64,000 bases of DNA from Jiella endophytica (lineage in GTDB: Bacteria; Pseudomonadota; Alphaproteobacteria; Rhizobiales; Rhizobiaceae), in NCBI RefSeq assembly GCF_004519335.1, contig NZ_SOZD01000004.1, positions 248,001-312,000 of the forward strand. The letters run 5' to 3'. The position numbers and the translations under genes were made by a program. Positions within the stretch are counted from its first letter, which is position 1. Each line of letters starts with the position of its first letter. This document shows positions 1 through 64,000 of the stretch, piece after piece. The notes under the pieces were generated by a model. It did not search any database and was not told the origin of the DNA. It was given only the letters and a program-made list of their open reading frames with translations.

Positions 1-274
1 AGCCGACCGGTATCTTCAGCTGCCACAGGCGCACGGGAACGCCGCGGCCGGCATCGAAGACGAGGCGAAGCCCGCCGGCCTCGACCAGCGTGCTGATGCC
101 GCTGCGATCGGGTCGCGGGGCGGGCGAGGCGGTGCCGAGCAGGGTGACCTTGATGGTCGCGGCGTCCTGCGAAACCGCCGGGCTCGCCTGCTTGCCGTCG
201 GCGGTCTGGGCCGCGGCCGGAATGGCGGCAAGTGCCGCGATCAGACCGGCGATCAGGGCAATGCGTTTCATCAT
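1..274 (-). CDS. Secreted metallo-beta-lactamase-fold hydrolase (5' part only)
   Basis: The first 91 codons of a gene that runs off the left edge. The N-terminus reads [20 protein letters not shown], ending in an AAAQ signal-peptidase site, so the product is probably periplasmic. The mature part has [20 protein letters not shown] and then [16 protein letters not shown]. This is the opening beta-strand block of ribonuclease Z/arylsulfatase-like metallo-beta-lactamase proteins. The zinc-binding HxHxDH motif would lie beyond the edge, so the fold is inferred from the start only. A GGAGGA ribosome site lies 6-8 bases before the two adjacent ATGs (274 and 271). Confidence 0.75.
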
Positions 275-296
275 GATCGTTCCTCCTCCCGTGCTT

Positions 297-396
297 GGAG
301 CGTGGCGCCTCCAAACCGACGCGCCGAGGGCTCCAGCTTTTTCAATCACCGCACCATGCATTCCGAAGATCGATTCCGGTTTTCGGGCCGATGCCG
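297..396 (-). repeat. Dispersed hairpin repeat, family C, copy 1
   Basis: Read on the minus strand it starts CATCGGCCCGAAAACCGG and continues with AATCGATCTTCGG, a dyad close to CCGAAAATCG-GAAT-CGATTTTCGG. It ends in a GGAGC...GCTCC stem near 297-334. The same element recurs at 8021-8115 and 11818-11912. It fills the gap between the hydrolase and the dioxygenase genes. Confidence 0.8.
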
Positions 397-407
397 TCGT
401 TCCGCGA

Positions 408-1358
408 TCATTCCTCGACCGGCGGCGTGCCGTGGGTGTGGAAGGTCTCGATGGTCTTGAGACCCCAGGCCTGGCCCTTCCTGCGCTCGGCCTCGGTCCA
501 GACGACCGGCTGCCAGTCGGGGGCGAGGATCAGCCGGGCGCCGGAATTGGCGATCTCGACGCGGTTGCCGGCCGGCTCCCAGACATAGAGGAAGAAGGTG
601 CCCTGGATCGCGTGCTTGTGGGGTCCGGTCTCGATGTGGACGCCGTTCTGCAGGAAGATGTCGGCGGCGCGCAGCACGTCCTCGCGCTGGTCGGCTGCAT
701 AGGTGACATGGTGCAGCCGGCCATGGCCCTTGCCGTGTTCCTCGGTGCAGGCGAGGTCGTAGCTCTTGTTGTTGACGGTGAACCAGCAGCCGCCGATCCG
801 GCCGTTGTCGAGCCGGATCATCTCGGTCACACGCGAGCCGAGACAGGTCTCCATGAAGCGGCGGAATTCCGTCACGTCGTCCGCAAGGAGATTGAGATGG
901 TCGATCCGGCGCGGCGCGGCGCCGGTATAGGCCGAGGCGGTATTCTTCAGCGCCGCCTTCTCGGCCTCCTGCTGCGCCTCGTACCAGACCGGATCATAGT
1001 AGATCTCGAAGACATGGCCGAACGGATCGGCAAAGCGGAAGGCGCGGCCATGGCTCTGGTCGCCGTCGACCCAGCCAATCACGTCGTATCCCGACGCCTC
1101 GATCGCCGCGACCCGGCGTTCGAGCGCTTCCGGTGACGCCGCCCGATAGGCGACGTGGCCAACGCCGGTGACATCGGCGCTCGTCAGTTTCAGGGTGCAG
1201 AATTCGTAGTCGTCCCAGGCCCTGAGATAGGCGGATCTGCCGTCGCTGCCGGAGAGCTTCAGCCCGTAGACGCGGGTGAAGAAATCGAGGCTCTCGTCGA
1301 ATCTGTCGGTCAGCATCTCGACATGGCCGAGATGGGCGATGTCTCCCCAGCCGGTCAT
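408..1358 (-). CDS. VOC-family extradiol (catechol 2,3-type) dioxygenase
   Basis: A 316-aa protein with two vicinal-oxygen-chelate modules: residues about 7-130 ([19 protein letters not shown], then [12 protein letters not shown]) and about 150-290 ([12 protein letters not shown], then [13 protein letters not shown]). The His and Glu positions fit an Fe(II)-binding type I extradiol ring-cleavage enzyme: the first His of a module, a His in GRLHHVTYA, and the Glu in NRVEIAN. Its start overlaps the galB stop as TGATG, so translation is coupled. Ring cleavage followed by a GalB-type hydratase suggests catabolism of a catechol-, protocatechuate- or gallate-like acid. The exact substrate cannot be read from sequence. 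Confidence 0.88.
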
Positions 1359-2092
1359 CACAGCTCGTCCACGGTGCGCGGGAAGATCGACTGGAAACCC
1401 TCGGCATAGCGGCAGTCGCGCCCGCCGGACTGGCCGCCGGAATTGCGCTTGAAGTGGTTCGCCCGGTTGATCGCGACGCGCGTATAATACTCCCAGAGGT
1501 GCTCCTGCCCCTCCATGCACTCGATCGCCGCGCGCTTCTTCTCCCAGACCGGGGTGATGTCGAGGAAGGTGTCGGGCTTCCAGCCCATCTGCTCGGTCTG
1601 GTGCGGCTCGAAGAGGTAGAGCTGCGGCGCGCCGAGCACCTTCTCGCCGGGATTGTGGCCCCAGGCCTGGGCGATCATCCGGCATTCGAGGACGGCGTTG
1701 GTCGTGTTCATGTGGTCGGTGTTGTAGGGATCATATTGCGAGTGCGACAGCATGAAGGCGGGCTGCACCCTCCGGATCACCTCGACGATCTTCATCTTGT
1801 TGTCGCGGGAGAACTCCAGCGGATAGTCGCCGAGATCGAGGCAGACGAGATCGGCGGCGCCGAGCGCCTTCGCCGCGTTTTCGGCCTCGGTCCGGCGGGC
1901 GCTCTTGACCCGGTCGAGGGTCATGCCCTCCTGCTTCCAGAGCTTGGCGCTCTCGCCGCGCTCGCCGAAGGAGAGGCAGAGGACGGTGACGTCATAGCCC
2001 TTTTCGGCATGCAGGGCGATCGCGCCGCCGCAGCGCCAGACGAAGTCGGCGGCATGGGCCGAGACGACGAGGGCGGTTTTTTGCGTGGCCAT
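1358..2092 (-). CDS. galB: GalB-like 4-oxalomesaconate hydratase (PIG-L/LmbE fold)
   Basis: 244 aa. The N-terminus TALVVSAHAADFVWRCGGAI and the following LCLSFGERGESAKLW match what I remember of Pseudomonas putida GalB. That zinc enzyme hydrates 4-oxalomesaconate in gallate/protocatechuate meta-cleavage. Likely zinc ligands are the His and Asp of AHAAD and the His of NTDHMN; GQEHLWEYYTRVA near the C-terminus is also GalB-like. The ATG at 2092 is preceded by AGAGGAA. A longer open frame extends upstream to 2188 but has no ribosome site. It is first in a two-gene operon with the dioxygenase and is preceded by a LysR-box-like motif at 2177-2204. Confidence 0.85.
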   Translation of the reverse strand: MATQKTALVVSAHAADFVWRCGGAIALHAEKGYDVTVLCLSFGERGESAKLWKQEGMTLDRVKSARRTEAENAAKALGAADLVCLDLGDYPLEFSRDNKMKIVEVIRRVQPAFMLSHSQYDPYNTDHMNTTNAVLECRMIAQAWGHNPGEKVLGAPQLYLFEPHQTEQMGWKPDTFLDITPVWEKKRAAIECMEGQEHLWEYYTRVAINRANHFKRNSGGQSGGRDCRYAEGFQSIFPRTVDEL

Positions 2093-2176
2093 GGCGTTCC
2101 TCTGCTGGTGACGGCATCGTTCGGTCGTCTTGCCGGGAAGGATGAACCGCGACCGGGCGCCTCTCCAATCGGAAAA

Positions 2177-2204
2177 GCGTCCCTTCACATAAGTTCAAGC
2201 TATA
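2177..2204 (-). promoter_or_regulatory. Putative LysR operator/promoter motif upstream of galB
   Basis: On the minus strand: TATAGC, five variable bases, CTTAT, two variable bases, GAAGGGACGC. The same arrangement occurs at 4988-5015 before dctP, with all 21 fixed bases identical. It contains ATA-N9-TAT, hence the T-N11-A core of LysR boxes. It lies about 85 bases before the galB start, in a 300-base gene-free gap (2093-2392) where I see no other clear feature. Confidence 0.6.
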
Positions 2205-2392
2205 CAGCATCGCCGGGCGATGGGCATTCCGGCTATCATCGGCGCGATCGGTCCGCAGCGGGAAGCGGTCGGTGAGAGGGCACGAGCGCGTTCGGCAAGC
2301 TTTTGTCGCGCTTCGTTGCACAAGGGCAGGAGCCGCCATGTCATGATCGGCGAACGCAAGGGAATTTCTCCGCCAATGAGGATGCCGCATCC

Positions 2393-2899
2393 ATGACTGC
2401 ACTTTTCAGGCGCTATGCCACGCCTTTCGTCACCGGCCTTTTCCTGGTGTCGCTGATCTCCGGCATCGCCCTGTTCTTCCATGTCGGGCCCGGTGCCTTT
2501 CACGGCATCCACGAATGGCTGAGCATGGTGCTGATCCTGCCCTTCCTTATGCATCTGTGGCGAAACTGGCGTGGCTTTGCGAATTATTTCCGACACGTCC
2601 CGATGGCGCTCGCCCTTGGCGTCTCGATCGCCGCATCCCTGGCCTTCTTCGTGCCGACCGGCCGGCAGGCGGCGCGGGGCGGGCCGCCGCAATTTGCCTT
2701 TGCCGAGCGCGTTCTCGACAATGGCACCGTGGAAGATGTGGCACCGCTGGTCGGCCTGACGGCAGACGAGGCGAAGGCTCGACTTGCCGCGGCCGGCTTC
2801 GAGATTCCCGCACCGGACGCGACGCTCAGCGCCATCGCCGAAGCGTCGAACAAATCATCCGCCGACCTGCTGCGGCTGTTGCAGGCGTCTTCGGGCTGA
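2393..2899 (+). CDS. DUF4405-type membrane protein
   Basis: 168 aa. Three hydrophobic segments lie at about 10-32, 44-62 and 72-92. His residues (FHVGPGAFHGIHEW, then MHLWRNW) resemble the haem-ligand His of DUF4405/cytochrome b561-like four-helix proteins, although only three helices are clear. The C-terminal third is soluble: VEDVAPLVGLTADEAKARLA and a final helix ending LLRLLQ, resembling a small ligand- or partner-binding tail. The ATG at 2393 has GAGGA about 11 bases upstream. It is followed after 21 bases by the dehydrogenase gene and may share its transcript. Its role is unknown, and a redox role is only a guess. Confidence 0.7.
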   Translation: MTALFRRYATPFVTGLFLVSLISGIALFFHVGPGAFHGIHEWLSMVLILPFLMHLWRNWRGFANYFRHVPMALALGVSIAASLAFFVPTGRQAARGGPPQFAFAERVLDNGTVEDVAPLVGLTADEAKARLAAAGFEIPAPDATLSAIAEASNKSSADLLRLLQASSG

Positions 2900-2920
2900 G
2901 CCGCAAAGAGAGGAACGAGG

Positions 2921-3826
2921 ATGGACGCAGCGCCGGGACATGCCACCAGCCGGAGCATCGCGCTGATCGGCTTCGGCGAGGCCGCCATGACGATCAGCCG
3001 TGGCTGGCCGGCCGGCGAGCGGCCGATCCGGGCCTTCGACGTGAAGACCGACGAGCCCGAGACGGCTGCGACGATGCGGTCGCGCTACGCCGGGGCCGGG
3101 GTCGAAGGCTGCGGAACGGCGAGCGAGGCGCTGGCGGGGGCAGTGATCGTCTTCTGCCTCGTTACCGCCGACCGCGCCGTCGAGGCCGCCGGGCAGGCCG
3201 CGGGAGCGCTCGAGCCGGGCGCGCTCTGGCTCGACGGCAACAGTGCCAGCCCGCAGAGCAAGCGGCAGGCGGGCGAAAGAATCGAGGCCGCCGGCGGGCG
3301 CTATGTCGACATGGCGATCATGGCGCCGGTGCATCCGAAGGGCCACCGGGTGCCGCTGCTCGTTTCCGGCCCGCATGCCGATGCGGCGCGCTTGACCCTG
3401 CAGGAACTCGGCATGAACGCCGCCCCCGCCGGGGCCGAGGTCGGCCAGGCGTCGGCGATCAAGATGCTTCGCTCGGTGATGGTCAAGGGTTTCGAGGCGC
3501 TGACCGCAGAGTGCCTGCTCGCCGCCCGCCGGGCCGGCGTCGAAGAGGCGGTGCTCGCCTCGCTGCAGGCTTCCGATCCGGGCCAGGACTGGACCGCCCG
3601 CTCGGCCTATAATCTCGAACGCATGATGGTGCACGGGACACGCCGCGCCGCCGAAATGGACGAGGTGCGCCGGACGGTGGAGGATCTCGGCCTGCCGCCG
3701 CGCATGAGCGCCGCGATCGCCGAATGGCAGCGGGCGATCGGCGGGCTCGGCCTTGCCGGCGGCGCGAACGATTTTGCCGAGCGCGCCGACCGGCTGAACG
3801 CGGCCCTTCAGTCCGACGAGGCCTGA
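2921..3826 (+). CDS. NAD(P)-dependent dehydrogenase, 6-phosphogluconate dehydrogenase-like with DUF1932 domain
   Basis: 301 aa. An N-terminal Rossmann fold starts IALIGFGEAA, a GxGxxA nucleotide motif at about 14-20. The C-terminal half is a DUF1932-type helical domain (IKMLRSVMVKGFEALTAECL). The conserved Lys of beta-hydroxyacid dehydrogenases is probably the Lys of SAIKMLRS. AGAGGAACGAGG precedes the ATG. Its stop overlaps the LysR start (TGATG), so enzyme and regulator are made together. Proteins of this type accompany extradiol-dioxygenase/GalB loci, where they probably reduce or oxidise a hydroxy-acid intermediate. The substrate is unknown. Confidence 0.82.
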   Translation: MDAAPGHATSRSIALIGFGEAAMTISRGWPAGERPIRAFDVKTDEPETAATMRSRYAGAGVEGCGTASEALAGAVIVFCLVTADRAVEAAGQAAGALEPGALWLDGNSASPQSKRQAGERIEAAGGRYVDMAIMAPVHPKGHRVPLLVSGPHADAARLTLQELGMNAAPAGAEVGQASAIKMLRSVMVKGFEALTAECLLAARRAGVEEAVLASLQASDPGQDWTARSAYNLERMMVHGTRRAAEMDEVRRTVEDLGLPPRMSAAIAEWQRAIGGLGLAGGANDFAERADRLNAALQSDEA

Positions 3827-4992
3827 TGGAGTTCAACCTCCGGCATCTGAGGATCTTCGCCGATGTCGTCGCCACCGGCTCGGTCACCGAGGCGGCGGCG
3901 CGGATCGGGCTGTCGCAGCCGGCCGTCACCCAGGCGGTCGTTCGGCTGGAGAAGCAGCTCGGGGCGACGCTCCTCGACCGCGGCCACCGCCGTGTCGAGC
4001 CGACACCGGCGGGGGCGCTCTTCGCCGCCCGGGCCGAACGCGCCCTTGCTCGTCTGACGGAGGCCGCCTCGGCGGCAGGCCCGCGGCTTGCCTGGACGGC
4101 GACCAGCGCCCAACTTGCCGCCTTCGTGGCGCTCGCCAGCACCGGCAGGTCGACCGACGCCGCCCGCGCCCTGCACATCGCCCAGCCGACCCTCCACCGC
4201 GCCGCGGCCGCGATCCAGAAGGAGGCGACGCGCCCCTTGATGGAGCGGACCTCGCGCGGCTTCGTCCCGACCCGCCTCGGCAGCGCACTCGCCCGCGCGG
4301 TGCAGCTTGCCTTCGCCGAGATGGACCAGGCCAGCATGGAGGTCGCGGAACTCGGCGCCCGCGACGTCGGGCGCATCGCCATCGGCGCGATGCCGCTCTC
4401 GCGCGCCGTGGCGCTGCCGCTGGCGGTGGCGCGGTTTCGCCGGAGCCGCCCGGCGATCACCGTGCGGATCGTCGACGGCCCCTATGTCGAGCTTCTGGAC
4501 GGGCTGGAATCCGGCACTCTGGACTTTCTGGTCGGCGCGCTGCGCAATCCGCCGCCGAGCCCCGACATCGAACAGGAAGCGCTGTTCAGCGACGACCTGG
4601 TGATCGTCTGCGGCCCCGCCCATCCGCTCGCCGGTTCGGTCACCGTGACCCGCGAAAACATCCTCCCCTACCCCTTCGTCGTCGCCACCGCCGGCACGCC
4701 GACCCGCCAGCATTTCGACCGGCTCGTCGCCGGCGCGCCGGCCGGCGGGCCGGGGCTGATCGAAAGCGGCTCGATGATCTTCATGCGGGAGATGCTGCTG
4801 CATTCCGAGCATCTCGGCTGCGTCTCGCGGCGCCAGGCCGAGGCCGAGGCGAAGCACGGGGCGATGCATGTCCTGCCGATGGCTCTGCCCGGGACGGAAC
4901 GGGTCATCGGCCTGACGACGCGGCGCGGCTGGCGCCCAACCAGGAGCCAGGCCGAGCTTCTCGACCTCGTCCGCGAAATCGCGGCGATATAG
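3826..4992 (+). CDS. LysR-family regulator with two tandem helix-turn-helix units
   Basis: 388 aa, against about 300 usual for LysR. Residues 1-62 are a standard winged helix (LRHLRIFADVVATGSVTEAA, then LSQPAVTQAV). Residues about 93-160 look like a second, diverged copy (SAQLAAFVALASTGRSTDAA, then IAQPTLHRAAAAIQ). The LysR effector-binding domain follows from about 175 to the end (RIAIGAMPLSRAVALPLAVA and onwards). The start overlaps the dehydrogenase stop. It sits between the galB and TRAP operons, both preceded by the same LysR-box motif, so it probably controls both in response to a ring-derived acid. Confidence 0.88.
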   Translation: MEFNLRHLRIFADVVATGSVTEAAARIGLSQPAVTQAVVRLEKQLGATLLDRGHRRVEPTPAGALFAARAERALARLTEAASAAGPRLAWTATSAQLAAFVALASTGRSTDAARALHIAQPTLHRAAAAIQKEATRPLMERTSRGFVPTRLGSALARAVQLAFAEMDQASMEVAELGARDVGRIAIGAMPLSRAVALPLAVARFRRSRPAITVRIVDGPYVELLDGLESGTLDFLVGALRNPPPSPDIEQEALFSDDLVIVCGPAHPLAGSVTVTRENILPYPFVVATAGTPTRQHFDRLVAGAPAGGPGLIESGSMIFMREMLLHSEHLGCVSRRQAEAEAKHGAMHVLPMALPGTERVIGLTTRRGWRPTRSQAELLDLVREIAAI

Positions 4993-5015
4993 CCAAATCT
5001 TATCCGAAGGGACGC
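4988..5015 (+). promoter_or_regulatory. Putative LysR operator/promoter motif upstream of dctP
   Basis: TATAGC, five variable bases, CTTAT, two variable bases, GAAGGGACGC. It is the partner of the minus-strand copy at 2177-2204 and includes ATA-N9-TAT (T-N11-A). It overlaps the last codons of the lysR gene and ends 95 bases before the dctP start, a sensible position for an activator site. Confidence 0.6.
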
Positions 5016-5110
5016 ATTATTGAATGGCTCCTTTGAGGCCCGGCGGGCATCGTCCGGGGATCGATGAAAAGGGACAGGCGGGAGGTCTGCCCATGGCCAG
5101 GGAGGAATCG

Positions 5111-6100
5111 ATGACCCTCGTGACACGACTGACCGGCGCGGCCCTCGCAATGGGCCTGGCGATCGGCACCGCCAATGCGGCGGAGCTGAAATTCGCCAAT
5201 TTCATGCCGCCGACGAACCCCTACGAGAAGGGCGCGTTCCAGCCATTCGCCGAGAAGCTGAAAGAGGCGACCAACGGCGAAGTGAGCGTCGAAGTCTTCT
5301 CCGGCGGCGAGCTCGGCGCCGGGCCGGTGGAGCAGTATTCCCGCGCCGTCGACGGCGTTGCCGACTTAGTCGTCAGCCTGCCCGGCTACACCGCCTCGAC
5401 CTTTCCGATCACCCTCCTCAGCGAGCTGCCGGGCGTCATCGGCGAGGACACCGGCACCAAGGCGATCTGGGACAATATCGAGCTGTTCCAGCCGGAATAT
5501 CGCCGGGTGCATCTCGTCAGCCTCTGGTCGAACGCCGAGAACGTCCTTTACAGCCGCGAAAAGCCGATCCACACGCCCGACGACGTCAAGGGCCTGAAGA
5601 TCCGCGTCCCCTCCCGCAACACCGGCCTCGTCGTCGAGAGCTGGGGCGCGACGCCGGTGTCGATGCCGGTTTCGGAGATCTACAACGCCCTGCAGACGGG
5701 CGTCATCGACGCGGCGATGATCGACGGCACCGGCACCAAGGCCTTCAAGCTCGGCGAGGTGTCGAAATACGTCACCGTCGGCATGAACACGACGATCTCG
5801 CCCTTCTTCATCCTGATGAACCGCGACAGCTACCAGTCGCTCGGCGACGAGGCGCAACAGGCGGTGGACAAGGTCGGCAAGGAGATCTCCATCATGGCCA
5901 ACGACACCCAGCTGAAGGCCGCCCACAAAGGGATCGACGCCTTCGGCGAGATGTCCGGCCACGAGGTGATCCATCTCACCGACGAGGAGAAGAAGGCCTT
6001 CGACGACTTGTCGAAGAACGTCACCGACAAGGTCGTCGCCGACGCCGAAGCGAACGGGCTTCCCGCCAAGAAGGTGGTCGGCGCGCTGTCCTCCGACTGA
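5111..6100 (+). CDS. dctP: TRAP transporter solute-binding protein DctP
   Basis: 329 aa. The signal peptide MTLVTRLTGAALAMGLAIGT ends at ANA-A, so the product is periplasmic. The DctP fold is shown by LKFANFMPPTNPYEKG, by the effector-binding block LKIRVPSRNTGLVVESWG (its Arg normally binds the substrate carboxylate) and by ALQTGVIDAAMIDG. AGGGAGGAATCG precedes the ATG at 5111. An in-frame ATG at 5093 has its own GGGAGG, so the N-terminus could be six residues longer. Four bases separate it from dctQ. It probably captures an organic or aromatic acid for the adjacent ring-cleavage enzymes. Confidence 0.93.
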   Translation: MTLVTRLTGAALAMGLAIGTANAAELKFANFMPPTNPYEKGAFQPFAEKLKEATNGEVSVEVFSGGELGAGPVEQYSRAVDGVADLVVSLPGYTASTFPITLLSELPGVIGEDTGTKAIWDNIELFQPEYRRVHLVSLWSNAENVLYSREKPIHTPDDVKGLKIRVPSRNTGLVVESWGATPVSMPVSEIYNALQTGVIDAAMIDGTGTKAFKLGEVSKYVTVGMNTTISPFFILMNRDSYQSLGDEAQQAVDKVGKEISIMANDTQLKAAHKGIDAFGEMSGHEVIHLTDEEKKAFDDLSKNVTDKVVADAEANGLPAKKVVGALSSD

Positions 6101-6103
6101 CCG

Positions 6104-6610
6104 ATGAGCCTCGTCACGGCCAAAGCCCGGTCGCTGATCCTCGACCGGGCGACGCTCATACTCGCCGCGATGGCGGGGGTCTGCCTGATCGGCACCGTCA
6201 TCCTCGTCTGCGCGGCGGTGCTGCTTCGCTACTTCGCCAATGCCCCGATCCTCGGCGTCAACGAGATCGTCCAGCTCGGCGGGGTCGCCATGGTGATGCT
6301 GGCGCTGCCCTGGTGCACCGAGCGCAACGCCCATGTCAGGGCCGACGTCTTCGATCCCTTCATCGGCCATTGGGGCCGGCTCGGCGGCGACATCCTCTCG
6401 CGCGCCGTATCCGGCTTCGTGCTCTCGGTTCTCGTCTACCGGTCCTGGGGCAAGATGCTCGACGCCCGCGAGTTCGGCGATGCGACCAACATGCTCGCTC
6501 TGCCGATCTGGCCGTTCTACGGACTGATGGCCCTCGGCCTCGCGCTGACCGTCGTGGTGCTTCTCATCCAGATCGTCCTGCTCCTCGTCAGCGGTGAGGA
6601 ATACCCATGA
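6104..6610 (+). CDS. dctQ: TRAP transporter small permease DctQ
   Basis: 168 aa with four membrane segments at about 15-38, 50-68, 95-115 and 133-160, the standard DctQ topology. The WCTERNAHVRADVF loop after the second segment is typical of the family. Its stop overlaps the dctM start (ATGA at 6607-6610). It forms the integral-membrane transporter with DctM, using a sodium or proton gradient. Confidence 0.92.
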   Translation: MSLVTAKARSLILDRATLILAAMAGVCLIGTVILVCAAVLLRYFANAPILGVNEIVQLGGVAMVMLALPWCTERNAHVRADVFDPFIGHWGRLGGDILSRAVSGFVLSVLVYRSWGKMLDAREFGDATNMLALPIWPFYGLMALGLALTVVVLLIQIVLLLVSGEEYP

Positions 6611-7911
6611 GCGATGTCGCCATCGGCGCCGTCGGATTCGCCTGCCTGTTCGTGCTGATGGTGCTGAGGACGCCGGTCGCCTTTTCGATGCTGATCGTCG
6701 GCTTCTTCGGCATGCTGGCGACGGGCGGCATGCGCTTTGCGAGCGCGACGCTGGTGACCGAATCCTATTCGGCGGTGACCAACTACTCGCTGCTCGTCGT
6801 GCCGATGTTCGTGCTTCTCGGCAATGTCGCCTCGGAGGCGGGCTTCAGCCGCGGCCTCTACGATGCGGCGAATGCCTGGGTCGGGCGGTTTCGCGGCGGC
6901 CTCGCCTCGGCCTCGGTGCTCGGCTGCGCGGCCTTTTCGGCGGTCAGCGGATCGTCGGTGGCGACCGCCGTGACCATCGGCAAGGTGGCGCTCCCGGAGA
7001 TGCGCCGGCTCGGCTATGCCGACGGCCTGTCGACCGGCTCGGTCGCCGCCGGCGGCACCCTCGGCTTCCTGATCCCGCCCTCCACCGGCTTCGTCATCTA
7101 CGCCATCCTGACCGAGCAATCGATCGGCCGGCTGTTCATGGCGGGCATCCTGCCGGGCGTCCTGATGTGCAGCTTCTTCATCGTCGCCGTGTGGCTGACG
7201 GTGCTGCGCAGGCCCGAAGCGGGGCGCCGCGGCCCGAAGCTCGGCTTCGGCGAGCGCCTGCGGTTTCTCGCCGGCGCCGCGCCGCTGATCGCCGTCATGG
7301 TGATCTCGATCGGCGGCATCTATGTCGGCGCCTTCACCCCGGTCGAATCCTCCGCCGTCGGCGCCGGGCTGACGATCCTCTTTGCCGCCTTCAGGCGTGG
7401 CATGGGGCTTGCCGGCTTCAGGAACGCCATTCTGGAGACCGTGCAGACGACGGCGATGCTCTACGCCATCGTCATCGGCGCCAACGTGCTCAACCCGTTC
7501 CTGGCGGTGACCCACATTCCGGACGCCTTCGGCGAGCTGATGACCTCGCTCGGCCTCGGCGCCTACGGCTCGCTGGCGATGATCATCTTCGCCTATGTGC
7601 TGCTCGGGATGTTCCTCGACGGCCTGGCGATGTTGGTGATCACCTTGCCGATCTTCTTTCCGGTGATCACCGGCTTCGGCTTCAACCCGATCTGGTTCGG
7701 CGTTGTCGCGGTGATCGTCATCGAGATGGGGATGATCACGCCGCCGGTCGGCCTCAACGTCTTCGTCATCCGGGCGGTCGCCGGCGACGTGCCGATGGCG
7801 ACGATCTTCAAGGGCGTGATGCCGTTCCTGGCGGCGATGATCCTCTGCCTGATCCTGATCATCGCCTTCCCGCAGATCGCGCTGCTGATCCCCAATTCGA
7901 TGTTCGGCTGA
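6607..7911 (+). CDS. dctM: TRAP transporter large permease DctM
   Basis: 434 aa, normal length for DctM, hydrophobic throughout with about 11-12 membrane segments. Family motifs include SGSSVATAVTIGKVALPEMR, GGTLGFLIPPSTGFVIYAIL and, near the end, MGMITPPVGLNVFVI. It is the last gene of the dctPQM operon. No U-rich terminator is evident after it; the next 560 bases hold only a hairpin repeat before tRNA-Lys. Confidence 0.95.
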   Translation: MSDVAIGAVGFACLFVLMVLRTPVAFSMLIVGFFGMLATGGMRFASATLVTESYSAVTNYSLLVVPMFVLLGNVASEAGFSRGLYDAANAWVGRFRGGLASASVLGCAAFSAVSGSSVATAVTIGKVALPEMRRLGYADGLSTGSVAAGGTLGFLIPPSTGFVIYAILTEQSIGRLFMAGILPGVLMCSFFIVAVWLTVLRRPEAGRRGPKLGFGERLRFLAGAAPLIAVMVISIGGIYVGAFTPVESSAVGAGLTILFAAFRRGMGLAGFRNAILETVQTTAMLYAIVIGANVLNPFLAVTHIPDAFGELMTSLGLGAYGSLAMIIFAYVLLGMFLDGLAMLVITLPIFFPVITGFGFNPIWFGVVAVIVIEMGMITPPVGLNVFVIRAVAGDVPMATIFKGVMPFLAAMILCLILIIAFPQIALLIPNSMFG

Positions 7912-8020
7912 GAGGGACGCGCCGCCAGAGCGTCGGGTCCGGCGGGACGGGCCAGGGACGCCCTGACGCGGCTCCTTGAACCGACGCGTCGACGAACGCG
8001 CGCCGATCATCCGACCGCGC

Positions 8021-8115
8021 CGGCCCGAAAATCGGAATCGATTTTCGGAAAGCGCGATGCGGTGATTCAATAACTTAGAGCGCCCTTCGTGCGTCCATTC
8101 GGACGCACGCCGCTC
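8021..8115 (+). repeat. Dispersed hairpin repeat, family C, copy 2
   Basis: Contains CCGAAAATCG-GAAT-CGATTTTCGG, a perfect 10-bp dyad, then AAAGCGCGATGCGGTGATTC, and a second hairpin GTGCGTCC-ATTC-GGACGCAC at 8089-8108 inside a GAGCG...CGCTC stem. It lies in the gene-free stretch 7912-8472. The rest of that stretch has short open frames but no credible coding signal, so I call it intergenic. Confidence 0.8.
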
Positions 8116-8472
8116 CAATGAACACCCGCGGCCAAATGTGGACGAGCAACGGCTTTCGAGCGTCTTGGGGACGCGCGGTGAGCAGCTTGAAGCTGGACGG
8201 ACTGACGTTCGGCGACATCCGGGGAAACGCCGTGACGCGGCTCCCGGGTTCGGGAATCAGTCGACTGCCTCGATCGCCGGGCGTTCGCTCCAGACAGCGA
8301 CACGCTCGACCGGAACGACCTCGGCCGAACGGATCGCATCTAGACCAACGCCGCGGCAAAGCGTCAGGCCGAGCGCCGACTTGCACAAACCAAACCCACG
8401 AACCGGGAAATTGAGTCTGTCATGCCGCGCCGAAGAACGACGCTGGAAGGCCAAGACTACAAAGAGGTTGAA

Positions 8473-8548
<76 letters not shown>

Positions 8549-8573
8549 GCCGGCCGCCTTCGCGGATTGCGGC

Positions 8574-8602
8574 TGTATAAAGAGCGATGCCGGGGCTGTC
8601 CA
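8574..8602 (-). promoter_or_regulatory. Sigma-70-type promoter for tRNA-Lys
   Basis: On the minus strand TGGACA (8602-8597), a 17-base spacer and TATACA (8579-8574), about 25 bases before the tRNA 5' end. This is the clearest housekeeping promoter in the window. I see no gene in the rest of the stretch 8549-8877. Confidence 0.7.
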
Positions 8603-8877
8603 CCCTCGTTTTCGCCTTTCTCGGCAAAGCGGTGAAACTTCCGTTTCGATGCAAGCCGCAAAGGCTTTTTATGAAGGCCGGACGGCCTGCGCGTGGCGCC
8701 TCGCCGGAGAGGTTGACCGTCTTGATCGTCACAGACCTTTGGCCGCGCGCCGGGTGCCTCAAAGCGCAAATCGGACGCCTCAGAGCGCTTGGGCGCTTGG
8801 CGGAAGCAGCGGACTTTTCTGACGGCTCCATGCCCTACGCCCCAGCGTCGCCGCCCACCAAGGCTTGCCGATTGGCT

Positions 8878-9318
8878 TCAGGCCTCTTCGCGGCGGTGCC
8901 AGGCAAAGCGGCGGGTGACCGCCTCGGGTAGCACCTCCGGAACGATGCGACGGATGGTGCCGCGGCCGGGCTCGGCGACAGGCTCCTGCGGCGCGGCCGG
9001 GCGGGCTGGCGCGGGGGCGCTGAGGTGCGGCTCGCGTTCGCCGACGTCGAGAAAGCGGATCCCCGCGAACATCGAGCGGCGATAGATCAGCTCGGCCGGG
9101 CGCATCGTCTGCTCGTCGCCGATCCGCATGCGGAATTCCTTCGGCAGATGGACGCTGTCGTCGATGGTGAGCAGCGCGCCCGTCGCCGAAATGTTGCGGA
9201 CAATGCAGTCGAAGGTGGAAAAGCCGTTGTTGAAGACGAGCTTGGCCCGCTTCAACACGCGCATGCGAGGGGCGCCGCGGCGCTCCGCCCCTTCAAATTC
9301 CGGCGCTGTCGCAGTCAT
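8878..9318 (-). CDS. PilZ-domain (c-di-GMP-binding) protein
   Basis: 146 aa. A single PilZ domain occupies about residues 10-100, with both ligand motifs intact: RxxxR in ERRGAPRMR, and NxSxxG in RNISATGALL. The tail is Pro/Ala-rich and then basic (FAWHRREEA). Stand-alone PilZ proteins of this size pass the c-di-GMP signal to motility or envelope partners by protein contact; no partner is evident nearby. The ATG at 9318 is preceded by GGAGGCTTGGAG. A longer frame reaches 9405 without a ribosome site. Confidence 0.9.
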   Translation of the reverse strand: MTATAPEFEGAERRGAPRMRVLKRAKLVFNNGFSTFDCIVRNISATGALLTIDDSVHLPKEFRMRIGDEQTMRPAELIYRRSMFAGIRFLDVGEREPHLSAPAPARPAAPQEPVAEPGRGTIRRIVPEVLPEAVTRRFAWHRREEA

Positions 9319-9423
9319 CTCCAAGCCTCCAGAATCAAACATGCAGGACTGATTGTCGCATCTCCACAGTTTCGAAACCATGAAGCCCGCCAGGAAAATC
9401 GTCATCGTCTCTACAATGGAGAA

Positions 9424-9449
9424 GAGGCGCCGAACTGATCCGGCGCCTC
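9424..9449. other. Nine-bp inverted repeat
   Basis: GAGGCGCCG, an eight-base loop AACTGATC, then CGGCGCCTC: a perfect stem with no following T-run on either strand. It could be a weak terminator or a transcript-stabilising hairpin. It lies in the gene-free stretch 9319-9993, most of the rest of which is the tandem array. Confidence 0.5.
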
Positions 9450-9578
9450 CTCATGGTCTTTGCGACGGCTCTCGCGGCGCCGTTCCGGCAGATCTTCAGC
9501 TCGGACGGAAGCATCGGCAAAGCAGAGCGTGATCGATCGGCGAATCGATCCGCGCCACAGCCCCGGCCGGCCTTGCGG

Positions 9579-9993
9579 CAGGCGCGGCGTCTAGCCTGGC
9601 TGCGAGCCTGATCCACCAGGGCGCCCGCCTTGATCCCCCGCCCGACCGCAGCGGCGCCCCACTCGTGGGGCCGCGAGGACGGGCAGAGGAAAGAGGCCGT
9701 GGATTCGCCGCAGGCGCGGCGTCGAGCTTAGTTGCGCGCCTTGTCAACGAGGGCGCCCGCCTTGATCCCCCGCCCGACCGCAGCGGCGCCCCACTCGTGG
9801 GGCCGCGAGGACGGGCAAAGGAAAGATGCCGTGGATTCGCCGCAGGCGCGGCGTCAAGCTTAGTTGCGCGCCTTGTCGACGAGGGCGCCCGCCTTGATCC
9901 CCCGCCCGACCGCAGCGGCGACCCACTCGTGGGGCCGCGAGGACGGGCAAAGGAAAGATGCCGTGGATCAGAGCGAGGTCGCTGCCTCTGCGA
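9579..9993 (-). repeat. 132-bp tandem array derived from the 3' end of ilvC
   Basis: About three direct units with a period of exactly 132 bp (marker CAGGCGCGGC at 9579, 9711 and 9843), directly downstream of ilvC. Each unit carries a hairpin around CCCCACTCGTGGGG. Units two and three also carry a minus-strand copy of the ilvC terminus reading [12 protein letters not shown]-stop, where the real gene reads [12 protein letters not shown]-stop. The first unit is more diverged at this point. The true ilvC end lies 134 bp beyond the last copy. The array therefore arose by duplication of the ilvC 3' end with its downstream hairpin. No protein-coding role is apparent. Confidence 0.85.
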
Positions 9994-11726
<1,733 letters not shown>

Positions 11727-11731
11727 CAGTA

Positions 11732-11749
11732 CCGTACCGTACGTTACGG
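11732..11749. promoter_or_regulatory. Palindromic operator candidate for the TetR regulator
   Basis: CCGTACCGTACGTTACGG: eight of nine base pairs are symmetric. It lies 6-23 bases before the tetR start codon, where a bound dimer would block initiation of the tetR-ilvC transcript. Confidence 0.6.
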
Positions 11750-11817
11750 CCGATGCCTCTATCGGCTCCGGCGGATGAACGCAATAGGCGATATTCGCCG
11801 ATCGCGCGCGGCTACAG

Positions 11818-11912
11818 CATCGGCCCGAAAACCGGAATCGATTTTCGGGAAGCACGATGTGTCGAATCAAAGAGATAGTGCGCGGGGCGTCCGATCTGAC
11901 GCAAGGCGCGCT
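11818..11912 (+). repeat. Dispersed hairpin repeat, family C, copy 3
   Basis: CATCGGCCCGAAAACCGG, then AATCGATTTTCGGGAAGCAC, and a terminal GCGTC-CGATCT-GACGC hairpin. It ends at the stop codon of the DnaB-like gene, so it could act as that gene's 3' structure. Confidence 0.8.
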
Positions 11913-12627
11913 AAGACACTGCGCCGATCGCCTGCAGCCGCATCTGCCCGTCATGGAGGAAGCAGGCGTGGGAGAACAGCCCGAGATCCACCGGATTGGG
12001 CAGGCGGATATCCGCAAGACCCGGAAGCGAGCCGCCATGCGCCTCGAACGCCCGGTCGACCTGCGAGATGGCGACGATCGTCACCCCGGCCGCCCGCGCG
12101 AATTCGCCGAGATCGCGAACCTGAACACAAAGGTCGGGATTGCTGCGGCGCTGGTCGAGGAGTTGCAGATAGTCGATGACCGCAAGGGCGCCGCGGCGGG
12201 ACGTCTCGAGCCGGGAGATGACGTGGCCGGCGGAGATCTCGTCCGACGTGTCGATGGCGAAACGCTGGGCGGGCGGATCGACGCGCAGATCGGCGAGCCT
12301 TTTCAAGAGCCCCGCTTGGGTCTCCTCCAGCGAAAAGAAGACGGCGTCGCGCCCTGCCCGCGCCGCAGCGGCGGCGAGTTCGAGACCCAGAAGCGTCTTG
12401 CCATGGCCAGGGCGGGCGGCAAGAAGCAGGAAATCGCCCGGGGCGAACTCGGACAAAAGCCGCGCCCCGACATTCTGGCGCGCGGACAAATGGGCGAGCA
12501 TGCTCCAGCTTGGCTGGCCCTCGCGCCGGGCGATCCGGTCGAGCGCTTCGGCAAGCGGAATTTTCGCTTCACGGGACAGAAGCCGGGCCTGACGTTTCAG
12601 GCGGTAGATCGGCAGAGAGAGTTTCAT
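11911..12627 (-). CDS. DnaB-type helicase core ATPase, truncated stand-alone form
   Basis: 238 aa. A RecA-fold core of replicative DnaB without the N-terminal primase-binding domain (full DnaB is about 450-500 aa). Walker A is ARPGHGKT, about residues 70-77. Walker B is LAVIDYLQLL, nearly identical to DnaB. Motif H3 is TIVAISQVDRAFE. A short basic N-terminal element (LKRQARLLSREAKIPLAEAL, then IARREGQPSWSML) resembles the small helical module seen at the start of some glyoxalase-like proteins. The C-terminus stops soon after H3, so motif H4 and much of the hexamer surface are shortened. It may be a decayed or repurposed helicase; its function is not known to me. Confidence 0.75.
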   Translation of the reverse strand: MKLSLPIYRLKRQARLLSREAKIPLAEALDRIARREGQPSWSMLAHLSARQNVGARLLSEFAPGDFLLLAARPGHGKTLLGLELAAAAARAGRDAVFFSLEETQAGLLKRLADLRVDPPAQRFAIDTSDEISAGHVISRLETSRRGALAVIDYLQLLDQRRSNPDLCVQVRDLGEFARAAGVTIVAISQVDRAFEAHGGSLPGLADIRLPNPVDLGLFSHACFLHDGQMRLQAIGAVS

Positions 12628-12890
12628 CGGCAGCCTCCTCGCCCGAGCCGATTGCGCAATCCCTCCTCATGCGTGCTCGAACGAAAGACGTCTCGACGAT
12701 GAAATGGCCCCGCACGACTGGTGCTTTCCCGACTGGAGGGGGGTGGCCCGGGCAAGGCCTTCGACACATCTTTAGCCACGGCAGGTGGGCCATGCAACAT
12801 GGCCGCAGATCCGAGCCGACCCGCGAACGAAACCGGCCGGCGGTCGCTCTGCCCGCATCATGCCCGACCCGATACGAAGGAATCCCGTCA

Positions 12891-13913
12891 ATGGCCAAGA
12901 ATCGCCGCTTCGTCCTCGCCTCCCGCCCGAAAGGTGCGCCGACGCCGGAGAATTTCCGCTTCGAGACGGTGGAGACGCCGGTGCCCGGCGACGGCGAGGT
13001 GCTGATCCGCAACCGCTTCCTCTCCCTCGATCCCTATATGCGCGGACGGATGAGCGACGCCAAATCCTATGCGACGCCGGTGGAGATCGACGCCGTCATG
13101 GGCGGCGGCACGGTCGGCGTCGTCAAAGCCTCGAACAACCCGAGATTCTCTGAGGGCGACCTCGTCCTCGCCCAGGGCGGCTGGCAGGATTTCTCGCTGT
13201 CCAACGGGCGCGACCTGAGGAAGCTGCCGCCTGAACTGGACCATCCCTCCTACGCCCTCTCGATCCTCGGCATGCCGGGCTTCACCGCCTGGCACGGGCT
13301 CCTGAAGATCGGCGAGCCGAAGGCGGGCGAGACAGTCGTCGTCGCGGCGGCAAGCGGCCCGGTCGGCTCGATCGTCGGACAGATCGCCAGGCTGAAGGGC
13401 GCGAAGGTGATCGGCATCGCCGGCGGGCCGAAGAAGTGCCGGACCGTCGTCGAGACCTTCGGCTTCGACGCCTGCCTCGACCACAAGGATCCTGGCTTTG
13501 CCGAAAAGCTGAAGCAGGCGGTGCCGGACGGCATCGACGTGTATTACGAAAATGTCGGCGGCAAGGTGTTCGACGCGGTGCTGCCGCTGCTCAACGTCCA
13601 TGCAAGGGTGCCGGTCTGCGGCCTCATCGCCAGCTACAACGCCACCGGCCTGCCGGACGGCCCGGACCGGCTGCCGCTGCTCGCCGGCATCCTTTTGCGC
13701 CAGCGCATCCGCATGCAGGGCTTCATCATTTCCGACCACTATGCCGGCGAGTTCGCCGATTTCGAGCGCGACATGGCCGGCTGGGTGAAGGCAGGCGAGG
13801 TGAAGATCATCGAGGACGTCGTCGACGGGCTCGAAAATGCCCCGGACGCCTTCATTGGGCTTCTGGAAGGCAAGAACTTCGGCAAGCTGGTGGTGAGGAT
13901 CGGCGAGGATTGA
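12891..13913 (+). CDS. NADP-dependent MDR oxidoreductase (alkenal/curcumin reductase type)
   Basis: 340 aa. A zinc-independent medium-chain reductase: NRFLSLDPYMRGRM is the family signature near residues 45-58. The cofactor site is AAASGPVGSIVGQIARLKGA, with IGIAGGPKKC after it, as in CurA/leukotriene B4 dehydrogenase-like enzymes that reduce alpha,beta-unsaturated carbonyls. AAGGA lies about 10 bases before the ATG. It is transcribed divergently from the DnaB-like gene across a 263-base gap with no recognisable operator. Probably monocistronic. Confidence 0.9.
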   Translation: MAKNRRFVLASRPKGAPTPENFRFETVETPVPGDGEVLIRNRFLSLDPYMRGRMSDAKSYATPVEIDAVMGGGTVGVVKASNNPRFSEGDLVLAQGGWQDFSLSNGRDLRKLPPELDHPSYALSILGMPGFTAWHGLLKIGEPKAGETVVVAAASGPVGSIVGQIARLKGAKVIGIAGGPKKCRTVVETFGFDACLDHKDPGFAEKLKQAVPDGIDVYYENVGGKVFDAVLPLLNVHARVPVCGLIASYNATGLPDGPDRLPLLAGILLRQRIRMQGFIISDHYAGEFADFERDMAGWVKAGEVKIIEDVVDGLENAPDAFIGLLEGKNFGKLVVRIGED

Positions 13914-14111
13914 GTCGCGTTCGCCGATGCGGCGACGTTCGGCTCGACGAGCCCGGCACGCCAGCGTGAACGCACAGCGATCGGTGCGGCGAGCCACGGT
14001 GGTCCGGCGCAACCAATGACGGCAGGTGTCAATTTGCCACCCTTTCCCTTGACCGGCAGACTGATCGCAACCATCCTTCCGATCCGTGCCGACGAACCGA
14101 GCGGTGAAACA

Positions 14112-14468
14112 ATGGCCCAGTCCGTCAAACTCTCCGATGAAACCATGGCCCTCATTCGCCGCGAGGCCGAGCTGCAGAGCCGCTCCGTCGCCGGCCAGAT
14201 CACCCACTGGGTGAAGCTCGGCCGGGCAATCGAGCAGTCCGGCGCCTACGACAATGCCCGGATCGTCGCGGCGCTCGAAGGCCGCCTCGACACGATTGAA
14301 CTCAGTCAAGAGGAAGAGGCCGCCTGGCTCGACGCCTTTACGGAGACGATGGGTCAGCCTTCCGAAAGCGAGAAGGCCTTTTTCGCAAAGCGCCGGTCTC
14401 TCGGGCGCGGCGTCGGGCTCGATGCCGGCGGCAATCTCGTCCACGCGGCGGCTCCTACCACTCCATGA
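14112..14468 (+). CDS. ParD-like antitoxin
   Basis: 118 aa. The N-terminal half (VKLSDETMALIRREAELQSR, then SVAGQITHWVKLGRAIEQS) fits the ribbon-helix-helix ParD-like antitoxin family: a beta-strand followed by helices for operator binding. The C-terminal half (LSQEEEAAWLDAFTETMG and onwards) is the presumed toxin-binding tail. The start overlaps nothing; the stop overlaps the zeta-toxin start by four bases (ATGA). Like other antitoxins it probably represses its own operon as a dimer. Confidence 0.85.
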   Translation: MAQSVKLSDETMALIRREAELQSRSVAGQITHWVKLGRAIEQSGAYDNARIVAALEGRLDTIELSQEEEAAWLDAFTETMGQPSESEKAFFAKRRSLGRGVGLDAGGNLVHAAAPTTP

Positions 14469-15052
14469 GGCCGACCCTCGTGCTTCTCGCCGGACCGAAC
14501 GGCGCCGGCAAGTCGACCCTCTACGAGACCCGAGTGGCGCCGAGCTTCGCGGGTCCCTTCATCAATGCCGACCTCATTCAGCGGGACGAACTCGAAGACC
14601 CGTCGATGCAGGCGGCCTACAAGGCCGCCGAGATCGCTGCGGACCGCCGCGACGAGAAACTCAAGAAACGGGGGAGCTTCGCGACCGAGACGGTCTTCTC
14701 TCACCCCTCGAAGCTGGAGCTGATCCGAAGGGCCCGTGATTGCGACTTCCTCGTCGTGTTGATGCATGTCGGAATTGCCGGCGCGGACCTCTCTGTCGAG
14801 CGCGTGAAGGGCCGCACCGAAGAAGGCGGCCACGACGTGCCCGAAGCCAAGATCAGGGCACGATACGATCGCGGCGGGCCGCTCATCCGGGAAGCCGTCC
14901 TTCTCGCCGACAGAGGCATGGTGTTCGACAACTCGGCACTCAACGCACCGCCGAGACGTCTCCTCGTGTTCAGGCGCGGCCATCTCGCCCAGGCGGATGC
15001 GACCCTGCCCGACTGGGTGCTGGCGATCTACGACAAGGATCTGCGCTACTAA
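14465..15052 (+). CDS. Zeta-toxin-family kinase
   Basis: 195 aa. P-loop LLAGPNGAGKSTLYETR at residues about 7-23. Then FINADLIQRDE, in the position of the substrate-binding Asp, and SFATETVFSHPSKLELIRRA, the lid region of zeta kinases. Zeta toxins phosphorylate UDP-N-acetylglucosamine and so block wall synthesis. Overlap with the upstream ParD-like gene supports a toxin-antitoxin pair. The usual zeta partner is epsilon; here the antitoxin is of the ParD-like fold. Confidence 0.87.
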   Translation: MRPTLVLLAGPNGAGKSTLYETRVAPSFAGPFINADLIQRDELEDPSMQAAYKAAEIAADRRDEKLKKRGSFATETVFSHPSKLELIRRARDCDFLVVLMHVGIAGADLSVERVKGRTEEGGHDVPEAKIRARYDRGGPLIREAVLLADRGMVFDNSALNAPPRRLLVFRRGHLAQADATLPDWVLAIYDKDLRY

Positions 15053-15143
15053 GCGCCCCATTGCCTCGAACGGCGGGTTGGCGCCCGCGCCGGCCACGAA
15101 GTTATCGAGCCTGGTCGCCAGCGGGTGGCTGGTCCGGCAGCTT

Positions 15144-15890
15144 TCACACCGCCTGGCCGCAGGCCCGGCGGAAGCGCCTGATCGTCTCGGCCATGCCGTA
15201 TTCCAGCGCATCCGCCGTCAGGCCGTGGCCGATCGAGACTTCGGCGAGGGCGGGAATGCGCTCGACCAAGGGCGGCAGGTTGGCGACGGTGAGGTCGTGG
15301 CCGGCATTGACCCCGAGCCCGAGGGACAGCGCCGCATCCGCGGCCGCGCCGAGCCTGTCGATCTCCGCCTCGGCGGCGCGCGGATCGTCATGGGTGCCGC
15401 CATAGGGGCCGGTATAGAGCTCGACCCGGTCGCAGCCGGTCGCGGCGGCGGCCGGCATCGCCCGGGGGTCGGCGTCGGCGAAGAGCGAGACCCGGGCCCC
15501 CTCGCCCTTCAGCCGCTCGACGATCGGCCGCAGGAACGCGCCCCGGCGCTCGAAATCCCAGCCGTGGTCGGAAGTCGGCTGCGAGGGATCGTCGGGGACG
15601 AGGGTCACCTGTTCGGGCTTTGCCGCCGAGACGAGGGCGAGGAACTCGATCGACGGGTAGCCTTCGATGTTGAACTCGGCCTCGGGAAACTCCTCGTCGA
15701 TGAGGGAGCGGATCGCCGGCAGGTCGGAAAAGCGGATATGCCGCTGATCGGGGCGCGGATGCACCGTCAGCCCGTGGGCGCCGGCGGCAAGCGCGATGCG
15801 GCCAAGGCCGGTGACCGAGGGCCAGGGCAAATCGCGCCGGTTGCGCAGCATGGCGACCGCATTGAGATTGACCGAAAGCTCGACCGTCAT
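15144..15890 (-). CDS. pdxJ: Pyridoxine 5'-phosphate synthase
   Basis: 248 aa TIM barrel that condenses 3-amino-2-oxopropyl phosphate with deoxyxylulose 5-phosphate in vitamin B6 synthesis. Signatures: [32 protein letters not shown] (active-site His and phosphate-binding Arg), FNIEGYPS (catalytic Glu) and [14 protein letters not shown], then [17 protein letters not shown] lies about 11 bases upstream of the ATG. It is divergent from the four-repeat protein gene. Confidence 0.96.
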
Positions 15891-16127
15891 CGCTGAAAAG
15901 ATCCTCTCCTGCCCTTTGCGGTGCCCGCGTCCATCCCATGCACCGCCGAGCGACGCAACCGAAAGGGCGGCACCGGAACGAAGGGCCAATCGGGCGAACA
16001 TTTTTCACCCGCCCGCCATGGCAAGGGACAGCGCAAAAAAACTTGCTTTGACGCCCTGCGCGGTTGACTTCCGGCCCGGTCCCCCTTCCTTCCTTGGCCT
16101 GCACGAAATTCCCGGGAGGAAGATTGC

Positions 16128-18257
16128 ATGGGCGGTTCGAACTTCATTCCGATCGTCGTGGCGCTGGTCGTCGGCCTGTTCATCGGCTGGCTGCTCGGCC
16201 CCGACGTCGACGACGTCAGCGACAATGTCGACAAGCAGATCGCGTCCCTCAAGGAGCCGATCGATGCGACTCGGACCGACGTCCAGTCGGTTTCCGACAC
16301 GGTGTCGAGCAAGCTCGACGAAACCGGCAAGAGCGTCACCGATGCCCTCGCCGGCCTGAAGCAGCAGCTCGACCAGATCGGCCAGACCGTCGAGACCAAG
16401 ACGGACCAGATCTCGCAGGCGGTGCAGCCGAAGGACGGCGGCGACAAGACCAGCCAGGGGATCGAAGAGCTGAAGGCCGAGATCGCCAAGCTGCAGGAAA
16501 GCGTGTCGGGCCTGTCGAGCAGCGGCGGCCAGAGCGGCGCATCGGGCGGCGCGTCGGGCGGCGGCGACATGGCCTCGCTGGTCGAGTCGGTCGGGCCGAC
16601 CGGCGCGGTCCTTTTGGCCGGGCAGTCGGCGATCTTCGGCTCGAGCCGGATCCAGGTTTCCGAGGTGTCCGACGGCAGCGCCAAGATCGCCGCCGGCGAC
16701 GGCGAGGCGAAGGACGTCAAGGCGGGCGACAGTGTCGATGTCGGCGACGGCTGCTCGGTGACGCTGTCCGGCGCAGCGTCCGGTGCAGTATTCCTGTCGT
16801 CGAAAGGCTGCGAGGGCGGCAAGGCCGCTTCGGGTGGTGAGGACGCCTCGAAGGGCGGCGGCCAGCAGGCCGCGGCCGCAGGCGGCAGCAGCTCCGGCGG
16901 CGGCAATGACGGCGCCGGCCAGGGCGCCGCCGCAGCAGCGGCGACTGGCGAGGCGGAAGGCCAGTCCGGCGGCGAGCAGAGCGGCCAGGCGGGCCAGAGC
17001 GGCGAGCAGACATCCGCGCAGGGCGGGCAGCAGCAGGCGGCTACGTCCGGCCAGCAGGGCTCCTCTGAGGGCGGCAGCGGCTCCGGCGGCAATAGCGGTC
17101 CGGTGCCGGTGGGCGGCGTCGCGACCTTCGGCGACACCAAGGTCTTCGTTTCGGGGATCACCGACGACGGCGCCATGCTGATGGTCGTCGGCGGCGACCG
17201 CCAGGAGGTCAAGACCGGTTCGAGCATCGATGCCGGCAATGGCTGCAGCATCACGCTGGACAAGGTCGGCGACAATGGTGCCAGCCTGTCGAGCAAGGGC
17301 TGCGACGGCAGCCAGTCCGGCGAGGCGCAGAAGTCGGGCGAGGCGCAGAAGTCCGGTCAGTCCGGCGGCGGCAGCTCCGGCGACAAGGCCGCGGCGGCTC
17401 CGGCTTCGGGCTCAGGCAGCGAAAAGGGTGCGGCGTCGGGCCAGTCCTCGGGCGAACAGCCTGCGGGTGACAGTGGCTCCGCCGGCGGCCAGGCCGCGGC
17501 GGGCGGCAGCCAGGCCGCGGCGGGCGGCGGCGACCAGTCGTCCTCCGGCGACAGCTTCGGCGCCGGCCAGACCGCGGTGTTCGGCGAAAATCGCATCTTC
17601 GTCTCGGGCGTCGAGGACAATGCCGCGACGCTCTTCGTCGTCGGCGGCAAGGGCCGCCAGAGCGTCGAAGTCGGCAAGAGCGTCGACGTCGGCAATGGCT
17701 GCTCGGTGACGCTCGATGCCGTCGAGGACGGCCAGGCGAAGCTTTCGGCAGAAGGCTGCGACGGCAGCGGCCAGGCGGCTTCCGGCGGGTCTGCGGACCA
17801 GCAGCAGTCGCAGCGGCCGGCGGCGAGCGAAGAGAAGGCGCAGCCGGCAGAAGGCGAAGAGAAGTCGTCTGGCGAAGGCGACGCTGCGGGTGGCTCGAAC
17901 GACGCGGCCGCGCAGCAGCCGGCAGAGGCCGAGAGCGGGCAGTCTTCCGGCGAGCAAAACGCCCAGTCCGGCGGCGAGACGGCCGCCCCGGCCAAGGAGC
18001 CGGCATCGAGCGATGCCGCCGCGTCCGACGCCTCCGGCGGGTCCGACGAAGGCACCGCCACCGGCCAGACCAAGACCTTCGGCGATCACAAGGTGTTCGT
18101 CTCGGCGGTCTCCGACAAGGGCGCGACCCTCTACATCGTCGGCAAGGGCCGCGAGGAAGTCGCCAGCGGCAAGTCTGTCGATCTCGGCGGCGGCTGCTCG
18201 GTGAAGGTCGACAAGACCGACGGCGAGAGCGCGATGCTGTCTGCCTCCGGCTGCTGA
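16128..18257 (+). CDS. Membrane-anchored protein with four paired-cysteine repeat domains (unrecognised)
   Basis: 709 aa. One membrane segment (residues 6-24) with no signal-peptidase site, so the rest is probably periplasmic. Residues about 28-127 are helical and heptad-like, predicted coiled coil. Then come four copies of a domain of about 65 residues (about 164-228, 330-392, 479-544, 646-709) separated by Gly/Ser/Ala/Gln-rich linkers of about 85-105 residues. Consensus elements: FG.....FVSGV.D, then LFVVGG....V..G.SVDVGNGCSVTLD and, at the end, LSSKGC. Every copy has two Cys exactly 19 apart (209/228, 373/392, 525/544, 690/709), and the last is the final residue. I recognise no known family. 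GGAGGAAG precedes the ATG. Confidence 0.85.
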   Translation: MGGSNFIPIVVALVVGLFIGWLLGPDVDDVSDNVDKQIASLKEPIDATRTDVQSVSDTVSSKLDETGKSVTDALAGLKQQLDQIGQTVETKTDQISQAVQPKDGGDKTSQGIEELKAEIAKLQESVSGLSSSGGQSGASGGASGGGDMASLVESVGPTGAVLLAGQSAIFGSSRIQVSEVSDGSAKIAAGDGEAKDVKAGDSVDVGDGCSVTLSGAASGAVFLSSKGCEGGKAASGGEDASKGGGQQAAAAGGSSSGGGNDGAGQGAAAAAATGEAEGQSGGEQSGQAGQSGEQTSAQGGQQQAATSGQQGSSEGGSGSGGNSGPVPVGGVATFGDTKVFVSGITDDGAMLMVVGGDRQEVKTGSSIDAGNGCSITLDKVGDNGASLSSKGCDGSQSGEAQKSGEAQKSGQSGGGSSGDKAAAAPASGSGSEKGAASGQSSGEQPAGDSGSAGGQAAAGGSQAAAGGGDQSSSGDSFGAGQTAVFGENRIFVSGVEDNAATLFVVGGKGRQSVEVGKSVDVGNGCSVTLDAVEDGQAKLSAEGCDGSGQAASGGSADQQQSQRPAASEEKAQPAEGEEKSSGEGDAAGGSNDAAAQQPAEAESGQSSGEQNAQSGGETAAPAKEPASSDAAASDASGGSDEGTATGQTKTFGDHKVFVSAVSDKGATLYIVGKGREEVASGKSVDLGGGCSVKVDKTDGESAMLSASGC

Positions 18258-18284
18258 CCCTTCGGCAGGATGTTTGCAAGCGGC

Positions 18285-18317
18285 GGGCGCGGTCTTTTCC
18301 GGATCGCGCCCGTTTTG
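18285..18317 (+). terminator. Intrinsic terminator of the four-repeat gene
   Basis: CGGGCGCG (18285-18292), a 13-base loop, CGCGCCCG (18306-18313), then TTTT. It begins 28 bases after the stop codon. Confidence 0.65.
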
Positions 18318-18392
18318 CGTTCGTGACCGTCGATGTGGCGATGTGCGCCGACAGCATCCATCCGAGCGCGCTCGCGCCGAGCCGCGACCTGC

Positions 18393-18409
18393 TGCACAGT
18401 ATCTGTGCA
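18393..18409. promoter_or_regulatory. NtrC-like palindrome upstream of amiC
   Basis: TGCACAGTATCTGTGCA: a perfect 7-bp dyad around TAT, matching TGCAC-N7-GTGCA, the layout of NtrC sites. It lies 172 bases before the amiC start. I do not find a convincing sigma-54 -24/-12 pair nearby. Nitrogen control would suit an amide-hydrolysis operon. Confidence 0.5.
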
Positions 18410-18441
18410 AAGGAAAATCTGATCACGGATTGACAGAGAGG

Positions 18442-18486
18442 GTGCGCCTGATAGTCTCGGCGGCACATACCGGCGATGACCGCCGG
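18442..18486 (+). promoter_or_regulatory. Two leader hairpins, possible ANTAR target
   Basis: Hairpin one (18442-18466): GTGCGCCTG and TCGGCGGCAC enclose the hexaloop ATAGTC, with A at loop position 1 and G at position 4 as in ANTAR targets; the stem has one mismatch and one bulge. Hairpin two (18470-18486): CCGGCG/CGCCGG around ATGAC, a five-base loop, so the double-hexaloop consensus is only half met. The terminator starts ten bases later. The site works only if transcription begins before 18442. Confidence 0.4.
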
Positions 18487-18495
18487 CGGCATTCG

Positions 18496-18547
18496 AGCCC
18501 CGTTTGGCTGCGGCGTCCCCGGACGTCGCAGCCAAACGGGGCTTTTT
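18496..18547 (+). terminator. Strong intrinsic terminator in the amiC leader
   Basis: AGCCCCGTTTGGCTGCG (18496-18512) pairs over all 17 bases with 18527-18543. The loop can close further (CGTC/GACG), and the stem runs into TTTTT (18543-18547). It ends 17 bases before the amiC GTG, so it would stop transcription of the amide operon unless antiterminated. Confidence 0.85.
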
Positions 18548-18564
18548 CGTTCAGGGAACTCCAA

Positions 18565-19665
18565 GTGCGACGAAGCGTCGATCTCGGCCTGTTGTTTTCC
18601 CGTTCCGGCAATTACCGGCTGCTTTCCGGCGCCTCCCATGCCGGCGCGCTGGCGGCGATCGAGGCGGTGAATGCCGATGCCGGCCGAACGGTCGCCTTCT
18701 CGCCGGTGGCGCTCGACCCCGAGGGCCGCACCGAGCGCTATGCGCCGCTCTGCGAAGAGATTTTCCGCACCTCCACGGCCCGCCACGTCATCGGCTGCAC
18801 CACCTCCTGGAGCCGCAAGGAGGTGATCCCGGTCCTGGAAAAGCATGGCGGCACGCTCTGGTATCCCTGCCCCTATGAGGGCTTCGAGACCAACGAGCAG
18901 GTGGTCTACATGCATGCCTGCCCGAACCAGCATCTGGTGCCGCTGCTCGCCCATGTCGTGCCGCGCTTCGGCGCCGATGGCTTTCTCCTCGGATCCAACT
19001 ACATCTGGGGCTGGGAGACCAACCGCGTCGCGCGGGACGTCATTCTCGACGCCGGCGGCAAGGTGCTCGGCGAGCGCTACCTGCCGCTCGGCGATACCGA
19101 CGTCGAGCGGCTGATCGCCGAGATCCGGGCGACCCGGCCGGACTTCATCCTGAACAATCTGATCGGCCCCTCCTCCTATGCCTTCTTCGAGGCCTATGGC
19201 CGGCTCGGCGCGGAGGACGCGCATTTCACGCCGGAGCGCTGTCCGATCCTCTCCTGCAATCTCACCGAGATCGAACTGCCGGCGATCGGCCCCTCGGCGG
19301 AAGGTCATCTCTCCGTCGGCCCATGGTTCGCGCCGGCGGGAGCGACGGCCTGCGACGCCTCGTCCTTCTACACGGCGGCCTATTCGGCCGTCCTCGTCCT
19401 CGCCGATCTCCTCGAAGCAGGGGACGCTGCCTCCGCCGATGGCCCCCTCGGCTTTGCCGGCCGCACGTTCCAGACGCCTCTCGGGGCGATCGCCATCGAT
19501 CCTGCCAGCCAGCATGCGCATCTGCCGATCCGCATCGGCCGGGTTCGCGGCGGGCGGTTCGACCTCGTCGAATCGAGCCCGGCCCTCGTCGCGCCGGACC
19601 CCTATCTGTCGCGCTACGATCCGGCCGCACATTTCGGCCGGCCACCGCTGCGGGTCGTCTCATGA
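18565..19665 (+). CDS. amiC: AmiC-like cytosolic amide sensor
   Basis: 366 aa. A type I periplasmic-binding-protein fold without any signal peptide (VRRSVDLGLLFSRSGNYRLL at the start), as in Pseudomonas AmiC, which binds amides and holds AmiR inactive. Conserved blocks: GCTTSWSRKEVIPVLEKHGG, LWYPCPYEGFETNEQVVY and SNYIWGWETNRVARDVI. The start is GTG at 18565 with AGGGAA 8 bases before, just past the leader terminator. The stop overlaps amiR (ATGA), so the two are made in step. It probably senses the amide that FmdA hydrolyses. Confidence 0.88.
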   Translation: MRRSVDLGLLFSRSGNYRLLSGASHAGALAAIEAVNADAGRTVAFSPVALDPEGRTERYAPLCEEIFRTSTARHVIGCTTSWSRKEVIPVLEKHGGTLWYPCPYEGFETNEQVVYMHACPNQHLVPLLAHVVPRFGADGFLLGSNYIWGWETNRVARDVILDAGGKVLGERYLPLGDTDVERLIAEIRATRPDFILNNLIGPSSYAFFEAYGRLGAEDAHFTPERCPILSCNLTEIELPAIGPSAEGHLSVGPWFAPAGATACDASSFYTAAYSAVLVLADLLEAGDAASADGPLGFAGRTFQTPLGAIAIDPASQHAHLPIRIGRVRGGRFDLVESSPALVAPDPYLSRYDPAAHFGRPPLRVVS

Positions 19666-20264
19666 CCCGGCGCGAGCGCATCCCCAATCTCGGCGGCGCG
19701 ACGGCCTTCGTCCTGCATCGCCCGCATCCGGCGACGAGCACGCTGATGCGCCAGCTCGGCGCCATCGGCCTCGATGCGGTGGAAGTCTGGCCGGAGCTTC
19801 CGGCTGAAGCCCTCGGCGCCGACTTCTGCTTCTTCGACGCCGATCTCGGTTTCGACGACCAGTTCCCCTGGAAGGCCGGCGAAGCGCCGATGCCGCTGAT
19901 CGCGCTGATCGGCTCGGAAGCCCCCGGCCGCATCGAATGGGCGCTGGCCCAGGGCGCCGACAGCCATCTGGTCAAGCCGGTCGGCAATTCCGGCATCTAT
20001 GCCGCACTGCTCATCGCCAAACGCGGCTTCGAAGCGCGGCGGGCGCTCGCCGGCGAGGTCGAGAGCCTCAGGGCGCGGGTTTCCGAACGCCAGACCATCG
20101 TCCGCGCCGTCGTCGCCCTTTCGGCCGGCGGCGTCGGCGAGGAGCGTGCCTATGCCCAGCTGCGGGCGCTCGCCATGAGCTGGCAGGTGACCATCGAGGA
20201 CGCCGCCCGCCGCATCGTCGAACTCGAACAGGGAGTGCGCCGTGAGCACCCCGTCGCAAACTAG
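19662..20264 (+). CDS. amiR: AmiR-like ANTAR antiterminator
   Basis: 200 aa. An N-terminal receiver-like domain (about 10-125; FFDADLGFDDQFPWKAGEAP) without a clear phosphorylation triad, a coiled coil (about 128-150), then a C-terminal ANTAR domain (about 150-197; ERAYAQLRALAMSWQVTIED, then AARRIVELE, with the conserved AY..LR..AM). In Pseudomonas, AmiR binds leader RNA and prevents termination until AmiC sequesters it. The leader terminator at 18496-18547 is the obvious target. Its 3' end overlaps the next gene by 23 bases. Confidence 0.88.
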   Translation: MTRRERIPNLGGATAFVLHRPHPATSTLMRQLGAIGLDAVEVWPELPAEALGADFCFFDADLGFDDQFPWKAGEAPMPLIALIGSEAPGRIEWALAQGADSHLVKPVGNSGIYAALLIAKRGFEARRALAGEVESLRARVSERQTIVRAVVALSAGGVGEERAYAQLRALAMSWQVTIEDAARRIVELEQGVRREHPVAN

Positions 20265-21165
20265 CGCCGTCATCGCCACCGGCGATGCAATCTCGCCCGG
20301 CACGCCGCCGGCGCGGCGCGGCGTCGTCTCGCGGCTCTTGCGCCGACCGCTGGCGATCCTCGGCATCGCGATCATCCTGATCACCGTCGGGGGCGCCATC
20401 TTCGCGCCCTATCTGACGGCCTATTCGCCGGACGAGCAGATGTTCGACGGGCTGAGCCTCGAAGGCGCGCCGATGCCGCCGGGCGAAAAGTTCCTGCTCG
20501 GCACCGACCTCCTCGGCCGCGACCTCCTCACCCGCATCCTCTTCGGCGCGCGCACCTCGCTGATCATCGGCATCGTCGCCAACGGCATCGCGCTCGTCAT
20601 CGGCACGCTGGTCGGCGTGACGGCGGGCTTCTACCGCGGCTGGATCGGCACCATCCTGATGCGCTTCACCGACCTGATGATGGCGTTTCCGGCGCTGCTT
20701 CTCGCCATCTGCCTCGCCGCGATCCTCTCGCCCAGCCTCTGGATCGTCGCCATGGTCATCGCGCTCGTGAACTGGGTGCAGACGGCGCGAGTGATCTACA
20801 CAGAGACATCCTCGCTCTCGCGCCGCGAGTTCATCGAGGCCGAGCGTTCGATGGGCGCCGGGACGCCGCGCATCCTGTTTCGCCACATCCTGCCGCATCT
20901 CCTGCCGACGATCATCGTCTGGGGCACGCTCGGCATCTCGACGACGGTGCTGCTCGAGGCGACGCTCTCCTATCTCGGCGTCGGGGTGCAGCCGCCGACC
21001 CCCTCCTGGGGCAACATCATCTTCGAGAACCAGACCTATTTCCAGGCAGCGCCCTGGCTGGTCTTCTTCCCCGGCGCGGCGATCCTCGCCCTTGCCCTTG
21101 CCTTCAACCTCGTCGGCGACGCGCTGCGCGACATCCTCGACCCGACCCAGACGGGGAGGATGTAG
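20242..21165 (+). CDS. ABC transporter permease, DppC type
   Basis: 307 aa with six membrane segments. A TM1 block typical of the OppC/DppC N-terminus (PLAILGIAIILITVGGAIFA) is followed by LGTDLLGRDLLTRILFGART, a family signature. The EAA loop is EAERSMGAGTPRILFRHILP, the contact with the ATPase. GTG start at 20242 with GGGAG 7 bases before. It pairs with the next permease; dipeptide-type permeases also carry small amides and oligopeptides. Confidence 0.92.
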   Translation: MSTPSQTSAVIATGDAISPGTPPARRGVVSRLLRRPLAILGIAIILITVGGAIFAPYLTAYSPDEQMFDGLSLEGAPMPPGEKFLLGTDLLGRDLLTRILFGARTSLIIGIVANGIALVIGTLVGVTAGFYRGWIGTILMRFTDLMMAFPALLLAICLAAILSPSLWIVAMVIALVNWVQTARVIYTETSSLSRREFIEAERSMGAGTPRILFRHILPHLLPTIIVWGTLGISTTVLLEATLSYLGVGVQPPTPSWGNIIFENQTYFQAAPWLVFFPGAAILALALAFNLVGDALRDILDPTQTGRM

Positions 21166-22086
<921 letters not shown>

Positions 22087-22106
22087 CTTCCAGAAAGGAC
22101 AGACGC

Positions 22107-23786
22107 ATGAAATCATTCCTGTCTTGCAGCGTCGCCGCGCTCGCGCTCGGCCTTGCCCTCAGCGCATCGGCGCCGGCTTTCGCCGAGGACGCCGGCATGG
22201 CGAGCGCAAAGGCCGCCGAATACCAGCCGGATCCGGACGCCAAGGAGGGCGGCGCGATCACCGTCACCTACAAGGACGACGTTTCGACCCTCGATCCGGC
22301 GATCGGCTACGACTGGCAGAACTGGTCGATGATCAAGAGCCTGTTCGACGCCATGATGGACTATGTTCCCGGCACCACCGAGCTTCGCCCGGCGCTGGCC
22401 GAGAGCTACGAGATCTCCGACGACGGCACGGTGTTCACCTTCCATCTGAGGAAGGGCGTGAAGTTCCACAACGGCCGCGAGATGACCGCCGACGACGTGA
22501 AATATTCCCTCGACCGGGTGACCGATTCAAAGACCCAGTCGCCGGGCGCCGGCTTCTTCGGCTCGATCAAGGGCTATGACGAGGTCGCCAGCGGCAAGGC
22601 CGACGGCCTGTCCGGCGTCGAGGTGGTCGATCCTTCGACGGTGAAGATCACCCTGTCGCGGCCCGACGCCACCTTCCTGCATGTGATGGCGCTGAACTTC
22701 GCCTCCGTCGTTCCGCACGAGGCAGTCGAGGAATACGGCGCCGATTTCGGCCACCATCCGGTCGGCACCGGCGCCTTCAAGCTGTCCGACTGGACGATCG
22801 GCCAGAAGCTGACCTTCGAGAAGAACGCCGACTACTGGCGCGACGGCGTCCCCTATCTCGACCAGATCACCTTCGAGATCGGCCAGGAGCCGATCGTCGC
22901 TCTCCTCCGCCTCCAGAAGGGCGAGGTCGACATCCCCGGCGACGGCATTCCGCCGGCGAAGTTCCAGGAGGTGATGGCCGATCCCGACCAGAAGGCCCGC
23001 GTCGTCGAGGGCGGCCAGCTGCAGACCGGCTACATCACCATGAACGTCACCATGCCGCCCTTCGACAAGAAGGAGGTTCGCGAGGCGGTCAACATGGCGA
23101 TCAACAAGGACCGCATCGTCCAGATGATCAACAACCGGGCGATCCCGGCCAACCAGCCGCTTCCCCCTTCGATGCCGGGCTACGACAAGAGCTTCGAGGG
23201 CTACGCCTACGATCCGGAAAAGGCCAAGGCGATGCTCGCCGAGGCCGGCTTTGCAGACGGCTTCTCGACCGAGCTCTACGTCATGAACACCGATCCCAAC
23301 CCGCGGATCGCCCAGGCGATCCAGCAGGATCTCTCGCAGATCGGCATCAAGGCGGACATCCAGTCGCTCGCCCAGGCCAACGTGATCGCCGCGGGCGGCA
23401 CCAAGGACCAGGCGCCGATGATCTGGTCGGGCGGCATGGCCTGGATCGCCGACTTCCCCGATCCGTCGAACTTCTACGGCCCGATCCTCGGCTGCGCCGG
23501 CGCCGTGCCGGGCGGCTGGAACTGGTCGTGGTACTGCAACGAGGACCTCGACAAGGAAGCCGCGAAGGCCGATTCCATCGTTGACCCGGCGAAGGCCGAC
23601 GAGCGCGACAAGATGTGGAGCGACATCTACGACAAGGTGATGGCCGACGCGCCCTGGGTGCCGATCTTCAACGAGCAGCGCTTCACCATGAAGTCGAAGC
23701 GGATGGGCGGCGCCGACAACCTCTATGTCGATCCCGTCCACATCCCGATCAACTACGACTACGTGTATGTGACCGATGTGCAGTAA
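22107..23786 (+). CDS. ABC transporter substrate-binding protein, DppA/OppA type (family 5)
   Basis: 559 aa. The signal peptide MKSFLSCSVAALALGLALSA ends at AFA-E. Family-5 features: LDPAIGYDWQNWSMIKSLFD, LRKGVKFHNGREMTADDVKY (the SBP_bac_5 signature) and VGTGAFKLSDWTIGQKL. AAAGGA precedes the ATG at 22107. The last 11 bases overlap fmdA. It is the periplasmic receptor of the amide-operon transporter; the ligand is likely an amide or a short N-acyl compound rather than a true peptide, inferred from context. Confidence 0.92.
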   Translation: MKSFLSCSVAALALGLALSASAPAFAEDAGMASAKAAEYQPDPDAKEGGAITVTYKDDVSTLDPAIGYDWQNWSMIKSLFDAMMDYVPGTTELRPALAESYEISDDGTVFTFHLRKGVKFHNGREMTADDVKYSLDRVTDSKTQSPGAGFFGSIKGYDEVASGKADGLSGVEVVDPSTVKITLSRPDATFLHVMALNFASVVPHEAVEEYGADFGHHPVGTGAFKLSDWTIGQKLTFEKNADYWRDGVPYLDQITFEIGQEPIVALLRLQKGEVDIPGDGIPPAKFQEVMADPDQKARVVEGGQLQTGYITMNVTMPPFDKKEVREAVNMAINKDRIVQMINNRAIPANQPLPPSMPGYDKSFEGYAYDPEKAKAMLAEAGFADGFSTELYVMNTDPNPRIAQAIQQDLSQIGIKADIQSLAQANVIAAGGTKDQAPMIWSGGMAWIADFPDPSNFYGPILGCAGAVPGGWNWSWYCNEDLDKEAAKADSIVDPAKADERDKMWSDIYDKVMADAPWVPIFNEQRFTMKSKRMGGADNLYVDPVHIPINYDYVYVTDVQ

Positions 23787-24720
23787 CTGCGACTACACCA
23801 TCCATCGCCACCAGCACCATTTCGGCTGGGACAACTCGTTCGAGCCGGCGGCGCGCGTCGCCCCCGGCTCCACCATCGAGTTCGAGTGCCTCGATTCCTC
23901 CGGCGGGCAATTCTCGCCGGAGTCCACCGTCGAGGACGTGAAGACCGTCGACTTCGGCAAGATCAACCCGGTCACCGGGCCGATCTTCGTCGAGGGGGCG
24001 GAGCCCGGCGACGCGCTGAAGATCACCATCGAGAGCTTCAAGCCGTCGGGCTTCGGCTGGACGGCGAACATCCCCGGCTTCGGCCTCCTCGCCGACGACT
24101 TTCCCGATCCGGCGATCAACATCTGGAAATACGATCCGGAGACCCTCGAGCCGGCGCTGTTCGGCAAGAACGGCCGGGTGCCGCTGAAGCCCTTCGCCGG
24201 CACCATCGGCTGCGCTCTCGCCGAGCCCGGCCATCATTCGGTGGTGCCGCCGCGCCGGGTCGGCGGCAATCTCGACATTAGAGACCTTGCGGCCGGGACG
24301 GTGCTCTATCTGCCGGTGGAGGTGGCGGGCGCGCTGTTCTCGGTCGGCGACACCCATGCTGCCCAGGGCGACGGCGAGGTCTGCGGCACGGCGATCGAGA
24401 GCCCGATGAACACGGTGCTGACCCTCGATCTCGTCAAGGACGCGCGGCTGAAGATGCCGCGCTTCACAACGCCGGGGCCTGTCACCCGCCATCTCGACGC
24501 CAAGGGCTACGAGGTGACGACCGGCATCGGTCCCGACCTGATGACCGGCGCGAAGGAGGCCGTCGCCCAGATGGTCGACCTCCTCGCCGGGCGCTACCAG
24601 ATGGACCCGGTCGAGGCCTATATGCTGGTCTCCACCTGCGGCGACCTCAGGATCTCGGAGATCGTCGACATGCCGAACTGGGTGGTGTCGTTCTACTTCC
24701 CCCGCTGCGTCTTCGAATGA
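23776..24720 (+). CDS. fmdA: Acetamidase/formamidase
   Basis: 314 aa of the FmdA_AmdA family, which hydrolyses formamide, acetamide or related short amides to the acid and ammonia. Features: HHFGWDNSFEPAARVAPG at the N-terminus, NPVTGPIFVEGAEPGD, the metal/active-site block FSVGDTHAAQGDGEVCGTAI and MLVSTCGDLRISEIVDMPN near the end. It is shorter than the 400-aa methylotroph enzymes but typical of this subgroup. It starts inside the end of the binding-protein gene. An inserted repeat/DUF559 segment follows it, separating it from the transporter's ATPase gene. Confidence 0.92.
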   Translation: MCSNCDYTIHRHQHHFGWDNSFEPAARVAPGSTIEFECLDSSGGQFSPESTVEDVKTVDFGKINPVTGPIFVEGAEPGDALKITIESFKPSGFGWTANIPGFGLLADDFPDPAINIWKYDPETLEPALFGKNGRVPLKPFAGTIGCALAEPGHHSVVPPRRVGGNLDIRDLAAGTVLYLPVEVAGALFSVGDTHAAQGDGEVCGTAIESPMNTVLTLDLVKDARLKMPRFTTPGPVTRHLDAKGYEVTTGIGPDLMTGAKEAVAQMVDLLAGRYQMDPVEAYMLVSTCGDLRISEIVDMPNWVVSFYFPRCVFE

Positions 24721-24791
24721 CGCTGGCAGGAGTCTCGAGCCACCGTCGGCGCGGCGTCGGGGGGAAATCCTCCGACGCGGGGCGCGGCTTG

Positions 24792-24836
24792 CCCCCCTCT
24801 GGGCTGCCGCCCATCTCCCCCTCCAGGGGGGAGATC
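24792..24836. repeat. Family A repeat, left end only
   Basis: CCCCCTCTGGGCTGCCGCCC then a hairpin CTCCCCCTCCAGGGGGGAG; matches the left end of the complete copies at 24959 and 25605. No right end follows in place. It lies in the fmdA to DUF559 gap (24721-25154), which otherwise holds only repeat copy A1. Confidence 0.75.
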
Positions 24837-24958
24837 AGGCGCGTCGGCGTTGGTGCGCAATCCACTGCGATGACGGCGCGTTCGGCGACCGGGTGGCAGC
24901 TTTTCGCCGGCTCGACCGGGATGATCACTGGGGCGTCGGCCGATGTCTCGCCCTTCGC

Positions 24959-25114
24959 GCCCCCCTCTGGGCTGCCGCCCATCTCCCCCTCAAGGAGGGA
25001 GATCCCGCGCGTCGACGGTTTCGCGGTTTCTGCATCGTTGAAGAAAAGCGGCGGCGTCTGCGACCAGCCGATCTCCCCCCTTGAGGGGGAGATGCCCGGC
25101 AGGGCAGAGGGGGG
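24959..25114. repeat. MITE-like repeat, family A, copy 1
   Basis: About 155 bp with inverted ends of about 44 bp. The left end starts CCCCCTCTGGGCTGCCGCCC; the right end, reverse-complemented, starts CCCCCTCTGCCCTGCCGGGC. Each end contains its own CTCCCCC...GGGGGAG hairpin. The interior is nearly identical to copy 2, so positions about 24949-25118 and 25594-25763 form a direct repeat of about 170 bp around the DUF559 gene. Confidence 0.85.
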
Positions 25115-25154
25115 TCGCCGCCGCCGCCGTCACATGCAACGAAACGCACTCGCA

Positions 25155-25550
25155 TCACCGCTCCGCCGGGGTCACGAACATACCTGGCGACTTCTCCTCG
25201 ATGACGGCGAGGACATGCGCACAGGCGCCGTCGATATCCCTCAACACCTCGTCGTTCCAGAAACGGACGACGGTCCAGCCCGCCTGTTCCAGCCACTCGG
25301 TGCGCAGCGCGTCGCGGACCACGTCGAGGTCGTCGCCATGCTGGCTGCCGTCGATTTCGACGATCAGATGATACTCCGGACAGGCGAAATCGACGATGAA
25401 GCCAGCGACCGGAAGCTGACGACGAAAGCCGAGCCCCATCAGGCGATGCGCCCGGACGGCGTTCCAGAATTTCAGCTCGGCCTCGGTCATCGCCCTGCGC
25501 ATGCGGCGGGCGTTCTTGCGGTGGATCTCGGGAACGGTGGCGTGCGGCAT
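25155..25550 (-). CDS. DUF559 (Vsr/restriction-endonuclease-like) protein
   Basis: 131 aa. RRAMTEAELKFWNAVRAHRL then GLGFRRQLPVAGFIVDFACP and LIVEIDGSQHGD: the standard DUF559 layout, in which the FIVDF Asp, IVEIDG Glu/Asp and the following Gln/His form a PD-(D/E)xK-like site, as in Vsr nicking enzymes. The role of this family is not established. It is a lone minus-strand gene inside a plus-strand operon, bounded by near-identical family A repeats. No good ribosome site lies before the ATG at 25550, and the frame stays open upstream through the repeat. Confidence 0.82.
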   Translation of the reverse strand: MPHATVPEIHRKNARRMRRAMTEAELKFWNAVRAHRLMGLGFRRQLPVAGFIVDFACPEYHLIVEIDGSQHGDDLDVVRDALRTEWLEQAGWTVVRFWNDEVLRDIDGACAHVLAVIEEKSPGMFVTPAER

Positions 25551-25604
25551 GAAATGCAGCGTATGGTTTTTGGGGTGGCCGGTCCAGGCGTCGCGCCCTT
25601 CGCG

Positions 25605-25758
25605 CCCCCCTCTGGGCTGCCGCCCATCTCCCCCTCCAGGGGGGAGATCCCGCGCGTCGACGGTTTCGCGGTTTCTGCATCGTTGAAGAAAAGCGGCGGC
25701 GTCTGCGATCAGCCGATCTCCCCCCTTGAGGGGGAGATGCCCGGCAGGGCAGAGGGGG
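25605..25758. repeat. MITE-like repeat, family A, copy 2
   Basis: Same structure and nearly the same interior as copy 1, 645 bp further on in the same orientation. It ends about 60 bases before the ABC ATPase start and so probably replaces that gene's native upstream sequence. No other feature is seen in 25551-25816. Confidence 0.85.
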
Positions 25759-25816
25759 ATCGTCGTCGCCGCCATCCCCGGCCGGCACGGGCACGAGCGC
25801 CGCAAAGTGCCGTCGG

Positions 25817-27628
25817 ATGAGCCTCATTCCCACCATGACAATCGAACGCCGCCGCGTTCCTGCCACGCATGACGACAGTGTCCTCACGGTCGAAGACCTC
25901 ACCGTCGTCGTCGGCGGTGAGGACGGCCCCCGGCCGGTCGTGTCCAATCTCGCCTTCCAGCTGAAGCGCGGCGAGACGCTGTCGATCGCCGGTGAATCCG
26001 GCTCCGGCAAGTCGATGACCTCGCTGGCGATCATGGGCCTCTTGCCGAAGCCTGGTGCAAAGATCGCCGCCGGCGCCGTGCGGCTCGGCGGGCAGGATCT
26101 CACGCAGCTTTCAGAAGCGGCGATGCGCAAGGTGCGCGGCAGCCGCATCGCGATGATCTTCCAGGAACCGATGACCTCGCTCAATCCGGTGCTGTCGATC
26201 GGCCGCCAGCTCGGCGAGGCGATCATGGCGCACGAGCCCGTCGGTCGCGCCGAGGCGCGGCAGCGGTCGCTGGAGGCGCTGAAGGCGGTGCGCATCCCGG
26301 ATGCCGAGGGGCGGCTGAAGCAATATCCGCACGAACTTTCCGGCGGCATGCGCCAGCGGGTGATGATCGCCATGGCGATTGCCCTGAAGCCCGACGTGCT
26401 GATCGCCGACGAGCCGACGACGGCCCTCGACGTCACCGTCCAGGGCGAGGTGCTGGAACTCCTGCGCGACCTCCAGAAGGAGCTCGGCACGGCGCTGATC
26501 CTGATCACCCACGACATGGGCGTCGTCGCCGAGATGGCCGACCGCGTCATCGTCATGCGCCATGGCCGGATGGTCGAGGAAGGACCGGTCGGGGAGATCT
26601 TCGGTGCGCCGAAAAACGCCTATACGCGCGAGCTTCTCGCCGCGGTGCCGCGGATCGGCAGCGGCGATGGCCGGGTGGCGACGCGCGAGCCCGGAGACGC
26701 CGTCACGCAGCCGGTGGTCGAGGTCGAGGATCTGAAGGTCAGCTTCGACATCAAGGGTGGCATCCTCTCGCGCGTTCAGGCGCATGTCCACGCGGTCGCC
26801 GGAGTTTCCTTCAGGATCATGCCCGGCGAGACGCTGTCGCTTGTCGGCGAATCCGGCTGCGGCAAGTCGACCACCGCCAAGGCGCTGGCCGGCCTCGTGC
26901 CCTATCGCGGCGATATCCTGCTTGCCGGCCGCAACATGGCGGGGCGCACCGCCGCCGAGACCAAGGCGCTGCGGCGCGACGTCCAGATGATCTTCCAGGA
27001 TCCCTTCGCCTCGCTCGATCCGCGGATGAATGTCGGCGAGCTCGTCGCAGAACCGATGGTCATTCACGGCATCGCCTCGGGGCGGGAGCGACGCGAGCGG
27101 GTGGCGGGACTGTTCGAGCGGGTGGGTCTGTCGGCGGACCAGATGACCCGCTACCCGCACGAATTCTCCGGCGGCCAGCGCCAGCGCATCTGCATCGCGA
27201 GGGCCCTGGCGCTGCGGCCGAAGCTGATCATCGCCGACGAGAGCGTCTCGGCCCTCGACGTCTCGGTCCAGGCGCGGGTGCTGAAGCTTCTGAGGGAACT
27301 GCAGGCGGAGTTCGGCATCGCCTATCTGTTCATCTCCCACGACATGGCGGTGGTGGAGAACGTCTCCGACCGGGTCGCGGTGATGTATCTCGGGCAGATC
27401 GTCGAGGCGGGAACACGCGACCAGATCTTTTCCGATCCGCGCCACCCCTACACGAAGCGGCTGATCGCCGCCGTGCCGCAGCCGGACCCGGCCCGCAGGC
27501 GACCGGCCTTCGAACGCTCGGTCAGCGAGATTCCGAGCCCGGTGCGCAAGGTCGGCGACGCGCCGCAGCGGCTGCGGCTGGTGGATGTCGGCGGCGGACA
27601 TCTGGTGGCGGAGGGAGCGGGGCGCTGA
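25817..27628 (+). CDS. Fused double ABC ATPase (DppD-DppF type)
   Basis: 603 aa with two complete ATPase domains. Domain one (about 20-280): Walker A GESGSGKS, signature LSGGMRQR, Walker B VLIADEPTTALD. Domain two (about 300-560): GESGCGKST, FSGGQRQR and LIIADESVSALD, where Ser follows the catalytic Glu instead of the usual Pro. The oligopeptide-transporter C-terminal extension follows (HPYTKRLIAAVPQPDPARRR). It supplies energy to the amide-operon permeases. Start ATG 25817 or 25835; neither has a good ribosome site, perhaps because an insertion displaced it. Confidence 0.92.
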   Translation: MSLIPTMTIERRRVPATHDDSVLTVEDLTVVVGGEDGPRPVVSNLAFQLKRGETLSIAGESGSGKSMTSLAIMGLLPKPGAKIAAGAVRLGGQDLTQLSEAAMRKVRGSRIAMIFQEPMTSLNPVLSIGRQLGEAIMAHEPVGRAEARQRSLEALKAVRIPDAEGRLKQYPHELSGGMRQRVMIAMAIALKPDVLIADEPTTALDVTVQGEVLELLRDLQKELGTALILITHDMGVVAEMADRVIVMRHGRMVEEGPVGEIFGAPKNAYTRELLAAVPRIGSGDGRVATREPGDAVTQPVVEVEDLKVSFDIKGGILSRVQAHVHAVAGVSFRIMPGETLSLVGESGCGKSTTAKALAGLVPYRGDILLAGRNMAGRTAAETKALRRDVQMIFQDPFASLDPRMNVGELVAEPMVIHGIASGRERRERVAGLFERVGLSADQMTRYPHEFSGGQRQRICIARALALRPKLIIADESVSALDVSVQARVLKLLRELQAEFGIAYLFISHDMAVVENVSDRVAVMYLGQIVEAGTRDQIFSDPRHPYTKRLIAAVPQPDPARRRPAFERSVSEIPSPVRKVGDAPQRLRLVDVGGGHLVAEGAGR

Positions 27629-27678
27629 GGCTTCTCGGCCGCTCGGTGCTGACCGCTATCATTGCGCGACCGCATGCC

Positions 27679-28221
27679 CTACAACGCCTTCCGCATCAGC
27701 CGCTCGTCCTCGCCTTCCCGCAACAGGTCCGGCACCAGCCCGACCTCGGCAAAGCCGAAGCGCTGGTAGAAGGCGAAGGCCCGGTCGTTGAAGGCCGAGA
27801 CCGACACCCAGAGGCCGTTGGCGCCGCTGCGGCGGGCCTCCTGCTCCATGAAGGCGAGCGCTGCCCGGCCGGTACCGCGCGACTGCGCCGCCGGGCGCAC
27901 GAAGAGCAGCGCGAGATAGGGGCCATTGAGGAAGCGCGGGCGGATCGCGCAGGCGCCGAGGAGCTCGTCTTGCCCGGCAAGGCGCGCTTCGACGCCCGCC
28001 TGGCGCAGGCCGAAGGCGACCGGCGCATAAAGCGAGGGATCGCCGGCCGGCGACAGTGTCGCGGCAAGACCTTCAGCAGCGATGCCGAGCCGCGCCCAGG
28101 GGTCGAGCGTTGCCATCTCCGCCGCGAGGATCGCGGCTTCGCCGGCGGCGAGCGGCGCGATCCAATGGCCAGCGACATGATACGCTTCGGCCCGAAAAGG
28201 CGCCGTGCCGCCGCCGATCAC
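27679..28221 (-). CDS. GNAT-family N-acetyltransferase
   Basis: 180 aa. Acetyl-CoA-binding motif A is LALLFVRPAAQSRGTGRAAL (Q/RxxGxG). A C-terminal NDRAFAFYQRFGFAEVG block is typical of GNAT motif B. GTG start at 28221 overlaps the deacetylase stop as GTGA. The acceptor is unknown. It converges with the ABC ATPase gene across a 50-base gap. Confidence 0.87.
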   Translation of the reverse strand: MIGGGTAPFRAEAYHVAGHWIAPLAAGEAAILAAEMATLDPWARLGIAAEGLAATLSPAGDPSLYAPVAFGLRQAGVEARLAGQDELLGACAIRPRFLNGPYLALLFVRPAAQSRGTGRAALAFMEQEARRSGANGLWVSVSAFNDRAFAFYQRFGFAEVGLVPDLLREGEDERLMRKAL

Positions 28222-29531
28222 GGCTGCGAAGCCGGCAGCGTTTCGGACGCGATCTTCGGCCGCGCGCGAGTGCCGGCGTCATCGCGCTCCGTCGAGAGGG
28301 ACTTGCGCATGGCCCGGCTGACCCCGTCGGGCGAGGCTCCGGGATCGGGCCGGAGCGCCTTTTCGCCCTTTGCGGGATCGCCACGGCCATTCCTCACGGG
28401 GCCGGAGGCGGCATGCACCGGTCGGTCGCCGGTGCCGCGGCCGAACAGCCGATCGTAGCGGCTGTTGTCGCCGGGCTTGACCTCGTAGCAGGTCTTCGCC
28501 GCCACCGGCCGGCCCGCACCGATGAGCTGGCTGACGGTGACGAAGCGATAGCCCTTCGCCTTCAGCGCCGCTACGAGCTGCGGCACCGCCTCGGCGGTAT
28601 GCCAGCCGCGGCCATTGGCATGCATGACGACGATCGAGCCGGGCTTCACCTGGTTCGCCACCGTCCGCTCGATCGACCGGGCGGAGGTGCCCTTGCCGGG
28701 ATCGCCGGTGACGACGTCCCACTGCACCGCCGCGAGCCCTGCGGCGTTGACGGCGGCGAGCGACTCGGCGCTGCAGGTGCCATAGGGATAGCGGAAGGCG
28801 CGGATGGCGAGCGGGATGCGGCGCATCTCGGCGGCGCCGGCAGCCAGCGCGCAGGGCTTTTCGAAAAGCCGGTCCAGCGTCAGCTCGTATTCGGCCTGGG
28901 TGAAGTCGATCTGGTCCTGCATGTCCTGGCCGGTCAGAACGCGCATATTGCCGTGGGTCCAGGCATGGTTGCCGGCCTCGAACAGCGGATCGGCGATGAT
29001 CTGCATCGCCCGCTCCTGATGGGTGGCCATCCATTTGCCGCCGAGGAAGAAGGTGGCGGCAACGCCGCTCGCCCTCAGATAGTCGACGATCGCGCCATCA
29101 TAGCCGGCTTTCTCGTTGTTCTGCTCACAGACGTCGAAAGTGAGCGCGACGAGCTTCTCGCCGCCCGTATCGACGTGGCGGATCGAGTTCTGCTCGGCAG
29201 CGGGCAGTGGCGGCGAGGAAAGCTGCGGGCGAAGGCGCGGGGGCGGGCCGAGCCGGACATCAGGCCCGCGGTGGGTGATCGCCTTTTCTGCAGCGCCCTT
29301 CGAGGCGAGTTCCGCGGGGCTCCAGCAGGCGGTCAGGATCGCCTCGGAGCCGAAGGACAGCGGTCTTTGCCGCCCCGCCAGCGCGTAGAGCTGGTCGAGG
29401 AGCAGGCTGCGCGGCTCCTCGCCGGCCCGGACAGGTGTCTGCTGCGCCATCGCCGGCGATGCGACGAGGGGGGCAAGGAACAGCGCGGCCATAGCTGTGC
29501 CACGGGCGCTGCGGCGGAAACGGGCGATCAT
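28218..29531 (-). CDS. Secreted polysaccharide deacetylase (NodB domain)
   Basis: 437 aa. Signal peptide ending SPAMA-Q (about residue 29), so the product is exported. NodB domain about 120-330: metal-binding ALTFDVCEQNNEK (the TFDD motif appears as TFDV, with the second Asp replaced by Val), GNHAWTHGNMR (His pair) and FRYPYGTCSAESL. Substitution in the first motif is common in one exported subgroup, but activity is not certain. The C-terminal 80 residues are low-complexity and basic. It probably removes acetyl groups from an envelope or external glycan. Confidence 0.87.
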   Translation of the reverse strand: MIARFRRSARGTAMAALFLAPLVASPAMAQQTPVRAGEEPRSLLLDQLYALAGRQRPLSFGSEAILTACWSPAELASKGAAEKAITHRGPDVRLGPPPRLRPQLSSPPLPAAEQNSIRHVDTGGEKLVALTFDVCEQNNEKAGYDGAIVDYLRASGVAATFFLGGKWMATHQERAMQIIADPLFEAGNHAWTHGNMRVLTGQDMQDQIDFTQAEYELTLDRLFEKPCALAAGAAEMRRIPLAIRAFRYPYGTCSAESLAAVNAAGLAAVQWDVVTGDPGKGTSARSIERTVANQVKPGSIVVMHANGRGWHTAEAVPQLVAALKAKGYRFVTVSQLIGAGRPVAAKTCYEVKPGDNSRYDRLFGRGTGDRPVHAASGPVRNGRGDPAKGEKALRPDPGASPDGVSRAMRKSLSTERDDAGTRARPKIASETLPASQP

Positions 29532-29693
29532 CGGCTATGGTCCGCGGTTGATGCTTCGCCGCAATCGCGCCCGAAAGCCGACGAAATTGCGGTCGAGCCC
29601 CACCGGGCGGACCGTACTCCGGCTAATCGTCGACGGCCTGTTGCCGGAAGGTCAGATGCGGTTGGACCGGCGCCCGGATCGTCTCCCCCGACG

Positions 29694-30128
29694 CTACGGC
29701 TGGATCGCGACAAAGCCTTCCTGGACGAGTTGCACGAGGCGCAGATTGGCGCCGGAATTGACGGCGATCTCCGGCAGGAAATCGGCGTTCACCCAGCCAT
29801 TCTCCCGCGCGGTCTGGGCGCAGACCTCGAAACGCGTGCCCTGCCCGGCTTCGGCGGCGATCATGGTCTTGTAGGGGTTGCCGGCGGAAGTCTTCTGATC
29901 GCGGTCATAGGCGGCATCGTTCAGGGAGAGATAGCCCATGGCGCCGTGGAAGATCGCGATCGCTTCCAGCGGGGTATCGTCTTCGACATAGAAGGCCCGC
30001 ATCAGCTGGATGAATTTCAGCCCGATCGGCTCGCCGCCGGCAAAGGCGGTGTGGTCGAGGTTGAAGACGACGCGGGACGGCCGCGGGTGGACGACGACGT
30101 CGATGTGAAGGTCGGAGGTGGCAGTCAT
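29694..30128 (-). CDS. DsrE-family protein
   Basis: 144 aa. DsrE-like fold: RVVFNLDHTAFAGGEPIGLK, IAIFHGAMGYLSLND and TRFEVCAQTARENGWV, with the single conserved Cys at about 103 where DsrE proteins carry their sulfur-accepting Cys. LVQLVQEGFVAIQP is the usual C-terminal strand. GAGG lies 7 bases before the ATG. It stands alone between the deacetylase and the racemase-like genes; it may handle reactive sulfur, but nothing nearby confirms that. Confidence 0.82.
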   Translation of the reverse strand: MTATSDLHIDVVVHPRPSRVVFNLDHTAFAGGEPIGLKFIQLMRAFYVEDDTPLEAIAIFHGAMGYLSLNDAAYDRDQKTSAGNPYKTMIAAEAGQGTRFEVCAQTARENGWVNADFLPEIAVNSGANLRLVQLVQEGFVAIQP

Positions 30129-30293
30129 GGATCGACCTCGTGCCGGTTGAGAGCGCGAAGTCTGCCCCGCATGCAACCCTGTGGCAAGAGGATTGCATGC
30201 AACCATGACGCGGCCGGCGGTCTCGGACCGTCGCCCCAGGCGCCGCGCGGGCGATACCAGCGACAGGGAGAGCGATCTCCCGGTCGACTGCTC

Positions 30294-31052
30294 TCAGGCC
30301 TTGGCGGCAGCTGCGACGATCCCGTGGACGAGATCGTCCTTCCTCAGGGTCGGCTCGGGATAGGCCCGGCGCGAATGGGTGAGGCCAAGGGCGACCAGCG
30401 TCTCGGCGAGCTTGTACGAGAACGGCCCCGGATTGATCAGCGGCACCGGCAGACGCTCGGCAAGATAGGCGGCGGCCTGATGCATGGTCGTCGAGCCGAG
30501 GCAGATCACGTCGGCGCCGTCCTCCTCGACGCAGCGCATGGCGACGTCGAGCATCACCGGGAAGGTCGCATCCTCCTTGCCCTCGGTGAGGTTGACGAAA
30601 TCCGGCTCGACATCGAAGGAGCGCACCGAGGCGCATTGCCGCTCGAAGCCGTAGTCACGGATGACCTTGGCGTATCTCGGCAGTGCCGGCTTCCACTGGG
30701 CGAGGACAGAGAATTTCGCCCCGAGGGTGAGCGCATAAAGCATCGAGGCCTTGCCCGGCCCGACGACGGGAATCGACAGCACCGAACGGAGCGCCGCCAT
30801 GCCGCTATCCGACATGGTGTCGATGACGACGGCGTCGAAGCCTTCTTCCTCGGCGGAAAGGCCCGCCTCGTAGATGCCGAGATCCATGACCAGCCAGTCG
30901 TGCGGGCTCATGAAGGAGGTGGGGCCGATCTTCACCGGCCGGAAGACCAGCTCGGTGTCCGGGTCGAGCTCGACATGGCCGGTCTGGGCGGCGCGGCGCT
31001 TCACGCCCTCTTCGTCGAGGGGGAAGGGATTGAGAACGAGGATCTTCGGCAT
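30294..31052 (-). CDS. Asp/Glu/hydantoin racemase-fold protein (paralogue 2)
   Basis: 252 aa. Fold of the cofactor-independent racemases, but both catalytic Cys positions look replaced. VVIDTMSDSGM has Thr79 where the family has the ACxxDPG Cys. VICLGSTTM has Ser187 where LGCAGM is usual, although a Cys lies three residues before it (184). It is about half identical by eye to the next protein upstream. It closes the hydantoinase operon (12 bases after its paralogue). Racemase, maleate-isomerase and decarboxylase roles all occur in this fold; the reaction here is unknown. Confidence 0.78.
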   Translation of the reverse strand: MPKILVLNPFPLDEEGVKRRAAQTGHVELDPDTELVFRPVKIGPTSFMSPHDWLVMDLGIYEAGLSAEEEGFDAVVIDTMSDSGMAALRSVLSIPVVGPGKASMLYALTLGAKFSVLAQWKPALPRYAKVIRDYGFERQCASVRSFDVEPDFVNLTEGKEDATFPVMLDVAMRCVEEDGADVICLGSTTMHQAAAYLAERLPVPLINPGPFSYKLAETLVALGLTHSRRAYPEPTLRKDDLVHGIVAAAAKA

Positions 31053-31064
31053 GGGTCGTTCTCC

Positions 31065-31829
31065 TCAGTTTCGCACCGCAGCGCCCATCGCCTCGAAGAG
31101 GTCGAGGCGGGGGACGAGCGGCGCCGGATAGGTGGTCTTGGAATGGGACAGCTTCAGGCGGATCGCCGCATCGGCGAGCCGGTAGGTCAGCGGCCCCGGA
31201 TTGATCACCGGCACCGGCAGATTGGCGGCGAGATGGGCATGGGCCTCGTGCATCGTCGTCGAGCCGAGGATGATCACGTCGGCCCGGTCCTCCTCGACGC
31301 AGCGCCGCGCGGTTGCGAGCAGGACCGGGAAGACCTCCTCTTCGCGGCCGGAAAGCAGCGACTGATTGTTCGGCTGCAGGTCGGCCGAGCGCATCGAGGC
31401 GCATTTGCCCTGAAGGCCGAGTTCGGCGAGGGTCTTTTCGTAGAGCGGGCGCCAGCGGTCCCACATGGAGACGAAGGAAAACCGCTCGCCGAGCATCAGC
31501 GCCAAAAGGATCGCATGGCGCCCGGCGCCGATGACCGGGATGGAGAGGATCGAGCGCAGCGCCGTCATGCCACTGTCCGATACCGTGTCGATGCAGACCG
31601 CGTCGTATCCCTCCGCCTCGGCCCGCCGGCCGGCTTCCACCATGCCGATGTCGGCGATCAGCATGTCCTGCTGGCTGACGTAGTTTATGGGCGCGATGGC
31701 GACGGGGCGAAAGTCGAAGGCGATGTCCGGCCCGAGCTTCACCGCCTGCATCTGCGCCCGGCGTTTTTCGAGATTGTCGGCGTCCATCGGGAAGGGCACG
31801 AGGACGAGGACACGGCGTGGATCGGGCAT
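31065..31829 (-). CDS. Asp/Glu/hydantoin racemase-fold protein (paralogue 1)
   Basis: 254 aa, with the same architecture as the neighbouring paralogue: VCIDTVSDSGMTALRSILSI and VIILGSTTMHEAHAHLA. Here too the two catalytic Cys positions are Thr and Ser, and the extra Cys of the neighbour is Ile. Conserved substitutions in both copies suggest a distinct subfamily rather than decay. It is separated from the isochorismatase-like gene by repeat B1, but probably belongs to the same transcript. Confidence 0.78.
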   Translation of the reverse strand: MPDPRRVLVLVPFPMDADNLEKRRAQMQAVKLGPDIAFDFRPVAIAPINYVSQQDMLIADIGMVEAGRRAEAEGYDAVCIDTVSDSGMTALRSILSIPVIGAGRHAILLALMLGERFSFVSMWDRWRPLYEKTLAELGLQGKCASMRSADLQPNNQSLLSGREEEVFPVLLATARRCVEEDRADVIILGSTTMHEAHAHLAANLPVPVINPGPLTYRLADAAIRLKLSHSKTTYPAPLVPRLDLFEAMGAAVRN

Positions 31830-31874
31830 GGGGTGCTCCTCAGGTTGATGATCGGTTCAGCGGCGGACGAGGAA

Positions 31875-32096
31875 GGCGCCCTCTCTCCCCCTTGCGGGAG
31901 AGAAAGCGATTTCATCGTCTTGGCGAAGCCAAGTGATAGAAATCGCAAGTGAGGGGTTGCACAGGGTCAATCCGCAGTAATGGCAGAAGCTGAAGCGGTG
32001 GCCCCCCTCTCTTGTCATTCTCAAGGTTTGGATCTCGCTCCGCTCGACCCAATTCCTTGGAATGACTTTCTCTCCCTCAAGGGAGAGAGGGGCGCC
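31875..32096. repeat. MITE-like repeat, family B, copy 1
   Basis: About 220 bp bounded by GGCGCCCTCTCTCCC and its inverse GGGAGAGAGGGGCGCC. The left end contains CTCTCCCCCTTGCGGGAGAG, the right end a CTCTCCCTCAAGGGAGAG hairpin. The interior differs from copy 2. It fills the gap between the isochorismatase-like and racemase-like genes. Confidence 0.8.
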
Positions 32097-32112
32097 GCGC
32101 CGTATGAGCGCT

Positions 32113-32715
32113 CTACAGCCCTTCCAAAACCATCTTAATCGTCGCAATCTCCGCCACCGGCTTCAGCCCGGCGATCGCCTCGTCATGGGTCGCTCGCGAA
32201 AACGCCGCGCAGCCGTCCTCAAGCACCGTCACGCCGAGGTCGCGGACATGGGCCTCGCGCACCGTCGAGGCGACGCCGCCATTGGTGACGATGCCGCCGA
32301 CCGTCAGATGCTCGACGCCGGATTTTCTCAGAACCCATTCGAGCCGCGACATGTAGAAGGCCGAGAACGCCACCTTCTCGACGGCGATGTCGGCGGGTGC
32401 GAGTTCGTCAACAAGCTGCTGTCCCCAGCCGCCTGGCAGGAAATCGCCCTTGCCGATGAAGGGGCGCAGCTTCTTCAGATGCGGCGAGACGATCGGCTCG
32501 CCGCCACGGCCCGGCACAAGGGTGAAGAGCGTTGCGACGACGAGACCACCCTTCGCCCGGAACGCTTCGACAAGCGGCTTCAGCCGGGCCGGCAGGGCCG
32601 CGATGTCGGCGCTCTTCGCGCCGCCGCGCGCATAGGCGCCATTGGGATGGATGAAGTCGTTCTGCAGATCGACGAGGAGCAGCGCGCGTTTGTCGATCGA
32701 GGGAGTCCCGCTCAT
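32113..32715 (-). CDS. Isochorismatase-fold hydrolase lacking the nucleophile Cys
   Basis: 200 aa. The catalytic Asp is D16 (LLVDLQNDF) and the Lys is K114 (IAVEKVAFSAFY). The motif that normally carries the Cys reads GGIVTNGGVASTVREA, with Gly147 in the Cys position. Amidohydrolases of this fold (N-carbamoylsarcosine amidase, maleamate amidase, nicotinamidase) need that Cys; isochorismatases such as EntB work without one. It may therefore catalyse ether or other hydrolysis, or be inactive. Its start overlaps the hyuA stop (ATGA). Confidence 0.83.
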   Translation of the reverse strand: MSGTPSIDKRALLLVDLQNDFIHPNGAYARGGAKSADIAALPARLKPLVEAFRAKGGLVVATLFTLVPGRGGEPIVSPHLKKLRPFIGKGDFLPGGWGQQLVDELAPADIAVEKVAFSAFYMSRLEWVLRKSGVEHLTVGGIVTNGGVASTVREAHVRDLGVTVLEDGCAAFSRATHDEAIAGLKPVAEIATIKMVLEGL

Positions 32716-34778
32716 GACACGTCCTTCGCTGCGCGGCGTTCGAGGATAAGATTGCCGAAATCGTCGACCCGGGCCGTCAGGTCGGGATCGACGACCGTTG
32801 TGGCGTCCGCCTGTTCGAGGATCGCCGGTCCCTCGACGATGGCGCCGACCGGCAGGGCCAGCCGGTCGTAGACGGCGGTATCGTGCCAGGCGCCGTCGAA
32901 CCAGACAGGCCGCGCCTCGCGCCGCGCCGCATCGACAGTGGTGCCAGGTTCGGGCGCCAGCGCCGAAAGATCGAAACGCGGGCGCCGGCCGATGGCGGCG
33001 GTCCGCAGGTTGACGATCCTGGCGTCGATGCCGGTGAGAAGCCGGCTGAAGGTCTTCTGATAGGCAGTCTCGAAGGCCGCCTTGATGTCGCCTGCCGTCA
33101 GCCCCTCGGCCGCCTCGCCCGGCAGCGGCACGGCGATGGTGTGGGTCTGGCCGAGATAGTGCATGTCGAGCTCGAACTGCGTGTCGACGCTGTCGGTGGC
33201 GAGCCCCGCCGCCTCGACCACCGCCCTCGCCTCCGCCGCCTCGGCCTTCATGCGCCCGGAAAGCGCCTCGGCATCGAGGGAGGACAGGAGGAGATTGACG
33301 GTCTGCACCTGGTCGTGGCGGACATCGGCGATGACGCAGCCGAGCGCCGAGGTGACGCCGGGAAAGCGCGGCACCAAAGCCGCCTTCAGGCCGACATCCT
33401 TGATCAGCGCGCCGGCATGGAGCGCGCCGCCGCCGCCGAAGGGCACCGCAGCAAAGTCGGCCGGGTCGTGGCCGCGCTCGATCGAGACGAGGCGAATGGC
33501 GCCGGCCATCTTGTCGTCGGCGATGCGCACGATCGCCTCGGCCGCGTCCATCACCCCGAGCCCCAGCGGCCCGGCGACATGGCTCGCGATGGCGGCCTTG
33601 GCAGCCTCGACATCGAGGCGGTTGCCCTTGCCGCCGATCGGCCGCTCGGCATTGATCCGGCCGAGTACGACATTGGCGTCGGTGAGTGTCGGCCGGTCAT
33701 TGCCCTGACCGTAGCAGACCGGGCCGGGCCGCGAGCCGGCGCTTTCCGGGCCGACCTGCAAAAGCCCGCCGGCATCGACATGAGCGATCGAACCGCCCCC
33801 TGCCCCGATCGTCGAGATCTCGATCATCGGAGTGCGGATGACGAGGCCGAAATCGATCGTCGTCTGGGCGGCGAGCGCGGTCTCACCGCCGGCGACCAGC
33901 GACACGTCGAAGGAGGTGCCGCCGAGATCGCCGGTAATGACATTGGGAAAGCCCGCCGCTTCCGAGATCGCCGCAGCGGCGATGACGCCCGCGGCCGGCC
34001 CCGACAGCGCCGTGCGCACCGGCAGCCGGCGGGCCGTCGCAGTCGACATCACGCCGCCATTCGACTGGACGATGTGGAACTTGCCTGTGAAGCCATCGTC
34101 CTTCAGCGCCGCGTCGAGCTTGCCGAGATAGCCGCCGACGACCGGCTGGAGATAGGCATTGAGCACGGTCGTGGAGGTCCGCTCGAACTCGCGGATCTCC
34201 GGCAGGATCTGGCTCGAGGCGACGATGTCGTCGTTCGGCCAGACGGCCTTCGCAGCTTCCAGCGCCGCGATTTCGTTGCCGGGATCGGCATAGGCATTGA
34301 CGAAGACGATCGCCAGCGCCTCGGCGCCCTTTTCGAGCAGCGCCTCGGCGACCGCCCTCACTTGGGCGGGATCGACCGCCTTCCGGACGGTGCCGTCGGC
34401 GAGCACCCGCTCGTCGACCTCCAGCCGAAAATCCCGATCGACGACGGGGACGAAGTCGCCCCACAGGCCCCAGGTGTTGCGGCGGTCGCGCCGGCGCATC
34501 TCGAGAACGTCGCGAAAGCCGCGGGTGGTGATGAGGCCGACCTTCGCGCCCTTGCGTTCGAGCAGCGCATTGGTGCCGACGGTTGTGCCGTGGACGACGG
34601 AGGAGAGATCGGAAAGCTGCCCGAAGCTCTTCAGGCCCTCGATGAAACCGACCGCCTCGTCGCCGCGATTGGACGAGACCTTGGCGGTGCGGAAAGCACC
34701 GGCGCCTTCGTCATAGTAGAACAGATCGGTGAAGGTGCCGCCGACATCGACGCCGACGATCCTGCCGAGAGTGCTCAT
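32712..34778 (-). CDS. hyuA: Hydantoinase/oxoprolinase HyuA subunit
   Basis: 688 aa. Begins RIVGVDVGGTFTDLFYYDEG, the actin-like ATP-binding start of HyuA. Then VVHGTTVGTNALLERKGAKV, LSGPAAGVIAAAAI and DLGGTSFDVSLV, which are ATPase-fold phosphate motifs. The C-terminal part matches hydantoinase A. With HyuB it forms an ATP-dependent cyclic-amide hydrolase (N-methylhydantoinase, 5-oxoprolinase and acetophenone-carboxylase relatives). Overlaps hyuB by four bases. The true ring substrate is unknown. Confidence 0.92.
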   Translation of the reverse strand: MSTLGRIVGVDVGGTFTDLFYYDEGAGAFRTAKVSSNRGDEAVGFIEGLKSFGQLSDLSSVVHGTTVGTNALLERKGAKVGLITTRGFRDVLEMRRRDRRNTWGLWGDFVPVVDRDFRLEVDERVLADGTVRKAVDPAQVRAVAEALLEKGAEALAIVFVNAYADPGNEIAALEAAKAVWPNDDIVASSQILPEIREFERTSTTVLNAYLQPVVGGYLGKLDAALKDDGFTGKFHIVQSNGGVMSTATARRLPVRTALSGPAAGVIAAAAISEAAGFPNVITGDLGGTSFDVSLVAGGETALAAQTTIDFGLVIRTPMIEISTIGAGGGSIAHVDAGGLLQVGPESAGSRPGPVCYGQGNDRPTLTDANVVLGRINAERPIGGKGNRLDVEAAKAAIASHVAGPLGLGVMDAAEAIVRIADDKMAGAIRLVSIERGHDPADFAAVPFGGGGALHAGALIKDVGLKAALVPRFPGVTSALGCVIADVRHDQVQTVNLLLSSLDAEALSGRMKAEAAEARAVVEAAGLATDSVDTQFELDMHYLGQTHTIAVPLPGEAAEGLTAGDIKAAFETAYQKTFSRLLTGIDARIVNLRTAAIGRRPRFDLSALAPEPGTTVDAARREARPVWFDGAWHDTAVYDRLALPVGAIVEGPAILEQADATTVVDPDLTARVDDFGNLILERRAAKDVS

Positions 34779-36508
34779 GCCGAAACTCCCTGCCGAAGCT
34801 CGGCGGTCTTCACCGCGTCGAGGGAGAGATCGTCGGCGAGTGCGACGCCGTAGTCTCGCGCAGCCGCCTCGCGGCTGACATAGCCGAGCCGCACGTCCCG
34901 TGCGACCTGCGCGGAGGGGCGGGTCTTGGGGTCGCGCCAGCCGCCGCCACCCGGCGTTTCGAGCCGCACCCGCTCGCCGGCCCTGACCTTCACGTCGGTG
35001 ATCTTCGAGACCATGGGCGGCGAGCGCGTCTCCTCGCCCTCCTGCCAGGAAAAGCGGTTGAGCGCCGCGGCCATGCCGCCCGAAACGCCGAAGGGCGCCG
35101 CCTTGCCGCGCTCGCCGAGCAGCGCGACGTCGCTGTCGGTCAGCATCTCGATCTCGTAGACCGCGCCGAGGCCTCCGCGATGCTCGCCCGCCCCGGCAGA
35201 ATCCGGCCGCAGCGCCCACTGCGTGAACATCACCGGATAGGCCGCCTCGAGAATCTCCAAAGGCGGGATCGTCGCCGTCGAGATCGGGTTGTTGGCGTGG
35301 TTCAGCCCGTCGCTTTCGGGATTGCCGCCCATGCCGCCGCCGAAGAAGGAGAACATCACGAAGCGGCTGTCGTCCGCCCGGTTGCCGGCAATCGACAACG
35401 CGTTGATCGTGCCGAAGGGCGCCGCTGTCGCGCGGGATGGGTCGGCCTTGGCGAGCGCGCCGAGCATGACGCCGATCAGCCGCAGGATCGTCTCGGTATA
35501 GCCGGCCATCGGCTTCGGCGCCCTGGCGGCGAGCAGCGTCGTCTCAGGGACGACAAACTTGATCGGGCGAAGGCAGCCGGCATTGGCCGGAACGTCGGTG
35601 AAGATGTGTTTCAGCGCGACATAGCAGGCGGCGACCGTCGTCGCGTAGGAGATGTTGATCGGCCCCTGTGCCGGCGGCGAAGAGCGCGAGAAGTCCAGCG
35701 TCATCTCTTCGCCGGCAATCGTCACGTCGAGGGCGACGGTGAGTTCCTCATCGACGATGCCGTCATTGTCGAGAACGTCCTCGAAGGCATAGGAGCCGTC
35801 GGGAAGTGTCGCGATGGCAGCCCGCATCATCGCCTCCGCCCGGTCCGAAAAGGCATCGAGTGCCGTTGAGACGACCGCTTCGCCATACTGGTCGAGCAGG
35901 GCGGCGAAGCGCTTCTCGCCGAGGTCGAGGGCGTTGAGCTGGCCGTTGAGATCGCCCCAGTTGGAGGCCGGCACCCGGGAATTTGCGGCCAGGATGTCGA
36001 CGATATCCTGGTTGAGCGTCCCGGCGGTGATCAGCTTCACCGGCGGCAGGCGCATGCCCTCCTGAAAGCTTTCGGTCGCCTTGGGGTTATAGCCGCCGGC
36101 GACGTTGCCGCCGATGTCGAGCCAGTGGCCGACCGAGGCGAGCCAGGCGAACAGCGCGCCATTGCGGAATACCGGCCGCACCAGGCGGAAATCGTTGAGG
36201 TGGGTGCCGCCGCAATAGGGATCGTTGAAGAGGAAGGTGTCGCCGGGGGCGAGGCCGCCCTCGCGGTTCACCTTCTCGATCACCGCCTGGACCGCAAAGC
36301 TCATGGCGCCGACGAAGATCGGCAGGCCGCTGGTGCCCTGGACGAGGGTGGCGCCGGTGCTCGCGTGATAAAGGCCGTGACAGGCGTCCTTGGCCTCGGC
36401 GATGATCGGATTGAAGGCCGAGCGGCAGAGGGTCGCGTCCATCTCGTCGGCGATCTGCTCCAGCCGCCCCTTCAGGACCGCAAGGGTGACGGGATCGATG
36501 GCGCTCAT
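34775..36508 (-). CDS. hyuB: Hydantoinase B/oxoprolinase HyuB subunit
   Basis: 577 aa, normal for HyuB. Starts IDPVTLAVLKGRLEQIADEM, then GDTFLFNDPYCGGTHLNDFR, INISYATTVAACYVALKHIF and RGGLGAVYEIEML: the standard HyuB series, including Asp/His metal-site residues in NDPYCGGTHLND. Translationally coupled to hyuA and overlapping the PEP-mutase-type gene upstream by four bases. Confidence 0.92.
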   Translation of the reverse strand: MSAIDPVTLAVLKGRLEQIADEMDATLCRSAFNPIIAEAKDACHGLYHASTGATLVQGTSGLPIFVGAMSFAVQAVIEKVNREGGLAPGDTFLFNDPYCGGTHLNDFRLVRPVFRNGALFAWLASVGHWLDIGGNVAGGYNPKATESFQEGMRLPPVKLITAGTLNQDIVDILAANSRVPASNWGDLNGQLNALDLGEKRFAALLDQYGEAVVSTALDAFSDRAEAMMRAAIATLPDGSYAFEDVLDNDGIVDEELTVALDVTIAGEEMTLDFSRSSPPAQGPINISYATTVAACYVALKHIFTDVPANAGCLRPIKFVVPETTLLAARAPKPMAGYTETILRLIGVMLGALAKADPSRATAAPFGTINALSIAGNRADDSRFVMFSFFGGGMGGNPESDGLNHANNPISTATIPPLEILEAAYPVMFTQWALRPDSAGAGEHRGGLGAVYEIEMLTDSDVALLGERGKAAPFGVSGGMAAALNRFSWQEGEETRSPPMVSKITDVKVRAGERVRLETPGGGGWRDPKTRPSAQVARDVRLGYVSREAAARDYGVALADDLSLDAVKTAELRQGVSA

Positions 36509-37392
36509 TCCTCCCCCCCGGCCTTCATCCCGGCGGGGTCCTCGTAGCGCTCGCCGAGGGCGAGAAGCTCCGGCGTGCCGATCACCGCGTTGAGGCCGTC
36601 GAAGTCGAACATCCTGTCCTTGAACGGCTTGTTGGTGCGGTGCTGGTGGAGCGAGCGGTAGTAGTCCTGGGCGGTCCTGGCGATGGCGCGCACGATGCCG
36701 CCCGGAAAGATCACCACCTTGAAGCCGATCTCGCCGAGATCGTCGGCGCTCTTCAGCGGTGTCGATCCACCCTCGACCATGTTGGCGAGCAGCGGCAGAC
36801 GGCGCGAGAAGCGGGTTGCAATGCCCAACACTTCAGCCTCGTCGCGCGGCGCCTCGACGAAGAGGATGTCAGCGCCCGCTTCGACATAGCGTTCGGCCCG
36901 CTCGATCGCGGCATCGAAGCCATCGACCGCGATCGCGTCGGTGCGGGCGACGATCAGCGTCTCCTCGCTCTTGCGGGCGTCGACCGCCGCCTTGATCTTG
37001 CCGACCATCTCGCCGCAGGTGACGAGCTTCTTGCCGGAGAGGTGGCCGCAGCGCTTCGGCAGGCTCTGGTCTTCGAGCTGCAGGGCGCTCGCCCCGGCCC
37101 GCTCGTAGAGCCTGACGGTGCGCTGGACATTGAGGGCGTTGCCATGGCCGTTGTCGGCGTCGACGATCATCGGCGTCTCCACCCGGTCGCGCACCAGTTG
37201 GATCGTCTCGGTCATCTCGCTCATCGTCGCAAGGCCGATGTCGGAGCGGCCGAGCCGCGTATAGGCGACGCCGGCACCAGAGAGATAGAGGGCCTCGAAG
37301 CCGGCATCGGTGGCGATCAGCGCGGTCAGCGGATCGTAGACGCCGGGGGCGACGACGACGCCGTCCCGTGACAGTCTGGCTTTGAGGGACAT
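36505..37392 (-). CDS. Isocitrate lyase/PEP mutase-family lyase
   Basis: 295 aa. TIM barrel of the family: VVVAPGVYDPLTALIATDAG, metal-binding PMIVDADNGHGNAL, EDQSLPKRCGHLSGKKL with the catalytic-loop KRCGH Cys retained (as in isocitrate and methylisocitrate lyases), and IVARTDAIAV. It is likely a C-C lyase on a 2-hydroxy acid such as a 2-alkylmalate or oxaloacetate derivative. AAGGAAACTGCCC precedes the ATG. It sits between the transporter and hyuB, so it probably cleaves a pathway intermediate. Confidence 0.88.
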   Translation of the reverse strand: MSLKARLSRDGVVVAPGVYDPLTALIATDAGFEALYLSGAGVAYTRLGRSDIGLATMSEMTETIQLVRDRVETPMIVDADNGHGNALNVQRTVRLYERAGASALQLEDQSLPKRCGHLSGKKLVTCGEMVGKIKAAVDARKSEETLIVARTDAIAVDGFDAAIERAERYVEAGADILFVEAPRDEAEVLGIATRFSRRLPLLANMVEGGSTPLKSADDLGEIGFKVVIFPGGIVRAIARTAQDYYRSLHQHRTNKPFKDRMFDFDGLNAVIGTPELLALGERYEDPAGMKAGGEE

Positions 37393-37438
37393 GGGCAGTT
37401 TCCTTGTCTTTTGTCGGCCGCGGGGAGCGGCCCTTATG

Positions 37439-38140
37439 TCAGAGGCCGAGATAGGTTCGGCGCAGTTCCGGATCGGCGGCGACGGATGCGGCGGAGCCGG
37501 CGATCGCCACCTCGCCGTTCTCGATGACGTAGGCGCGGCCGGCGAGCTCCAGCGACTGGACGACGTTCTGCTCGACCAGCATGATCGACAGGCCATCGGC
37601 ATTGAGCGAATTGATGAGGGCGAACATCTCCTCGACGAGGAGCGGCGACAGGCCGAGGGACGGCTCGTCGAGGATCAGCAGCTTCGGCTCGGCCATCAGG
37701 CCGCGGCCGATGGCGAGCATCTGCTGCTCGCCGCCGGAGAGCGTGCCGGCGAACTGGCCGATCCGCTCCTTCAGCCGCGGGAAGATCGCAAAGACCTTTT
37801 CGAGATTGGCCGCGCGGTTCGGCTTTGCCCGGCCGTAGCTGCCGAGTTCGAGATTCTCGCGCACGCCCATGTTCGGGAAGATGCGGCGGCCCTCCGGCAC
37901 CTGGATGAGGCCGCTCGCGACGATCTCGGCCGGCGATGCGCCGGCAAGCGAGCGCCCGCAAAAGCGGATCGTCCCGCCGCGCGGCCTGACGAGGCCGGAC
38001 AGCACCATGTTGAGCGTCGTCTTGCCGACACCATTGGAGCCGAGCACGGCGACGATCTCCCCCGCCTCGACCTTCATGTCGATGCCGCGCAGGATCTCGA
38101 CGCTGCCATAGCCGGCCCGCAGCCCTTCGACCTCAAGCAT
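37439..38140 (-). CDS. livF: ABC transporter ATP-binding protein, LivF type
   Basis: 233 aa. Walker A GSNGVGKTT, signature LSGGEQQM, Walker B LLILDEPSLGLSP; HAAT (branched-chain amino acid-type) family length and order. Its start overlaps the livG stop by eight bases. In this operon it probably energises uptake of the hydantoinase-pathway substrate rather than leucine. Confidence 0.93.
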   Translation of the reverse strand: MLEVEGLRAGYGSVEILRGIDMKVEAGEIVAVLGSNGVGKTTLNMVLSGLVRPRGGTIRFCGRSLAGASPAEIVASGLIQVPEGRRIFPNMGVRENLELGSYGRAKPNRAANLEKVFAIFPRLKERIGQFAGTLSGGEQQMLAIGRGLMAEPKLLILDEPSLGLSPLLVEEMFALINSLNADGLSIMLVEQNVVQSLELAGRAYVIENGEVAIAGSAASVAADPELRRTYLGL

Positions 38141-38879
38141 CGGCCGCCTCCCCGCCTTTCAGCCGGGCGGCTGCACCATGGCCGAGATAGGCCTCGATCA
38201 CCTTCTGGTCGGCGACCACCTCAGCCGGCGTGCCGCGGGCGATGATCGCGCCTTGGGCGAGGACGAAGACCTCGTCGCAGAGGCTGACGACGGCCTGCAT
38301 GACGTGTTCGATCATCAAAATCGTGATCCCGTCGTCGCGAAGCGAGCGGATGACCGGAAGGATATCGCGCACCTCCGACGGGTTGAGCCCGGCCAGCACC
38401 TCGTCGAGGAGAAGGAGCCGCGGCTCCGTCGCCAGCGCCCGGGCGAGCTCCAGCCGCTTGCGGCCGGCGACGGTGAGGCTCGACGCCGGCGCGTCCAGCC
38501 TGTCGCCGAGGCCGACCTTTTCGGCGACCGCGGCCGCCAGCCGCTCCGCATCCGGCCGGCGCGGATGGCGCAGGAACGCCCCGACGACGATGTTCTCGAG
38601 GACGGAGAGACCGGCGAACGGCTTGACGATCTGGAAGGTGCGGCCGATCCCTCGTTCTGCCAGCCGATGGGCGGCGACGCCGGTGATCGTCTCGCCCTCG
38701 AAGGCGACCTTTCCGGCGGTCGGCTTCAGGAAGCCGGAGACGATGGTGAAGAGCGTCGTCTTGCCGGCGCCGTTCGGGCCGATGAGGCCGGTGATCGATC
38801 CCGCCTTCACCTGCATCGAGGCGTCGTTGACGGCGGTGAGACCGCCAAAGCGCATGGTGACGTTGTCGACGGTGAGCAT
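38133..38879 (-). CDS. livG: ABC transporter ATP-binding protein, LivG type
   Basis: 248 aa. Walker A GPNGAGKTT, Walker B LLLLDEVLAGLNPSE. The signature appears as LTVAGRKRLELARAL, the usual LivG variation of LSGGQ. FQIVKPFAGLSVLENI is the Q-loop. TGATG overlap with livM. It pairs with LivF as the ATPase of the HAAT transporter. Confidence 0.93.
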   Translation of the reverse strand: MLTVDNVTMRFGGLTAVNDASMQVKAGSITGLIGPNGAGKTTLFTIVSGFLKPTAGKVAFEGETITGVAAHRLAERGIGRTFQIVKPFAGLSVLENIVVGAFLRHPRRPDAERLAAAVAEKVGLGDRLDAPASSLTVAGRKRLELARALATEPRLLLLDEVLAGLNPSEVRDILPVIRSLRDDGITILMIEHVMQAVVSLCDEVFVLAQGAIIARGTPAEVVADQKVIEAYLGHGAAARLKGGEAADA

Positions 38880-39868
38880 CAGGCCTCTCCCTCGACCGGC
38901 GCGGCGTCGCGGACCGGCCGCGGCCTGTCGCGGCGCCTGACGATGCCGACGAGGCCGCCCGGCAGGAAGGCCACCGCAACGACGAGGACGGCGCCGTAGA
39001 CGGCAAGGTCGATGCCCGGCAGGCCGCCGGCCAGCGACTTGGCGAGCTCGCCCACGCCATGCAGCGCAAGGGCGCCGACAACCGGGCCGAGCACCGTGCC
39101 GAGGCCGCCGACGATCGCCGCGAGCAACACCTCGACCGAGATCCAGGTGCCGTAGGCGATGCCGGAATCGATGAACAGGAAATACTGGAGATAAAGGACG
39201 CCCGCCGCGGCGGTGATTGCCCCGGACAGGCAGATCGCCTTCAGCTTGACGACGAGGACGTCGACGCCGAGGGCGCGGGCCGCCTCCTCGTTTTCCCGCA
39301 GCGCCACCAGCTGCGCGCCAAAGCGCGAGCCGCGGATCCACTGGACCAGCAGGAGAACGACGATCACCAGCGCGACGACGAAGCCGAGGAAGGTCGCGCG
39401 GTCGGCAAATTGCAGGTTCTCGGCGCCGATCTTCAGGGGCAGCAGCAGGCCGGCGGCCCCGCCGGTGACCTCGGAGGAATTGGCGAGGACCCGGAACACT
39501 TCGGCGAATGCGAGGGTGACGAGGGCGAAATAGGAGCCGCGAAGCCCCGCCCGGAACGACAGGAAGCCGATGACGAGGCCGGCGAGCGCACCGGCGAGAG
39601 TGCCGGCGACGAAGCCGGTCCAGGCGTCGAAGCCGAGCTGCATCTGCCAGATCGCCGAGGCATAGGCGCCGGTGCCGAAGAAGGCGGCGTGGCCGAAGGA
39701 GAACTGGCCGCCGAAGCCGCCGAGGAGGTTCCAGCCCTGCGCCGCCAGAGCGACGGTCAGGGTGAAGACGAGGAAGTTGAGGACGACGTTGGAGGTGACG
39801 AACAGCGGCGCAAGGGCGAGGAGAACGCCGAGCACGAGCACCGGGAGATAGGGGCGGAGCGTTCTCAT
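38879..39868 (-). CDS. livM: ABC transporter permease, LivM type
   Basis: 329 aa, mostly hydrophobic, with about eight to ten membrane segments. Family blocks GGFGGQFSFGHAAFFGTGAY, LRGSYFALVTLAFAEVFRVL and the EAA-like loop ALRENEEAARALGVDVLVVK. Start overlaps the livH stop (ATGA). Confidence 0.94.
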   Translation of the reverse strand: MRTLRPYLPVLVLGVLLALAPLFVTSNVVLNFLVFTLTVALAAQGWNLLGGFGGQFSFGHAAFFGTGAYASAIWQMQLGFDAWTGFVAGTLAGALAGLVIGFLSFRAGLRGSYFALVTLAFAEVFRVLANSSEVTGGAAGLLLPLKIGAENLQFADRATFLGFVVALVIVVLLLVQWIRGSRFGAQLVALRENEEAARALGVDVLVVKLKAICLSGAITAAAGVLYLQYFLFIDSGIAYGTWISVEVLLAAIVGGLGTVLGPVVGALALHGVGELAKSLAGGLPGIDLAVYGAVLVVAVAFLPGGLVGIVRRRDRPRPVRDAAPVEGEA

Positions 39869-40737
39869 GCCTTGGCTCCGAAGAGGCCGGTCGGCTTGAA
39901 CAGGAGCGCCAGGATGAAGATCAGGAAGATGCCGATCTGGCCGAGGCTTTCGCCGAGGAACAGGCCGCTCATCGATTCGACGACGCCGATGATCAGCCCG
40001 CCGAGCATCGCCCCGACGATCGAGCCCATGCCGCCGAGGACGACGATGGTGAAAGCGACGAGGACATAGGCGCTGCCGATGCGCGGATTGACGTAGAAGG
40101 TCGGCAGAAGCAGGCAGGCGGCAACCGCAAGGCAGGCGCAGCCGAGGCCGAAGGTGACGGCATAGACATGGCCCACGCTGATCCCCTGAAGGCTGGCGCC
40201 GATCTTTTCCCTGGCGACGGCGCGGATCGCCTTGCCGGTGTCGGAGCGCGACAGGAACAGCCAGAGCAGCGCCGCCGTCGCCAGCGCACCGGCTGCGCCG
40301 AACACCCGCGCCTGGCCGAGGAGATAGGGACCGACCTCGAACACCGCGAAGGAATAGTCGGTGTTGAGCGAGCGGGTGTCGGAGCCGAAGCCGGCCAGAA
40401 GCAGGTTCTCGATGATGATCGACAGGCCGAGGGTGACGAGCAGGATGTTCTCGTCGCGGCCGTGGCTCGCCGGGCCGATGACGAGGCGCTGCAGGCCGTA
40501 GCCGAGGCCGAAGAAGATCACCGCCAGGAGCGGGATCTGGACGTAAGGGTCGAGGCCGAGGATCTGGTTGACGAAGAGCACGGCGAACATTGCTGCGGCG
40601 AGCAGCGCGCCATGGGCGAAGTTGATGATGTGGAGGACGCCGTAGACGAGGGTCAGCCCGAGCGCGACGAGAGCGTAGATCGCCCCGGTCAGAAGCCCGT
40701 TCAACAATGCCTCGATGATGATGTCGGCAGAATACAT
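39865..40737 (-). CDS. livH: ABC transporter permease, LivH type
   Basis: 290 aa. LNGLLTGAIYALVALGLTLV, then YGVLHIINFAHGALLAAAMF is the LivH hallmark; VAREKIGASLQGISVGHVYA is the EAA-like loop, and FTIVVLGGMGSIVGAMLGGL follows. A 418-base gap holding repeats A3 and D separates it from the binding-protein gene upstream in the operon, as often happens when such repeats enter an operon. Confidence 0.94.
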   Translation of the reverse strand: MYSADIIIEALLNGLLTGAIYALVALGLTLVYGVLHIINFAHGALLAAAMFAVLFVNQILGLDPYVQIPLLAVIFFGLGYGLQRLVIGPASHGRDENILLVTLGLSIIIENLLLAGFGSDTRSLNTDYSFAVFEVGPYLLGQARVFGAAGALATAALLWLFLSRSDTGKAIRAVAREKIGASLQGISVGHVYAVTFGLGCACLAVAACLLLPTFYVNPRIGSAYVLVAFTIVVLGGMGSIVGAMLGGLIIGVVESMSGLFLGESLGQIGIFLIFILALLFKPTGLFGAKA

Positions 40738-40843
40738 CGGCTGTTTGTGTCTCCGGCGCCGGTTGGCGCGTTGGGGTGGTCTGGGGCGTTGCGTTCGGTC
40801 GGGGTCGCGGCGGCGGCGAATGGCTCGACGTTCGCGCCAGGCG

Positions 40844-41016
40844 CCCCCCTCTGGGCTGCCGCCCATCTCCCCCTCCAGGGGGGAGATTGAAAGCGTCAGC
40901 GCCGGCCTGCCGTCTTTGCCGCCGGTGCATGTCCCTGCGTCAGCGAGTGGCCGCGGCCTCGATCAAGAGTCGATCTCCCGCCTTGAGGGGGAGATGCCCG
41001 GCAGGGCAGAGGGGGG
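40844..41016. repeat. MITE-like repeat, family A, copy 3
   Basis: About 172 bp with the same inverted ends as copies 1 and 2 but a different interior. It occupies the gap between livH and the binding-protein gene (40738-41155), the rest of which is repeat D plus spacer. Confidence 0.85.
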
Positions 41017-41072
41017 TGCTCCAGTGAGCGCAGAGGTCAGACTCATGGATACGACCGACGCCGCGCCTGGCG

Positions 41073-41119
41073 CCCCTCGCCCTTCGAGGCGAGCTGGGCT
41101 CGCACCTCAGGATGAGGGG
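41073..41119. repeat. Short hairpin repeat, family D
   Basis: CCCCTC ... GAGGGG inverted ends around CTTCGAGGCGAGCTGGGCTC and GCACCTCAGGATGAG. I recognise this type as a common intergenic repeat of alphaproteobacteria. Only one copy was noticed here. Confidence 0.5.
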
Positions 41120-41155
41120 CTACTGGAACGACCCGCCCTTTAGAGCGAACGCGCC

Positions 41156-42379
41156 TCACCCGTTGATCGGAAACACCGGCTTGGCGTCGGCGAAATCCTC
41201 CGGGTAGATCACCTTGATGGCATTGTCCTGCACCTGCAGCGACACCGGGGCGGCGCCGGTGTTCTGGCCACCCTCGAACTTGGTCGGGCCGTAGGGCATG
41301 ACGTGCTTTTCGAAGGTGGAAGCCGCCAGCGCCTCGTTGACCGCATCCGGCTCGGTGGATTTGGCCCGGTCGATGGCGTCGGCGAGAAGCTTCACGCAGG
41401 AATAGTTCAGCGGGATGTTGTAGGCCCACAGGCCGCCGGCATCCTCGACCGACTTCTTCAGCGCCTCGGCCTCCTCCTTGCGGGGGTCGTGCCAGTGGTT
41501 GCAGTCCATGACGTGGTCGGCCGCCTCGGGGAACTCCTTGACGAAGCGCATGTTGGAGGCCGCGCCGTTGAGCACCGAATAATAGCCCATCGGCCGCACC
41601 CGCTGCTGCTGCAGCGTGCGCATCAAAAGCACCGTCTCGCCGTAATAGGAGGACGGGATGATCAGGTCCGGCTTCAGGGAGCGGATTCGCAGGGCGACAT
41701 TCGACATGTCGCGGGCCGGCGTCGGATGGGCGATCGTCTCGAGGATCTCGAAGCCGTGCTTGGGAAGCTCCGTCGCCATCAGCTTGGCAAGGCCCGAGCC
41801 GAACAGCCCGTCCTCGTGGACGAGGACGACGGTCTTCGCCGGGTTGCCGGCCGCCTCGTTGAGCTTGACGAGATTGGCGATCGCCGTCTCGGAGCACGTG
41901 CCGAAGCCGGGGCCGAAGCGGAAGGTGTTCTTCAGGTCGCGCTGGACGATCTTGTCGGACACGCCGACGTCGACGATGTAGGGCAGGTCGTAGCGCGCCG
42001 CGGCCTGGCTGGAGGCAAGGCAGATCGGGCTGGCGAAGCCGCCGACGATGCCGACGACGCCTTCCGACTTCATCCGCTCGACCTCGGCGGTGCCGCCCTC
42101 CGGCGTCGAGCGGGCGTCGCCGAACACCATTTCGAGCTTGGCGCCGTCCATCGAGGCGATGCCGCCATTGTCGTTGATGAACTTGATGGCGTGTTCGGCG
42201 CCGGTGCGGCCGAGTTCACCGTCCTGGGCGAGATTGCCGGTCACCGGCTGGAGAATGCCGATCTTGATGGTCTTCGGCGTCTCGGCCCTCAAAACGCCCG
42301 GCATCGCGAGGCTCGCGCCAAGGGCGGCGCCGCCGCCCAACACGGTGCGGCGGCTGATCGTCTGCTTGAAGATGCTCAT
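41156..42379 (-). CDS. ABC transporter substrate-binding protein, LivJ/K type
   Basis: 407 aa. A twin-arginine-like leader (SRRTVLGGGAALGASLAMPG, cleaved near RAE) sends it to the periplasm. The type I binding-protein fold shows in IKIGILQPVTGNLAQDGELG, VGIVGGFASPICLASSQAAA and VHEDGLFGSGLAKLMATELP. Its ATG overlaps the gntR stop. It supplies the LivHMGF permease; amide- and urea-binding proteins also belong to this fold, so a nitrogenous ligand is plausible. Confidence 0.92.
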   Translation of the reverse strand: MSIFKQTISRRTVLGGGAALGASLAMPGVLRAETPKTIKIGILQPVTGNLAQDGELGRTGAEHAIKFINDNGGIASMDGAKLEMVFGDARSTPEGGTAEVERMKSEGVVGIVGGFASPICLASSQAAARYDLPYIVDVGVSDKIVQRDLKNTFRFGPGFGTCSETAIANLVKLNEAAGNPAKTVVLVHEDGLFGSGLAKLMATELPKHGFEILETIAHPTPARDMSNVALRIRSLKPDLIIPSSYYGETVLLMRTLQQQRVRPMGYYSVLNGAASNMRFVKEFPEAADHVMDCNHWHDPRKEEAEALKKSVEDAGGLWAYNIPLNYSCVKLLADAIDRAKSTEPDAVNEALAASTFEKHVMPYGPTKFEGGQNTGAAPVSLQVQDNAIKVIYPEDFADAKPVFPING

Positions 42380-43242
42380 CGCGTGGTTTTCCTTTTGACG
42401 ATTCCGGGGTTTTTGGCATTGCGGGGTTCGGAACGGCGGGCGCCGGCGGGCCGCCCCGCCGCCGAGGGCGAAATCGCCGCCCAGCGCATCGACCGGCCCT
42501 GCCGGGTGCGTTCGAGATCGAGCTGCAGCTCGTAGAGATCGGGGCGGTAGAGGGCGTAGAGATATTCGACGCCGGCGCCGGTCTCGTCCTTGACGATCCG
42601 GGTGATCGAAAGGAGCGCCGCGCCGGTCTCGACGCCGAGGGCATCGGCGATCTCCGGGCCGGCCTGGCTGGCGCCGACGGTCTGCCGGGCGCTGGCGACC
42701 CGCGCGCCCGAGCGCTCGAGGAGTTCCAGAAGTGGCGTCGAGCGGAGATCGGCCTCCGAATAGGAGATGCCGATGCGCTTCGGGACATAGGTGACCAGAT
42801 AGGAGAACGGCATGCCGTCGGTGATCCGCACCCGCACCGAGCGCTGCACCTCTTCGCCCGGATCAAGGCCCAGCCCTTCGGCCACCGCCGGCGTCGGCAG
42901 CATGTAGCCGAAAGCGAGAAGCCTCACCTCGGTGCTGCGGCCCATCTCGACGAGATGGGTGAAGACATTGGAGAAGTCGGCGACCAGCGTCGCGGTGCGC
43001 GAGGGCGAGCGCACATAGGTGCCGGAACCCGGCCGCCGCTCGACGAGCCCCTCCTCGGCAAGCCGCTCCAGCGCGCTACGGATGGTCACCCGCGAGACGC
43101 CGTGCTGGGTGGCGAGATCCGGCTCGCTCGGCATGCGCGCGGTCGGCGCGAGGGCGCCGGACAGAATGCGGTCCTTCAGATGCAGATACACCCGAAGCGC
43201 CTTGCGCGGCTCCGACACCATAGGCTGCGACGGCGCGGCCAT
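42376..43242 (-). CDS. GntR/HutC-family regulator (UTRA domain)
   Basis: 288 aa. Winged helix at about 15-80 (ALAPTARMPSEPDLATQHGV, then SRVTIRSALERLAEEGLVER), then a UTRA ligand domain (about 95-240). The C-terminal tail is basic, about 35 residues. It is the first gene of the minus-strand catabolic operon. Two TGTCT-N8-AGACA dyads lie upstream, between it and the divergent flavoprotein gene, so it probably represses both directions until its ligand appears. Confidence 0.9.
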   Translation of the reverse strand: MAAPSQPMVSEPRKALRVYLHLKDRILSGALAPTARMPSEPDLATQHGVSRVTIRSALERLAEEGLVERRPGSGTYVRSPSRTATLVADFSNVFTHLVEMGRSTEVRLLAFGYMLPTPAVAEGLGLDPGEEVQRSVRVRITDGMPFSYLVTYVPKRIGISYSEADLRSTPLLELLERSGARVASARQTVGASQAGPEIADALGVETGAALLSITRIVKDETGAGVEYLYALYRPDLYELQLDLERTRQGRSMRWAAISPSAAGRPAGARRSEPRNAKNPGIVKRKTTR

Positions 43243-43261
43243 GCTCTGATTTCCTCCCGTT

Positions 43262-43285
43262 ATCTGTCTATTCAGTCAGACAGAT
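43262..43285. promoter_or_regulatory. GntR operator candidate 1
   Basis: ATCTGTCT, eight-base spacer ATTCAGTC, AGACAGAT: a perfect 8-bp dyad 20 bases upstream of the gntR start. Shares TGTCT-N8-AGACA with the site at 43399. Confidence 0.65.
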
Positions 43286-43398
43286 CTGGTCCTGTCAACC
43301 GGATGCCGTCCGTCTCTCCCGCCCCGCATTCATCGAAGCTGCCCGAGATATCCGGGCCCGGGCGGCAGCGACCTTTTGACTGAGGGTGCAGACCGATC

Positions 43399-43418
43399 TT
43401 GTCTTTTCCACCAGACAA
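43399..43418. promoter_or_regulatory. GntR operator candidate 2
   Basis: TTGTCT, eight-base spacer TTTCCACC, AGACAA: a perfect 6-bp dyad, 64 bases before the flavoprotein ATG and 135 bases (centre to centre) from site 1. Confidence 0.6.
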
Positions 43419-43481
43419 ATTAGCCTTCGCATGACACGCCAGCCGGGCAATGCCGGCTGCGACACAGAGAAAGGTCCTGAA

Positions 43482-44888
43482 ATGCCGAGCATCGAGCGGG
43501 CGGAGCCTTCGGATTTCGAGACCACCGTCGCGCTCGCCATTGTCGGGGCCGGCGCCGCGGGGCTGACGGCCGCCCTTGCGGCGAAGGAGGCCGGGGTGAC
43601 AGACGTGGTCCTGTTCGAGCGCGACGCGACGCCGTCGGGCTCGACGGCCCTCTCCGCCGGGCTGGTGCCGGCAGCGGGAACGCGCTTCCAGTGCGACGCC
43701 GGCATCGAGGACAGCGCCGAGCTGTTTGCCGCAGACATCATGACGAAGGCGCATGACGAGCCCGACCCGGCCCTCGTCGCGCAGGTCGCCACGGCAAGCG
43801 GCGCGGCGGTGGAATGGCTGGCCGACAGGTTCGACCTTCCCTTCTCGCTGGTCGCCGACTTCTCCTATCCCGGGCACTCCCGCCGCAGGATGCACGGCAT
43901 GCCGAGCCGATCCGGCCAGGAACTCGTCGACCGGCTGCGCCAGGCTGCCGAGACCGCCGGCTGCGACATCCTCTGCGACAGCCTTGTCGACACGCTCTTT
44001 GTCGGCGCCGACGGGTCGCTGACCGGCGTTTCCTTCACCCGGCCGGACGGCACCCGCGAGAGGCTCGGCACATCGGTGCTGATCTTGGCCTGCAACGGCT
44101 ATGGCGGCAATCGCGAACTCGTCGCGAGGCACATTCCGGAGCTTTCCGACGCCCTTTATTTCGGCCACGAGGGCAATCGCGGCGAGGCGGTGCTCTGGGG
44201 CGAGGCGATCGGCGCGAGGCTGAACCATCTCTCCGGCCATCAGGGCCACGGTTCCGTCGCCCATCCCGCCGGCGTGCTTCTGACCTGGGCGACGATCACC
44301 GAGGGCGGTTGCCAGGTGAACCTTCGCGGCGAACGCTTCAGCGACGAATCCCGCGGCTATTCCGAACAGGCCACCGAAGTCCTGAAGCAGCCGGATGGCA
44401 TCGCCTTCACCCTCTTCGACGAGCGGATCGCCGGCATCTGCCGGCAGTTCGAGGACTTCCGCAATCTCGAAGCGATGAACGCCGTCATTGCTGCGCCGAC
44501 GATCGGCGAGCTTGCCGAAAAGCTGAAGCTGCCGGGGGAGACGCTGCTGGCGACGATGGAGGCCTTCGAACTCGCCAAGGTCAATGGCGAGCTCGATCCG
44601 TTCGGCCGCGGCCTCAAGGAGACGCCGCGGCTGCAGGCGCCGTTCCGGGCCGTTCGGGTGACCGGGGCGCTGTTCCACACCCAGGGCGGGCTCGTCGTCG
44701 ACAGCGAGGCGCGGGTGCTGCGCGAGGACGGAACGGCGATCGCCAATCTTTATGCCGCCGGCGGGGCGGCCTGCGGCGTCTCGGGGTCGAAGGCCTCCGG
44801 CTATCTCTCCGGCAACGGCCTTTTGACCGCCGTCACCCTTGGCCGGATCGCCGGGGACGCGGCCGGCCGGCGACTCGCCGGCAGCTGA
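43482..44888 (+). CDS. FAD-dependent oxidoreductase (fumarate reductase/succinate dehydrogenase flavoprotein type)
   Basis: 468 aa. FAD site LAIVGAGAAGLTAALAAKEA at about 20-39, SGSTALSAGLVPAAGT (flavin-contacting segment). C-terminal AAGGAACGVSGSKASGYLSG closes the FAD fold. The FAD_binding_2 family reduces C=C bonds or dehydrogenates organic acids and steroids. AAAGG precedes the ATG. Divergent from gntR with shared operator candidates, so it is likely part of the same pathway. It converges with the LysR gene at nine bases. Confidence 0.88.
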   Translation: MPSIERAEPSDFETTVALAIVGAGAAGLTAALAAKEAGVTDVVLFERDATPSGSTALSAGLVPAAGTRFQCDAGIEDSAELFAADIMTKAHDEPDPALVAQVATASGAAVEWLADRFDLPFSLVADFSYPGHSRRRMHGMPSRSGQELVDRLRQAAETAGCDILCDSLVDTLFVGADGSLTGVSFTRPDGTRERLGTSVLILACNGYGGNRELVARHIPELSDALYFGHEGNRGEAVLWGEAIGARLNHLSGHQGHGSVAHPAGVLLTWATITEGGCQVNLRGERFSDESRGYSEQATEVLKQPDGIAFTLFDERIAGICRQFEDFRNLEAMNAVIAAPTIGELAEKLKLPGETLLATMEAFELAKVNGELDPFGRGLKETPRLQAPFRAVRVTGALFHTQGGLVVDSEARVLREDGTAIANLYAAGGAACGVSGSKASGYLSGNGLLTAVTLGRIAGDAAGRRLAGS

Positions 44889-44897
44889 GCAGGCGCG

Positions 44898-45809
44898 TCA
44901 GCCCGCCGTCCCGCCGCCGGACCGCGCCGCCTCCTCGATCAGCCAGTCGCGGAAGAGGCAGAAGGCGGGATTGTCCGCCTGCTGCGGCGGGAAGATCAGC
45001 GCATAGGGCGAGCCGCCGTCGAGCCGGCGCGGCGAGGCCCGCACCAGACGACCGGAGGCGAGATCCTCCTCGACGAGGATTTCCGGCACCAGCGCGGCGC
45101 CGAGCCCGGCGCGGGCCGCGGTCAGCACCATGCCAAAATGCTCGAAGCGCGGCCCCCTGAGGATGCTGACGGCATCCATCCTCGCCTCCTGGAACCAGCG
45201 CAGCCAGAGATCCGGCCGCGTCGCCTGCTGCAACAGCGGCAACCCGGCGAGTTGGCTGTCGTCGAGCTCGCCCGATCGGCCGGCAACCTCGGGGCTGGCG
45301 ACGACGATCAGCGTCTCGCCGAGGAGCGCATTCGCTTCGGCGCCGCGGGATCTGAGTTCGAGGCGCTGGATCGCGGCATCCGCCGGGTCGCGGGAGAAAT
45401 CGACCGGGCCAAGCGCCGAGGTAACGTCGATGGTGATCTCCGGCGCGATCTCGGCAAAGCGCGGCAGCCGCGGGATCAGCCAGGCGCTGGCGAAGGTCGG
45501 CAGGGCGACGAGCCGCAAGAGCTTTTCCCGGCCGCCGAAGGACATGACGGTGAGCACCGCGCCATCGATCGCGGCAAGGATCTTCTCGGCGTCGCGCAGG
45601 AAGGAGCGTCCGGCATCAGACAGGATCAACCGCTGGCGCACCCGGTGGAAAAGACGCACGCCGAGTCGCTCCTCGAGGCTCTGCAGGGAACGGCTGACGG
45701 CGCTCTGGGTGAGCCCGAGCGTCTGAGCCGCCCGTGTCGCCGAGCCGGACTCGGCGAGCGCCCGGAAGGTTTCGAGCTCGCCGATGGTGGGGGTGTAGGA
45801 GCGACGCAT
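44898..45809 (-). CDS. LysR-family regulator (probably of gcdH)
   Basis: 303 aa, normal length. N-terminal winged helix (about 8-67; LETFRALAESGSATRAAQTL, LTQSAVSRSLQSLEERLGVR), effector domain about 95-295. It is transcribed away from gcdH across a 420-base gap mostly filled by repeat B2. LysR genes beside glutaryl-CoA dehydrogenase commonly activate it in response to glutarate; that assignment is from position. Confidence 0.88.
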   Translation of the reverse strand: MRRSYTPTIGELETFRALAESGSATRAAQTLGLTQSAVSRSLQSLEERLGVRLFHRVRQRLILSDAGRSFLRDAEKILAAIDGAVLTVMSFGGREKLLRLVALPTFASAWLIPRLPRFAEIAPEITIDVTSALGPVDFSRDPADAAIQRLELRSRGAEANALLGETLIVVASPEVAGRSGELDDSQLAGLPLLQQATRPDLWLRWFQEARMDAVSILRGPRFEHFGMVLTAARAGLGAALVPEILVEEDLASGRLVRASPRRLDGGSPYALIFPPQQADNPAFCLFRDWLIEEAARSGGGTAG

Positions 45810-45842
45810 GGGGGATGGCCTCGGCAGCGACGTGTCAGGCGG

Positions 45843-46107
45843 GGCGCCCTCTCTCCCCTTCGCGGGAGAGAAAGCCTTTTCGCGGTCTTAGCCCGAGCCT
45901 TGCGAGGGCTAAGTCGCTGAAAAGGCAAGAGAGGAGTTTCACCGTTCCGACCGCCGCCGACGAGAAGAAAGGGGCGGGCATGTCAACAAGGCCGCGCCGC
46001 ATTGGCAGAAACGGGGAAACCCCTCTCTTGCGATTTCTATCGTTTAGCCGCTTCGCGTCTAAGCCGATGAAATCGCTTTCTCTCCCACAAGGGGGAGAGA
46101 GGGCGCC
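45843..46107. repeat. MITE-like repeat, family B, copy 2
   Basis: About 265 bp with GGCGCCCTCTCTCCCC and its inverse at the ends, as in copy 1. Sub-terminal inverse segments GAGAGAAAGCC and GCTTTCTCTC pair as well. It lies between the LysR gene and the gcdH promoter region (gap 45810-46229). Confidence 0.8.
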
Positions 46108-46128
46108 GAGCCCTTCGATCGCGCCACT

Positions 46129-46147
46129 TCATGAGCAATCCTCATGA
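46129..46147. promoter_or_regulatory. LysR-box candidate upstream of gcdH
   Basis: TCATGAGCAATCCTCATGA: a 7-bp dyad with five-base spacer; contains T-N11-A (ATG-N9-CAT). It lies about 83 bases before the gcdH start. Confidence 0.5.
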
Positions 46148-46229
46148 GTTTGCAAGTCCAATTCGTTTGAATGCAGCCCCGACGAGCTGCTATCAGCCGG
46201 AGATTGCACAGACATTCGGGAGAAGTCTC

Positions 46230-47438
46230 ATGGCCCTGAAGCCGAAGGATGCGCCGGATCTCGGCCGATTCGACTGGTCGGACCCCTTTCGCCTTGCCGC
46301 CCAGCTCACGGAAGACGAGCGCATGCTGGCCGAGGCGGCCGCAAGTTTCGCCAGGAGCCGTCTTGCCCCTGCCGTCACCGAGGCGGCCCGTGAAGAGACC
46401 ATCGATCCGTCGATCTTTCCGGCGATGGGCGAGATGGGCCTCCTCGGCGTGACGATCCCCGAGGAATACGGCGGCATCGGCGCGTCCTATGTCGCCTACG
46501 GCCTTGTCGCCCGGGAGATCGAGCGGATCGATTCCGGTTATCGCTCAATGATGTCGGTGCAGTCCTCGCTGGTGATGTATCCGATCTATGCCTATGGCAG
46601 CGAGGAGCAGCGCAAGCGCTATCTGCCGAAGCTGGCCTCGGGCGACTATATCGGCTGCTTCGGTCTGACCGAGCCCGATGCCGGCTCCGATCCCGGCGGC
46701 ATGAAGACCGTCGCCAAGAAGACCGACGGCGGCTATGTCCTCAACGGCTCGAAGATGTGGATCTCCAATTCGCCGATCGCCGACGTCTTCGTCGTCTGGG
46801 CGAAGTCCGAGGCCCATGGCGGCAAGATCAAGGGCTTCGTCCTCGAAAAGGGCATGAAGGGGCTTTCGGCGCCGAAGATCGGCGGCAAGCTTTCCCTGCG
46901 GGCGAGCGTGACCGGCGAGATCGTCCTGTCGGATGTCGAGGTTTCGGAAGACGCGCTGCTGCCGAATGTCGAAGGGCTGAAGGGCCCGTTCGGCTGCCTC
47001 AACCGCGCCCGCTACGGCATTTCCTGGGGCGTCATGGGCGCGGCGGAAGCCTGTTTCCATGCCGCGCGCCAGTATGGCCTCGACCGCAAGCAGTTTGGCA
47101 AGCCGATCGCCCAGACCCAGCTCTTCCAGAAGAAGCTCGCCGAGATGGAGACCGAGATCGCCCTCGGCCTGCAGGCCTCGCTCAGGGTCGGCCGGCTGAT
47201 GGACGAGGCCAATGCCGCGCCGGAGATGATCTCGCTGGTCAAGCGCAACAATTGCGGCAAGGCCCTCGACATCGCACGGATGGCCCGCGACATGCACGGC
47301 GGCAACGGCATCTCGGAGGAGTTTCCGGTGATGCGCCACATGATCAATCTCGAGACCGTCAACACCTATGAAGGTACCCACGACGTCCACGCGCTGATCC
47401 TCGGCCGGGCGATCACCGGTCTGCAGGCCTTCTTCTGA
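46230..47438 (+). CDS. gcdH: Glutaryl-CoA dehydrogenase
   Basis: 402 aa acyl-CoA dehydrogenase. [20 protein letters not shown] is the typical GcdH N-terminus; FAD contacts include [16 protein letters not shown] and [15 protein letters not shown]; the catalytic Glu lies in [20 protein letters not shown]. It oxidises and decarboxylates glutaryl-CoA to crotonyl-CoA in lysine/glutarate degradation. GGGAGAAG precedes the ATG at 46230. Stop overlaps the CoA-transferase start. Confidence 0.95.
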
Positions 47439-48583
47439 TGGCCGAGGCGCCGCTGAAGGGCCTCAAGGTCGTCGAGCTCGCGCGCATCCTGGCCGGTCCC
47501 TGGATCGGCCAGACGCTGGCCGATCTCGGCGCCGAGGTGATCAAGGTCGAGGCGCCGGAGGGCGACGACACCAGGACCTGGGGGCCGCCCTTCGTCGAAC
47601 ACGAGGGCTCGGTGAGCGCCGCCTATTTCCATGCGGCGAACCGCGGCAAGCAGAGCTACGTCTGCGACTTCAAGGACCCGGCTGAACTCGAGGCGCTGAA
47701 GCGCCTGATCGACGGCGCCGACATCGTCGTCGAAAATTTCAAGGTCGGCGGGCTGAAGCGTTTCGGCCTCGATTACGACAGCCTCTCAGCCCGCAATCCA
47801 CGCCTCGTCTATGCCTCGATCACCGGTTTCGGCCAGACTGGGCCGGAGGCGACGCGCCCCGGCTACGACTTCCTGATCCAGGGCCTTTGCGGGATCATGG
47901 ATCTCACCGGCGATCCGGAGGGTGAGCCGCAGAAGATCGGCGTCGCCTGGATCGACATCCTCACCGGGCTCTACGGGACGATCGCCATCCAGGCCGCGAT
48001 CATCGAGCGCCAGCGCTCCGGCCTCGGCCAGCATATCGACCTCGCGCTTCTCGATTGCGGCGTCGCGGCCCTCGCCAACCAGGCGATGAACGCGCTGGTC
48101 TCCGGCAAGTCGCCGCGCCGGATGGGCAATGCCCATCCGAACATCGTGCCCTATCAGGTCTTCGCGGCGAAGGACGGCCATGTCATCGTCGCCTGCGGCA
48201 ACGACCGGCAGTTCGCCAGCCTCTGCCAGGTTCTCGATCTCGGCGGCCTGGCGGCGGACCCGGCCTTTGCGACCAATCCGGCGCGGGTGGAGAACCGTGA
48301 GCGGCTGGTGGCGCTGCTCGGGCCGGCGATCGAACGGCTGGAGCGCGCCGAGATCATCGCCGCGCTGGAAAAGGCAGGCGTGCCCGGCGGCCCGATCAAC
48401 ACGGTGGCCGAAGCCCTCGCCGAACCGCAGATCGAGGCGCGCGGCCTGAAGATCGAGGCCGGCGGCATTCCGGGGCTCAGAACGCCGATCGTGTTTTCCC
48501 GAAGCGGGCTGACGACGGAGAGGCCCGCCCCCGGCCTCGACCGTGAACAGCGGATCGAACGGGCGCGCTTCGGCGGGGAGTAA
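47438..48583 (+). CDS. Class III (CaiB/BaiF) CoA-transferase, probably glutarate-specific
   Basis: 381 aa. LKVVELARILAGPWIGQTLA, then FGQTGPEATRPGYDFLIQGL and GVAWIDILTGLYG, with the catalytic Asp at about 173. Coupled to gcdH by TGATG. With GcdH it would activate glutarate to glutaryl-CoA using succinyl-CoA or a similar donor, as in the SUGCT-type enzymes. Confidence 0.92.
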   Translation: MAEAPLKGLKVVELARILAGPWIGQTLADLGAEVIKVEAPEGDDTRTWGPPFVEHEGSVSAAYFHAANRGKQSYVCDFKDPAELEALKRLIDGADIVVENFKVGGLKRFGLDYDSLSARNPRLVYASITGFGQTGPEATRPGYDFLIQGLCGIMDLTGDPEGEPQKIGVAWIDILTGLYGTIAIQAAIIERQRSGLGQHIDLALLDCGVAALANQAMNALVSGKSPRRMGNAHPNIVPYQVFAAKDGHVIVACGNDRQFASLCQVLDLGGLAADPAFATNPARVENRERLVALLGPAIERLERAEIIAALEKAGVPGGPINTVAEALAEPQIEARGLKIEAGGIPGLRTPIVFSRSGLTTERPAPGLDREQRIERARFGGE

Positions 48584-48789
48584 AGGGCGCCCTGACACGA
48601 GGCGCAGACGGTACTTCTCGACGGCGGCGCGAGGTGCGACCGGCCAGCTCCAATCCTGTTCTCGACGTCTGCCTGCAAAGGCACCGCAGGTCCTAACTGC
48701 GCTTGTGGCATCCAGGCCATTGCGCTGAACATGCGGTTGGCGACGTTGTCGAAGTTGACAGTTGTTCACGCCGATCGCATCTTCTGCCT

Positions 48790-49254
48790 ATGTCGAACGC
48801 CCGATCCGTTGCTGCATCATCCCTTGAGGATTTCTCAGATGCTTTCGCACCTGACGCGCGGGCGCGAGCCATCCTGCGAGGCCGACGCATGCAGCGTGCC
48901 GATCTCGTCGCGGCCGGCGGCACCTACGACCTTTCAGAGGTCCGCGAACTCTTCGGTGCCATTTCCCGCCAGGCAATCGATAAGAAAGCGCGGGACGGTT
49001 CACTGCTTGCCGTACCAGGGCCAGGCAATAGCCGCCGCTATCCGACGCTGCAGTTTTCCGACGACGGGTCATTGGTGCAGGGCTTGCGCCAAGTCCGGGC
49101 CGCCTTGCCGACGACCGATCCCTGGGCAGTGCTGAACTTTCTCGTCAATCCGGACCCGCGACTGGGCGGGCGCGCACCGATCGCGCTGCTTCATGGAGGC
49201 GAGGTCGCGATCGTGGTCGAGGCGGCGAAACGCATGGGCGAACAGGGTGCGTGA
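48790..49254 (+). CDS. Xre/MbcA/ParS-type antitoxin
   Basis: 154 aa. N-terminal DNA-binding region (LSEVRELFGAISRQAIDKKA is a helix-turn-helix). The C-terminal DPWAVLNFLVNPDPRLGGRA, then PIALLHGGEVAIVVEAAKRM resembles the DUF2384 toxin-binding domain that caps RES toxins. TTGACA at 48755-48760 sits 30 bases before the ATG, and no ribosome site is seen, so the message could be leaderless. Four-base overlap with the RES gene. Confidence 0.85.
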   Translation: MSNARSVAASSLEDFSDAFAPDARARAILRGRRMQRADLVAAGGTYDLSEVRELFGAISRQAIDKKARDGSLLAVPGPGNSRRYPTLQFSDDGSLVQGLRQVRAALPTTDPWAVLNFLVNPDPRLGGRAPIALLHGGEVAIVVEAAKRMGEQGA

Positions 49255-49844
49255 GCACGCCTCTGCCGCCATTTGATCTGACTAACCGAGACCCGCTTGT
49301 CGTCGGGCTCGCTGCAGGAACGATCGTCTACCGCTTCCACACTGCCGATCGCGGGCCGATTTTCTTCGATCCATCCAGGCTCGGCCGCCTCAACGCGCCC
49401 GATGGGTCCTACGGTGTGCTCTATGCCGCGGCGACACGAGCGGGCGCCTTCGCCGAGACGTTCCTGCGCAACCCGGGACACACGCTGCTTTCCTCCGATT
49501 TCATTTCCCGGAAGGCGCTCGTCGAAATTCGGCTGACCCGAGACCTGCGACTGTTTCAGCTTCACGGTCCAGGCCTTGCCCGGGTGGGCGCCACGGCGGA
49601 GATCACCCATGGCGGCCTCCCCTACGATGCGCCTCAGGCGTGGTCGGCGGCAATCCGCTCGCATCCCGCCCGCTTTGACGGCATCGCCTATACGGCCCGG
49701 CATGACGACGCGGAGATCTGCTACGGGCTGTTCGACCGGGCTGGTAATGCGATCGAAGCCATCGGTCAAACCGTAGATCTTCGATCCGCCGACTGGTTCT
49801 TTGATCTACTTGATCGCTACGGCGTCGGCATCGCGCCGGGTTGA
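49251..49844 (+). CDS. RES-domain toxin
   Basis: 197 aa. RES residues in place: TIVYRF (Arg28), GRLNAPDGSYGVLYAA (Tyr58 region) and AGAFAETFLR (Glu69). These proteins degrade or phosphorylyse NAD+ and stop growth until antitoxin binds. GTG start overlapping the antitoxin stop as GTGA. Confidence 0.9.
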   Translation: MSTPLPPFDLTNRDPLVVGLAAGTIVYRFHTADRGPIFFDPSRLGRLNAPDGSYGVLYAAATRAGAFAETFLRNPGHTLLSSDFISRKALVEIRLTRDLRLFQLHGPGLARVGATAEITHGGLPYDAPQAWSAAIRSHPARFDGIAYTARHDDAEICYGLFDRAGNAIEAIGQTVDLRSADWFFDLLDRYGVGIAPG

Positions 49845-49891
49845 GCAGACAAGCTGTCGGGATTGGCCCAGACAGTCGCCCCTCACCCGCC

Positions 49892-50521
49892 TTACGCGCC
49901 CCTCGGCACCACCCACGGCGCTGCCGCGAAGTAGCGCTCCTCGAAAGCCGCGATGGTCGGCTCGTCCTCGAGGGTTTCGGAGAGATCGTCGAGACCGAGG
50001 AGCAGGCGCCGCTTCAGCCCCTTGTCGATGTCGAAGGCGATCGTGCCGAGACCTTCGGCGGAGATTTCCTGCGCATCGAGGTCGACGAAGACTTCGGCAG
50101 GGGCGTTTTCGCCCGGGCGGGGCTCGAGAAATTTCGCCAGCCTGCCGCGCTCGGCAGCGCCGAGCGCAATCGTCAGAAGGCCGTTCTTGCCGGCATTGCC
50201 GCGAAAAATGTCGGCAAAGCTGTCGGCGACGACGACGCGGATGCCGTGGTCGACGAGGGCATAGACGGCCGCCTCGCGCGAGGAACCGCAGCCGAAGTTC
50301 CTTCCTGCCAGCATCAGCACCGGCCGCTCGCTCATTTGGTTGAGCGGAAAGCCTTCGACCGGGTCGCCGTCCTCGTCGAAGCGCAGGTCGTAGAGAAGCT
50401 GGTCGCCGTAGCCCTCCGCCCGCGTGCGCTTCATGAAGCGGGCGGGGATCAGCTGGTCGGTGTCGATGTTGTCGCGGGCAAGGACGACGCCCGGGCCGCT
50501 GACGGTGGTGAAGGGCTGCAT
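49892..50521 (-). CDS. leuD: Isopropylmalate dehydratase-type small subunit
   Basis: 209 aa. VSGPGVVLARDNIDTDQLIP and MLAGRNFGCGSSREAAVYAL, the LeuD swivel-domain signature. Four bases after leuC. It is in the same run as the TctCBA transporter, so this LeuCD pair may hydrate a transported tricarboxylate or methylmalate-like acid rather than serve leucine synthesis. Confidence 0.9.
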   Translation of the reverse strand: MQPFTTVSGPGVVLARDNIDTDQLIPARFMKRTRAEGYGDQLLYDLRFDEDGDPVEGFPLNQMSERPVLMLAGRNFGCGSSREAAVYALVDHGIRVVVADSFADIFRGNAGKNGLLTIALGAAERGRLAKFLEPRPGENAPAEVFVDLDAQEISAEGLGTIAFDIDKGLKRRLLLGLDDLSETLEDEPTIAAFEERYFAAAPWVVPRGA

Positions 50522-50525
50522 CGGA

Positions 50526-51923
50526 TCACGCCTCCAAATGGACGTCTGGCGCGGAGACCGGCTCCGGCAGGTCCGCGAGGTCGATGGCCCTGACGTCGAC
50601 GATATGGCCGCTGACGGCGGCCGCCGCGACCATCGCCGGGCTCATCAGATGGGTGCGGGCGCCCGGCCCCTGGCGGCCGCGGAAATTGCGGTTGGAGGTG
50701 GAGGCGCAACGCTCGCCCGGCCGCACCTGGTCGCCATTCATGCCGACGCAGAGCGAACAGCCGCTCTCGCCCCATTCGGCGCCGGCCTCGCGAAAGATCT
50801 CGGCAATGCCGGTTTCCTCGGCCTGCCGCGCCACATCGCTGGAGCCCGGCGAGACGAGCAGCGGCACGGCGAGCCGCCGGCCCTTGAGGACGCGGGCCGC
50901 GGCGAGAAGATCGGAATAGCGGCCATTGGTACAGGAGCCGATGAAGCCGCGGTCGATATTGATCGTGGAAAGCGCCTCGCCGGCGGAAAGACCCATATAG
51001 TCGAGCGCGTCGGGGTCGACCGAGGGCACTTCGCCGGTGACAGGGGCCACCTGTTCCGGGCTGGTGCCCCAGGTGACCATCGGCGCCACCTCGCCGGCGT
51101 CGATGACCACCTCGCGGGCATAGGCCGCGCCGTCGTCGGAGCGGAGCGCCTTCCAGCTCTCAACCGCGGCCTCGAACGCCGCGCCCTTCGGCGCCATCGG
51201 CCGGCCCTTCAGCCACGCGAAAGTGGTCTCGTCCGGCGGCACGATGCCGGAGCGCGCGCCCATCTCGATGGTCATGTTGCAGAGCGTCATGCGCCCTTCC
51301 ATCGACAGCGCCGCGATCGCCTCGCCGGCATATTCCACCGCGTGACCGGTCGCGCCGCCGGTGCCGATGGTCGCGATGATATGGAGGGCGAGATCCTTCG
51401 CCGTCGTGCCGAAGGGCAGCCCGCCCGTGACGGTGATCTTCATCAGCGGCGGCTTCTTCTGCCACAGCGCCTGGGTCGCCAGCACATGGGCGACCTCGGA
51501 GGCGCCGATGCCGAAGGCGAAGGCACCGAAGGCACCGTGGGTGGCGGTGTGGCTGTCGCCGCAGACGATGATCGTGCCGGGCAGCGACAGCCCCTGCTCG
51601 GGCATCGCGACATGGACGATGCCGCGGCGCGCGTCGCCGAGGCCGAAGCTTTCGATGCCGTGGCGGGCGGTGTTGACCGAGAGACGCTCGATCATCGTTG
51701 CCGATGCGGCATTGGCCCTGAGTTCGCTCGACGGCGCATAGTGGTCGGCAACGCCGAAGGTCAGCTCGGGATGGCGGACCTTCCGCCCGGCCTCGCCGAT
51801 CTTGGCGAAGGCGTGGTGCGATCCCTCATGCAGGAGATGGCGGTCGACGAAGACGAGGCTCGAGCCGTCGCGGGAGAGAATCTCGTGCGCGGACCAGATC
51901 TTGTCGAGGATGGACTGGCTCAT
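50526..51923 (-). CDS. leuC: Isopropylmalate dehydratase-type large subunit (aconitase fold)
   Basis: 465 aa. IIVCGDSHTATHGAFGAFAF, IGSCTNGRYSDLLAAARVLK and ESGCSLCVGMNGDQVRPGER supply the three Cys ligands of a 4Fe-4S cluster. Close to biosynthetic LeuC length. Starts four bases after tctA. Co-transcription with a carboxylate transporter is unusual for a leucine gene; the substrate may be citraconate, dimethylmalate or similar. Confidence 0.92.
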   Translation of the reverse strand: MSQSILDKIWSAHEILSRDGSSLVFVDRHLLHEGSHHAFAKIGEAGRKVRHPELTFGVADHYAPSSELRANAASATMIERLSVNTARHGIESFGLGDARRGIVHVAMPEQGLSLPGTIIVCGDSHTATHGAFGAFAFGIGASEVAHVLATQALWQKKPPLMKITVTGGLPFGTTAKDLALHIIATIGTGGATGHAVEYAGEAIAALSMEGRMTLCNMTIEMGARSGIVPPDETTFAWLKGRPMAPKGAAFEAAVESWKALRSDDGAAYAREVVIDAGEVAPMVTWGTSPEQVAPVTGEVPSVDPDALDYMGLSAGEALSTINIDRGFIGSCTNGRYSDLLAAARVLKGRRLAVPLLVSPGSSDVARQAEETGIAEIFREAGAEWGESGCSLCVGMNGDQVRPGERCASTSNRNFRGRQGPGARTHLMSPAMVAAAAVSGHIVDVRAIDLADLPEPVSAPDVHLEA

Positions 51924-51926
51924 CGA

Positions 51927-53432
51927 TCAGGCCTCCTTGAGTTTCGCCTTCGCCCGCTTCTGGCCGAGAGTGGTGGCGATGATGGCGCCGGCGAGCACGG
52001 CGATCAGCACCAGGGTGATCGGTCGTCCGAGGACGAAGCTGGGGTCGCCGCCGCTGATCTGCCACGAGCGGACCAGTTCGCCCTCGGCCATCGGCCCGAC
52101 CAGGAGGCCGACGACGGTGGCGGTCACCGGATAGCCGTAGCGACGCATCAGCCAGCCCAGGCAGCCGGCGCCGGCGACCGTCAGCGGACCGACGATCGAA
52201 CCGGTGATGGCGTAGCTGCCCATCATCGCGATGGCGACGACGAAGGGAATGAGATAGCGCACCGGCGCCTTGACGATGAAGCCGGCGAAGAAGACGAAGA
52301 ACACGCCGACGAACAGGAGCAGCGCCGCCTGAACCATGTTGCCGAGGATGATCGCATAGACGATGTCGGTCTGCTCGGCGATGAAGCGCGGCCCGCCGGT
52401 GACGTCATGCATGGCGAAGGCGCCGAGAATGATCGCCGTGCCGGCGCCGCCGGGAAGGCCGAGCGCCAGGAGGGTCACCATGCCGCCGCCTTCGGAGGAG
52501 GAGTTAGCGGCTTCCGACGCGATCACCCCGTCCGGCTCGCCCTCGCCGAAGCGCTGGGCCGGGCCGGCGAGACGCTTGGCAAAGGCGTAGGAGACGAGAT
52601 TGGCAACGCTCGCCCCGACGCCCGGGACAATGCCGATCAGCGTACCGATGATCGAGCCGCGCAGCACCGCCGGCCAGCTGACGAGGGTGTCCTTCAGCCC
52701 TTTCAGGATCGGCGAAAGGGCGATGCGGCGGCTGGCGCTGTCGGCGACGATGTAGTCGCGGCCGGCGAGATTCATCAGCTCCGAGGCGGCAAAGAGGCCG
52801 ATCAACGCCGGGATAGCCGGGATGCCGTCGAGGAGATACATCGAGCCGAAGGTGCCGCGCATCAGCCCGGTGTCGGAATAGCCGACCGTGCTGATCAGGA
52901 CCCCGAGGGCGCCGGCGGCAATGCCCTTGGAGAAGCTCGAATCATTGAGGACGGCGATCAGCAGCAGCCCGCCGACCGCGACGACCAGCATTTCCGTCGG
53001 GCCGAGCATCAGAACCCAGTCCGACACCGGGCCGACAAGGAGCAGGAGCATCAGATAGCCGAAGAAGGTGCCGATCACCGAGGCGGCAAGACCGATGCCG
53101 AGGGCCTCGCCGTGCCGGCCCTTCTGGGCCATCGGATAGCCGTCGAAGGCGGTGGCGACGGCGCTCGACGTGCCGGGAATGTTCATCAGGATCGCCGGGA
53201 TCGCGCCGCCGAAGCTGCCGCCGGTGAAGATTGCCGAGAGGAACAGGATCGCCGGCAGAAAGTCCATGTAGAGGGTGGCCGGGAGGAACACGGCCATGGC
53301 GATCGAGATCGACAGGCCGGGGATCGCTCCGAAGACGAGGCCGATCAGCAGGCCGGGGATGACCACCAGCCAGGCCATGGCATCGCTCGTGAGGAGCTGC
53401 AGGGCCCCGCCGAAGGCGGCAAGATCAATCAT
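51927..53432 (-). CDS. tctA: Tripartite tricarboxylate transporter TctA
   Basis: 501 aa, about 11-12 membrane segments. Two family-typical glycine-rich blocks: VFGAIPGLSISIAMAVFLPA near the N-terminus and LIGIVPGVGASVANLVSYAF in the second half, plus FTGGSFGGAIPAILMNIPGT. Large membrane subunit of the TTT system. Follows tctB by 19 bases. Confidence 0.95.
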   Translation of the reverse strand: MIDLAAFGGALQLLTSDAMAWLVVIPGLLIGLVFGAIPGLSISIAMAVFLPATLYMDFLPAILFLSAIFTGGSFGGAIPAILMNIPGTSSAVATAFDGYPMAQKGRHGEALGIGLAASVIGTFFGYLMLLLLVGPVSDWVLMLGPTEMLVVAVGGLLLIAVLNDSSFSKGIAAGALGVLISTVGYSDTGLMRGTFGSMYLLDGIPAIPALIGLFAASELMNLAGRDYIVADSASRRIALSPILKGLKDTLVSWPAVLRGSIIGTLIGIVPGVGASVANLVSYAFAKRLAGPAQRFGEGEPDGVIASEAANSSSEGGGMVTLLALGLPGGAGTAIILGAFAMHDVTGGPRFIAEQTDIVYAIILGNMVQAALLLFVGVFFVFFAGFIVKAPVRYLIPFVVAIAMMGSYAITGSIVGPLTVAGAGCLGWLMRRYGYPVTATVVGLLVGPMAEGELVRSWQISGGDPSFVLGRPITLVLIAVLAGAIIATTLGQKRAKAKLKEA

Positions 53433-53451
53433 CGAAAGATTTCCAACAACG

Positions 53452-53940
53452 TCACAGAAACAGGACGGGCATGCGCACCAGGAGGAGATCGTGGAACAGC
53501 CATGCCGTCAGCCCGGCTCCGAGCAGCGCGGCAAGCGCGATCAGCCAGACCCGCCGCTCGCCCTGAATGAGGAGGGCAAGCGCGATGAACACCGCCGTGC
53601 CGACGTCGAAGCCGGCGTAGGGAACCGTCGCCGCATAGACGACGGTGAGCACCAGCAGCAGCACCGGCTGCCGGTCGGCGCGGGAGATCGCGCCGAAGCT
53701 GACGCCCTTCTTTACCGCCTCCCGAACCGCCGCAAGGAGCAGCGCCGCGACGCCGAGGACCGCCGTCGGCAGGATCAGGATGTAGTCGGCAACGGTGCGC
53801 GAGGACTGGACGACGCTGTAGGCGTAGCTCGCCATGGCGATGGCGGCGAGAAGGGCGAAGACGACCGCCCCGACGCCCATCGCCGTCTCGGCGGCGACGG
53901 GCGGTTTCGCTCTGCCCGCCGCCGGAGCGCTCCGACTCAT
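53452..53940 (-). CDS. tctB: Tripartite tricarboxylate transporter TctB
   Basis: 162 aa, four membrane segments (about 22-45, 52-72, 90-110, 130-152), weakly conserved as usual. YAGFDVGTAVFIALALLIQG is the most typical part. Overlaps tctC by four bases. Confidence 0.88.
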   Translation of the reverse strand: MSRSAPAAGRAKPPVAAETAMGVGAVVFALLAAIAMASYAYSVVQSSRTVADYILILPTAVLGVAALLLAAVREAVKKGVSFGAISRADRQPVLLLVLTVVYAATVPYAGFDVGTAVFIALALLIQGERRVWLIALAALLGAGLTAWLFHDLLLVRMPVLFL

Positions 53941-54965
53941 TGCTTCACGACGTCCGCATAGCTCGACAGCGCCTTGTAAGCGTCGTCGACCATCGCCTGG
54001 CTCTTCTCCGGGCCGACCCAGTCGGCACCGACGCCGGCCTTCTTCGCCGAAGCCTTGTAGTCGGGATCCTCGACCACCGCCTTGTAGGCGTCGAGAAGCT
54101 TCTTGTAGCGGTCCGGATAGTCGGTGACGAAGGCGCTCGGAACCAGGAGGCCGGTGACGTTGCCGCCGATGATCGGCTGCTTGTCGGTGCCGAGCTTGCT
54201 CATGACGTCGTTGAACAGCGGCTCGTCGGTGCCCTCCGGCTGCTCGTCATTGACGATGGCCAGCACCCTCAGCTTGTCGGAAATGCCGCGGGCACCTTCC
54301 GCCGCGAGGATCTCGAAGTCGACCTGGTCGCCGGCGAGCGCGGTGCGCAGCGGGGCGCCGCCGCTATAGGTGACGAAGCGGACATTGTCCTGCGGGATCT
54401 TCAGCGCATCCATCATCATCAGCGTCTGCAGGTGGCCGCCATTGCCGTAGATGATGCCGGAGGAGACCTCGCCGGGCTTCTTCATCGCCGTGACCAGATC
54501 GTCGAAGGTCTGGTAGGGGCTCGCCTTGTTGACCGCGACGATGGCGTAGTCGTTCCACTGGGCGTTGAGAAGCTCGAAGTCCTCCCAGGAGACCGGTGCG
54601 CCGCCGACGAGGATCGCATTGGCGAGATAGGGGGTCGCCTGCATCAGAAGCAGCGTGTTGCCGTCGGCTTCCTGCTGCGAGACATAGGTGGCGCCGAGGC
54701 CGCCGGCGCCGCCCGGGCGGTTTTCCACCACCACCGGCTGCCCGAGCTTCTCGCCGAGCGGTTCCGCCAGGGTGCGCGCCATGCGGTCGGCGCTGCCGCC
54801 GGCGTCGAAGGGCACGACGATCGTCACCGGACCGCTCGGCCAGTCGTCGGCGCGAGCCGGGGCAGCGGTGGTCGAAAGCCCGCTGACGGTCGCCAGCGCC
54901 AGAGCGGCGATGCCCGACATCTGCGCGACGAAACGCCGCCGCGTCGATCCGTGTGATCGTTGCAT
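53937..54965 (-). CDS. tctC: Tripartite tricarboxylate transporter substrate-binding protein TctC (Bug family)
   Basis: 342 aa. Leader with RRR (STRRRFVAQMSGIAALALAT), cleaved near ARA-D. Then VTIVVPFDAGGSADRMARTL, VVVENRPGGAGGLGATYV and the C-terminal Bug fold. Bug proteins usually bind dicarboxylates or tricarboxylates. GGGAGG lies 5-6 bases before the ATG. First gene of the tctCBA-leuCD operon. Confidence 0.93.
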   Translation of the reverse strand: MQRSHGSTRRRFVAQMSGIAALALATVSGLSTTAAPARADDWPSGPVTIVVPFDAGGSADRMARTLAEPLGEKLGQPVVVENRPGGAGGLGATYVSQQEADGNTLLLMQATPYLANAILVGGAPVSWEDFELLNAQWNDYAIVAVNKASPYQTFDDLVTAMKKPGEVSSGIIYGNGGHLQTLMMMDALKIPQDNVRFVTYSGGAPLRTALAGDQVDFEILAAEGARGISDKLRVLAIVNDEQPEGTDEPLFNDVMSKLGTDKQPIIGGNVTGLLVPSAFVTDYPDRYKKLLDAYKAVVEDPDYKASAKKAGVGADWVGPEKSQAMVDDAYKALSSYADVVKQ

Positions 54966-55015
54966 GTCATCCTCCCAATGAAAATCATATCCCGTCGGAA
55001 GGGCACCATAGACCT

Positions 55016-55037
55016 AATGTCATGTCAATAGGACATT
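55016..55037. promoter_or_regulatory. GntR operator candidate between tctC and the divergent regulator
   Basis: AATGTC, ten bases, GACATT; inside it ATGTC-AATAG-GACAT (55022-55036) forms a tighter dyad. It lies about 51 bases before tctC and 61 before gntR. Confidence 0.5.
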
Positions 55038-55097
55038 TCCTGTACAAGCCGGTCGGTTCGCGCTAGACTGGCAACGGCTTCGAGGCGGCCGGCGGCC

Positions 55098-55973
55098 ATG
55101 GGGAGCGCGACAGGGGGGATGATGCAGAGAGGCGAAGGTGCGAGCGACGCGGCAAGTCCGGCGTCCTTGACAGCGGCCGAACCGGGCATGTCCGAGGCGC
55201 TGCCGGCGCGGCGGATCGGCGCCGACGACCTTGCCGCCATGCCGAAGCATCACCGGGTCTATCTGGTGCTGCGCCAGGAGATCCTCGAGGGCCGCCACGG
55301 CTCGTCGGCGCCGATGCCCGGGGAAGTGGCGCTCGCCAAGGAGTTCGGCGTCTCGCGGGTGACGATCCGCACCGCCATGGAACGCCTGACCCAGGAAGGC
55401 ATCGTCGAGCGCATGCGCGGTCGCGGCACCTTCGTTCGCGAGCGCAGCGAGTCGCCGATCGGCGCCAGCCTGTCCGGCAACATCGAAAACCTGATGGCGC
55501 TCGGCCTTCGCACCAATGTGCGCGTCGTCGACGTCCAGTTTCTGCCCGCCCCGCTGGCGGTGGCGACCGAGATGGGCATTGCCGAGGGCACGATCATGCA
55601 GCGCGCGGTGCGGGTTCGCAGCCTCGACGGCATCCCCTTCAGCCATCTGACGACCTGGCTGCCCGAGGAGATCGGCCGCAGCTTCACCCGCGAGGAGATG
55701 GGCCGCGAACCGCTTCTGAAGCTGATCGAGCGGACCGGCCACAAGGTGGCGAGCGCCCGCCAGGCGATCACCGCGATGCTGGCGACGCCCGACGTCGCAA
55801 GGCTCCTCGCGGTCCAGATCGGCGAGGCGCTGCTGTCGGTGCGGCGAACCGTCTTCGACGAAACCGGCCGTCCGGTGGAGCGGATCTTCGGCCTCTACCG
55901 GCCGGATCTCTACGAGCACGAGACGCGCTTCTCGCGAAATCCCGACAAGCGCGGCGGCGTCTGGAACGCCTGA
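55098..55973 (+). CDS. GntR/HutC-family regulator (UTRA domain) of the tct operon
   Basis: 291 aa. Helix-turn-helix at about 58-115 (MPGEVALAKEFGVSRVTIRT, then AMERLTQEGIVERMRGRGTF) preceded by a disordered N-terminus; UTRA domain about 125-275. Start uncertain: ATG 55098, or 55119 right after AGGGGGG. Divergent from tctC, so it probably controls the tctCBA-leuCD operon. Confidence 0.85.
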   Translation: MGSATGGMMQRGEGASDAASPASLTAAEPGMSEALPARRIGADDLAAMPKHHRVYLVLRQEILEGRHGSSAPMPGEVALAKEFGVSRVTIRTAMERLTQEGIVERMRGRGTFVRERSESPIGASLSGNIENLMALGLRTNVRVVDVQFLPAPLAVATEMGIAEGTIMQRAVRVRSLDGIPFSHLTTWLPEEIGRSFTREEMGREPLLKLIERTGHKVASARQAITAMLATPDVARLLAVQIGEALLSVRRTVFDETGRPVERIFGLYRPDLYEHETRFSRNPDKRGGVWNA

Positions 55974-56111
55974 CCGCGCCGCTCGCCGAAGGCCGACCGC
56001 TGATACCGTCGGCCCCGGCCTGCGACCGGCGCCTAGCGCCAAGGGGGGAAGCTCAAGCGCCGTGCGGGCTTACTACCCGCCACCGGGAACCGATCTCCCG
56101 GGTGGCTCGAA

Positions 56112-59100
56112 TTACTCCGCCGGGGCCGGAGCCGCCTCGCCGCCCCTGCCGAGCTTGCGCTGCACCCAGAGCGTCGAACCGATCACCGTGACGTAGAGCA
56201 CCGGCACGAAGAACACGCCGAGGATCGTCGCCGAGATCATGCCGCCCATGACGCCGATGCCGATCGCCTGCTGGGCGCCGGAGCCGGCGCCGGAGGCGGT
56301 GGCGAGCGGCGTGACGCCGAGGATGAAGGCCAGGGACGTCATCAGGATCGGCCGCAGCCGCATCCGCGCCGCATGCAGCGTCGCCTCGAGAAGCTTCTCG
56401 CCCTGCTGGCGAAGCTCCTGGGCGAATTCGACGATCAGAATGGCGTTCTTAGCGGCGAGACCGATGGTCGTCAGCAGGCCCACCTTGAAATAGATGTCGT
56501 TGCTGTGGCCGGTGAGATAGGCCGCGAGAACCGCGCCGAAGACGCCGACCGGGACCACCAGGATGACCGAGAAGGGCACCGACCAGCTCTCGTAGAGCGC
56601 GGCGAGCGACAGGAAGACGACGAGCACCGAGATCGAATAGAGCAGCGTCGACTGCGAGCCCGACAGCCGCTCCTGATAGGACTGGCCGGTCCATTCGACG
56701 GTGAAGCCGTTGCCGAGGTCGCCGACGAGGCTCTGCATCCGGTTCATCGCCTGGCCCGAACTGACGTCGCCCGACGGCGAGCCCTGGATCTCGACGGCCG
56801 AGACGCCGTTGTAGCGCTCCAGCCGCGGTGGCCCTTGCGTCCAGCTGGCGCTGGAGAAGGCCGAGAACGGCACCATCTCGCCGTCGCCGTTGCGCACGTA
56901 CCAGCGGTCGATGTCGCTCGGCGTCATGCGGAACGGCGCATCGGCCTGGACATAGACCGGCTTCACCCGGCCCCTGTTGATGAAGTCGTTGACGTAGCTG
57001 CCGGCCCAGGCGGTCGAGAGGGTCGCGTTGATGTCGGAGGTCTCGACGCCGAGCGAGCCGGCGAGCCGGTTGTCGATGTCGATCTTGAACTGCGGCTGCT
57101 GGGACTGGCCGTTGCGGCGCACCGAGGTGAGCTGCGGATCGCCGTTCGCCGTGGCGATCAGCTGCTGGGCGGCGGCCTCCAGCGCCTCGGTTCCCTGATT
57201 GCCGCTGTCCTTGAGATACATGTCGAAGCCGCCGGCGGAGCCGAGGCCCTGGATGGCCGGCGGCGTCAAGGCGATGACGACGGCGTCGCGCAGTTGCGAA
57301 AAGGCACCCATCGCACGGCCCGCAATGGCGCTCGCGGCGGCGGCGGCATCCTGCCGGTCGTCAAAATCCTTCAGCTTGACGAAGGTCAGCGCATAGTTCT
57401 GGCCGGAGCCGGAGAAGGAGAAGCCGAGCGCCGAGAAGACGCTGGTGACGTTGTCCTTCTCGTCGTTGAGATAGTGGTTCTCCACCTGTTCGACGATCGC
57501 CTCGGTGCGCTCGCGCGTCGCCCCGGCGGGAAGCTGGATCATCGTCATCAGCACGCCCTGGTCCTCCTCCGGGAGAAAGGAGCTCGACAGGCTGGAGAAC
57601 ACCCACCAGGCGCCGCCGGTGATGAGCAGGAAGACGATGAGCGCCGGCACCGGATGCCGGACGGCGCGCCGGGTCGTGCCGGTGTAGCCGTTGGTGGTCT
57701 TGGTCAGCCCCCATTCGAAGCCGCGGAAGAGAACGAACTTCTTCTTGCCGTGGGTGGACTTCAGCATGGTGGCGCAGAGCGCCGGCGTCAGCACCAGGGC
57801 GATGAACACCGAGAGCAGCATCGCCGTGACGATGGTGATCGAGAACTGCTGGTAGATGATGCCGACCGAACCGCCAAAGAAGGCCATCGGCAGGAACACC
57901 GCCGAGAGCACCAGCGCGATGCCGACGAGGGCGCCGGAAATCTCGCTCATCGACTTTTCCGTCGCTTCGCGGGGCGGCAGCCCCTCCTCCGACATGACGC
58001 GCTCGACATTTTCGACGACGACGATGGCGTCGTCGACGAGGAGGCCGATGGCGAGCACCATGGCGAACATCGTCAGCGTGTTGATCGAGAAGCCGGCGAC
58101 GGAGAGGACGCCGAAGGTGCCGAGCAGCACCACCGGGACGGCGATCGTCGGGATCAGCGTCGCCCGGATGTTCTGCAGGAAGACCAGCATCACCAGGAAG
58201 ACGAGGCCGATCGCCTCGAACAGCGTGTGATAGACCTTCTCGATCGAGAGCTCGACGAAGGGCGTCGTATCGTAGGGATAGACCACCTCGACGTCGGAAG
58301 GCAGCGTCGACTTCAGCGTGTCGAGCGCGGCGCGCACGCCCTCGGCGGTGTCGATGGCGTTGGCGCCGGCGGCGAGCTCGACGCCGAAGCCGGCGGCGGG
58401 ATAGCCGTTGTAGCGGCCGGAGGTGAGGTAGCTCTCGGCGCCGATCTCGACCCGCGCGACGTCGCCGATGGACACCAGCGAACCGTCGCTCTCGGTCTTG
58501 AGGATGATCGAGCGGAACTGCGCCGGCGTCTCCAGCTGGCTCTGCGAGGTGATCGTGTAGTTCATCTGCGCGCCGGGCGTCTGCGGCAGATTGCCGAGCT
58601 GGCCGACGGAGACCTGGACGTTCTGGGTCTCGATCGCCGAGGTGACGTCGGAGGGCGTCAGCTGGAACTCGGCGAGCTTGTCCGGGTCGAGCCAGATGCG
58701 CATGGCGTAGCCCGAGCCGAAGATCTGCAGGTCGCCGACGCCGGTGACCCGGCGCACCGTGTCCTCGAGGTCGGTGGCGATCAGGTCGGCGAGATCGACG
58801 GAGGTGTAGTCGCGATTCTTCGAGGTCAGCGCGCCGACCATCAGAATGCCGGAGGACGACTTGGTGACCGTCACGCCCTGCTGCTGGACGGCGTCGGGCA
58901 GTTGCGATTCCACCGCCGACAGCTTGTTCTGGGCCTGCACCTGGGCAATGTCCGGATCAGTGCCGGTCTCGAAGGTCAGGCGGATCTGCGCCTGCCCCGA
59001 ATTCGACGAGGTCGACGACATGTAGAGCAGGCCGTCGACGCCGGTCATGTTTTGCTCGATGACCTTGGTCACCGAATTCTCGACGGTCTCGGCGCTGGCG

Positions 59101-59252
59101 CCGGGATAGGTCGTGGCGATCGAGACCGAGGGCGGCGCGACGTCCGGATATTGTGCGATCGGCAGCTGGTAGAGGGCGAGGACGCCGAACAGCATGATGC
59201 CGATGGCGATCACCCAGGCAAAGACCGGGCGGTGGATGAAGAAGCGTGCCAT
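56112..59252 (-). CDS. RND multidrug efflux permease (AcrB/HAE1 family)
   Basis: 1046 aa, the full HAE1 length, with 12 membrane segments. [20 protein letters not shown] at the start and [18 protein letters not shown] with the proton-relay Asp pair as in AcrB. Large periplasmic loops after TM1 and TM7. Seven bases after the adaptor gene. No outer-membrane channel gene lies in the window, so it must borrow one. A CCGGGAGATCGG-centred hairpin follows at about 56080-56105 but has no T-run. Confidence 0.95.
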
Positions 59253-59258
59253 CGCCGG

Positions 59259-60731
59259 TTACTCCGCGCTGCCGGCGGCCGACGCGCTACCGTCAGCGCC
59301 GCTCTTGCCGCCCTCCCCGGCCTCCGCCGCCTTGGCCTCCATGCCGGAGGACGCCTTGCCGGCACCCGCGGCGGGCTTTGCGGCGCTGTCATCGTCGCCG
59401 TTTGCCGCCGCGTCCGGACCACTGCCGGCATCGGCGGACTGGCCGCCGGCGGCCGACGGCTTGGCCTCGCCCTTGTCGTTCGCCGGCTGGATACGCCCGT
59501 TCTCGTCGATCCGAACCGGCACCACCTCGACCTTGGCGCCGTCGCGAACCTTCATGGTGCCGTCGACGACCAGCCGGTCGCCGGCCCTGGCGCCTTTGGT
59601 GACCAGCCAGTTCGTGCCGATGTCGGTGGAGACCTCGAGCACCCGCGTCTCGACGGTGCCGTCCGTCTTGACGAACATCGCCGTCGGCTGGCCGTCGCCG
59701 TTCCGCGAGACGGCCATCTGCGGCAGAAGGATGCCCTCGTCGGCGATGGCGAGGGTGATCGTGCCGCGGACATACATGCCCGGCAGCAACGCGTTCTCCG
59801 GGTTGGAAAAGCGCGTCCGGACGGTGAAGCTAGACGTCGTCTCCGAGACGAACTGGTCGGCCGCGTCGATCGTGCCGGCAATCGGATAGGTGGATCCATC
59901 GGCAAAGCGGATCTTCACCTTCGCCTTTCCGGCATCGTCCGGCCCGACCAGCGCCTTGACGCCGCCGCGTTTGATCTGGTCGCGGAACTTCAGAAGATTG
60001 CCGGAGGACTCGGTGAAATCGACATAGACCGGATCGATCTGGCGGATCGTCGCCAGCGCGTCGGTCTGGTCGGCGGTGACGAGGTTGCCGGGATCGGCGG
60101 GATCGGTGCCGACGCGGCCGGCGATCGGCGCCTTGATCGAAGTGTAGTCGAGATTGAGCTTCGCGGTTTCGAGTTCGGCATTGGCCACCGCGACGTCGGC
60201 CTGCGCCTGACGATAGGTGGACAGGGCATCGTCGCGATCCGACTGGCTGACGACGTTGCTGGCGGTGAGATTCTGGTAGCGCTCATATTGCAGCTTGGCC
60301 GAAGCCAGCGCCGCCTCGTTCTTCTGCAGCGTCGCCTCGGCGGAATCGACCTGCGCCTGGTAGGACCGGTCATCGAGCTTGTAGAGGACGTCGCCCTTCT
60401 CGACCTTGGCGCCCTCGTCGAACAGCCGCTCGGTGATCAGCCCGCCGACCTGCGGGCGCACCTGCGCCGTCTGGAAGGCGACGACGCGGCCGGCGACATT
60501 GGCGGTGATCGTCACCGGCTTCGGCTCGACGGTGATGATGCCGACCTTCGACGCCTGCTGGCCGCCGCCGGCTCCGGCGGCCCCCGCGCCGCTCTTGCCC
60601 GACTCGCCGCTGCCGCTGTCCGAACAGGCGCTGGCCGCCGCCAGGCAGAGCACCAGCCCCGCCGCGATCACCGGGCGGCCGAGGCTGCGCGCCAACTTGC
60701 AGGCGCCGCTTCCGATGTCGGATCGGGTCAT
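59259..60731 (-). CDS. RND efflux periplasmic adaptor (membrane-fusion protein)
   Basis: 490 aa. Lipoprotein-like leader LVLCLAAASACSDSGSG (probable lipobox ASAC). Then PQVGGLITERLFDEGAKVEK (lipoyl half), a coiled-coil hairpin about 115-180 and IKAPIAGRVG (second lipoyl half). The tail of about 80 residues is unusually long, Ala/Gly/Lys-rich. It links the RND pump to an outer-membrane channel. Divergent from marR. Confidence 0.93.
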   Translation of the reverse strand: MTRSDIGSGACKLARSLGRPVIAAGLVLCLAAASACSDSGSGESGKSGAGAAGAGGGQQASKVGIITVEPKPVTITANVAGRVVAFQTAQVRPQVGGLITERLFDEGAKVEKGDVLYKLDDRSYQAQVDSAEATLQKNEAALASAKLQYERYQNLTASNVVSQSDRDDALSTYRQAQADVAVANAELETAKLNLDYTSIKAPIAGRVGTDPADPGNLVTADQTDALATIRQIDPVYVDFTESSGNLLKFRDQIKRGGVKALVGPDDAGKAKVKIRFADGSTYPIAGTIDAADQFVSETTSSFTVRTRFSNPENALLPGMYVRGTITLAIADEGILLPQMAVSRNGDGQPTAMFVKTDGTVETRVLEVSTDIGTNWLVTKGARAGDRLVVDGTMKVRDGAKVEVVPVRIDENGRIQPANDKGEAKPSAAGGQSADAGSGPDAAANGDDDSAAKPAAGAGKASSGMEAKAAEAGEGGKSGADGSASAAGSAE

Positions 60732-60796
60732 GGGTTTCGTCTCCAGCCAAAATTGCCACGGCCGCTTGACGCGGCGTCGCGCGGGCGGTTCAATAC

Positions 60797-60819
60797 ATGC
60801 AACATTGCATCTAATGCAA
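60797..60819. promoter_or_regulatory. MarR operator candidate with three half-sites
   Basis: ATGCAA (60797), TTGCAT (60805) and ATGCAA (60814): consecutive inverted half-sites with gaps of 2 and 3 bases. It ends 10 bases before the marR ATG and abuts its AAGGA ribosome site; 66 bases from the adaptor start. Confidence 0.65.
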
Positions 60820-60829
60820 GGACACCGGG

Positions 60830-61288
60830 ATGAAGCGCCGCCAGGATGGCGAAATCGTGAACGCCTTCCATCACCTTCATGCGACGGTGATGTCGCGCGT
60901 GTTCCCCCACATGGCGCGCTTTCTCAAGGGCCAGGAGCTGTCGTTCCAGCATCTGGTAACCATGTTCACGATCAAATTCGCCGGGCCGCAGAACATCGCC
61001 GCGATCGCCGCCGAGGTGGAGCTCACCCCGACGGCCGCGAGCCGGATGGTCGATCGTCTGGTGAAGGCGGGCTTTCTCGACCGGACCGAAAAGCCCGGCG
61101 ACCGCCGCCAGAAGCTGATCACGCTCACATGCAAGGGTCAGGCGCTCCTTGCCGAGTTTCCCGCGGTCACCACCCAGAGCTACGCCGAGGTGCTGGCGCC
61201 GCTTCCCGAGGATCTGCTCGGCCGGCTGGCGGAGCCGATGAACGAACTGCGCGAGCATCTGCCGGATGGTCCGCGGCGGCAGTCATAG
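60830..61288 (+). CDS. MarR-family regulator of the efflux pump
   Basis: 152 aa. Winged helix about 45-115: NIAAIAAEVELTPTAASRMV, then DRLVKAGFLDRTEKPGDRRQ (wing, conserved D-R). AAGGA before the ATG. Divergent from the RND adaptor across 98 bases that contain the three-half-site operator, so it probably represses both itself and the pump. Confidence 0.9.
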   Translation: MKRRQDGEIVNAFHHLHATVMSRVFPHMARFLKGQELSFQHLVTMFTIKFAGPQNIAAIAAEVELTPTAASRMVDRLVKAGFLDRTEKPGDRRQKLITLTCKGQALLAEFPAVTTQSYAEVLAPLPEDLLGRLAEPMNELREHLPDGPRRQS

Positions 61289-61429
61289 TCGCAATGCCTC
61301 CCGAAATGGTCGTGGCATAGCGCCGCATTGCCTGAGAAGCCGGCGTTTCAGCCGGCGGCGTGACCACCCGCAACGGCCGACCGACTGGCGCCCGGCTCGT
61401 CGGCAGACGGGTCGGCGGGCTCGAAAGCC

Positions 61430-62086
61430 TCAGGCCTCCAGCGGCGGGGAATGCTCGACGGCGTCCACCACCTCGCGCACGATCAGCATGTGATCGCGCA
61501 TGGCATTCGCCGCCCGCTCGCCATCGCCGTCGATGATCGCGTCGACGATCGCCGCATGTTCGCGGTGCGAGGCCTCCGGCCGCCGGAACGCTTCGAACTG
61601 CAGGTTCCGGAACGGCGCGAGGCGCCGCCGCACGGCGAGCGCCGTCTCCTCCAGAAAGCCGTTGCCGGAGCCGGCATAGATCGCCGCATGGAAGCGCTCG
61701 TTGTGGCGGCGATAGGCGGCGATGTCGTTCATCCGCGCAGCCTCGGCGCCGCTGTCGTGCAGCGCCTGGAATTCGCCGAGCGCCCCGCCCTTGAGGACGC
61801 TGGCACAGAGCCGCGCCGAAAACGCCTCGAGTTCCGCCATGACCGCGAAGGTCTCGGTCAGCTGCCTGGCCGAAAGATTGGTGACGATGGCGCCGCGATG
61901 CGGCCGCGACAGAGCGAGACCATTGGTCTCCAGCTGCCGGAGCGCCTCGCGGATCGGCGTGCGCGACACCCCGAATTCGGCCGCGAGGGAGGTCTCGTCC
62001 AGAGGATCGCCAGGCTTCAGATATCCGTGGACGATCCGGTCGGCGAGGGCCTCGCGGATCATGTCGACCTGGGTGCGTTTCTTCAC
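61430..62086 (-). CDS. GntR/FCD-family regulator of atzF
   Basis: 218 aa. Winged helix LAAEFGVSRTPIREALRQLE at about 33-52; FCD domain about 85-210 with the His and Asp metal-binding pattern (HNERFHAAIYAGSGNGFL, then REHAAIVDAIIDGDGERAA). I place the start at GTG 62086 (GGAA upstream); an ATG at 62155 in the same frame would overlap atzF by 40 bases. It lies downstream of atzF on the same strand, 29 bases after it. Confidence 0.78.
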   Translation of the reverse strand: MKKRTQVDMIREALADRIVHGYLKPGDPLDETSLAAEFGVSRTPIREALRQLETNGLALSRPHRGAIVTNLSARQLTETFAVMAELEAFSARLCASVLKGGALGEFQALHDSGAEAARMNDIAAYRRHNERFHAAIYAGSGNGFLEETALAVRRRLAPFRNLQFEAFRRPEASHREHAAIVDAIIDGDGERAANAMRDHMLIVREVVDAVEHSPPLEA

Positions 62087-62115
62087 GCCGATTCCATCAG
62101 GATGCAATGAATGAT

Positions 62116-63930
62116 TCAGGCAGCACTGTTGCGCGATCCCAGGTAGTTTTTCCACCCTCCCGAGGACGTAATTTCATGCGCGCTTACGAGTGCGGCGGGC
62201 TCGCAGATGAAGCCGGGCAGGCTCGTTCCATCGTCGAGGGTGAGCTTGCCGATGCCGAGCGGCGCCGGGATCGCGGCGACGAAGCCGGCAAATTCCACAG
62301 CCGCCATCGACCAGATCTCGAGCGCGATGCCCGGGCCGGTAAAGCCGGGATCGCGAGAGAGGCCGGGCTTTTCGGGCGTCGTGTCGAGGGCATAGAAGCG
62401 GTAGTCCGGCGCGGTCTTCGCTGCGCGGACGAGCCTTGCGCCCCGCTCGGTCAGCTCGTGGTTGAGCGCCATCCCCGTCAGATGCGCGCCGACGACGGCG
62501 ATCTCGATCGCACCGCCTTCGGCCCCTGCCGCAACTGCCGGCGCGGCGAAGTCCGGCGGGCTGAAGTCGCGGGCGAGGCCGGCCCCGGTCGCCGCGGCGA
62601 CATGCATCCGGTTGGCGAAGGCACCAAGGGCGTCATCGGTGTCCTGCGGCGCGACCAGCTGGACGCCGAAGGGAAGGCCCGCCGGCGTGAATCCGGCCGG
62701 GACTGCGATCGCCGCGCAGCCGAAGAAATTGGCAAAGTTGGTGAAGCGGCCGAAGCGGGCGTTCAGCGCCAGCGGATCGGCACGCATCGCCTCGACGGTC
62801 TGGATGTCCGGCGAGGTTGGCAAAAGCAGGCAGTCGACCTTCGCCCATTCGGCTTCCGCCTCGCGGCGCAGTTCCTCCAGCCGGTAGGCGCCGCGAAAGG
62901 CATCGGCGGCGCTCATCGTCTGCGCGCCCTCGATGATCCTGCGGACGGTCGGATCGAGACTGTCCGGGCTGTCCTCGAAGAACGCCTCGATCGCCGCCAG
63001 CCGCTCGGCGACCCAGGGCCCCTCGTAGAGCAGGGCCGCCGCCTCGCGGAACGGCCGGTAGTCGAAGGGGACGATGGTCGCACCGAGCCCCTCGGCCCGG
63101 GCGATCGCCGCCCCATAGAGCGCGCGATAGGCCTCGTTGCCGTAGAATTCGCGCTCGCTCGCCTCGGGCACGCCGATCCGCAGCGCCTGCGGCAGACCAT
63201 GGTCGGCAAAACGGCGGGCATAGGCGTCAGCAGGCTCGAACCCCTCGGCGACCGCTCGCGCCGCGATCCCGTCGGCAACGCTCGGAGCGAAGACCGTGAC
63301 GACGTCGATCGAGCGGCAGGCGGGGACGACGCCGGTGGTCGGCACGCGGCCCGGCGACGGCTTGATGCCGACGATGTTGTTGAAGGCCGCAGGCACCCGC
63401 CCCGAGCCGGCGGTGTCGGTGCCCAGCGCAAAGGCGGCGATGCCGGCCGCGACGACCACGGCGGAGCCCGAACTCGATCCGCCTGACACATAGGCCTCAT
63501 CGAAGACGCAGCGCGGCGCGCCATAGGGCGAGCGGGTGCCGTTCAATCCGGTGGCGAACTGGTCGAGATTGGTCTTGCCGATCAGGATCGCGCCGGCCTC
63601 CTTCAGCCGCTGCACGGCGGTGGCGTCGGCCGTCGGCGTATAGGCATAGTCCGGGCAGGCCGCGGTGGTCGGCAGGCCGGCAACGTCGATATTGTCCTTG
63701 ACGGCGAAGGGCACGCCCCAGAGCGGCAGCGAGTTCGGCTCCGGCGCGCGATCGAGCAGCGCCCGTGCCTCGGCAAGGATCGCCTCTTTGGGCCGTTTCA
63801 GGATGAAGGCGGCCGGATCGCAGCTCTCCATGCGCAGCGCCACCGCTTCCATCACCTCGGCCGGGCTGGTGCCCGAGGCATAGAGCGCCCGCATGCTGGC
63901 AAAATCGAGGATCGTCGGCAGGTCGGTCAT
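62116..63930 (-). CDS. atzF: Allophanate hydrolase
   Basis: 604 aa. Amidase-signature domain about 1-440: Lys78 (FAVKDNIDVAG), the Ser cluster at 151-155 (SGGSSSGSAV) and nucleophile Ser175 (TDTAGSGR). The C-terminal domain about 460-604 (GAIEIAVVGAHLTGMALNHE and onwards) is the AtzF-type second domain. It cleaves allophanate to ammonia and CO2 after urea carboxylation. GGGGAGGGGACTG precedes the ATG at 63930. The urea carboxylase partner is not in view; it may lie beyond the right edge. Confidence 0.93.
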   Translation of the reverse strand: MTDLPTILDFASMRALYASGTSPAEVMEAVALRMESCDPAAFILKRPKEAILAEARALLDRAPEPNSLPLWGVPFAVKDNIDVAGLPTTAACPDYAYTPTADATAVQRLKEAGAILIGKTNLDQFATGLNGTRSPYGAPRCVFDEAYVSGGSSSGSAVVVAAGIAAFALGTDTAGSGRVPAAFNNIVGIKPSPGRVPTTGVVPACRSIDVVTVFAPSVADGIAARAVAEGFEPADAYARRFADHGLPQALRIGVPEASEREFYGNEAYRALYGAAIARAEGLGATIVPFDYRPFREAAALLYEGPWVAERLAAIEAFFEDSPDSLDPTVRRIIEGAQTMSAADAFRGAYRLEELRREAEAEWAKVDCLLLPTSPDIQTVEAMRADPLALNARFGRFTNFANFFGCAAIAVPAGFTPAGLPFGVQLVAPQDTDDALGAFANRMHVAAATGAGLARDFSPPDFAAPAVAAGAEGGAIEIAVVGAHLTGMALNHELTERGARLVRAAKTAPDYRFYALDTTPEKPGLSRDPGFTGPGIALEIWSMAAVEFAGFVAAIPAPLGIGKLTLDDGTSLPGFICEPAALVSAHEITSSGGWKNYLGSRNSAA

Positions 63931-64000
63931 CAGTCCCCTCCCCGGGGGCATGTTGTCGTCGTCTATGCTGCGGCGCCCGCTGGACCGCTCATCTCGAGGG

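Follow-up and report, generated by a model that had tools for sequence, protein, structure and literature searches.

The window, the whole stretch of 64,000 nucleotides of Jiella endophytica DNA that we analysed, contains a gene (table 1) encoding an N-terminally anchored string of four domains of about 66 amino acids each. These domains, here called beads, are separated by linkers rich in Gly, Ala, Ser and Gln. A GGGAGGAAG stretch sits immediately upstream of the ATG of this gene, and only about six residues of the protein precede its transmembrane helix. An earlier note on this DNA had described a membrane segment, a coiled-coil stretch and four domains of about 65 residues, with Cys pairs exactly 19 residues apart in every copy and the fourth pair closing at the last residue. 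Both the open reading frame and this anatomy were recovered, as were the Cys positions. The alignment of the four beads has 19 invariant columns; the eight Cys of the protein make up four pairs, each with a spacing of 19, and there is no CXXC pair.

Table 1. Features of the bead gene and its upstream neighbour (positions in the window).
Feature	Position	Strand	Details
pdxJ, divergent neighbour	15144..15890	-	PF03740, E 4.9e-77; ORF extends to 16001, likely start 15890 (Met38)
Conserved block, promoter or regulatory candidate	16033..16071	+	Seen in a DNA alignment of 11 rows (window plus 10 relatives)
Whole bead gene	16128..18257	+	709 aa, stop codon included; ATG at 16128, stop ends at 18257
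N-terminal transmembrane anchor, residues 1-25	16128..16202	+	Glycine zipper A12-xxx-G16-xxx-G20-xxx-G24; transmembrane segment at about residues 7-24
Predicted helical coiled coil, residues 26-130	16203..16517	+	Model helices; 3.5-residue hydrophobic period
Bead 1 (N-type), Cys209/Cys228	16614..16811	+	Cys pair and full-chain model; N-type clade support 1.0
Bead 2, Cys373/Cys392	17106..17303	+	Cys pair and full-chain model
Bead 3, Cys525/Cys544	17562..17759	+	Cys pair; modelled alone and in full chain
Bead 4 (C-type), Cys690/Cys709	18057..18254	+	Cys709 is the last residue; C-type clade support 0.678

Many relatives of the neighbouring pdxJ align only from about residue 36-38, and therefore the open reading frame at 15144-16001 is probably over-long and the start is probably at 15890. 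With this start, 237 bp separate pdxJ from the bead gene. The statements that pdxJ is divergent and that no neighbour explains the gene both stand, but the head-to-head order proved to be conserved at all 20 loci compared (L022-L036 and L057-L061). The downstream AmiC-like gene was found at two of the 20 loci within the flanks compared. The conserved pdxJ arrangement may be simple inheritance; pdxJ belongs to cytoplasmic metabolism and, as a neighbour, suggests no envelope role for the bead protein. The conserved block between both genes carries GGTTGAC in all 11 aligned rows and an A-rich left half in most of them, the row of L026 being an exception. No promoter was found in a scan of this intergenic region with the sigma-70 consensus. 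Genomes lacking the gene were examined at 17 loci for a hidden homologue, and none was found among the three longest ORFs of the roughly 1.5 kb that lie upstream of pdxJ; judged by eye, these ORFs resemble a RecD-like helicase, small proteins of STAS type and others.

Two other arrangements were observed in the window. A 20-pair hairpin (G-T pairs allowed) followed by a T run, at 18496-18543, lies directly upstream of the AmiC-like binding protein gene (18568-19665), which is followed by a gene for an AmiR_N plus ANTAR protein (19662-20264); the hairpin is a candidate ANTAR antitermination site. At 14106-15052, a ParD-like antitoxin gene adjoins a gene for a Zeta-toxin/AAA_33 protein, forming a candidate toxin-antitoxin pair. 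Rfam matches at 17243-17370 and 18491-18548 were under the gathering scores and were not accepted.

The bead protein was found in 13 of 61 whole genomes, including all ten of the same genus (own genome among them). The bead profile matched 22 of the 297 genomes sampled from the GTDB family, belonging to 10 of 109 genera. The order sample yielded a match in the own genome alone (1/297, bead profile at E 0.001), and in the class sample of 289 genomes none fell below E 0.001 beyond the own genome; 12 further genomes of the class sample, at E 0.017-0.094, were taken as chance. A plasmid collection gave no match at E 1e-5. The named relatives, at 15 loci, come from Jiella, Aurantimonas, Fulvimarina, Antarcticirhabdus and an Aurantimonadaceae MAG. 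The protein is thus restricted to one small alphaproteobacterial group in the samples searched; an outlying relative could exist, since the searches cover samples only. In the pdxJ tree, all 20 rows with the gene were placed in one clade of 37 rows, with a printed split support of 0.051, so that a single gain is plausible, not established.

The number of beads varies among the 26 proteins counted, with four beads in 14 proteins, three in seven, five in two, two in one and one in two (L049 and L053 are truncated N-terminally, and for both the whole genomes give the same number). In a tree of 91 beads we sought the split best matching each bead class. Almost all first beads (25/26) fell into one clade with support 1.0, together with four other beads, all from Fulvimarina-type proteins (L030, L034 and L049). 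Another clade, with support 0.678, held 23 of the 24 last beads and one extra bead. Both bead types thus predate the genera compared. L057 and L058, the proteins with a single bead, carry the first bead type and end in bare linker, indicating that multivalency along the chain is not essential in that genus. Their tail is long, rich in Pro, Ala and Gln, and has no bead after it, as if a linker had preceded or outlived a second bead.

Equal Cys spacing within one protein is partly inherited by duplication, and therefore the four pairs of the window protein are not four independent coincidences. Better evidence for a Cys rule comes from the relatives. We counted Cys in 24 proteins (the window protein, L022-L036, L044, L046-L049, L053, L055 and L056), excluding loci that duplicate genomes already represented, as well as both proteins with a single bead. 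All 89 beads detected hold exactly two Cys, a count that covers beads above the profile threshold and that a degenerate, Cys-less bead below it would escape. The spacing is 19 in 85 beads, 17 in three and 18 in one. There are no Cys outside the beads in these proteins, and the C-terminal residue is Cys in 22 of them and Ala in L032 and L033. The one-bead proteins, counted by eye, have one pair each, also with a spacing of 19. Retention of the pair despite the change in spacing to 17 or 18 is as expected if its members are bonded. From this pattern, and from the predicted strand register described below, we infer a disulfide within each bead. The genome encodes DsbB (E 4.5e-31), so that periplasmic disulfides can probably form.

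The claim that the domains are conserved and the linkers diverged was borne out by codon comparisons. We compared seven species pairs of the 45 possible among ten sequences, and these pairs share species. The beads showed no gapped codon in any of the seven, with 264 aligned codons each, as opposed to 41-97 gapped codons in the linkers. NG86 omega was lower in the beads in all seven pairs (0.13-0.49 vs 0.20-0.81 in the linkers), although dS was also higher in the linkers, which points to poor alignment of the linkers. As their omega stays below 1, the linkers are less constrained than the beads without being proven neutral. In the same pairs, the transmembrane anchor had the lowest omega of the four regions.

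The anchor carries the pattern A-xxx-G-xxx-G-xxx-G/A, with a small residue at all four positions in each of 24 N-termini; this is a glycine zipper, a motif for helix packing. In the window protein, the 105 residues after the transmembrane segment show a hydrophobic period of 3.5 residues that none of 1000 shuffles reached. Eight of the 24 proteins were tried, and in seven of them at most 6 of 1000 shuffles reached this period; the exception, L047, has no clear heptad period (76/1000 shuffles). The zipper and the period together point to a parallel oligomer, and an oligomeric anchor is therefore likely, as judged from sequence. Asp-rich residues follow the transmembrane helix, and the short stretch before it is not rich in Asp. 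By the positive-inside rule for the topology of membrane proteins, this fits an N-in/C-out orientation, which would place the beads in the periplasm.

The description of the repeats as beta modules with paired Cys was supported by structure prediction. Bead 3, modelled by AlphaFold2 with an alignment of 63 beads, is all beta (pLDDT 94.7, pTM 0.81), with eight strands at residues 2-4, 8-11, 14-21, 25-30, 36-40, 44-48, 51-59 and 62-68. The last two strands and their two-residue turn bring residue 51 (the first Cys) opposite residue 70 (the second), at the end of the last hairpin. This opposition is read from the register at 59-62 carried outwards, and is thus a register and not an S-S distance. 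The AlphaFold2 model of the full-length protein shows the four beads as confident separate units, mostly with pLDDT 90-96, and linkers mostly under 50. Its helices at 31-65, 70-98 and 106-130 are of low pLDDT, as is the transmembrane part, and with a full-chain pTM of 0.33 the model gives no confident prediction of how the beads are arranged. The earlier note had proposed both predictions; the bead model does not place the two Cys far apart, as read by register.

The bead itself looks like a doubled unit of about 35 residues. The two halves of its profile, which share one column, align over 33 columns with 27% identity and an hhalign score of 18.4, the highest score among 200 column-shuffled controls being 12.9; hhalign itself gives the match a probability of 6.6% (E 0.0015), and the control is lenient because column shuffling also breaks strand periodicity. 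Independently of the profile halves, the predicted strands of bead 3 recur at an offset of 34-37 residues.

The earlier note had also considered the domain unlike any known family, and named a confident match of the single domain to a described family as evidence to the contrary. Separate profile searches gave no such match. No single bead of the window protein reached a curated Pfam family, the sole line being bead 1 with Lyx_isomer at E 0.33, below the cut-off, and the 63 beads together gave 20 Pfam families at E up to 1, with a best E of 0.016. In NCBIfam, beads 2, 3 and 4 alone gave none, and bead 1 was scanned only within the whole protein. Of the 25 Pfam lines listed for the whole protein, 23 lie on the coiled coil (residues 24-131) and two on bead 1 (Lyx_isomer, E 0.76; Cupin_2, E 7.1), and all 15 NCBIfam lines lie inside residues 30-134; every one is below the cut-offs. 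The best PHROGs value among the 63 beads (E 0.021) was rejected as chance, as was the best tblastn match of bead 3 in phages (E 3). The best match of the bead profile among sequences of solved structures (E 0.52) was likewise at chance level. None of the titles and abstract openings found in a literature search names the bead protein, which does not show its absence from print.

The uniqueness claim thus stood for sequence, since no curated family matches the bead, but not for the fold. A Foldseek search of BFVD returned one significant viral match, the unnamed A0A6G5YD98 (TMq 0.83, E 6.3e-4), the only one below E 0.001. A weaker match is A0A6J5RUQ1 (TMq 0.77, E 0.18), annotated as carbon storage regulator of an uncultured Caudovirales phage. 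Both match the whole bead, with which they are likened by fold alone, but they are short proteins of 96 and 114 residues. Four BFVD proteins with similar accessions (A0A6G5YD98, A0A6G5YEX0, A0A6G5YE82 and A0A6G5YEE9), of 61-96 residues, match either the whole bead (TMq 0.83 and 0.81) or about half of it (0.44 and 0.42), and may form a viral set in which the unit is either single or doubled. In the libraries searched, therefore, the sequence family is undescribed, while the bead fold has relatives.

Our preferred reading, to which we give a probability of about 40%, is that the bead protein is an oligomeric periplasmic tether anchored in the inner membrane. Confidence in the anatomy of an anchored bead string is far higher than in this function. 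The features expected of such a tether are present as predictions from sequence: a transmembrane anchor, a coiled coil and separate folded modules (the transmembrane and coil parts of the model being of low confidence). The zipper helix and the coil that follows it would gather several chains into a parallel bundle, from which each chain would extend one to five small beta beads on flexible linkers of Gly/Ser/Gln/Ala or Pro/Ala. Each bead, a predicted duplication of the ~35-residue unit with its last hairpin clamped by one disulfide, may serve as a docking module, the beads together binding multivalently to a repeated target in the envelope, for which peptidoglycan or a component of the outer membrane would be the likeliest candidate. 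Reach and avidity would then depend on how many beads there are and how long the linkers are. TolA is an inner-membrane-anchored periplasmic tether with an N-terminal transmembrane segment, a helical stalk and a folded part beyond it. Tethers of this type share that plan with the bead protein, which differs in having several beads on disordered linkers and no energising partner seen beside the gene.

More tentatively, the protein may be a new envelope device of one alphaproteobacterial lineage, in which a zipper/coil bundle carries a string of disulfide-stapled, pseudo-twofold beads. Such a string would have arisen by two rounds of duplication, from half-unit to bead and from bead to string, would use a fold known otherwise from small viral proteins and, by a weak match, from an S-layer domain of an archaeon, and would act as a tunable periplasmic tether or ruler.

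The protein could instead be an extracytoplasmic sensor or ligand-binding receptor, with beads that recognise a small molecule or a glycan and with the zipper and coil relaying the oligomeric state. That the bead classes are distinct and old speaks for specialised beads. We consider a sensor or receptor unlikely, as the six or so residues before the transmembrane helix leave the protein without a cytoplasmic output domain, and the only conserved neighbour tested, pdxJ, does not encode a regulator.

A structural protein of the surface or matrix, with beads packing against each other or their neighbours as S-layer beta domains do, is less likely still. It is suggested by the best Foldseek match in the PDB, 3u2g, an S-layer domain of Methanosarcina acetivorans (DUF1608, PF07752), which matched bead 3 with prob 0.99, TMq 0.71, rmsd 3.8 and a non-significant E of 0.35, and came first again with the full-length model (E 0.8, also not significant). 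Like the bead, this is a beta module of an envelope protein occurring in tandem copies; it differs in its 274-residue chain and has no sequence match to the bead. According to a review, tandem DUF1608 domains form the Methanosarcina S-layer, and its beta-sandwich folds resemble viral proteins (PMC5744192). A search of the own genome with PF07752 gave nothing at E 0.001, and the positive control was found in Methanosarcina acetivorans. Four of the 63 beads also touch the Pfam model S_layer_N (PF05123), with a best E of 0.016 that is at chance level for 63 queries and is equalled by Big_6. All segments measured are neutral or acidic, in line with a surface protein, but the transmembrane anchor puts the protein on the inner membrane.

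The strict two-Cys rule would suit a redox device, in which CX18C pairs alternate between the thiol and disulfide states to report or buffer the redox state of the periplasm. This is very improbable, because the window protein lacks a CXXC pair, the Cys on opposed strands at the end of a hairpin resemble a structural staple, and Gly, Phe, Ala, Asp and Leu account for most of the other invariant or near-invariant positions of the bead.

Just as doubtful is a kinship with the RNA-binding fold of CsrA, by which the protein would be an exported relative and each of its beads a pseudo-dimer of CsrA type. CsrA is a cytoplasmic RNA-binding dimer, unlike the bead protein. The likeness to CsrA/RsmE (PF02599) is a local beta meander, with RsmE aligned by Foldseek over 29 columns at 1.3 A (E 1.5), to which add the phage protein named carbon storage regulator and a PDB profile hit at E 0.67. 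Profile comparison with ten CsrA sequences (hhalign, 200 shuffles) was not significant, with 8/200 shuffles scoring as high for the whole bead, 14/200 for the C half and 59/200 for the N half, and this assembly has no match to CsrA.

Whatever its target, the tether that we favour belongs to a lineage-restricted envelope protein with a repeated domain that has no match in the curated families searched. Its relatives, with one to five beads, provide a natural set in which repeat number and linker length can be set against envelope spacing or adhesion. The bead is a compact beta module, apparently stapled by a disulfide, and its fold may link surface proteins of bacteria, viruses and archaea.
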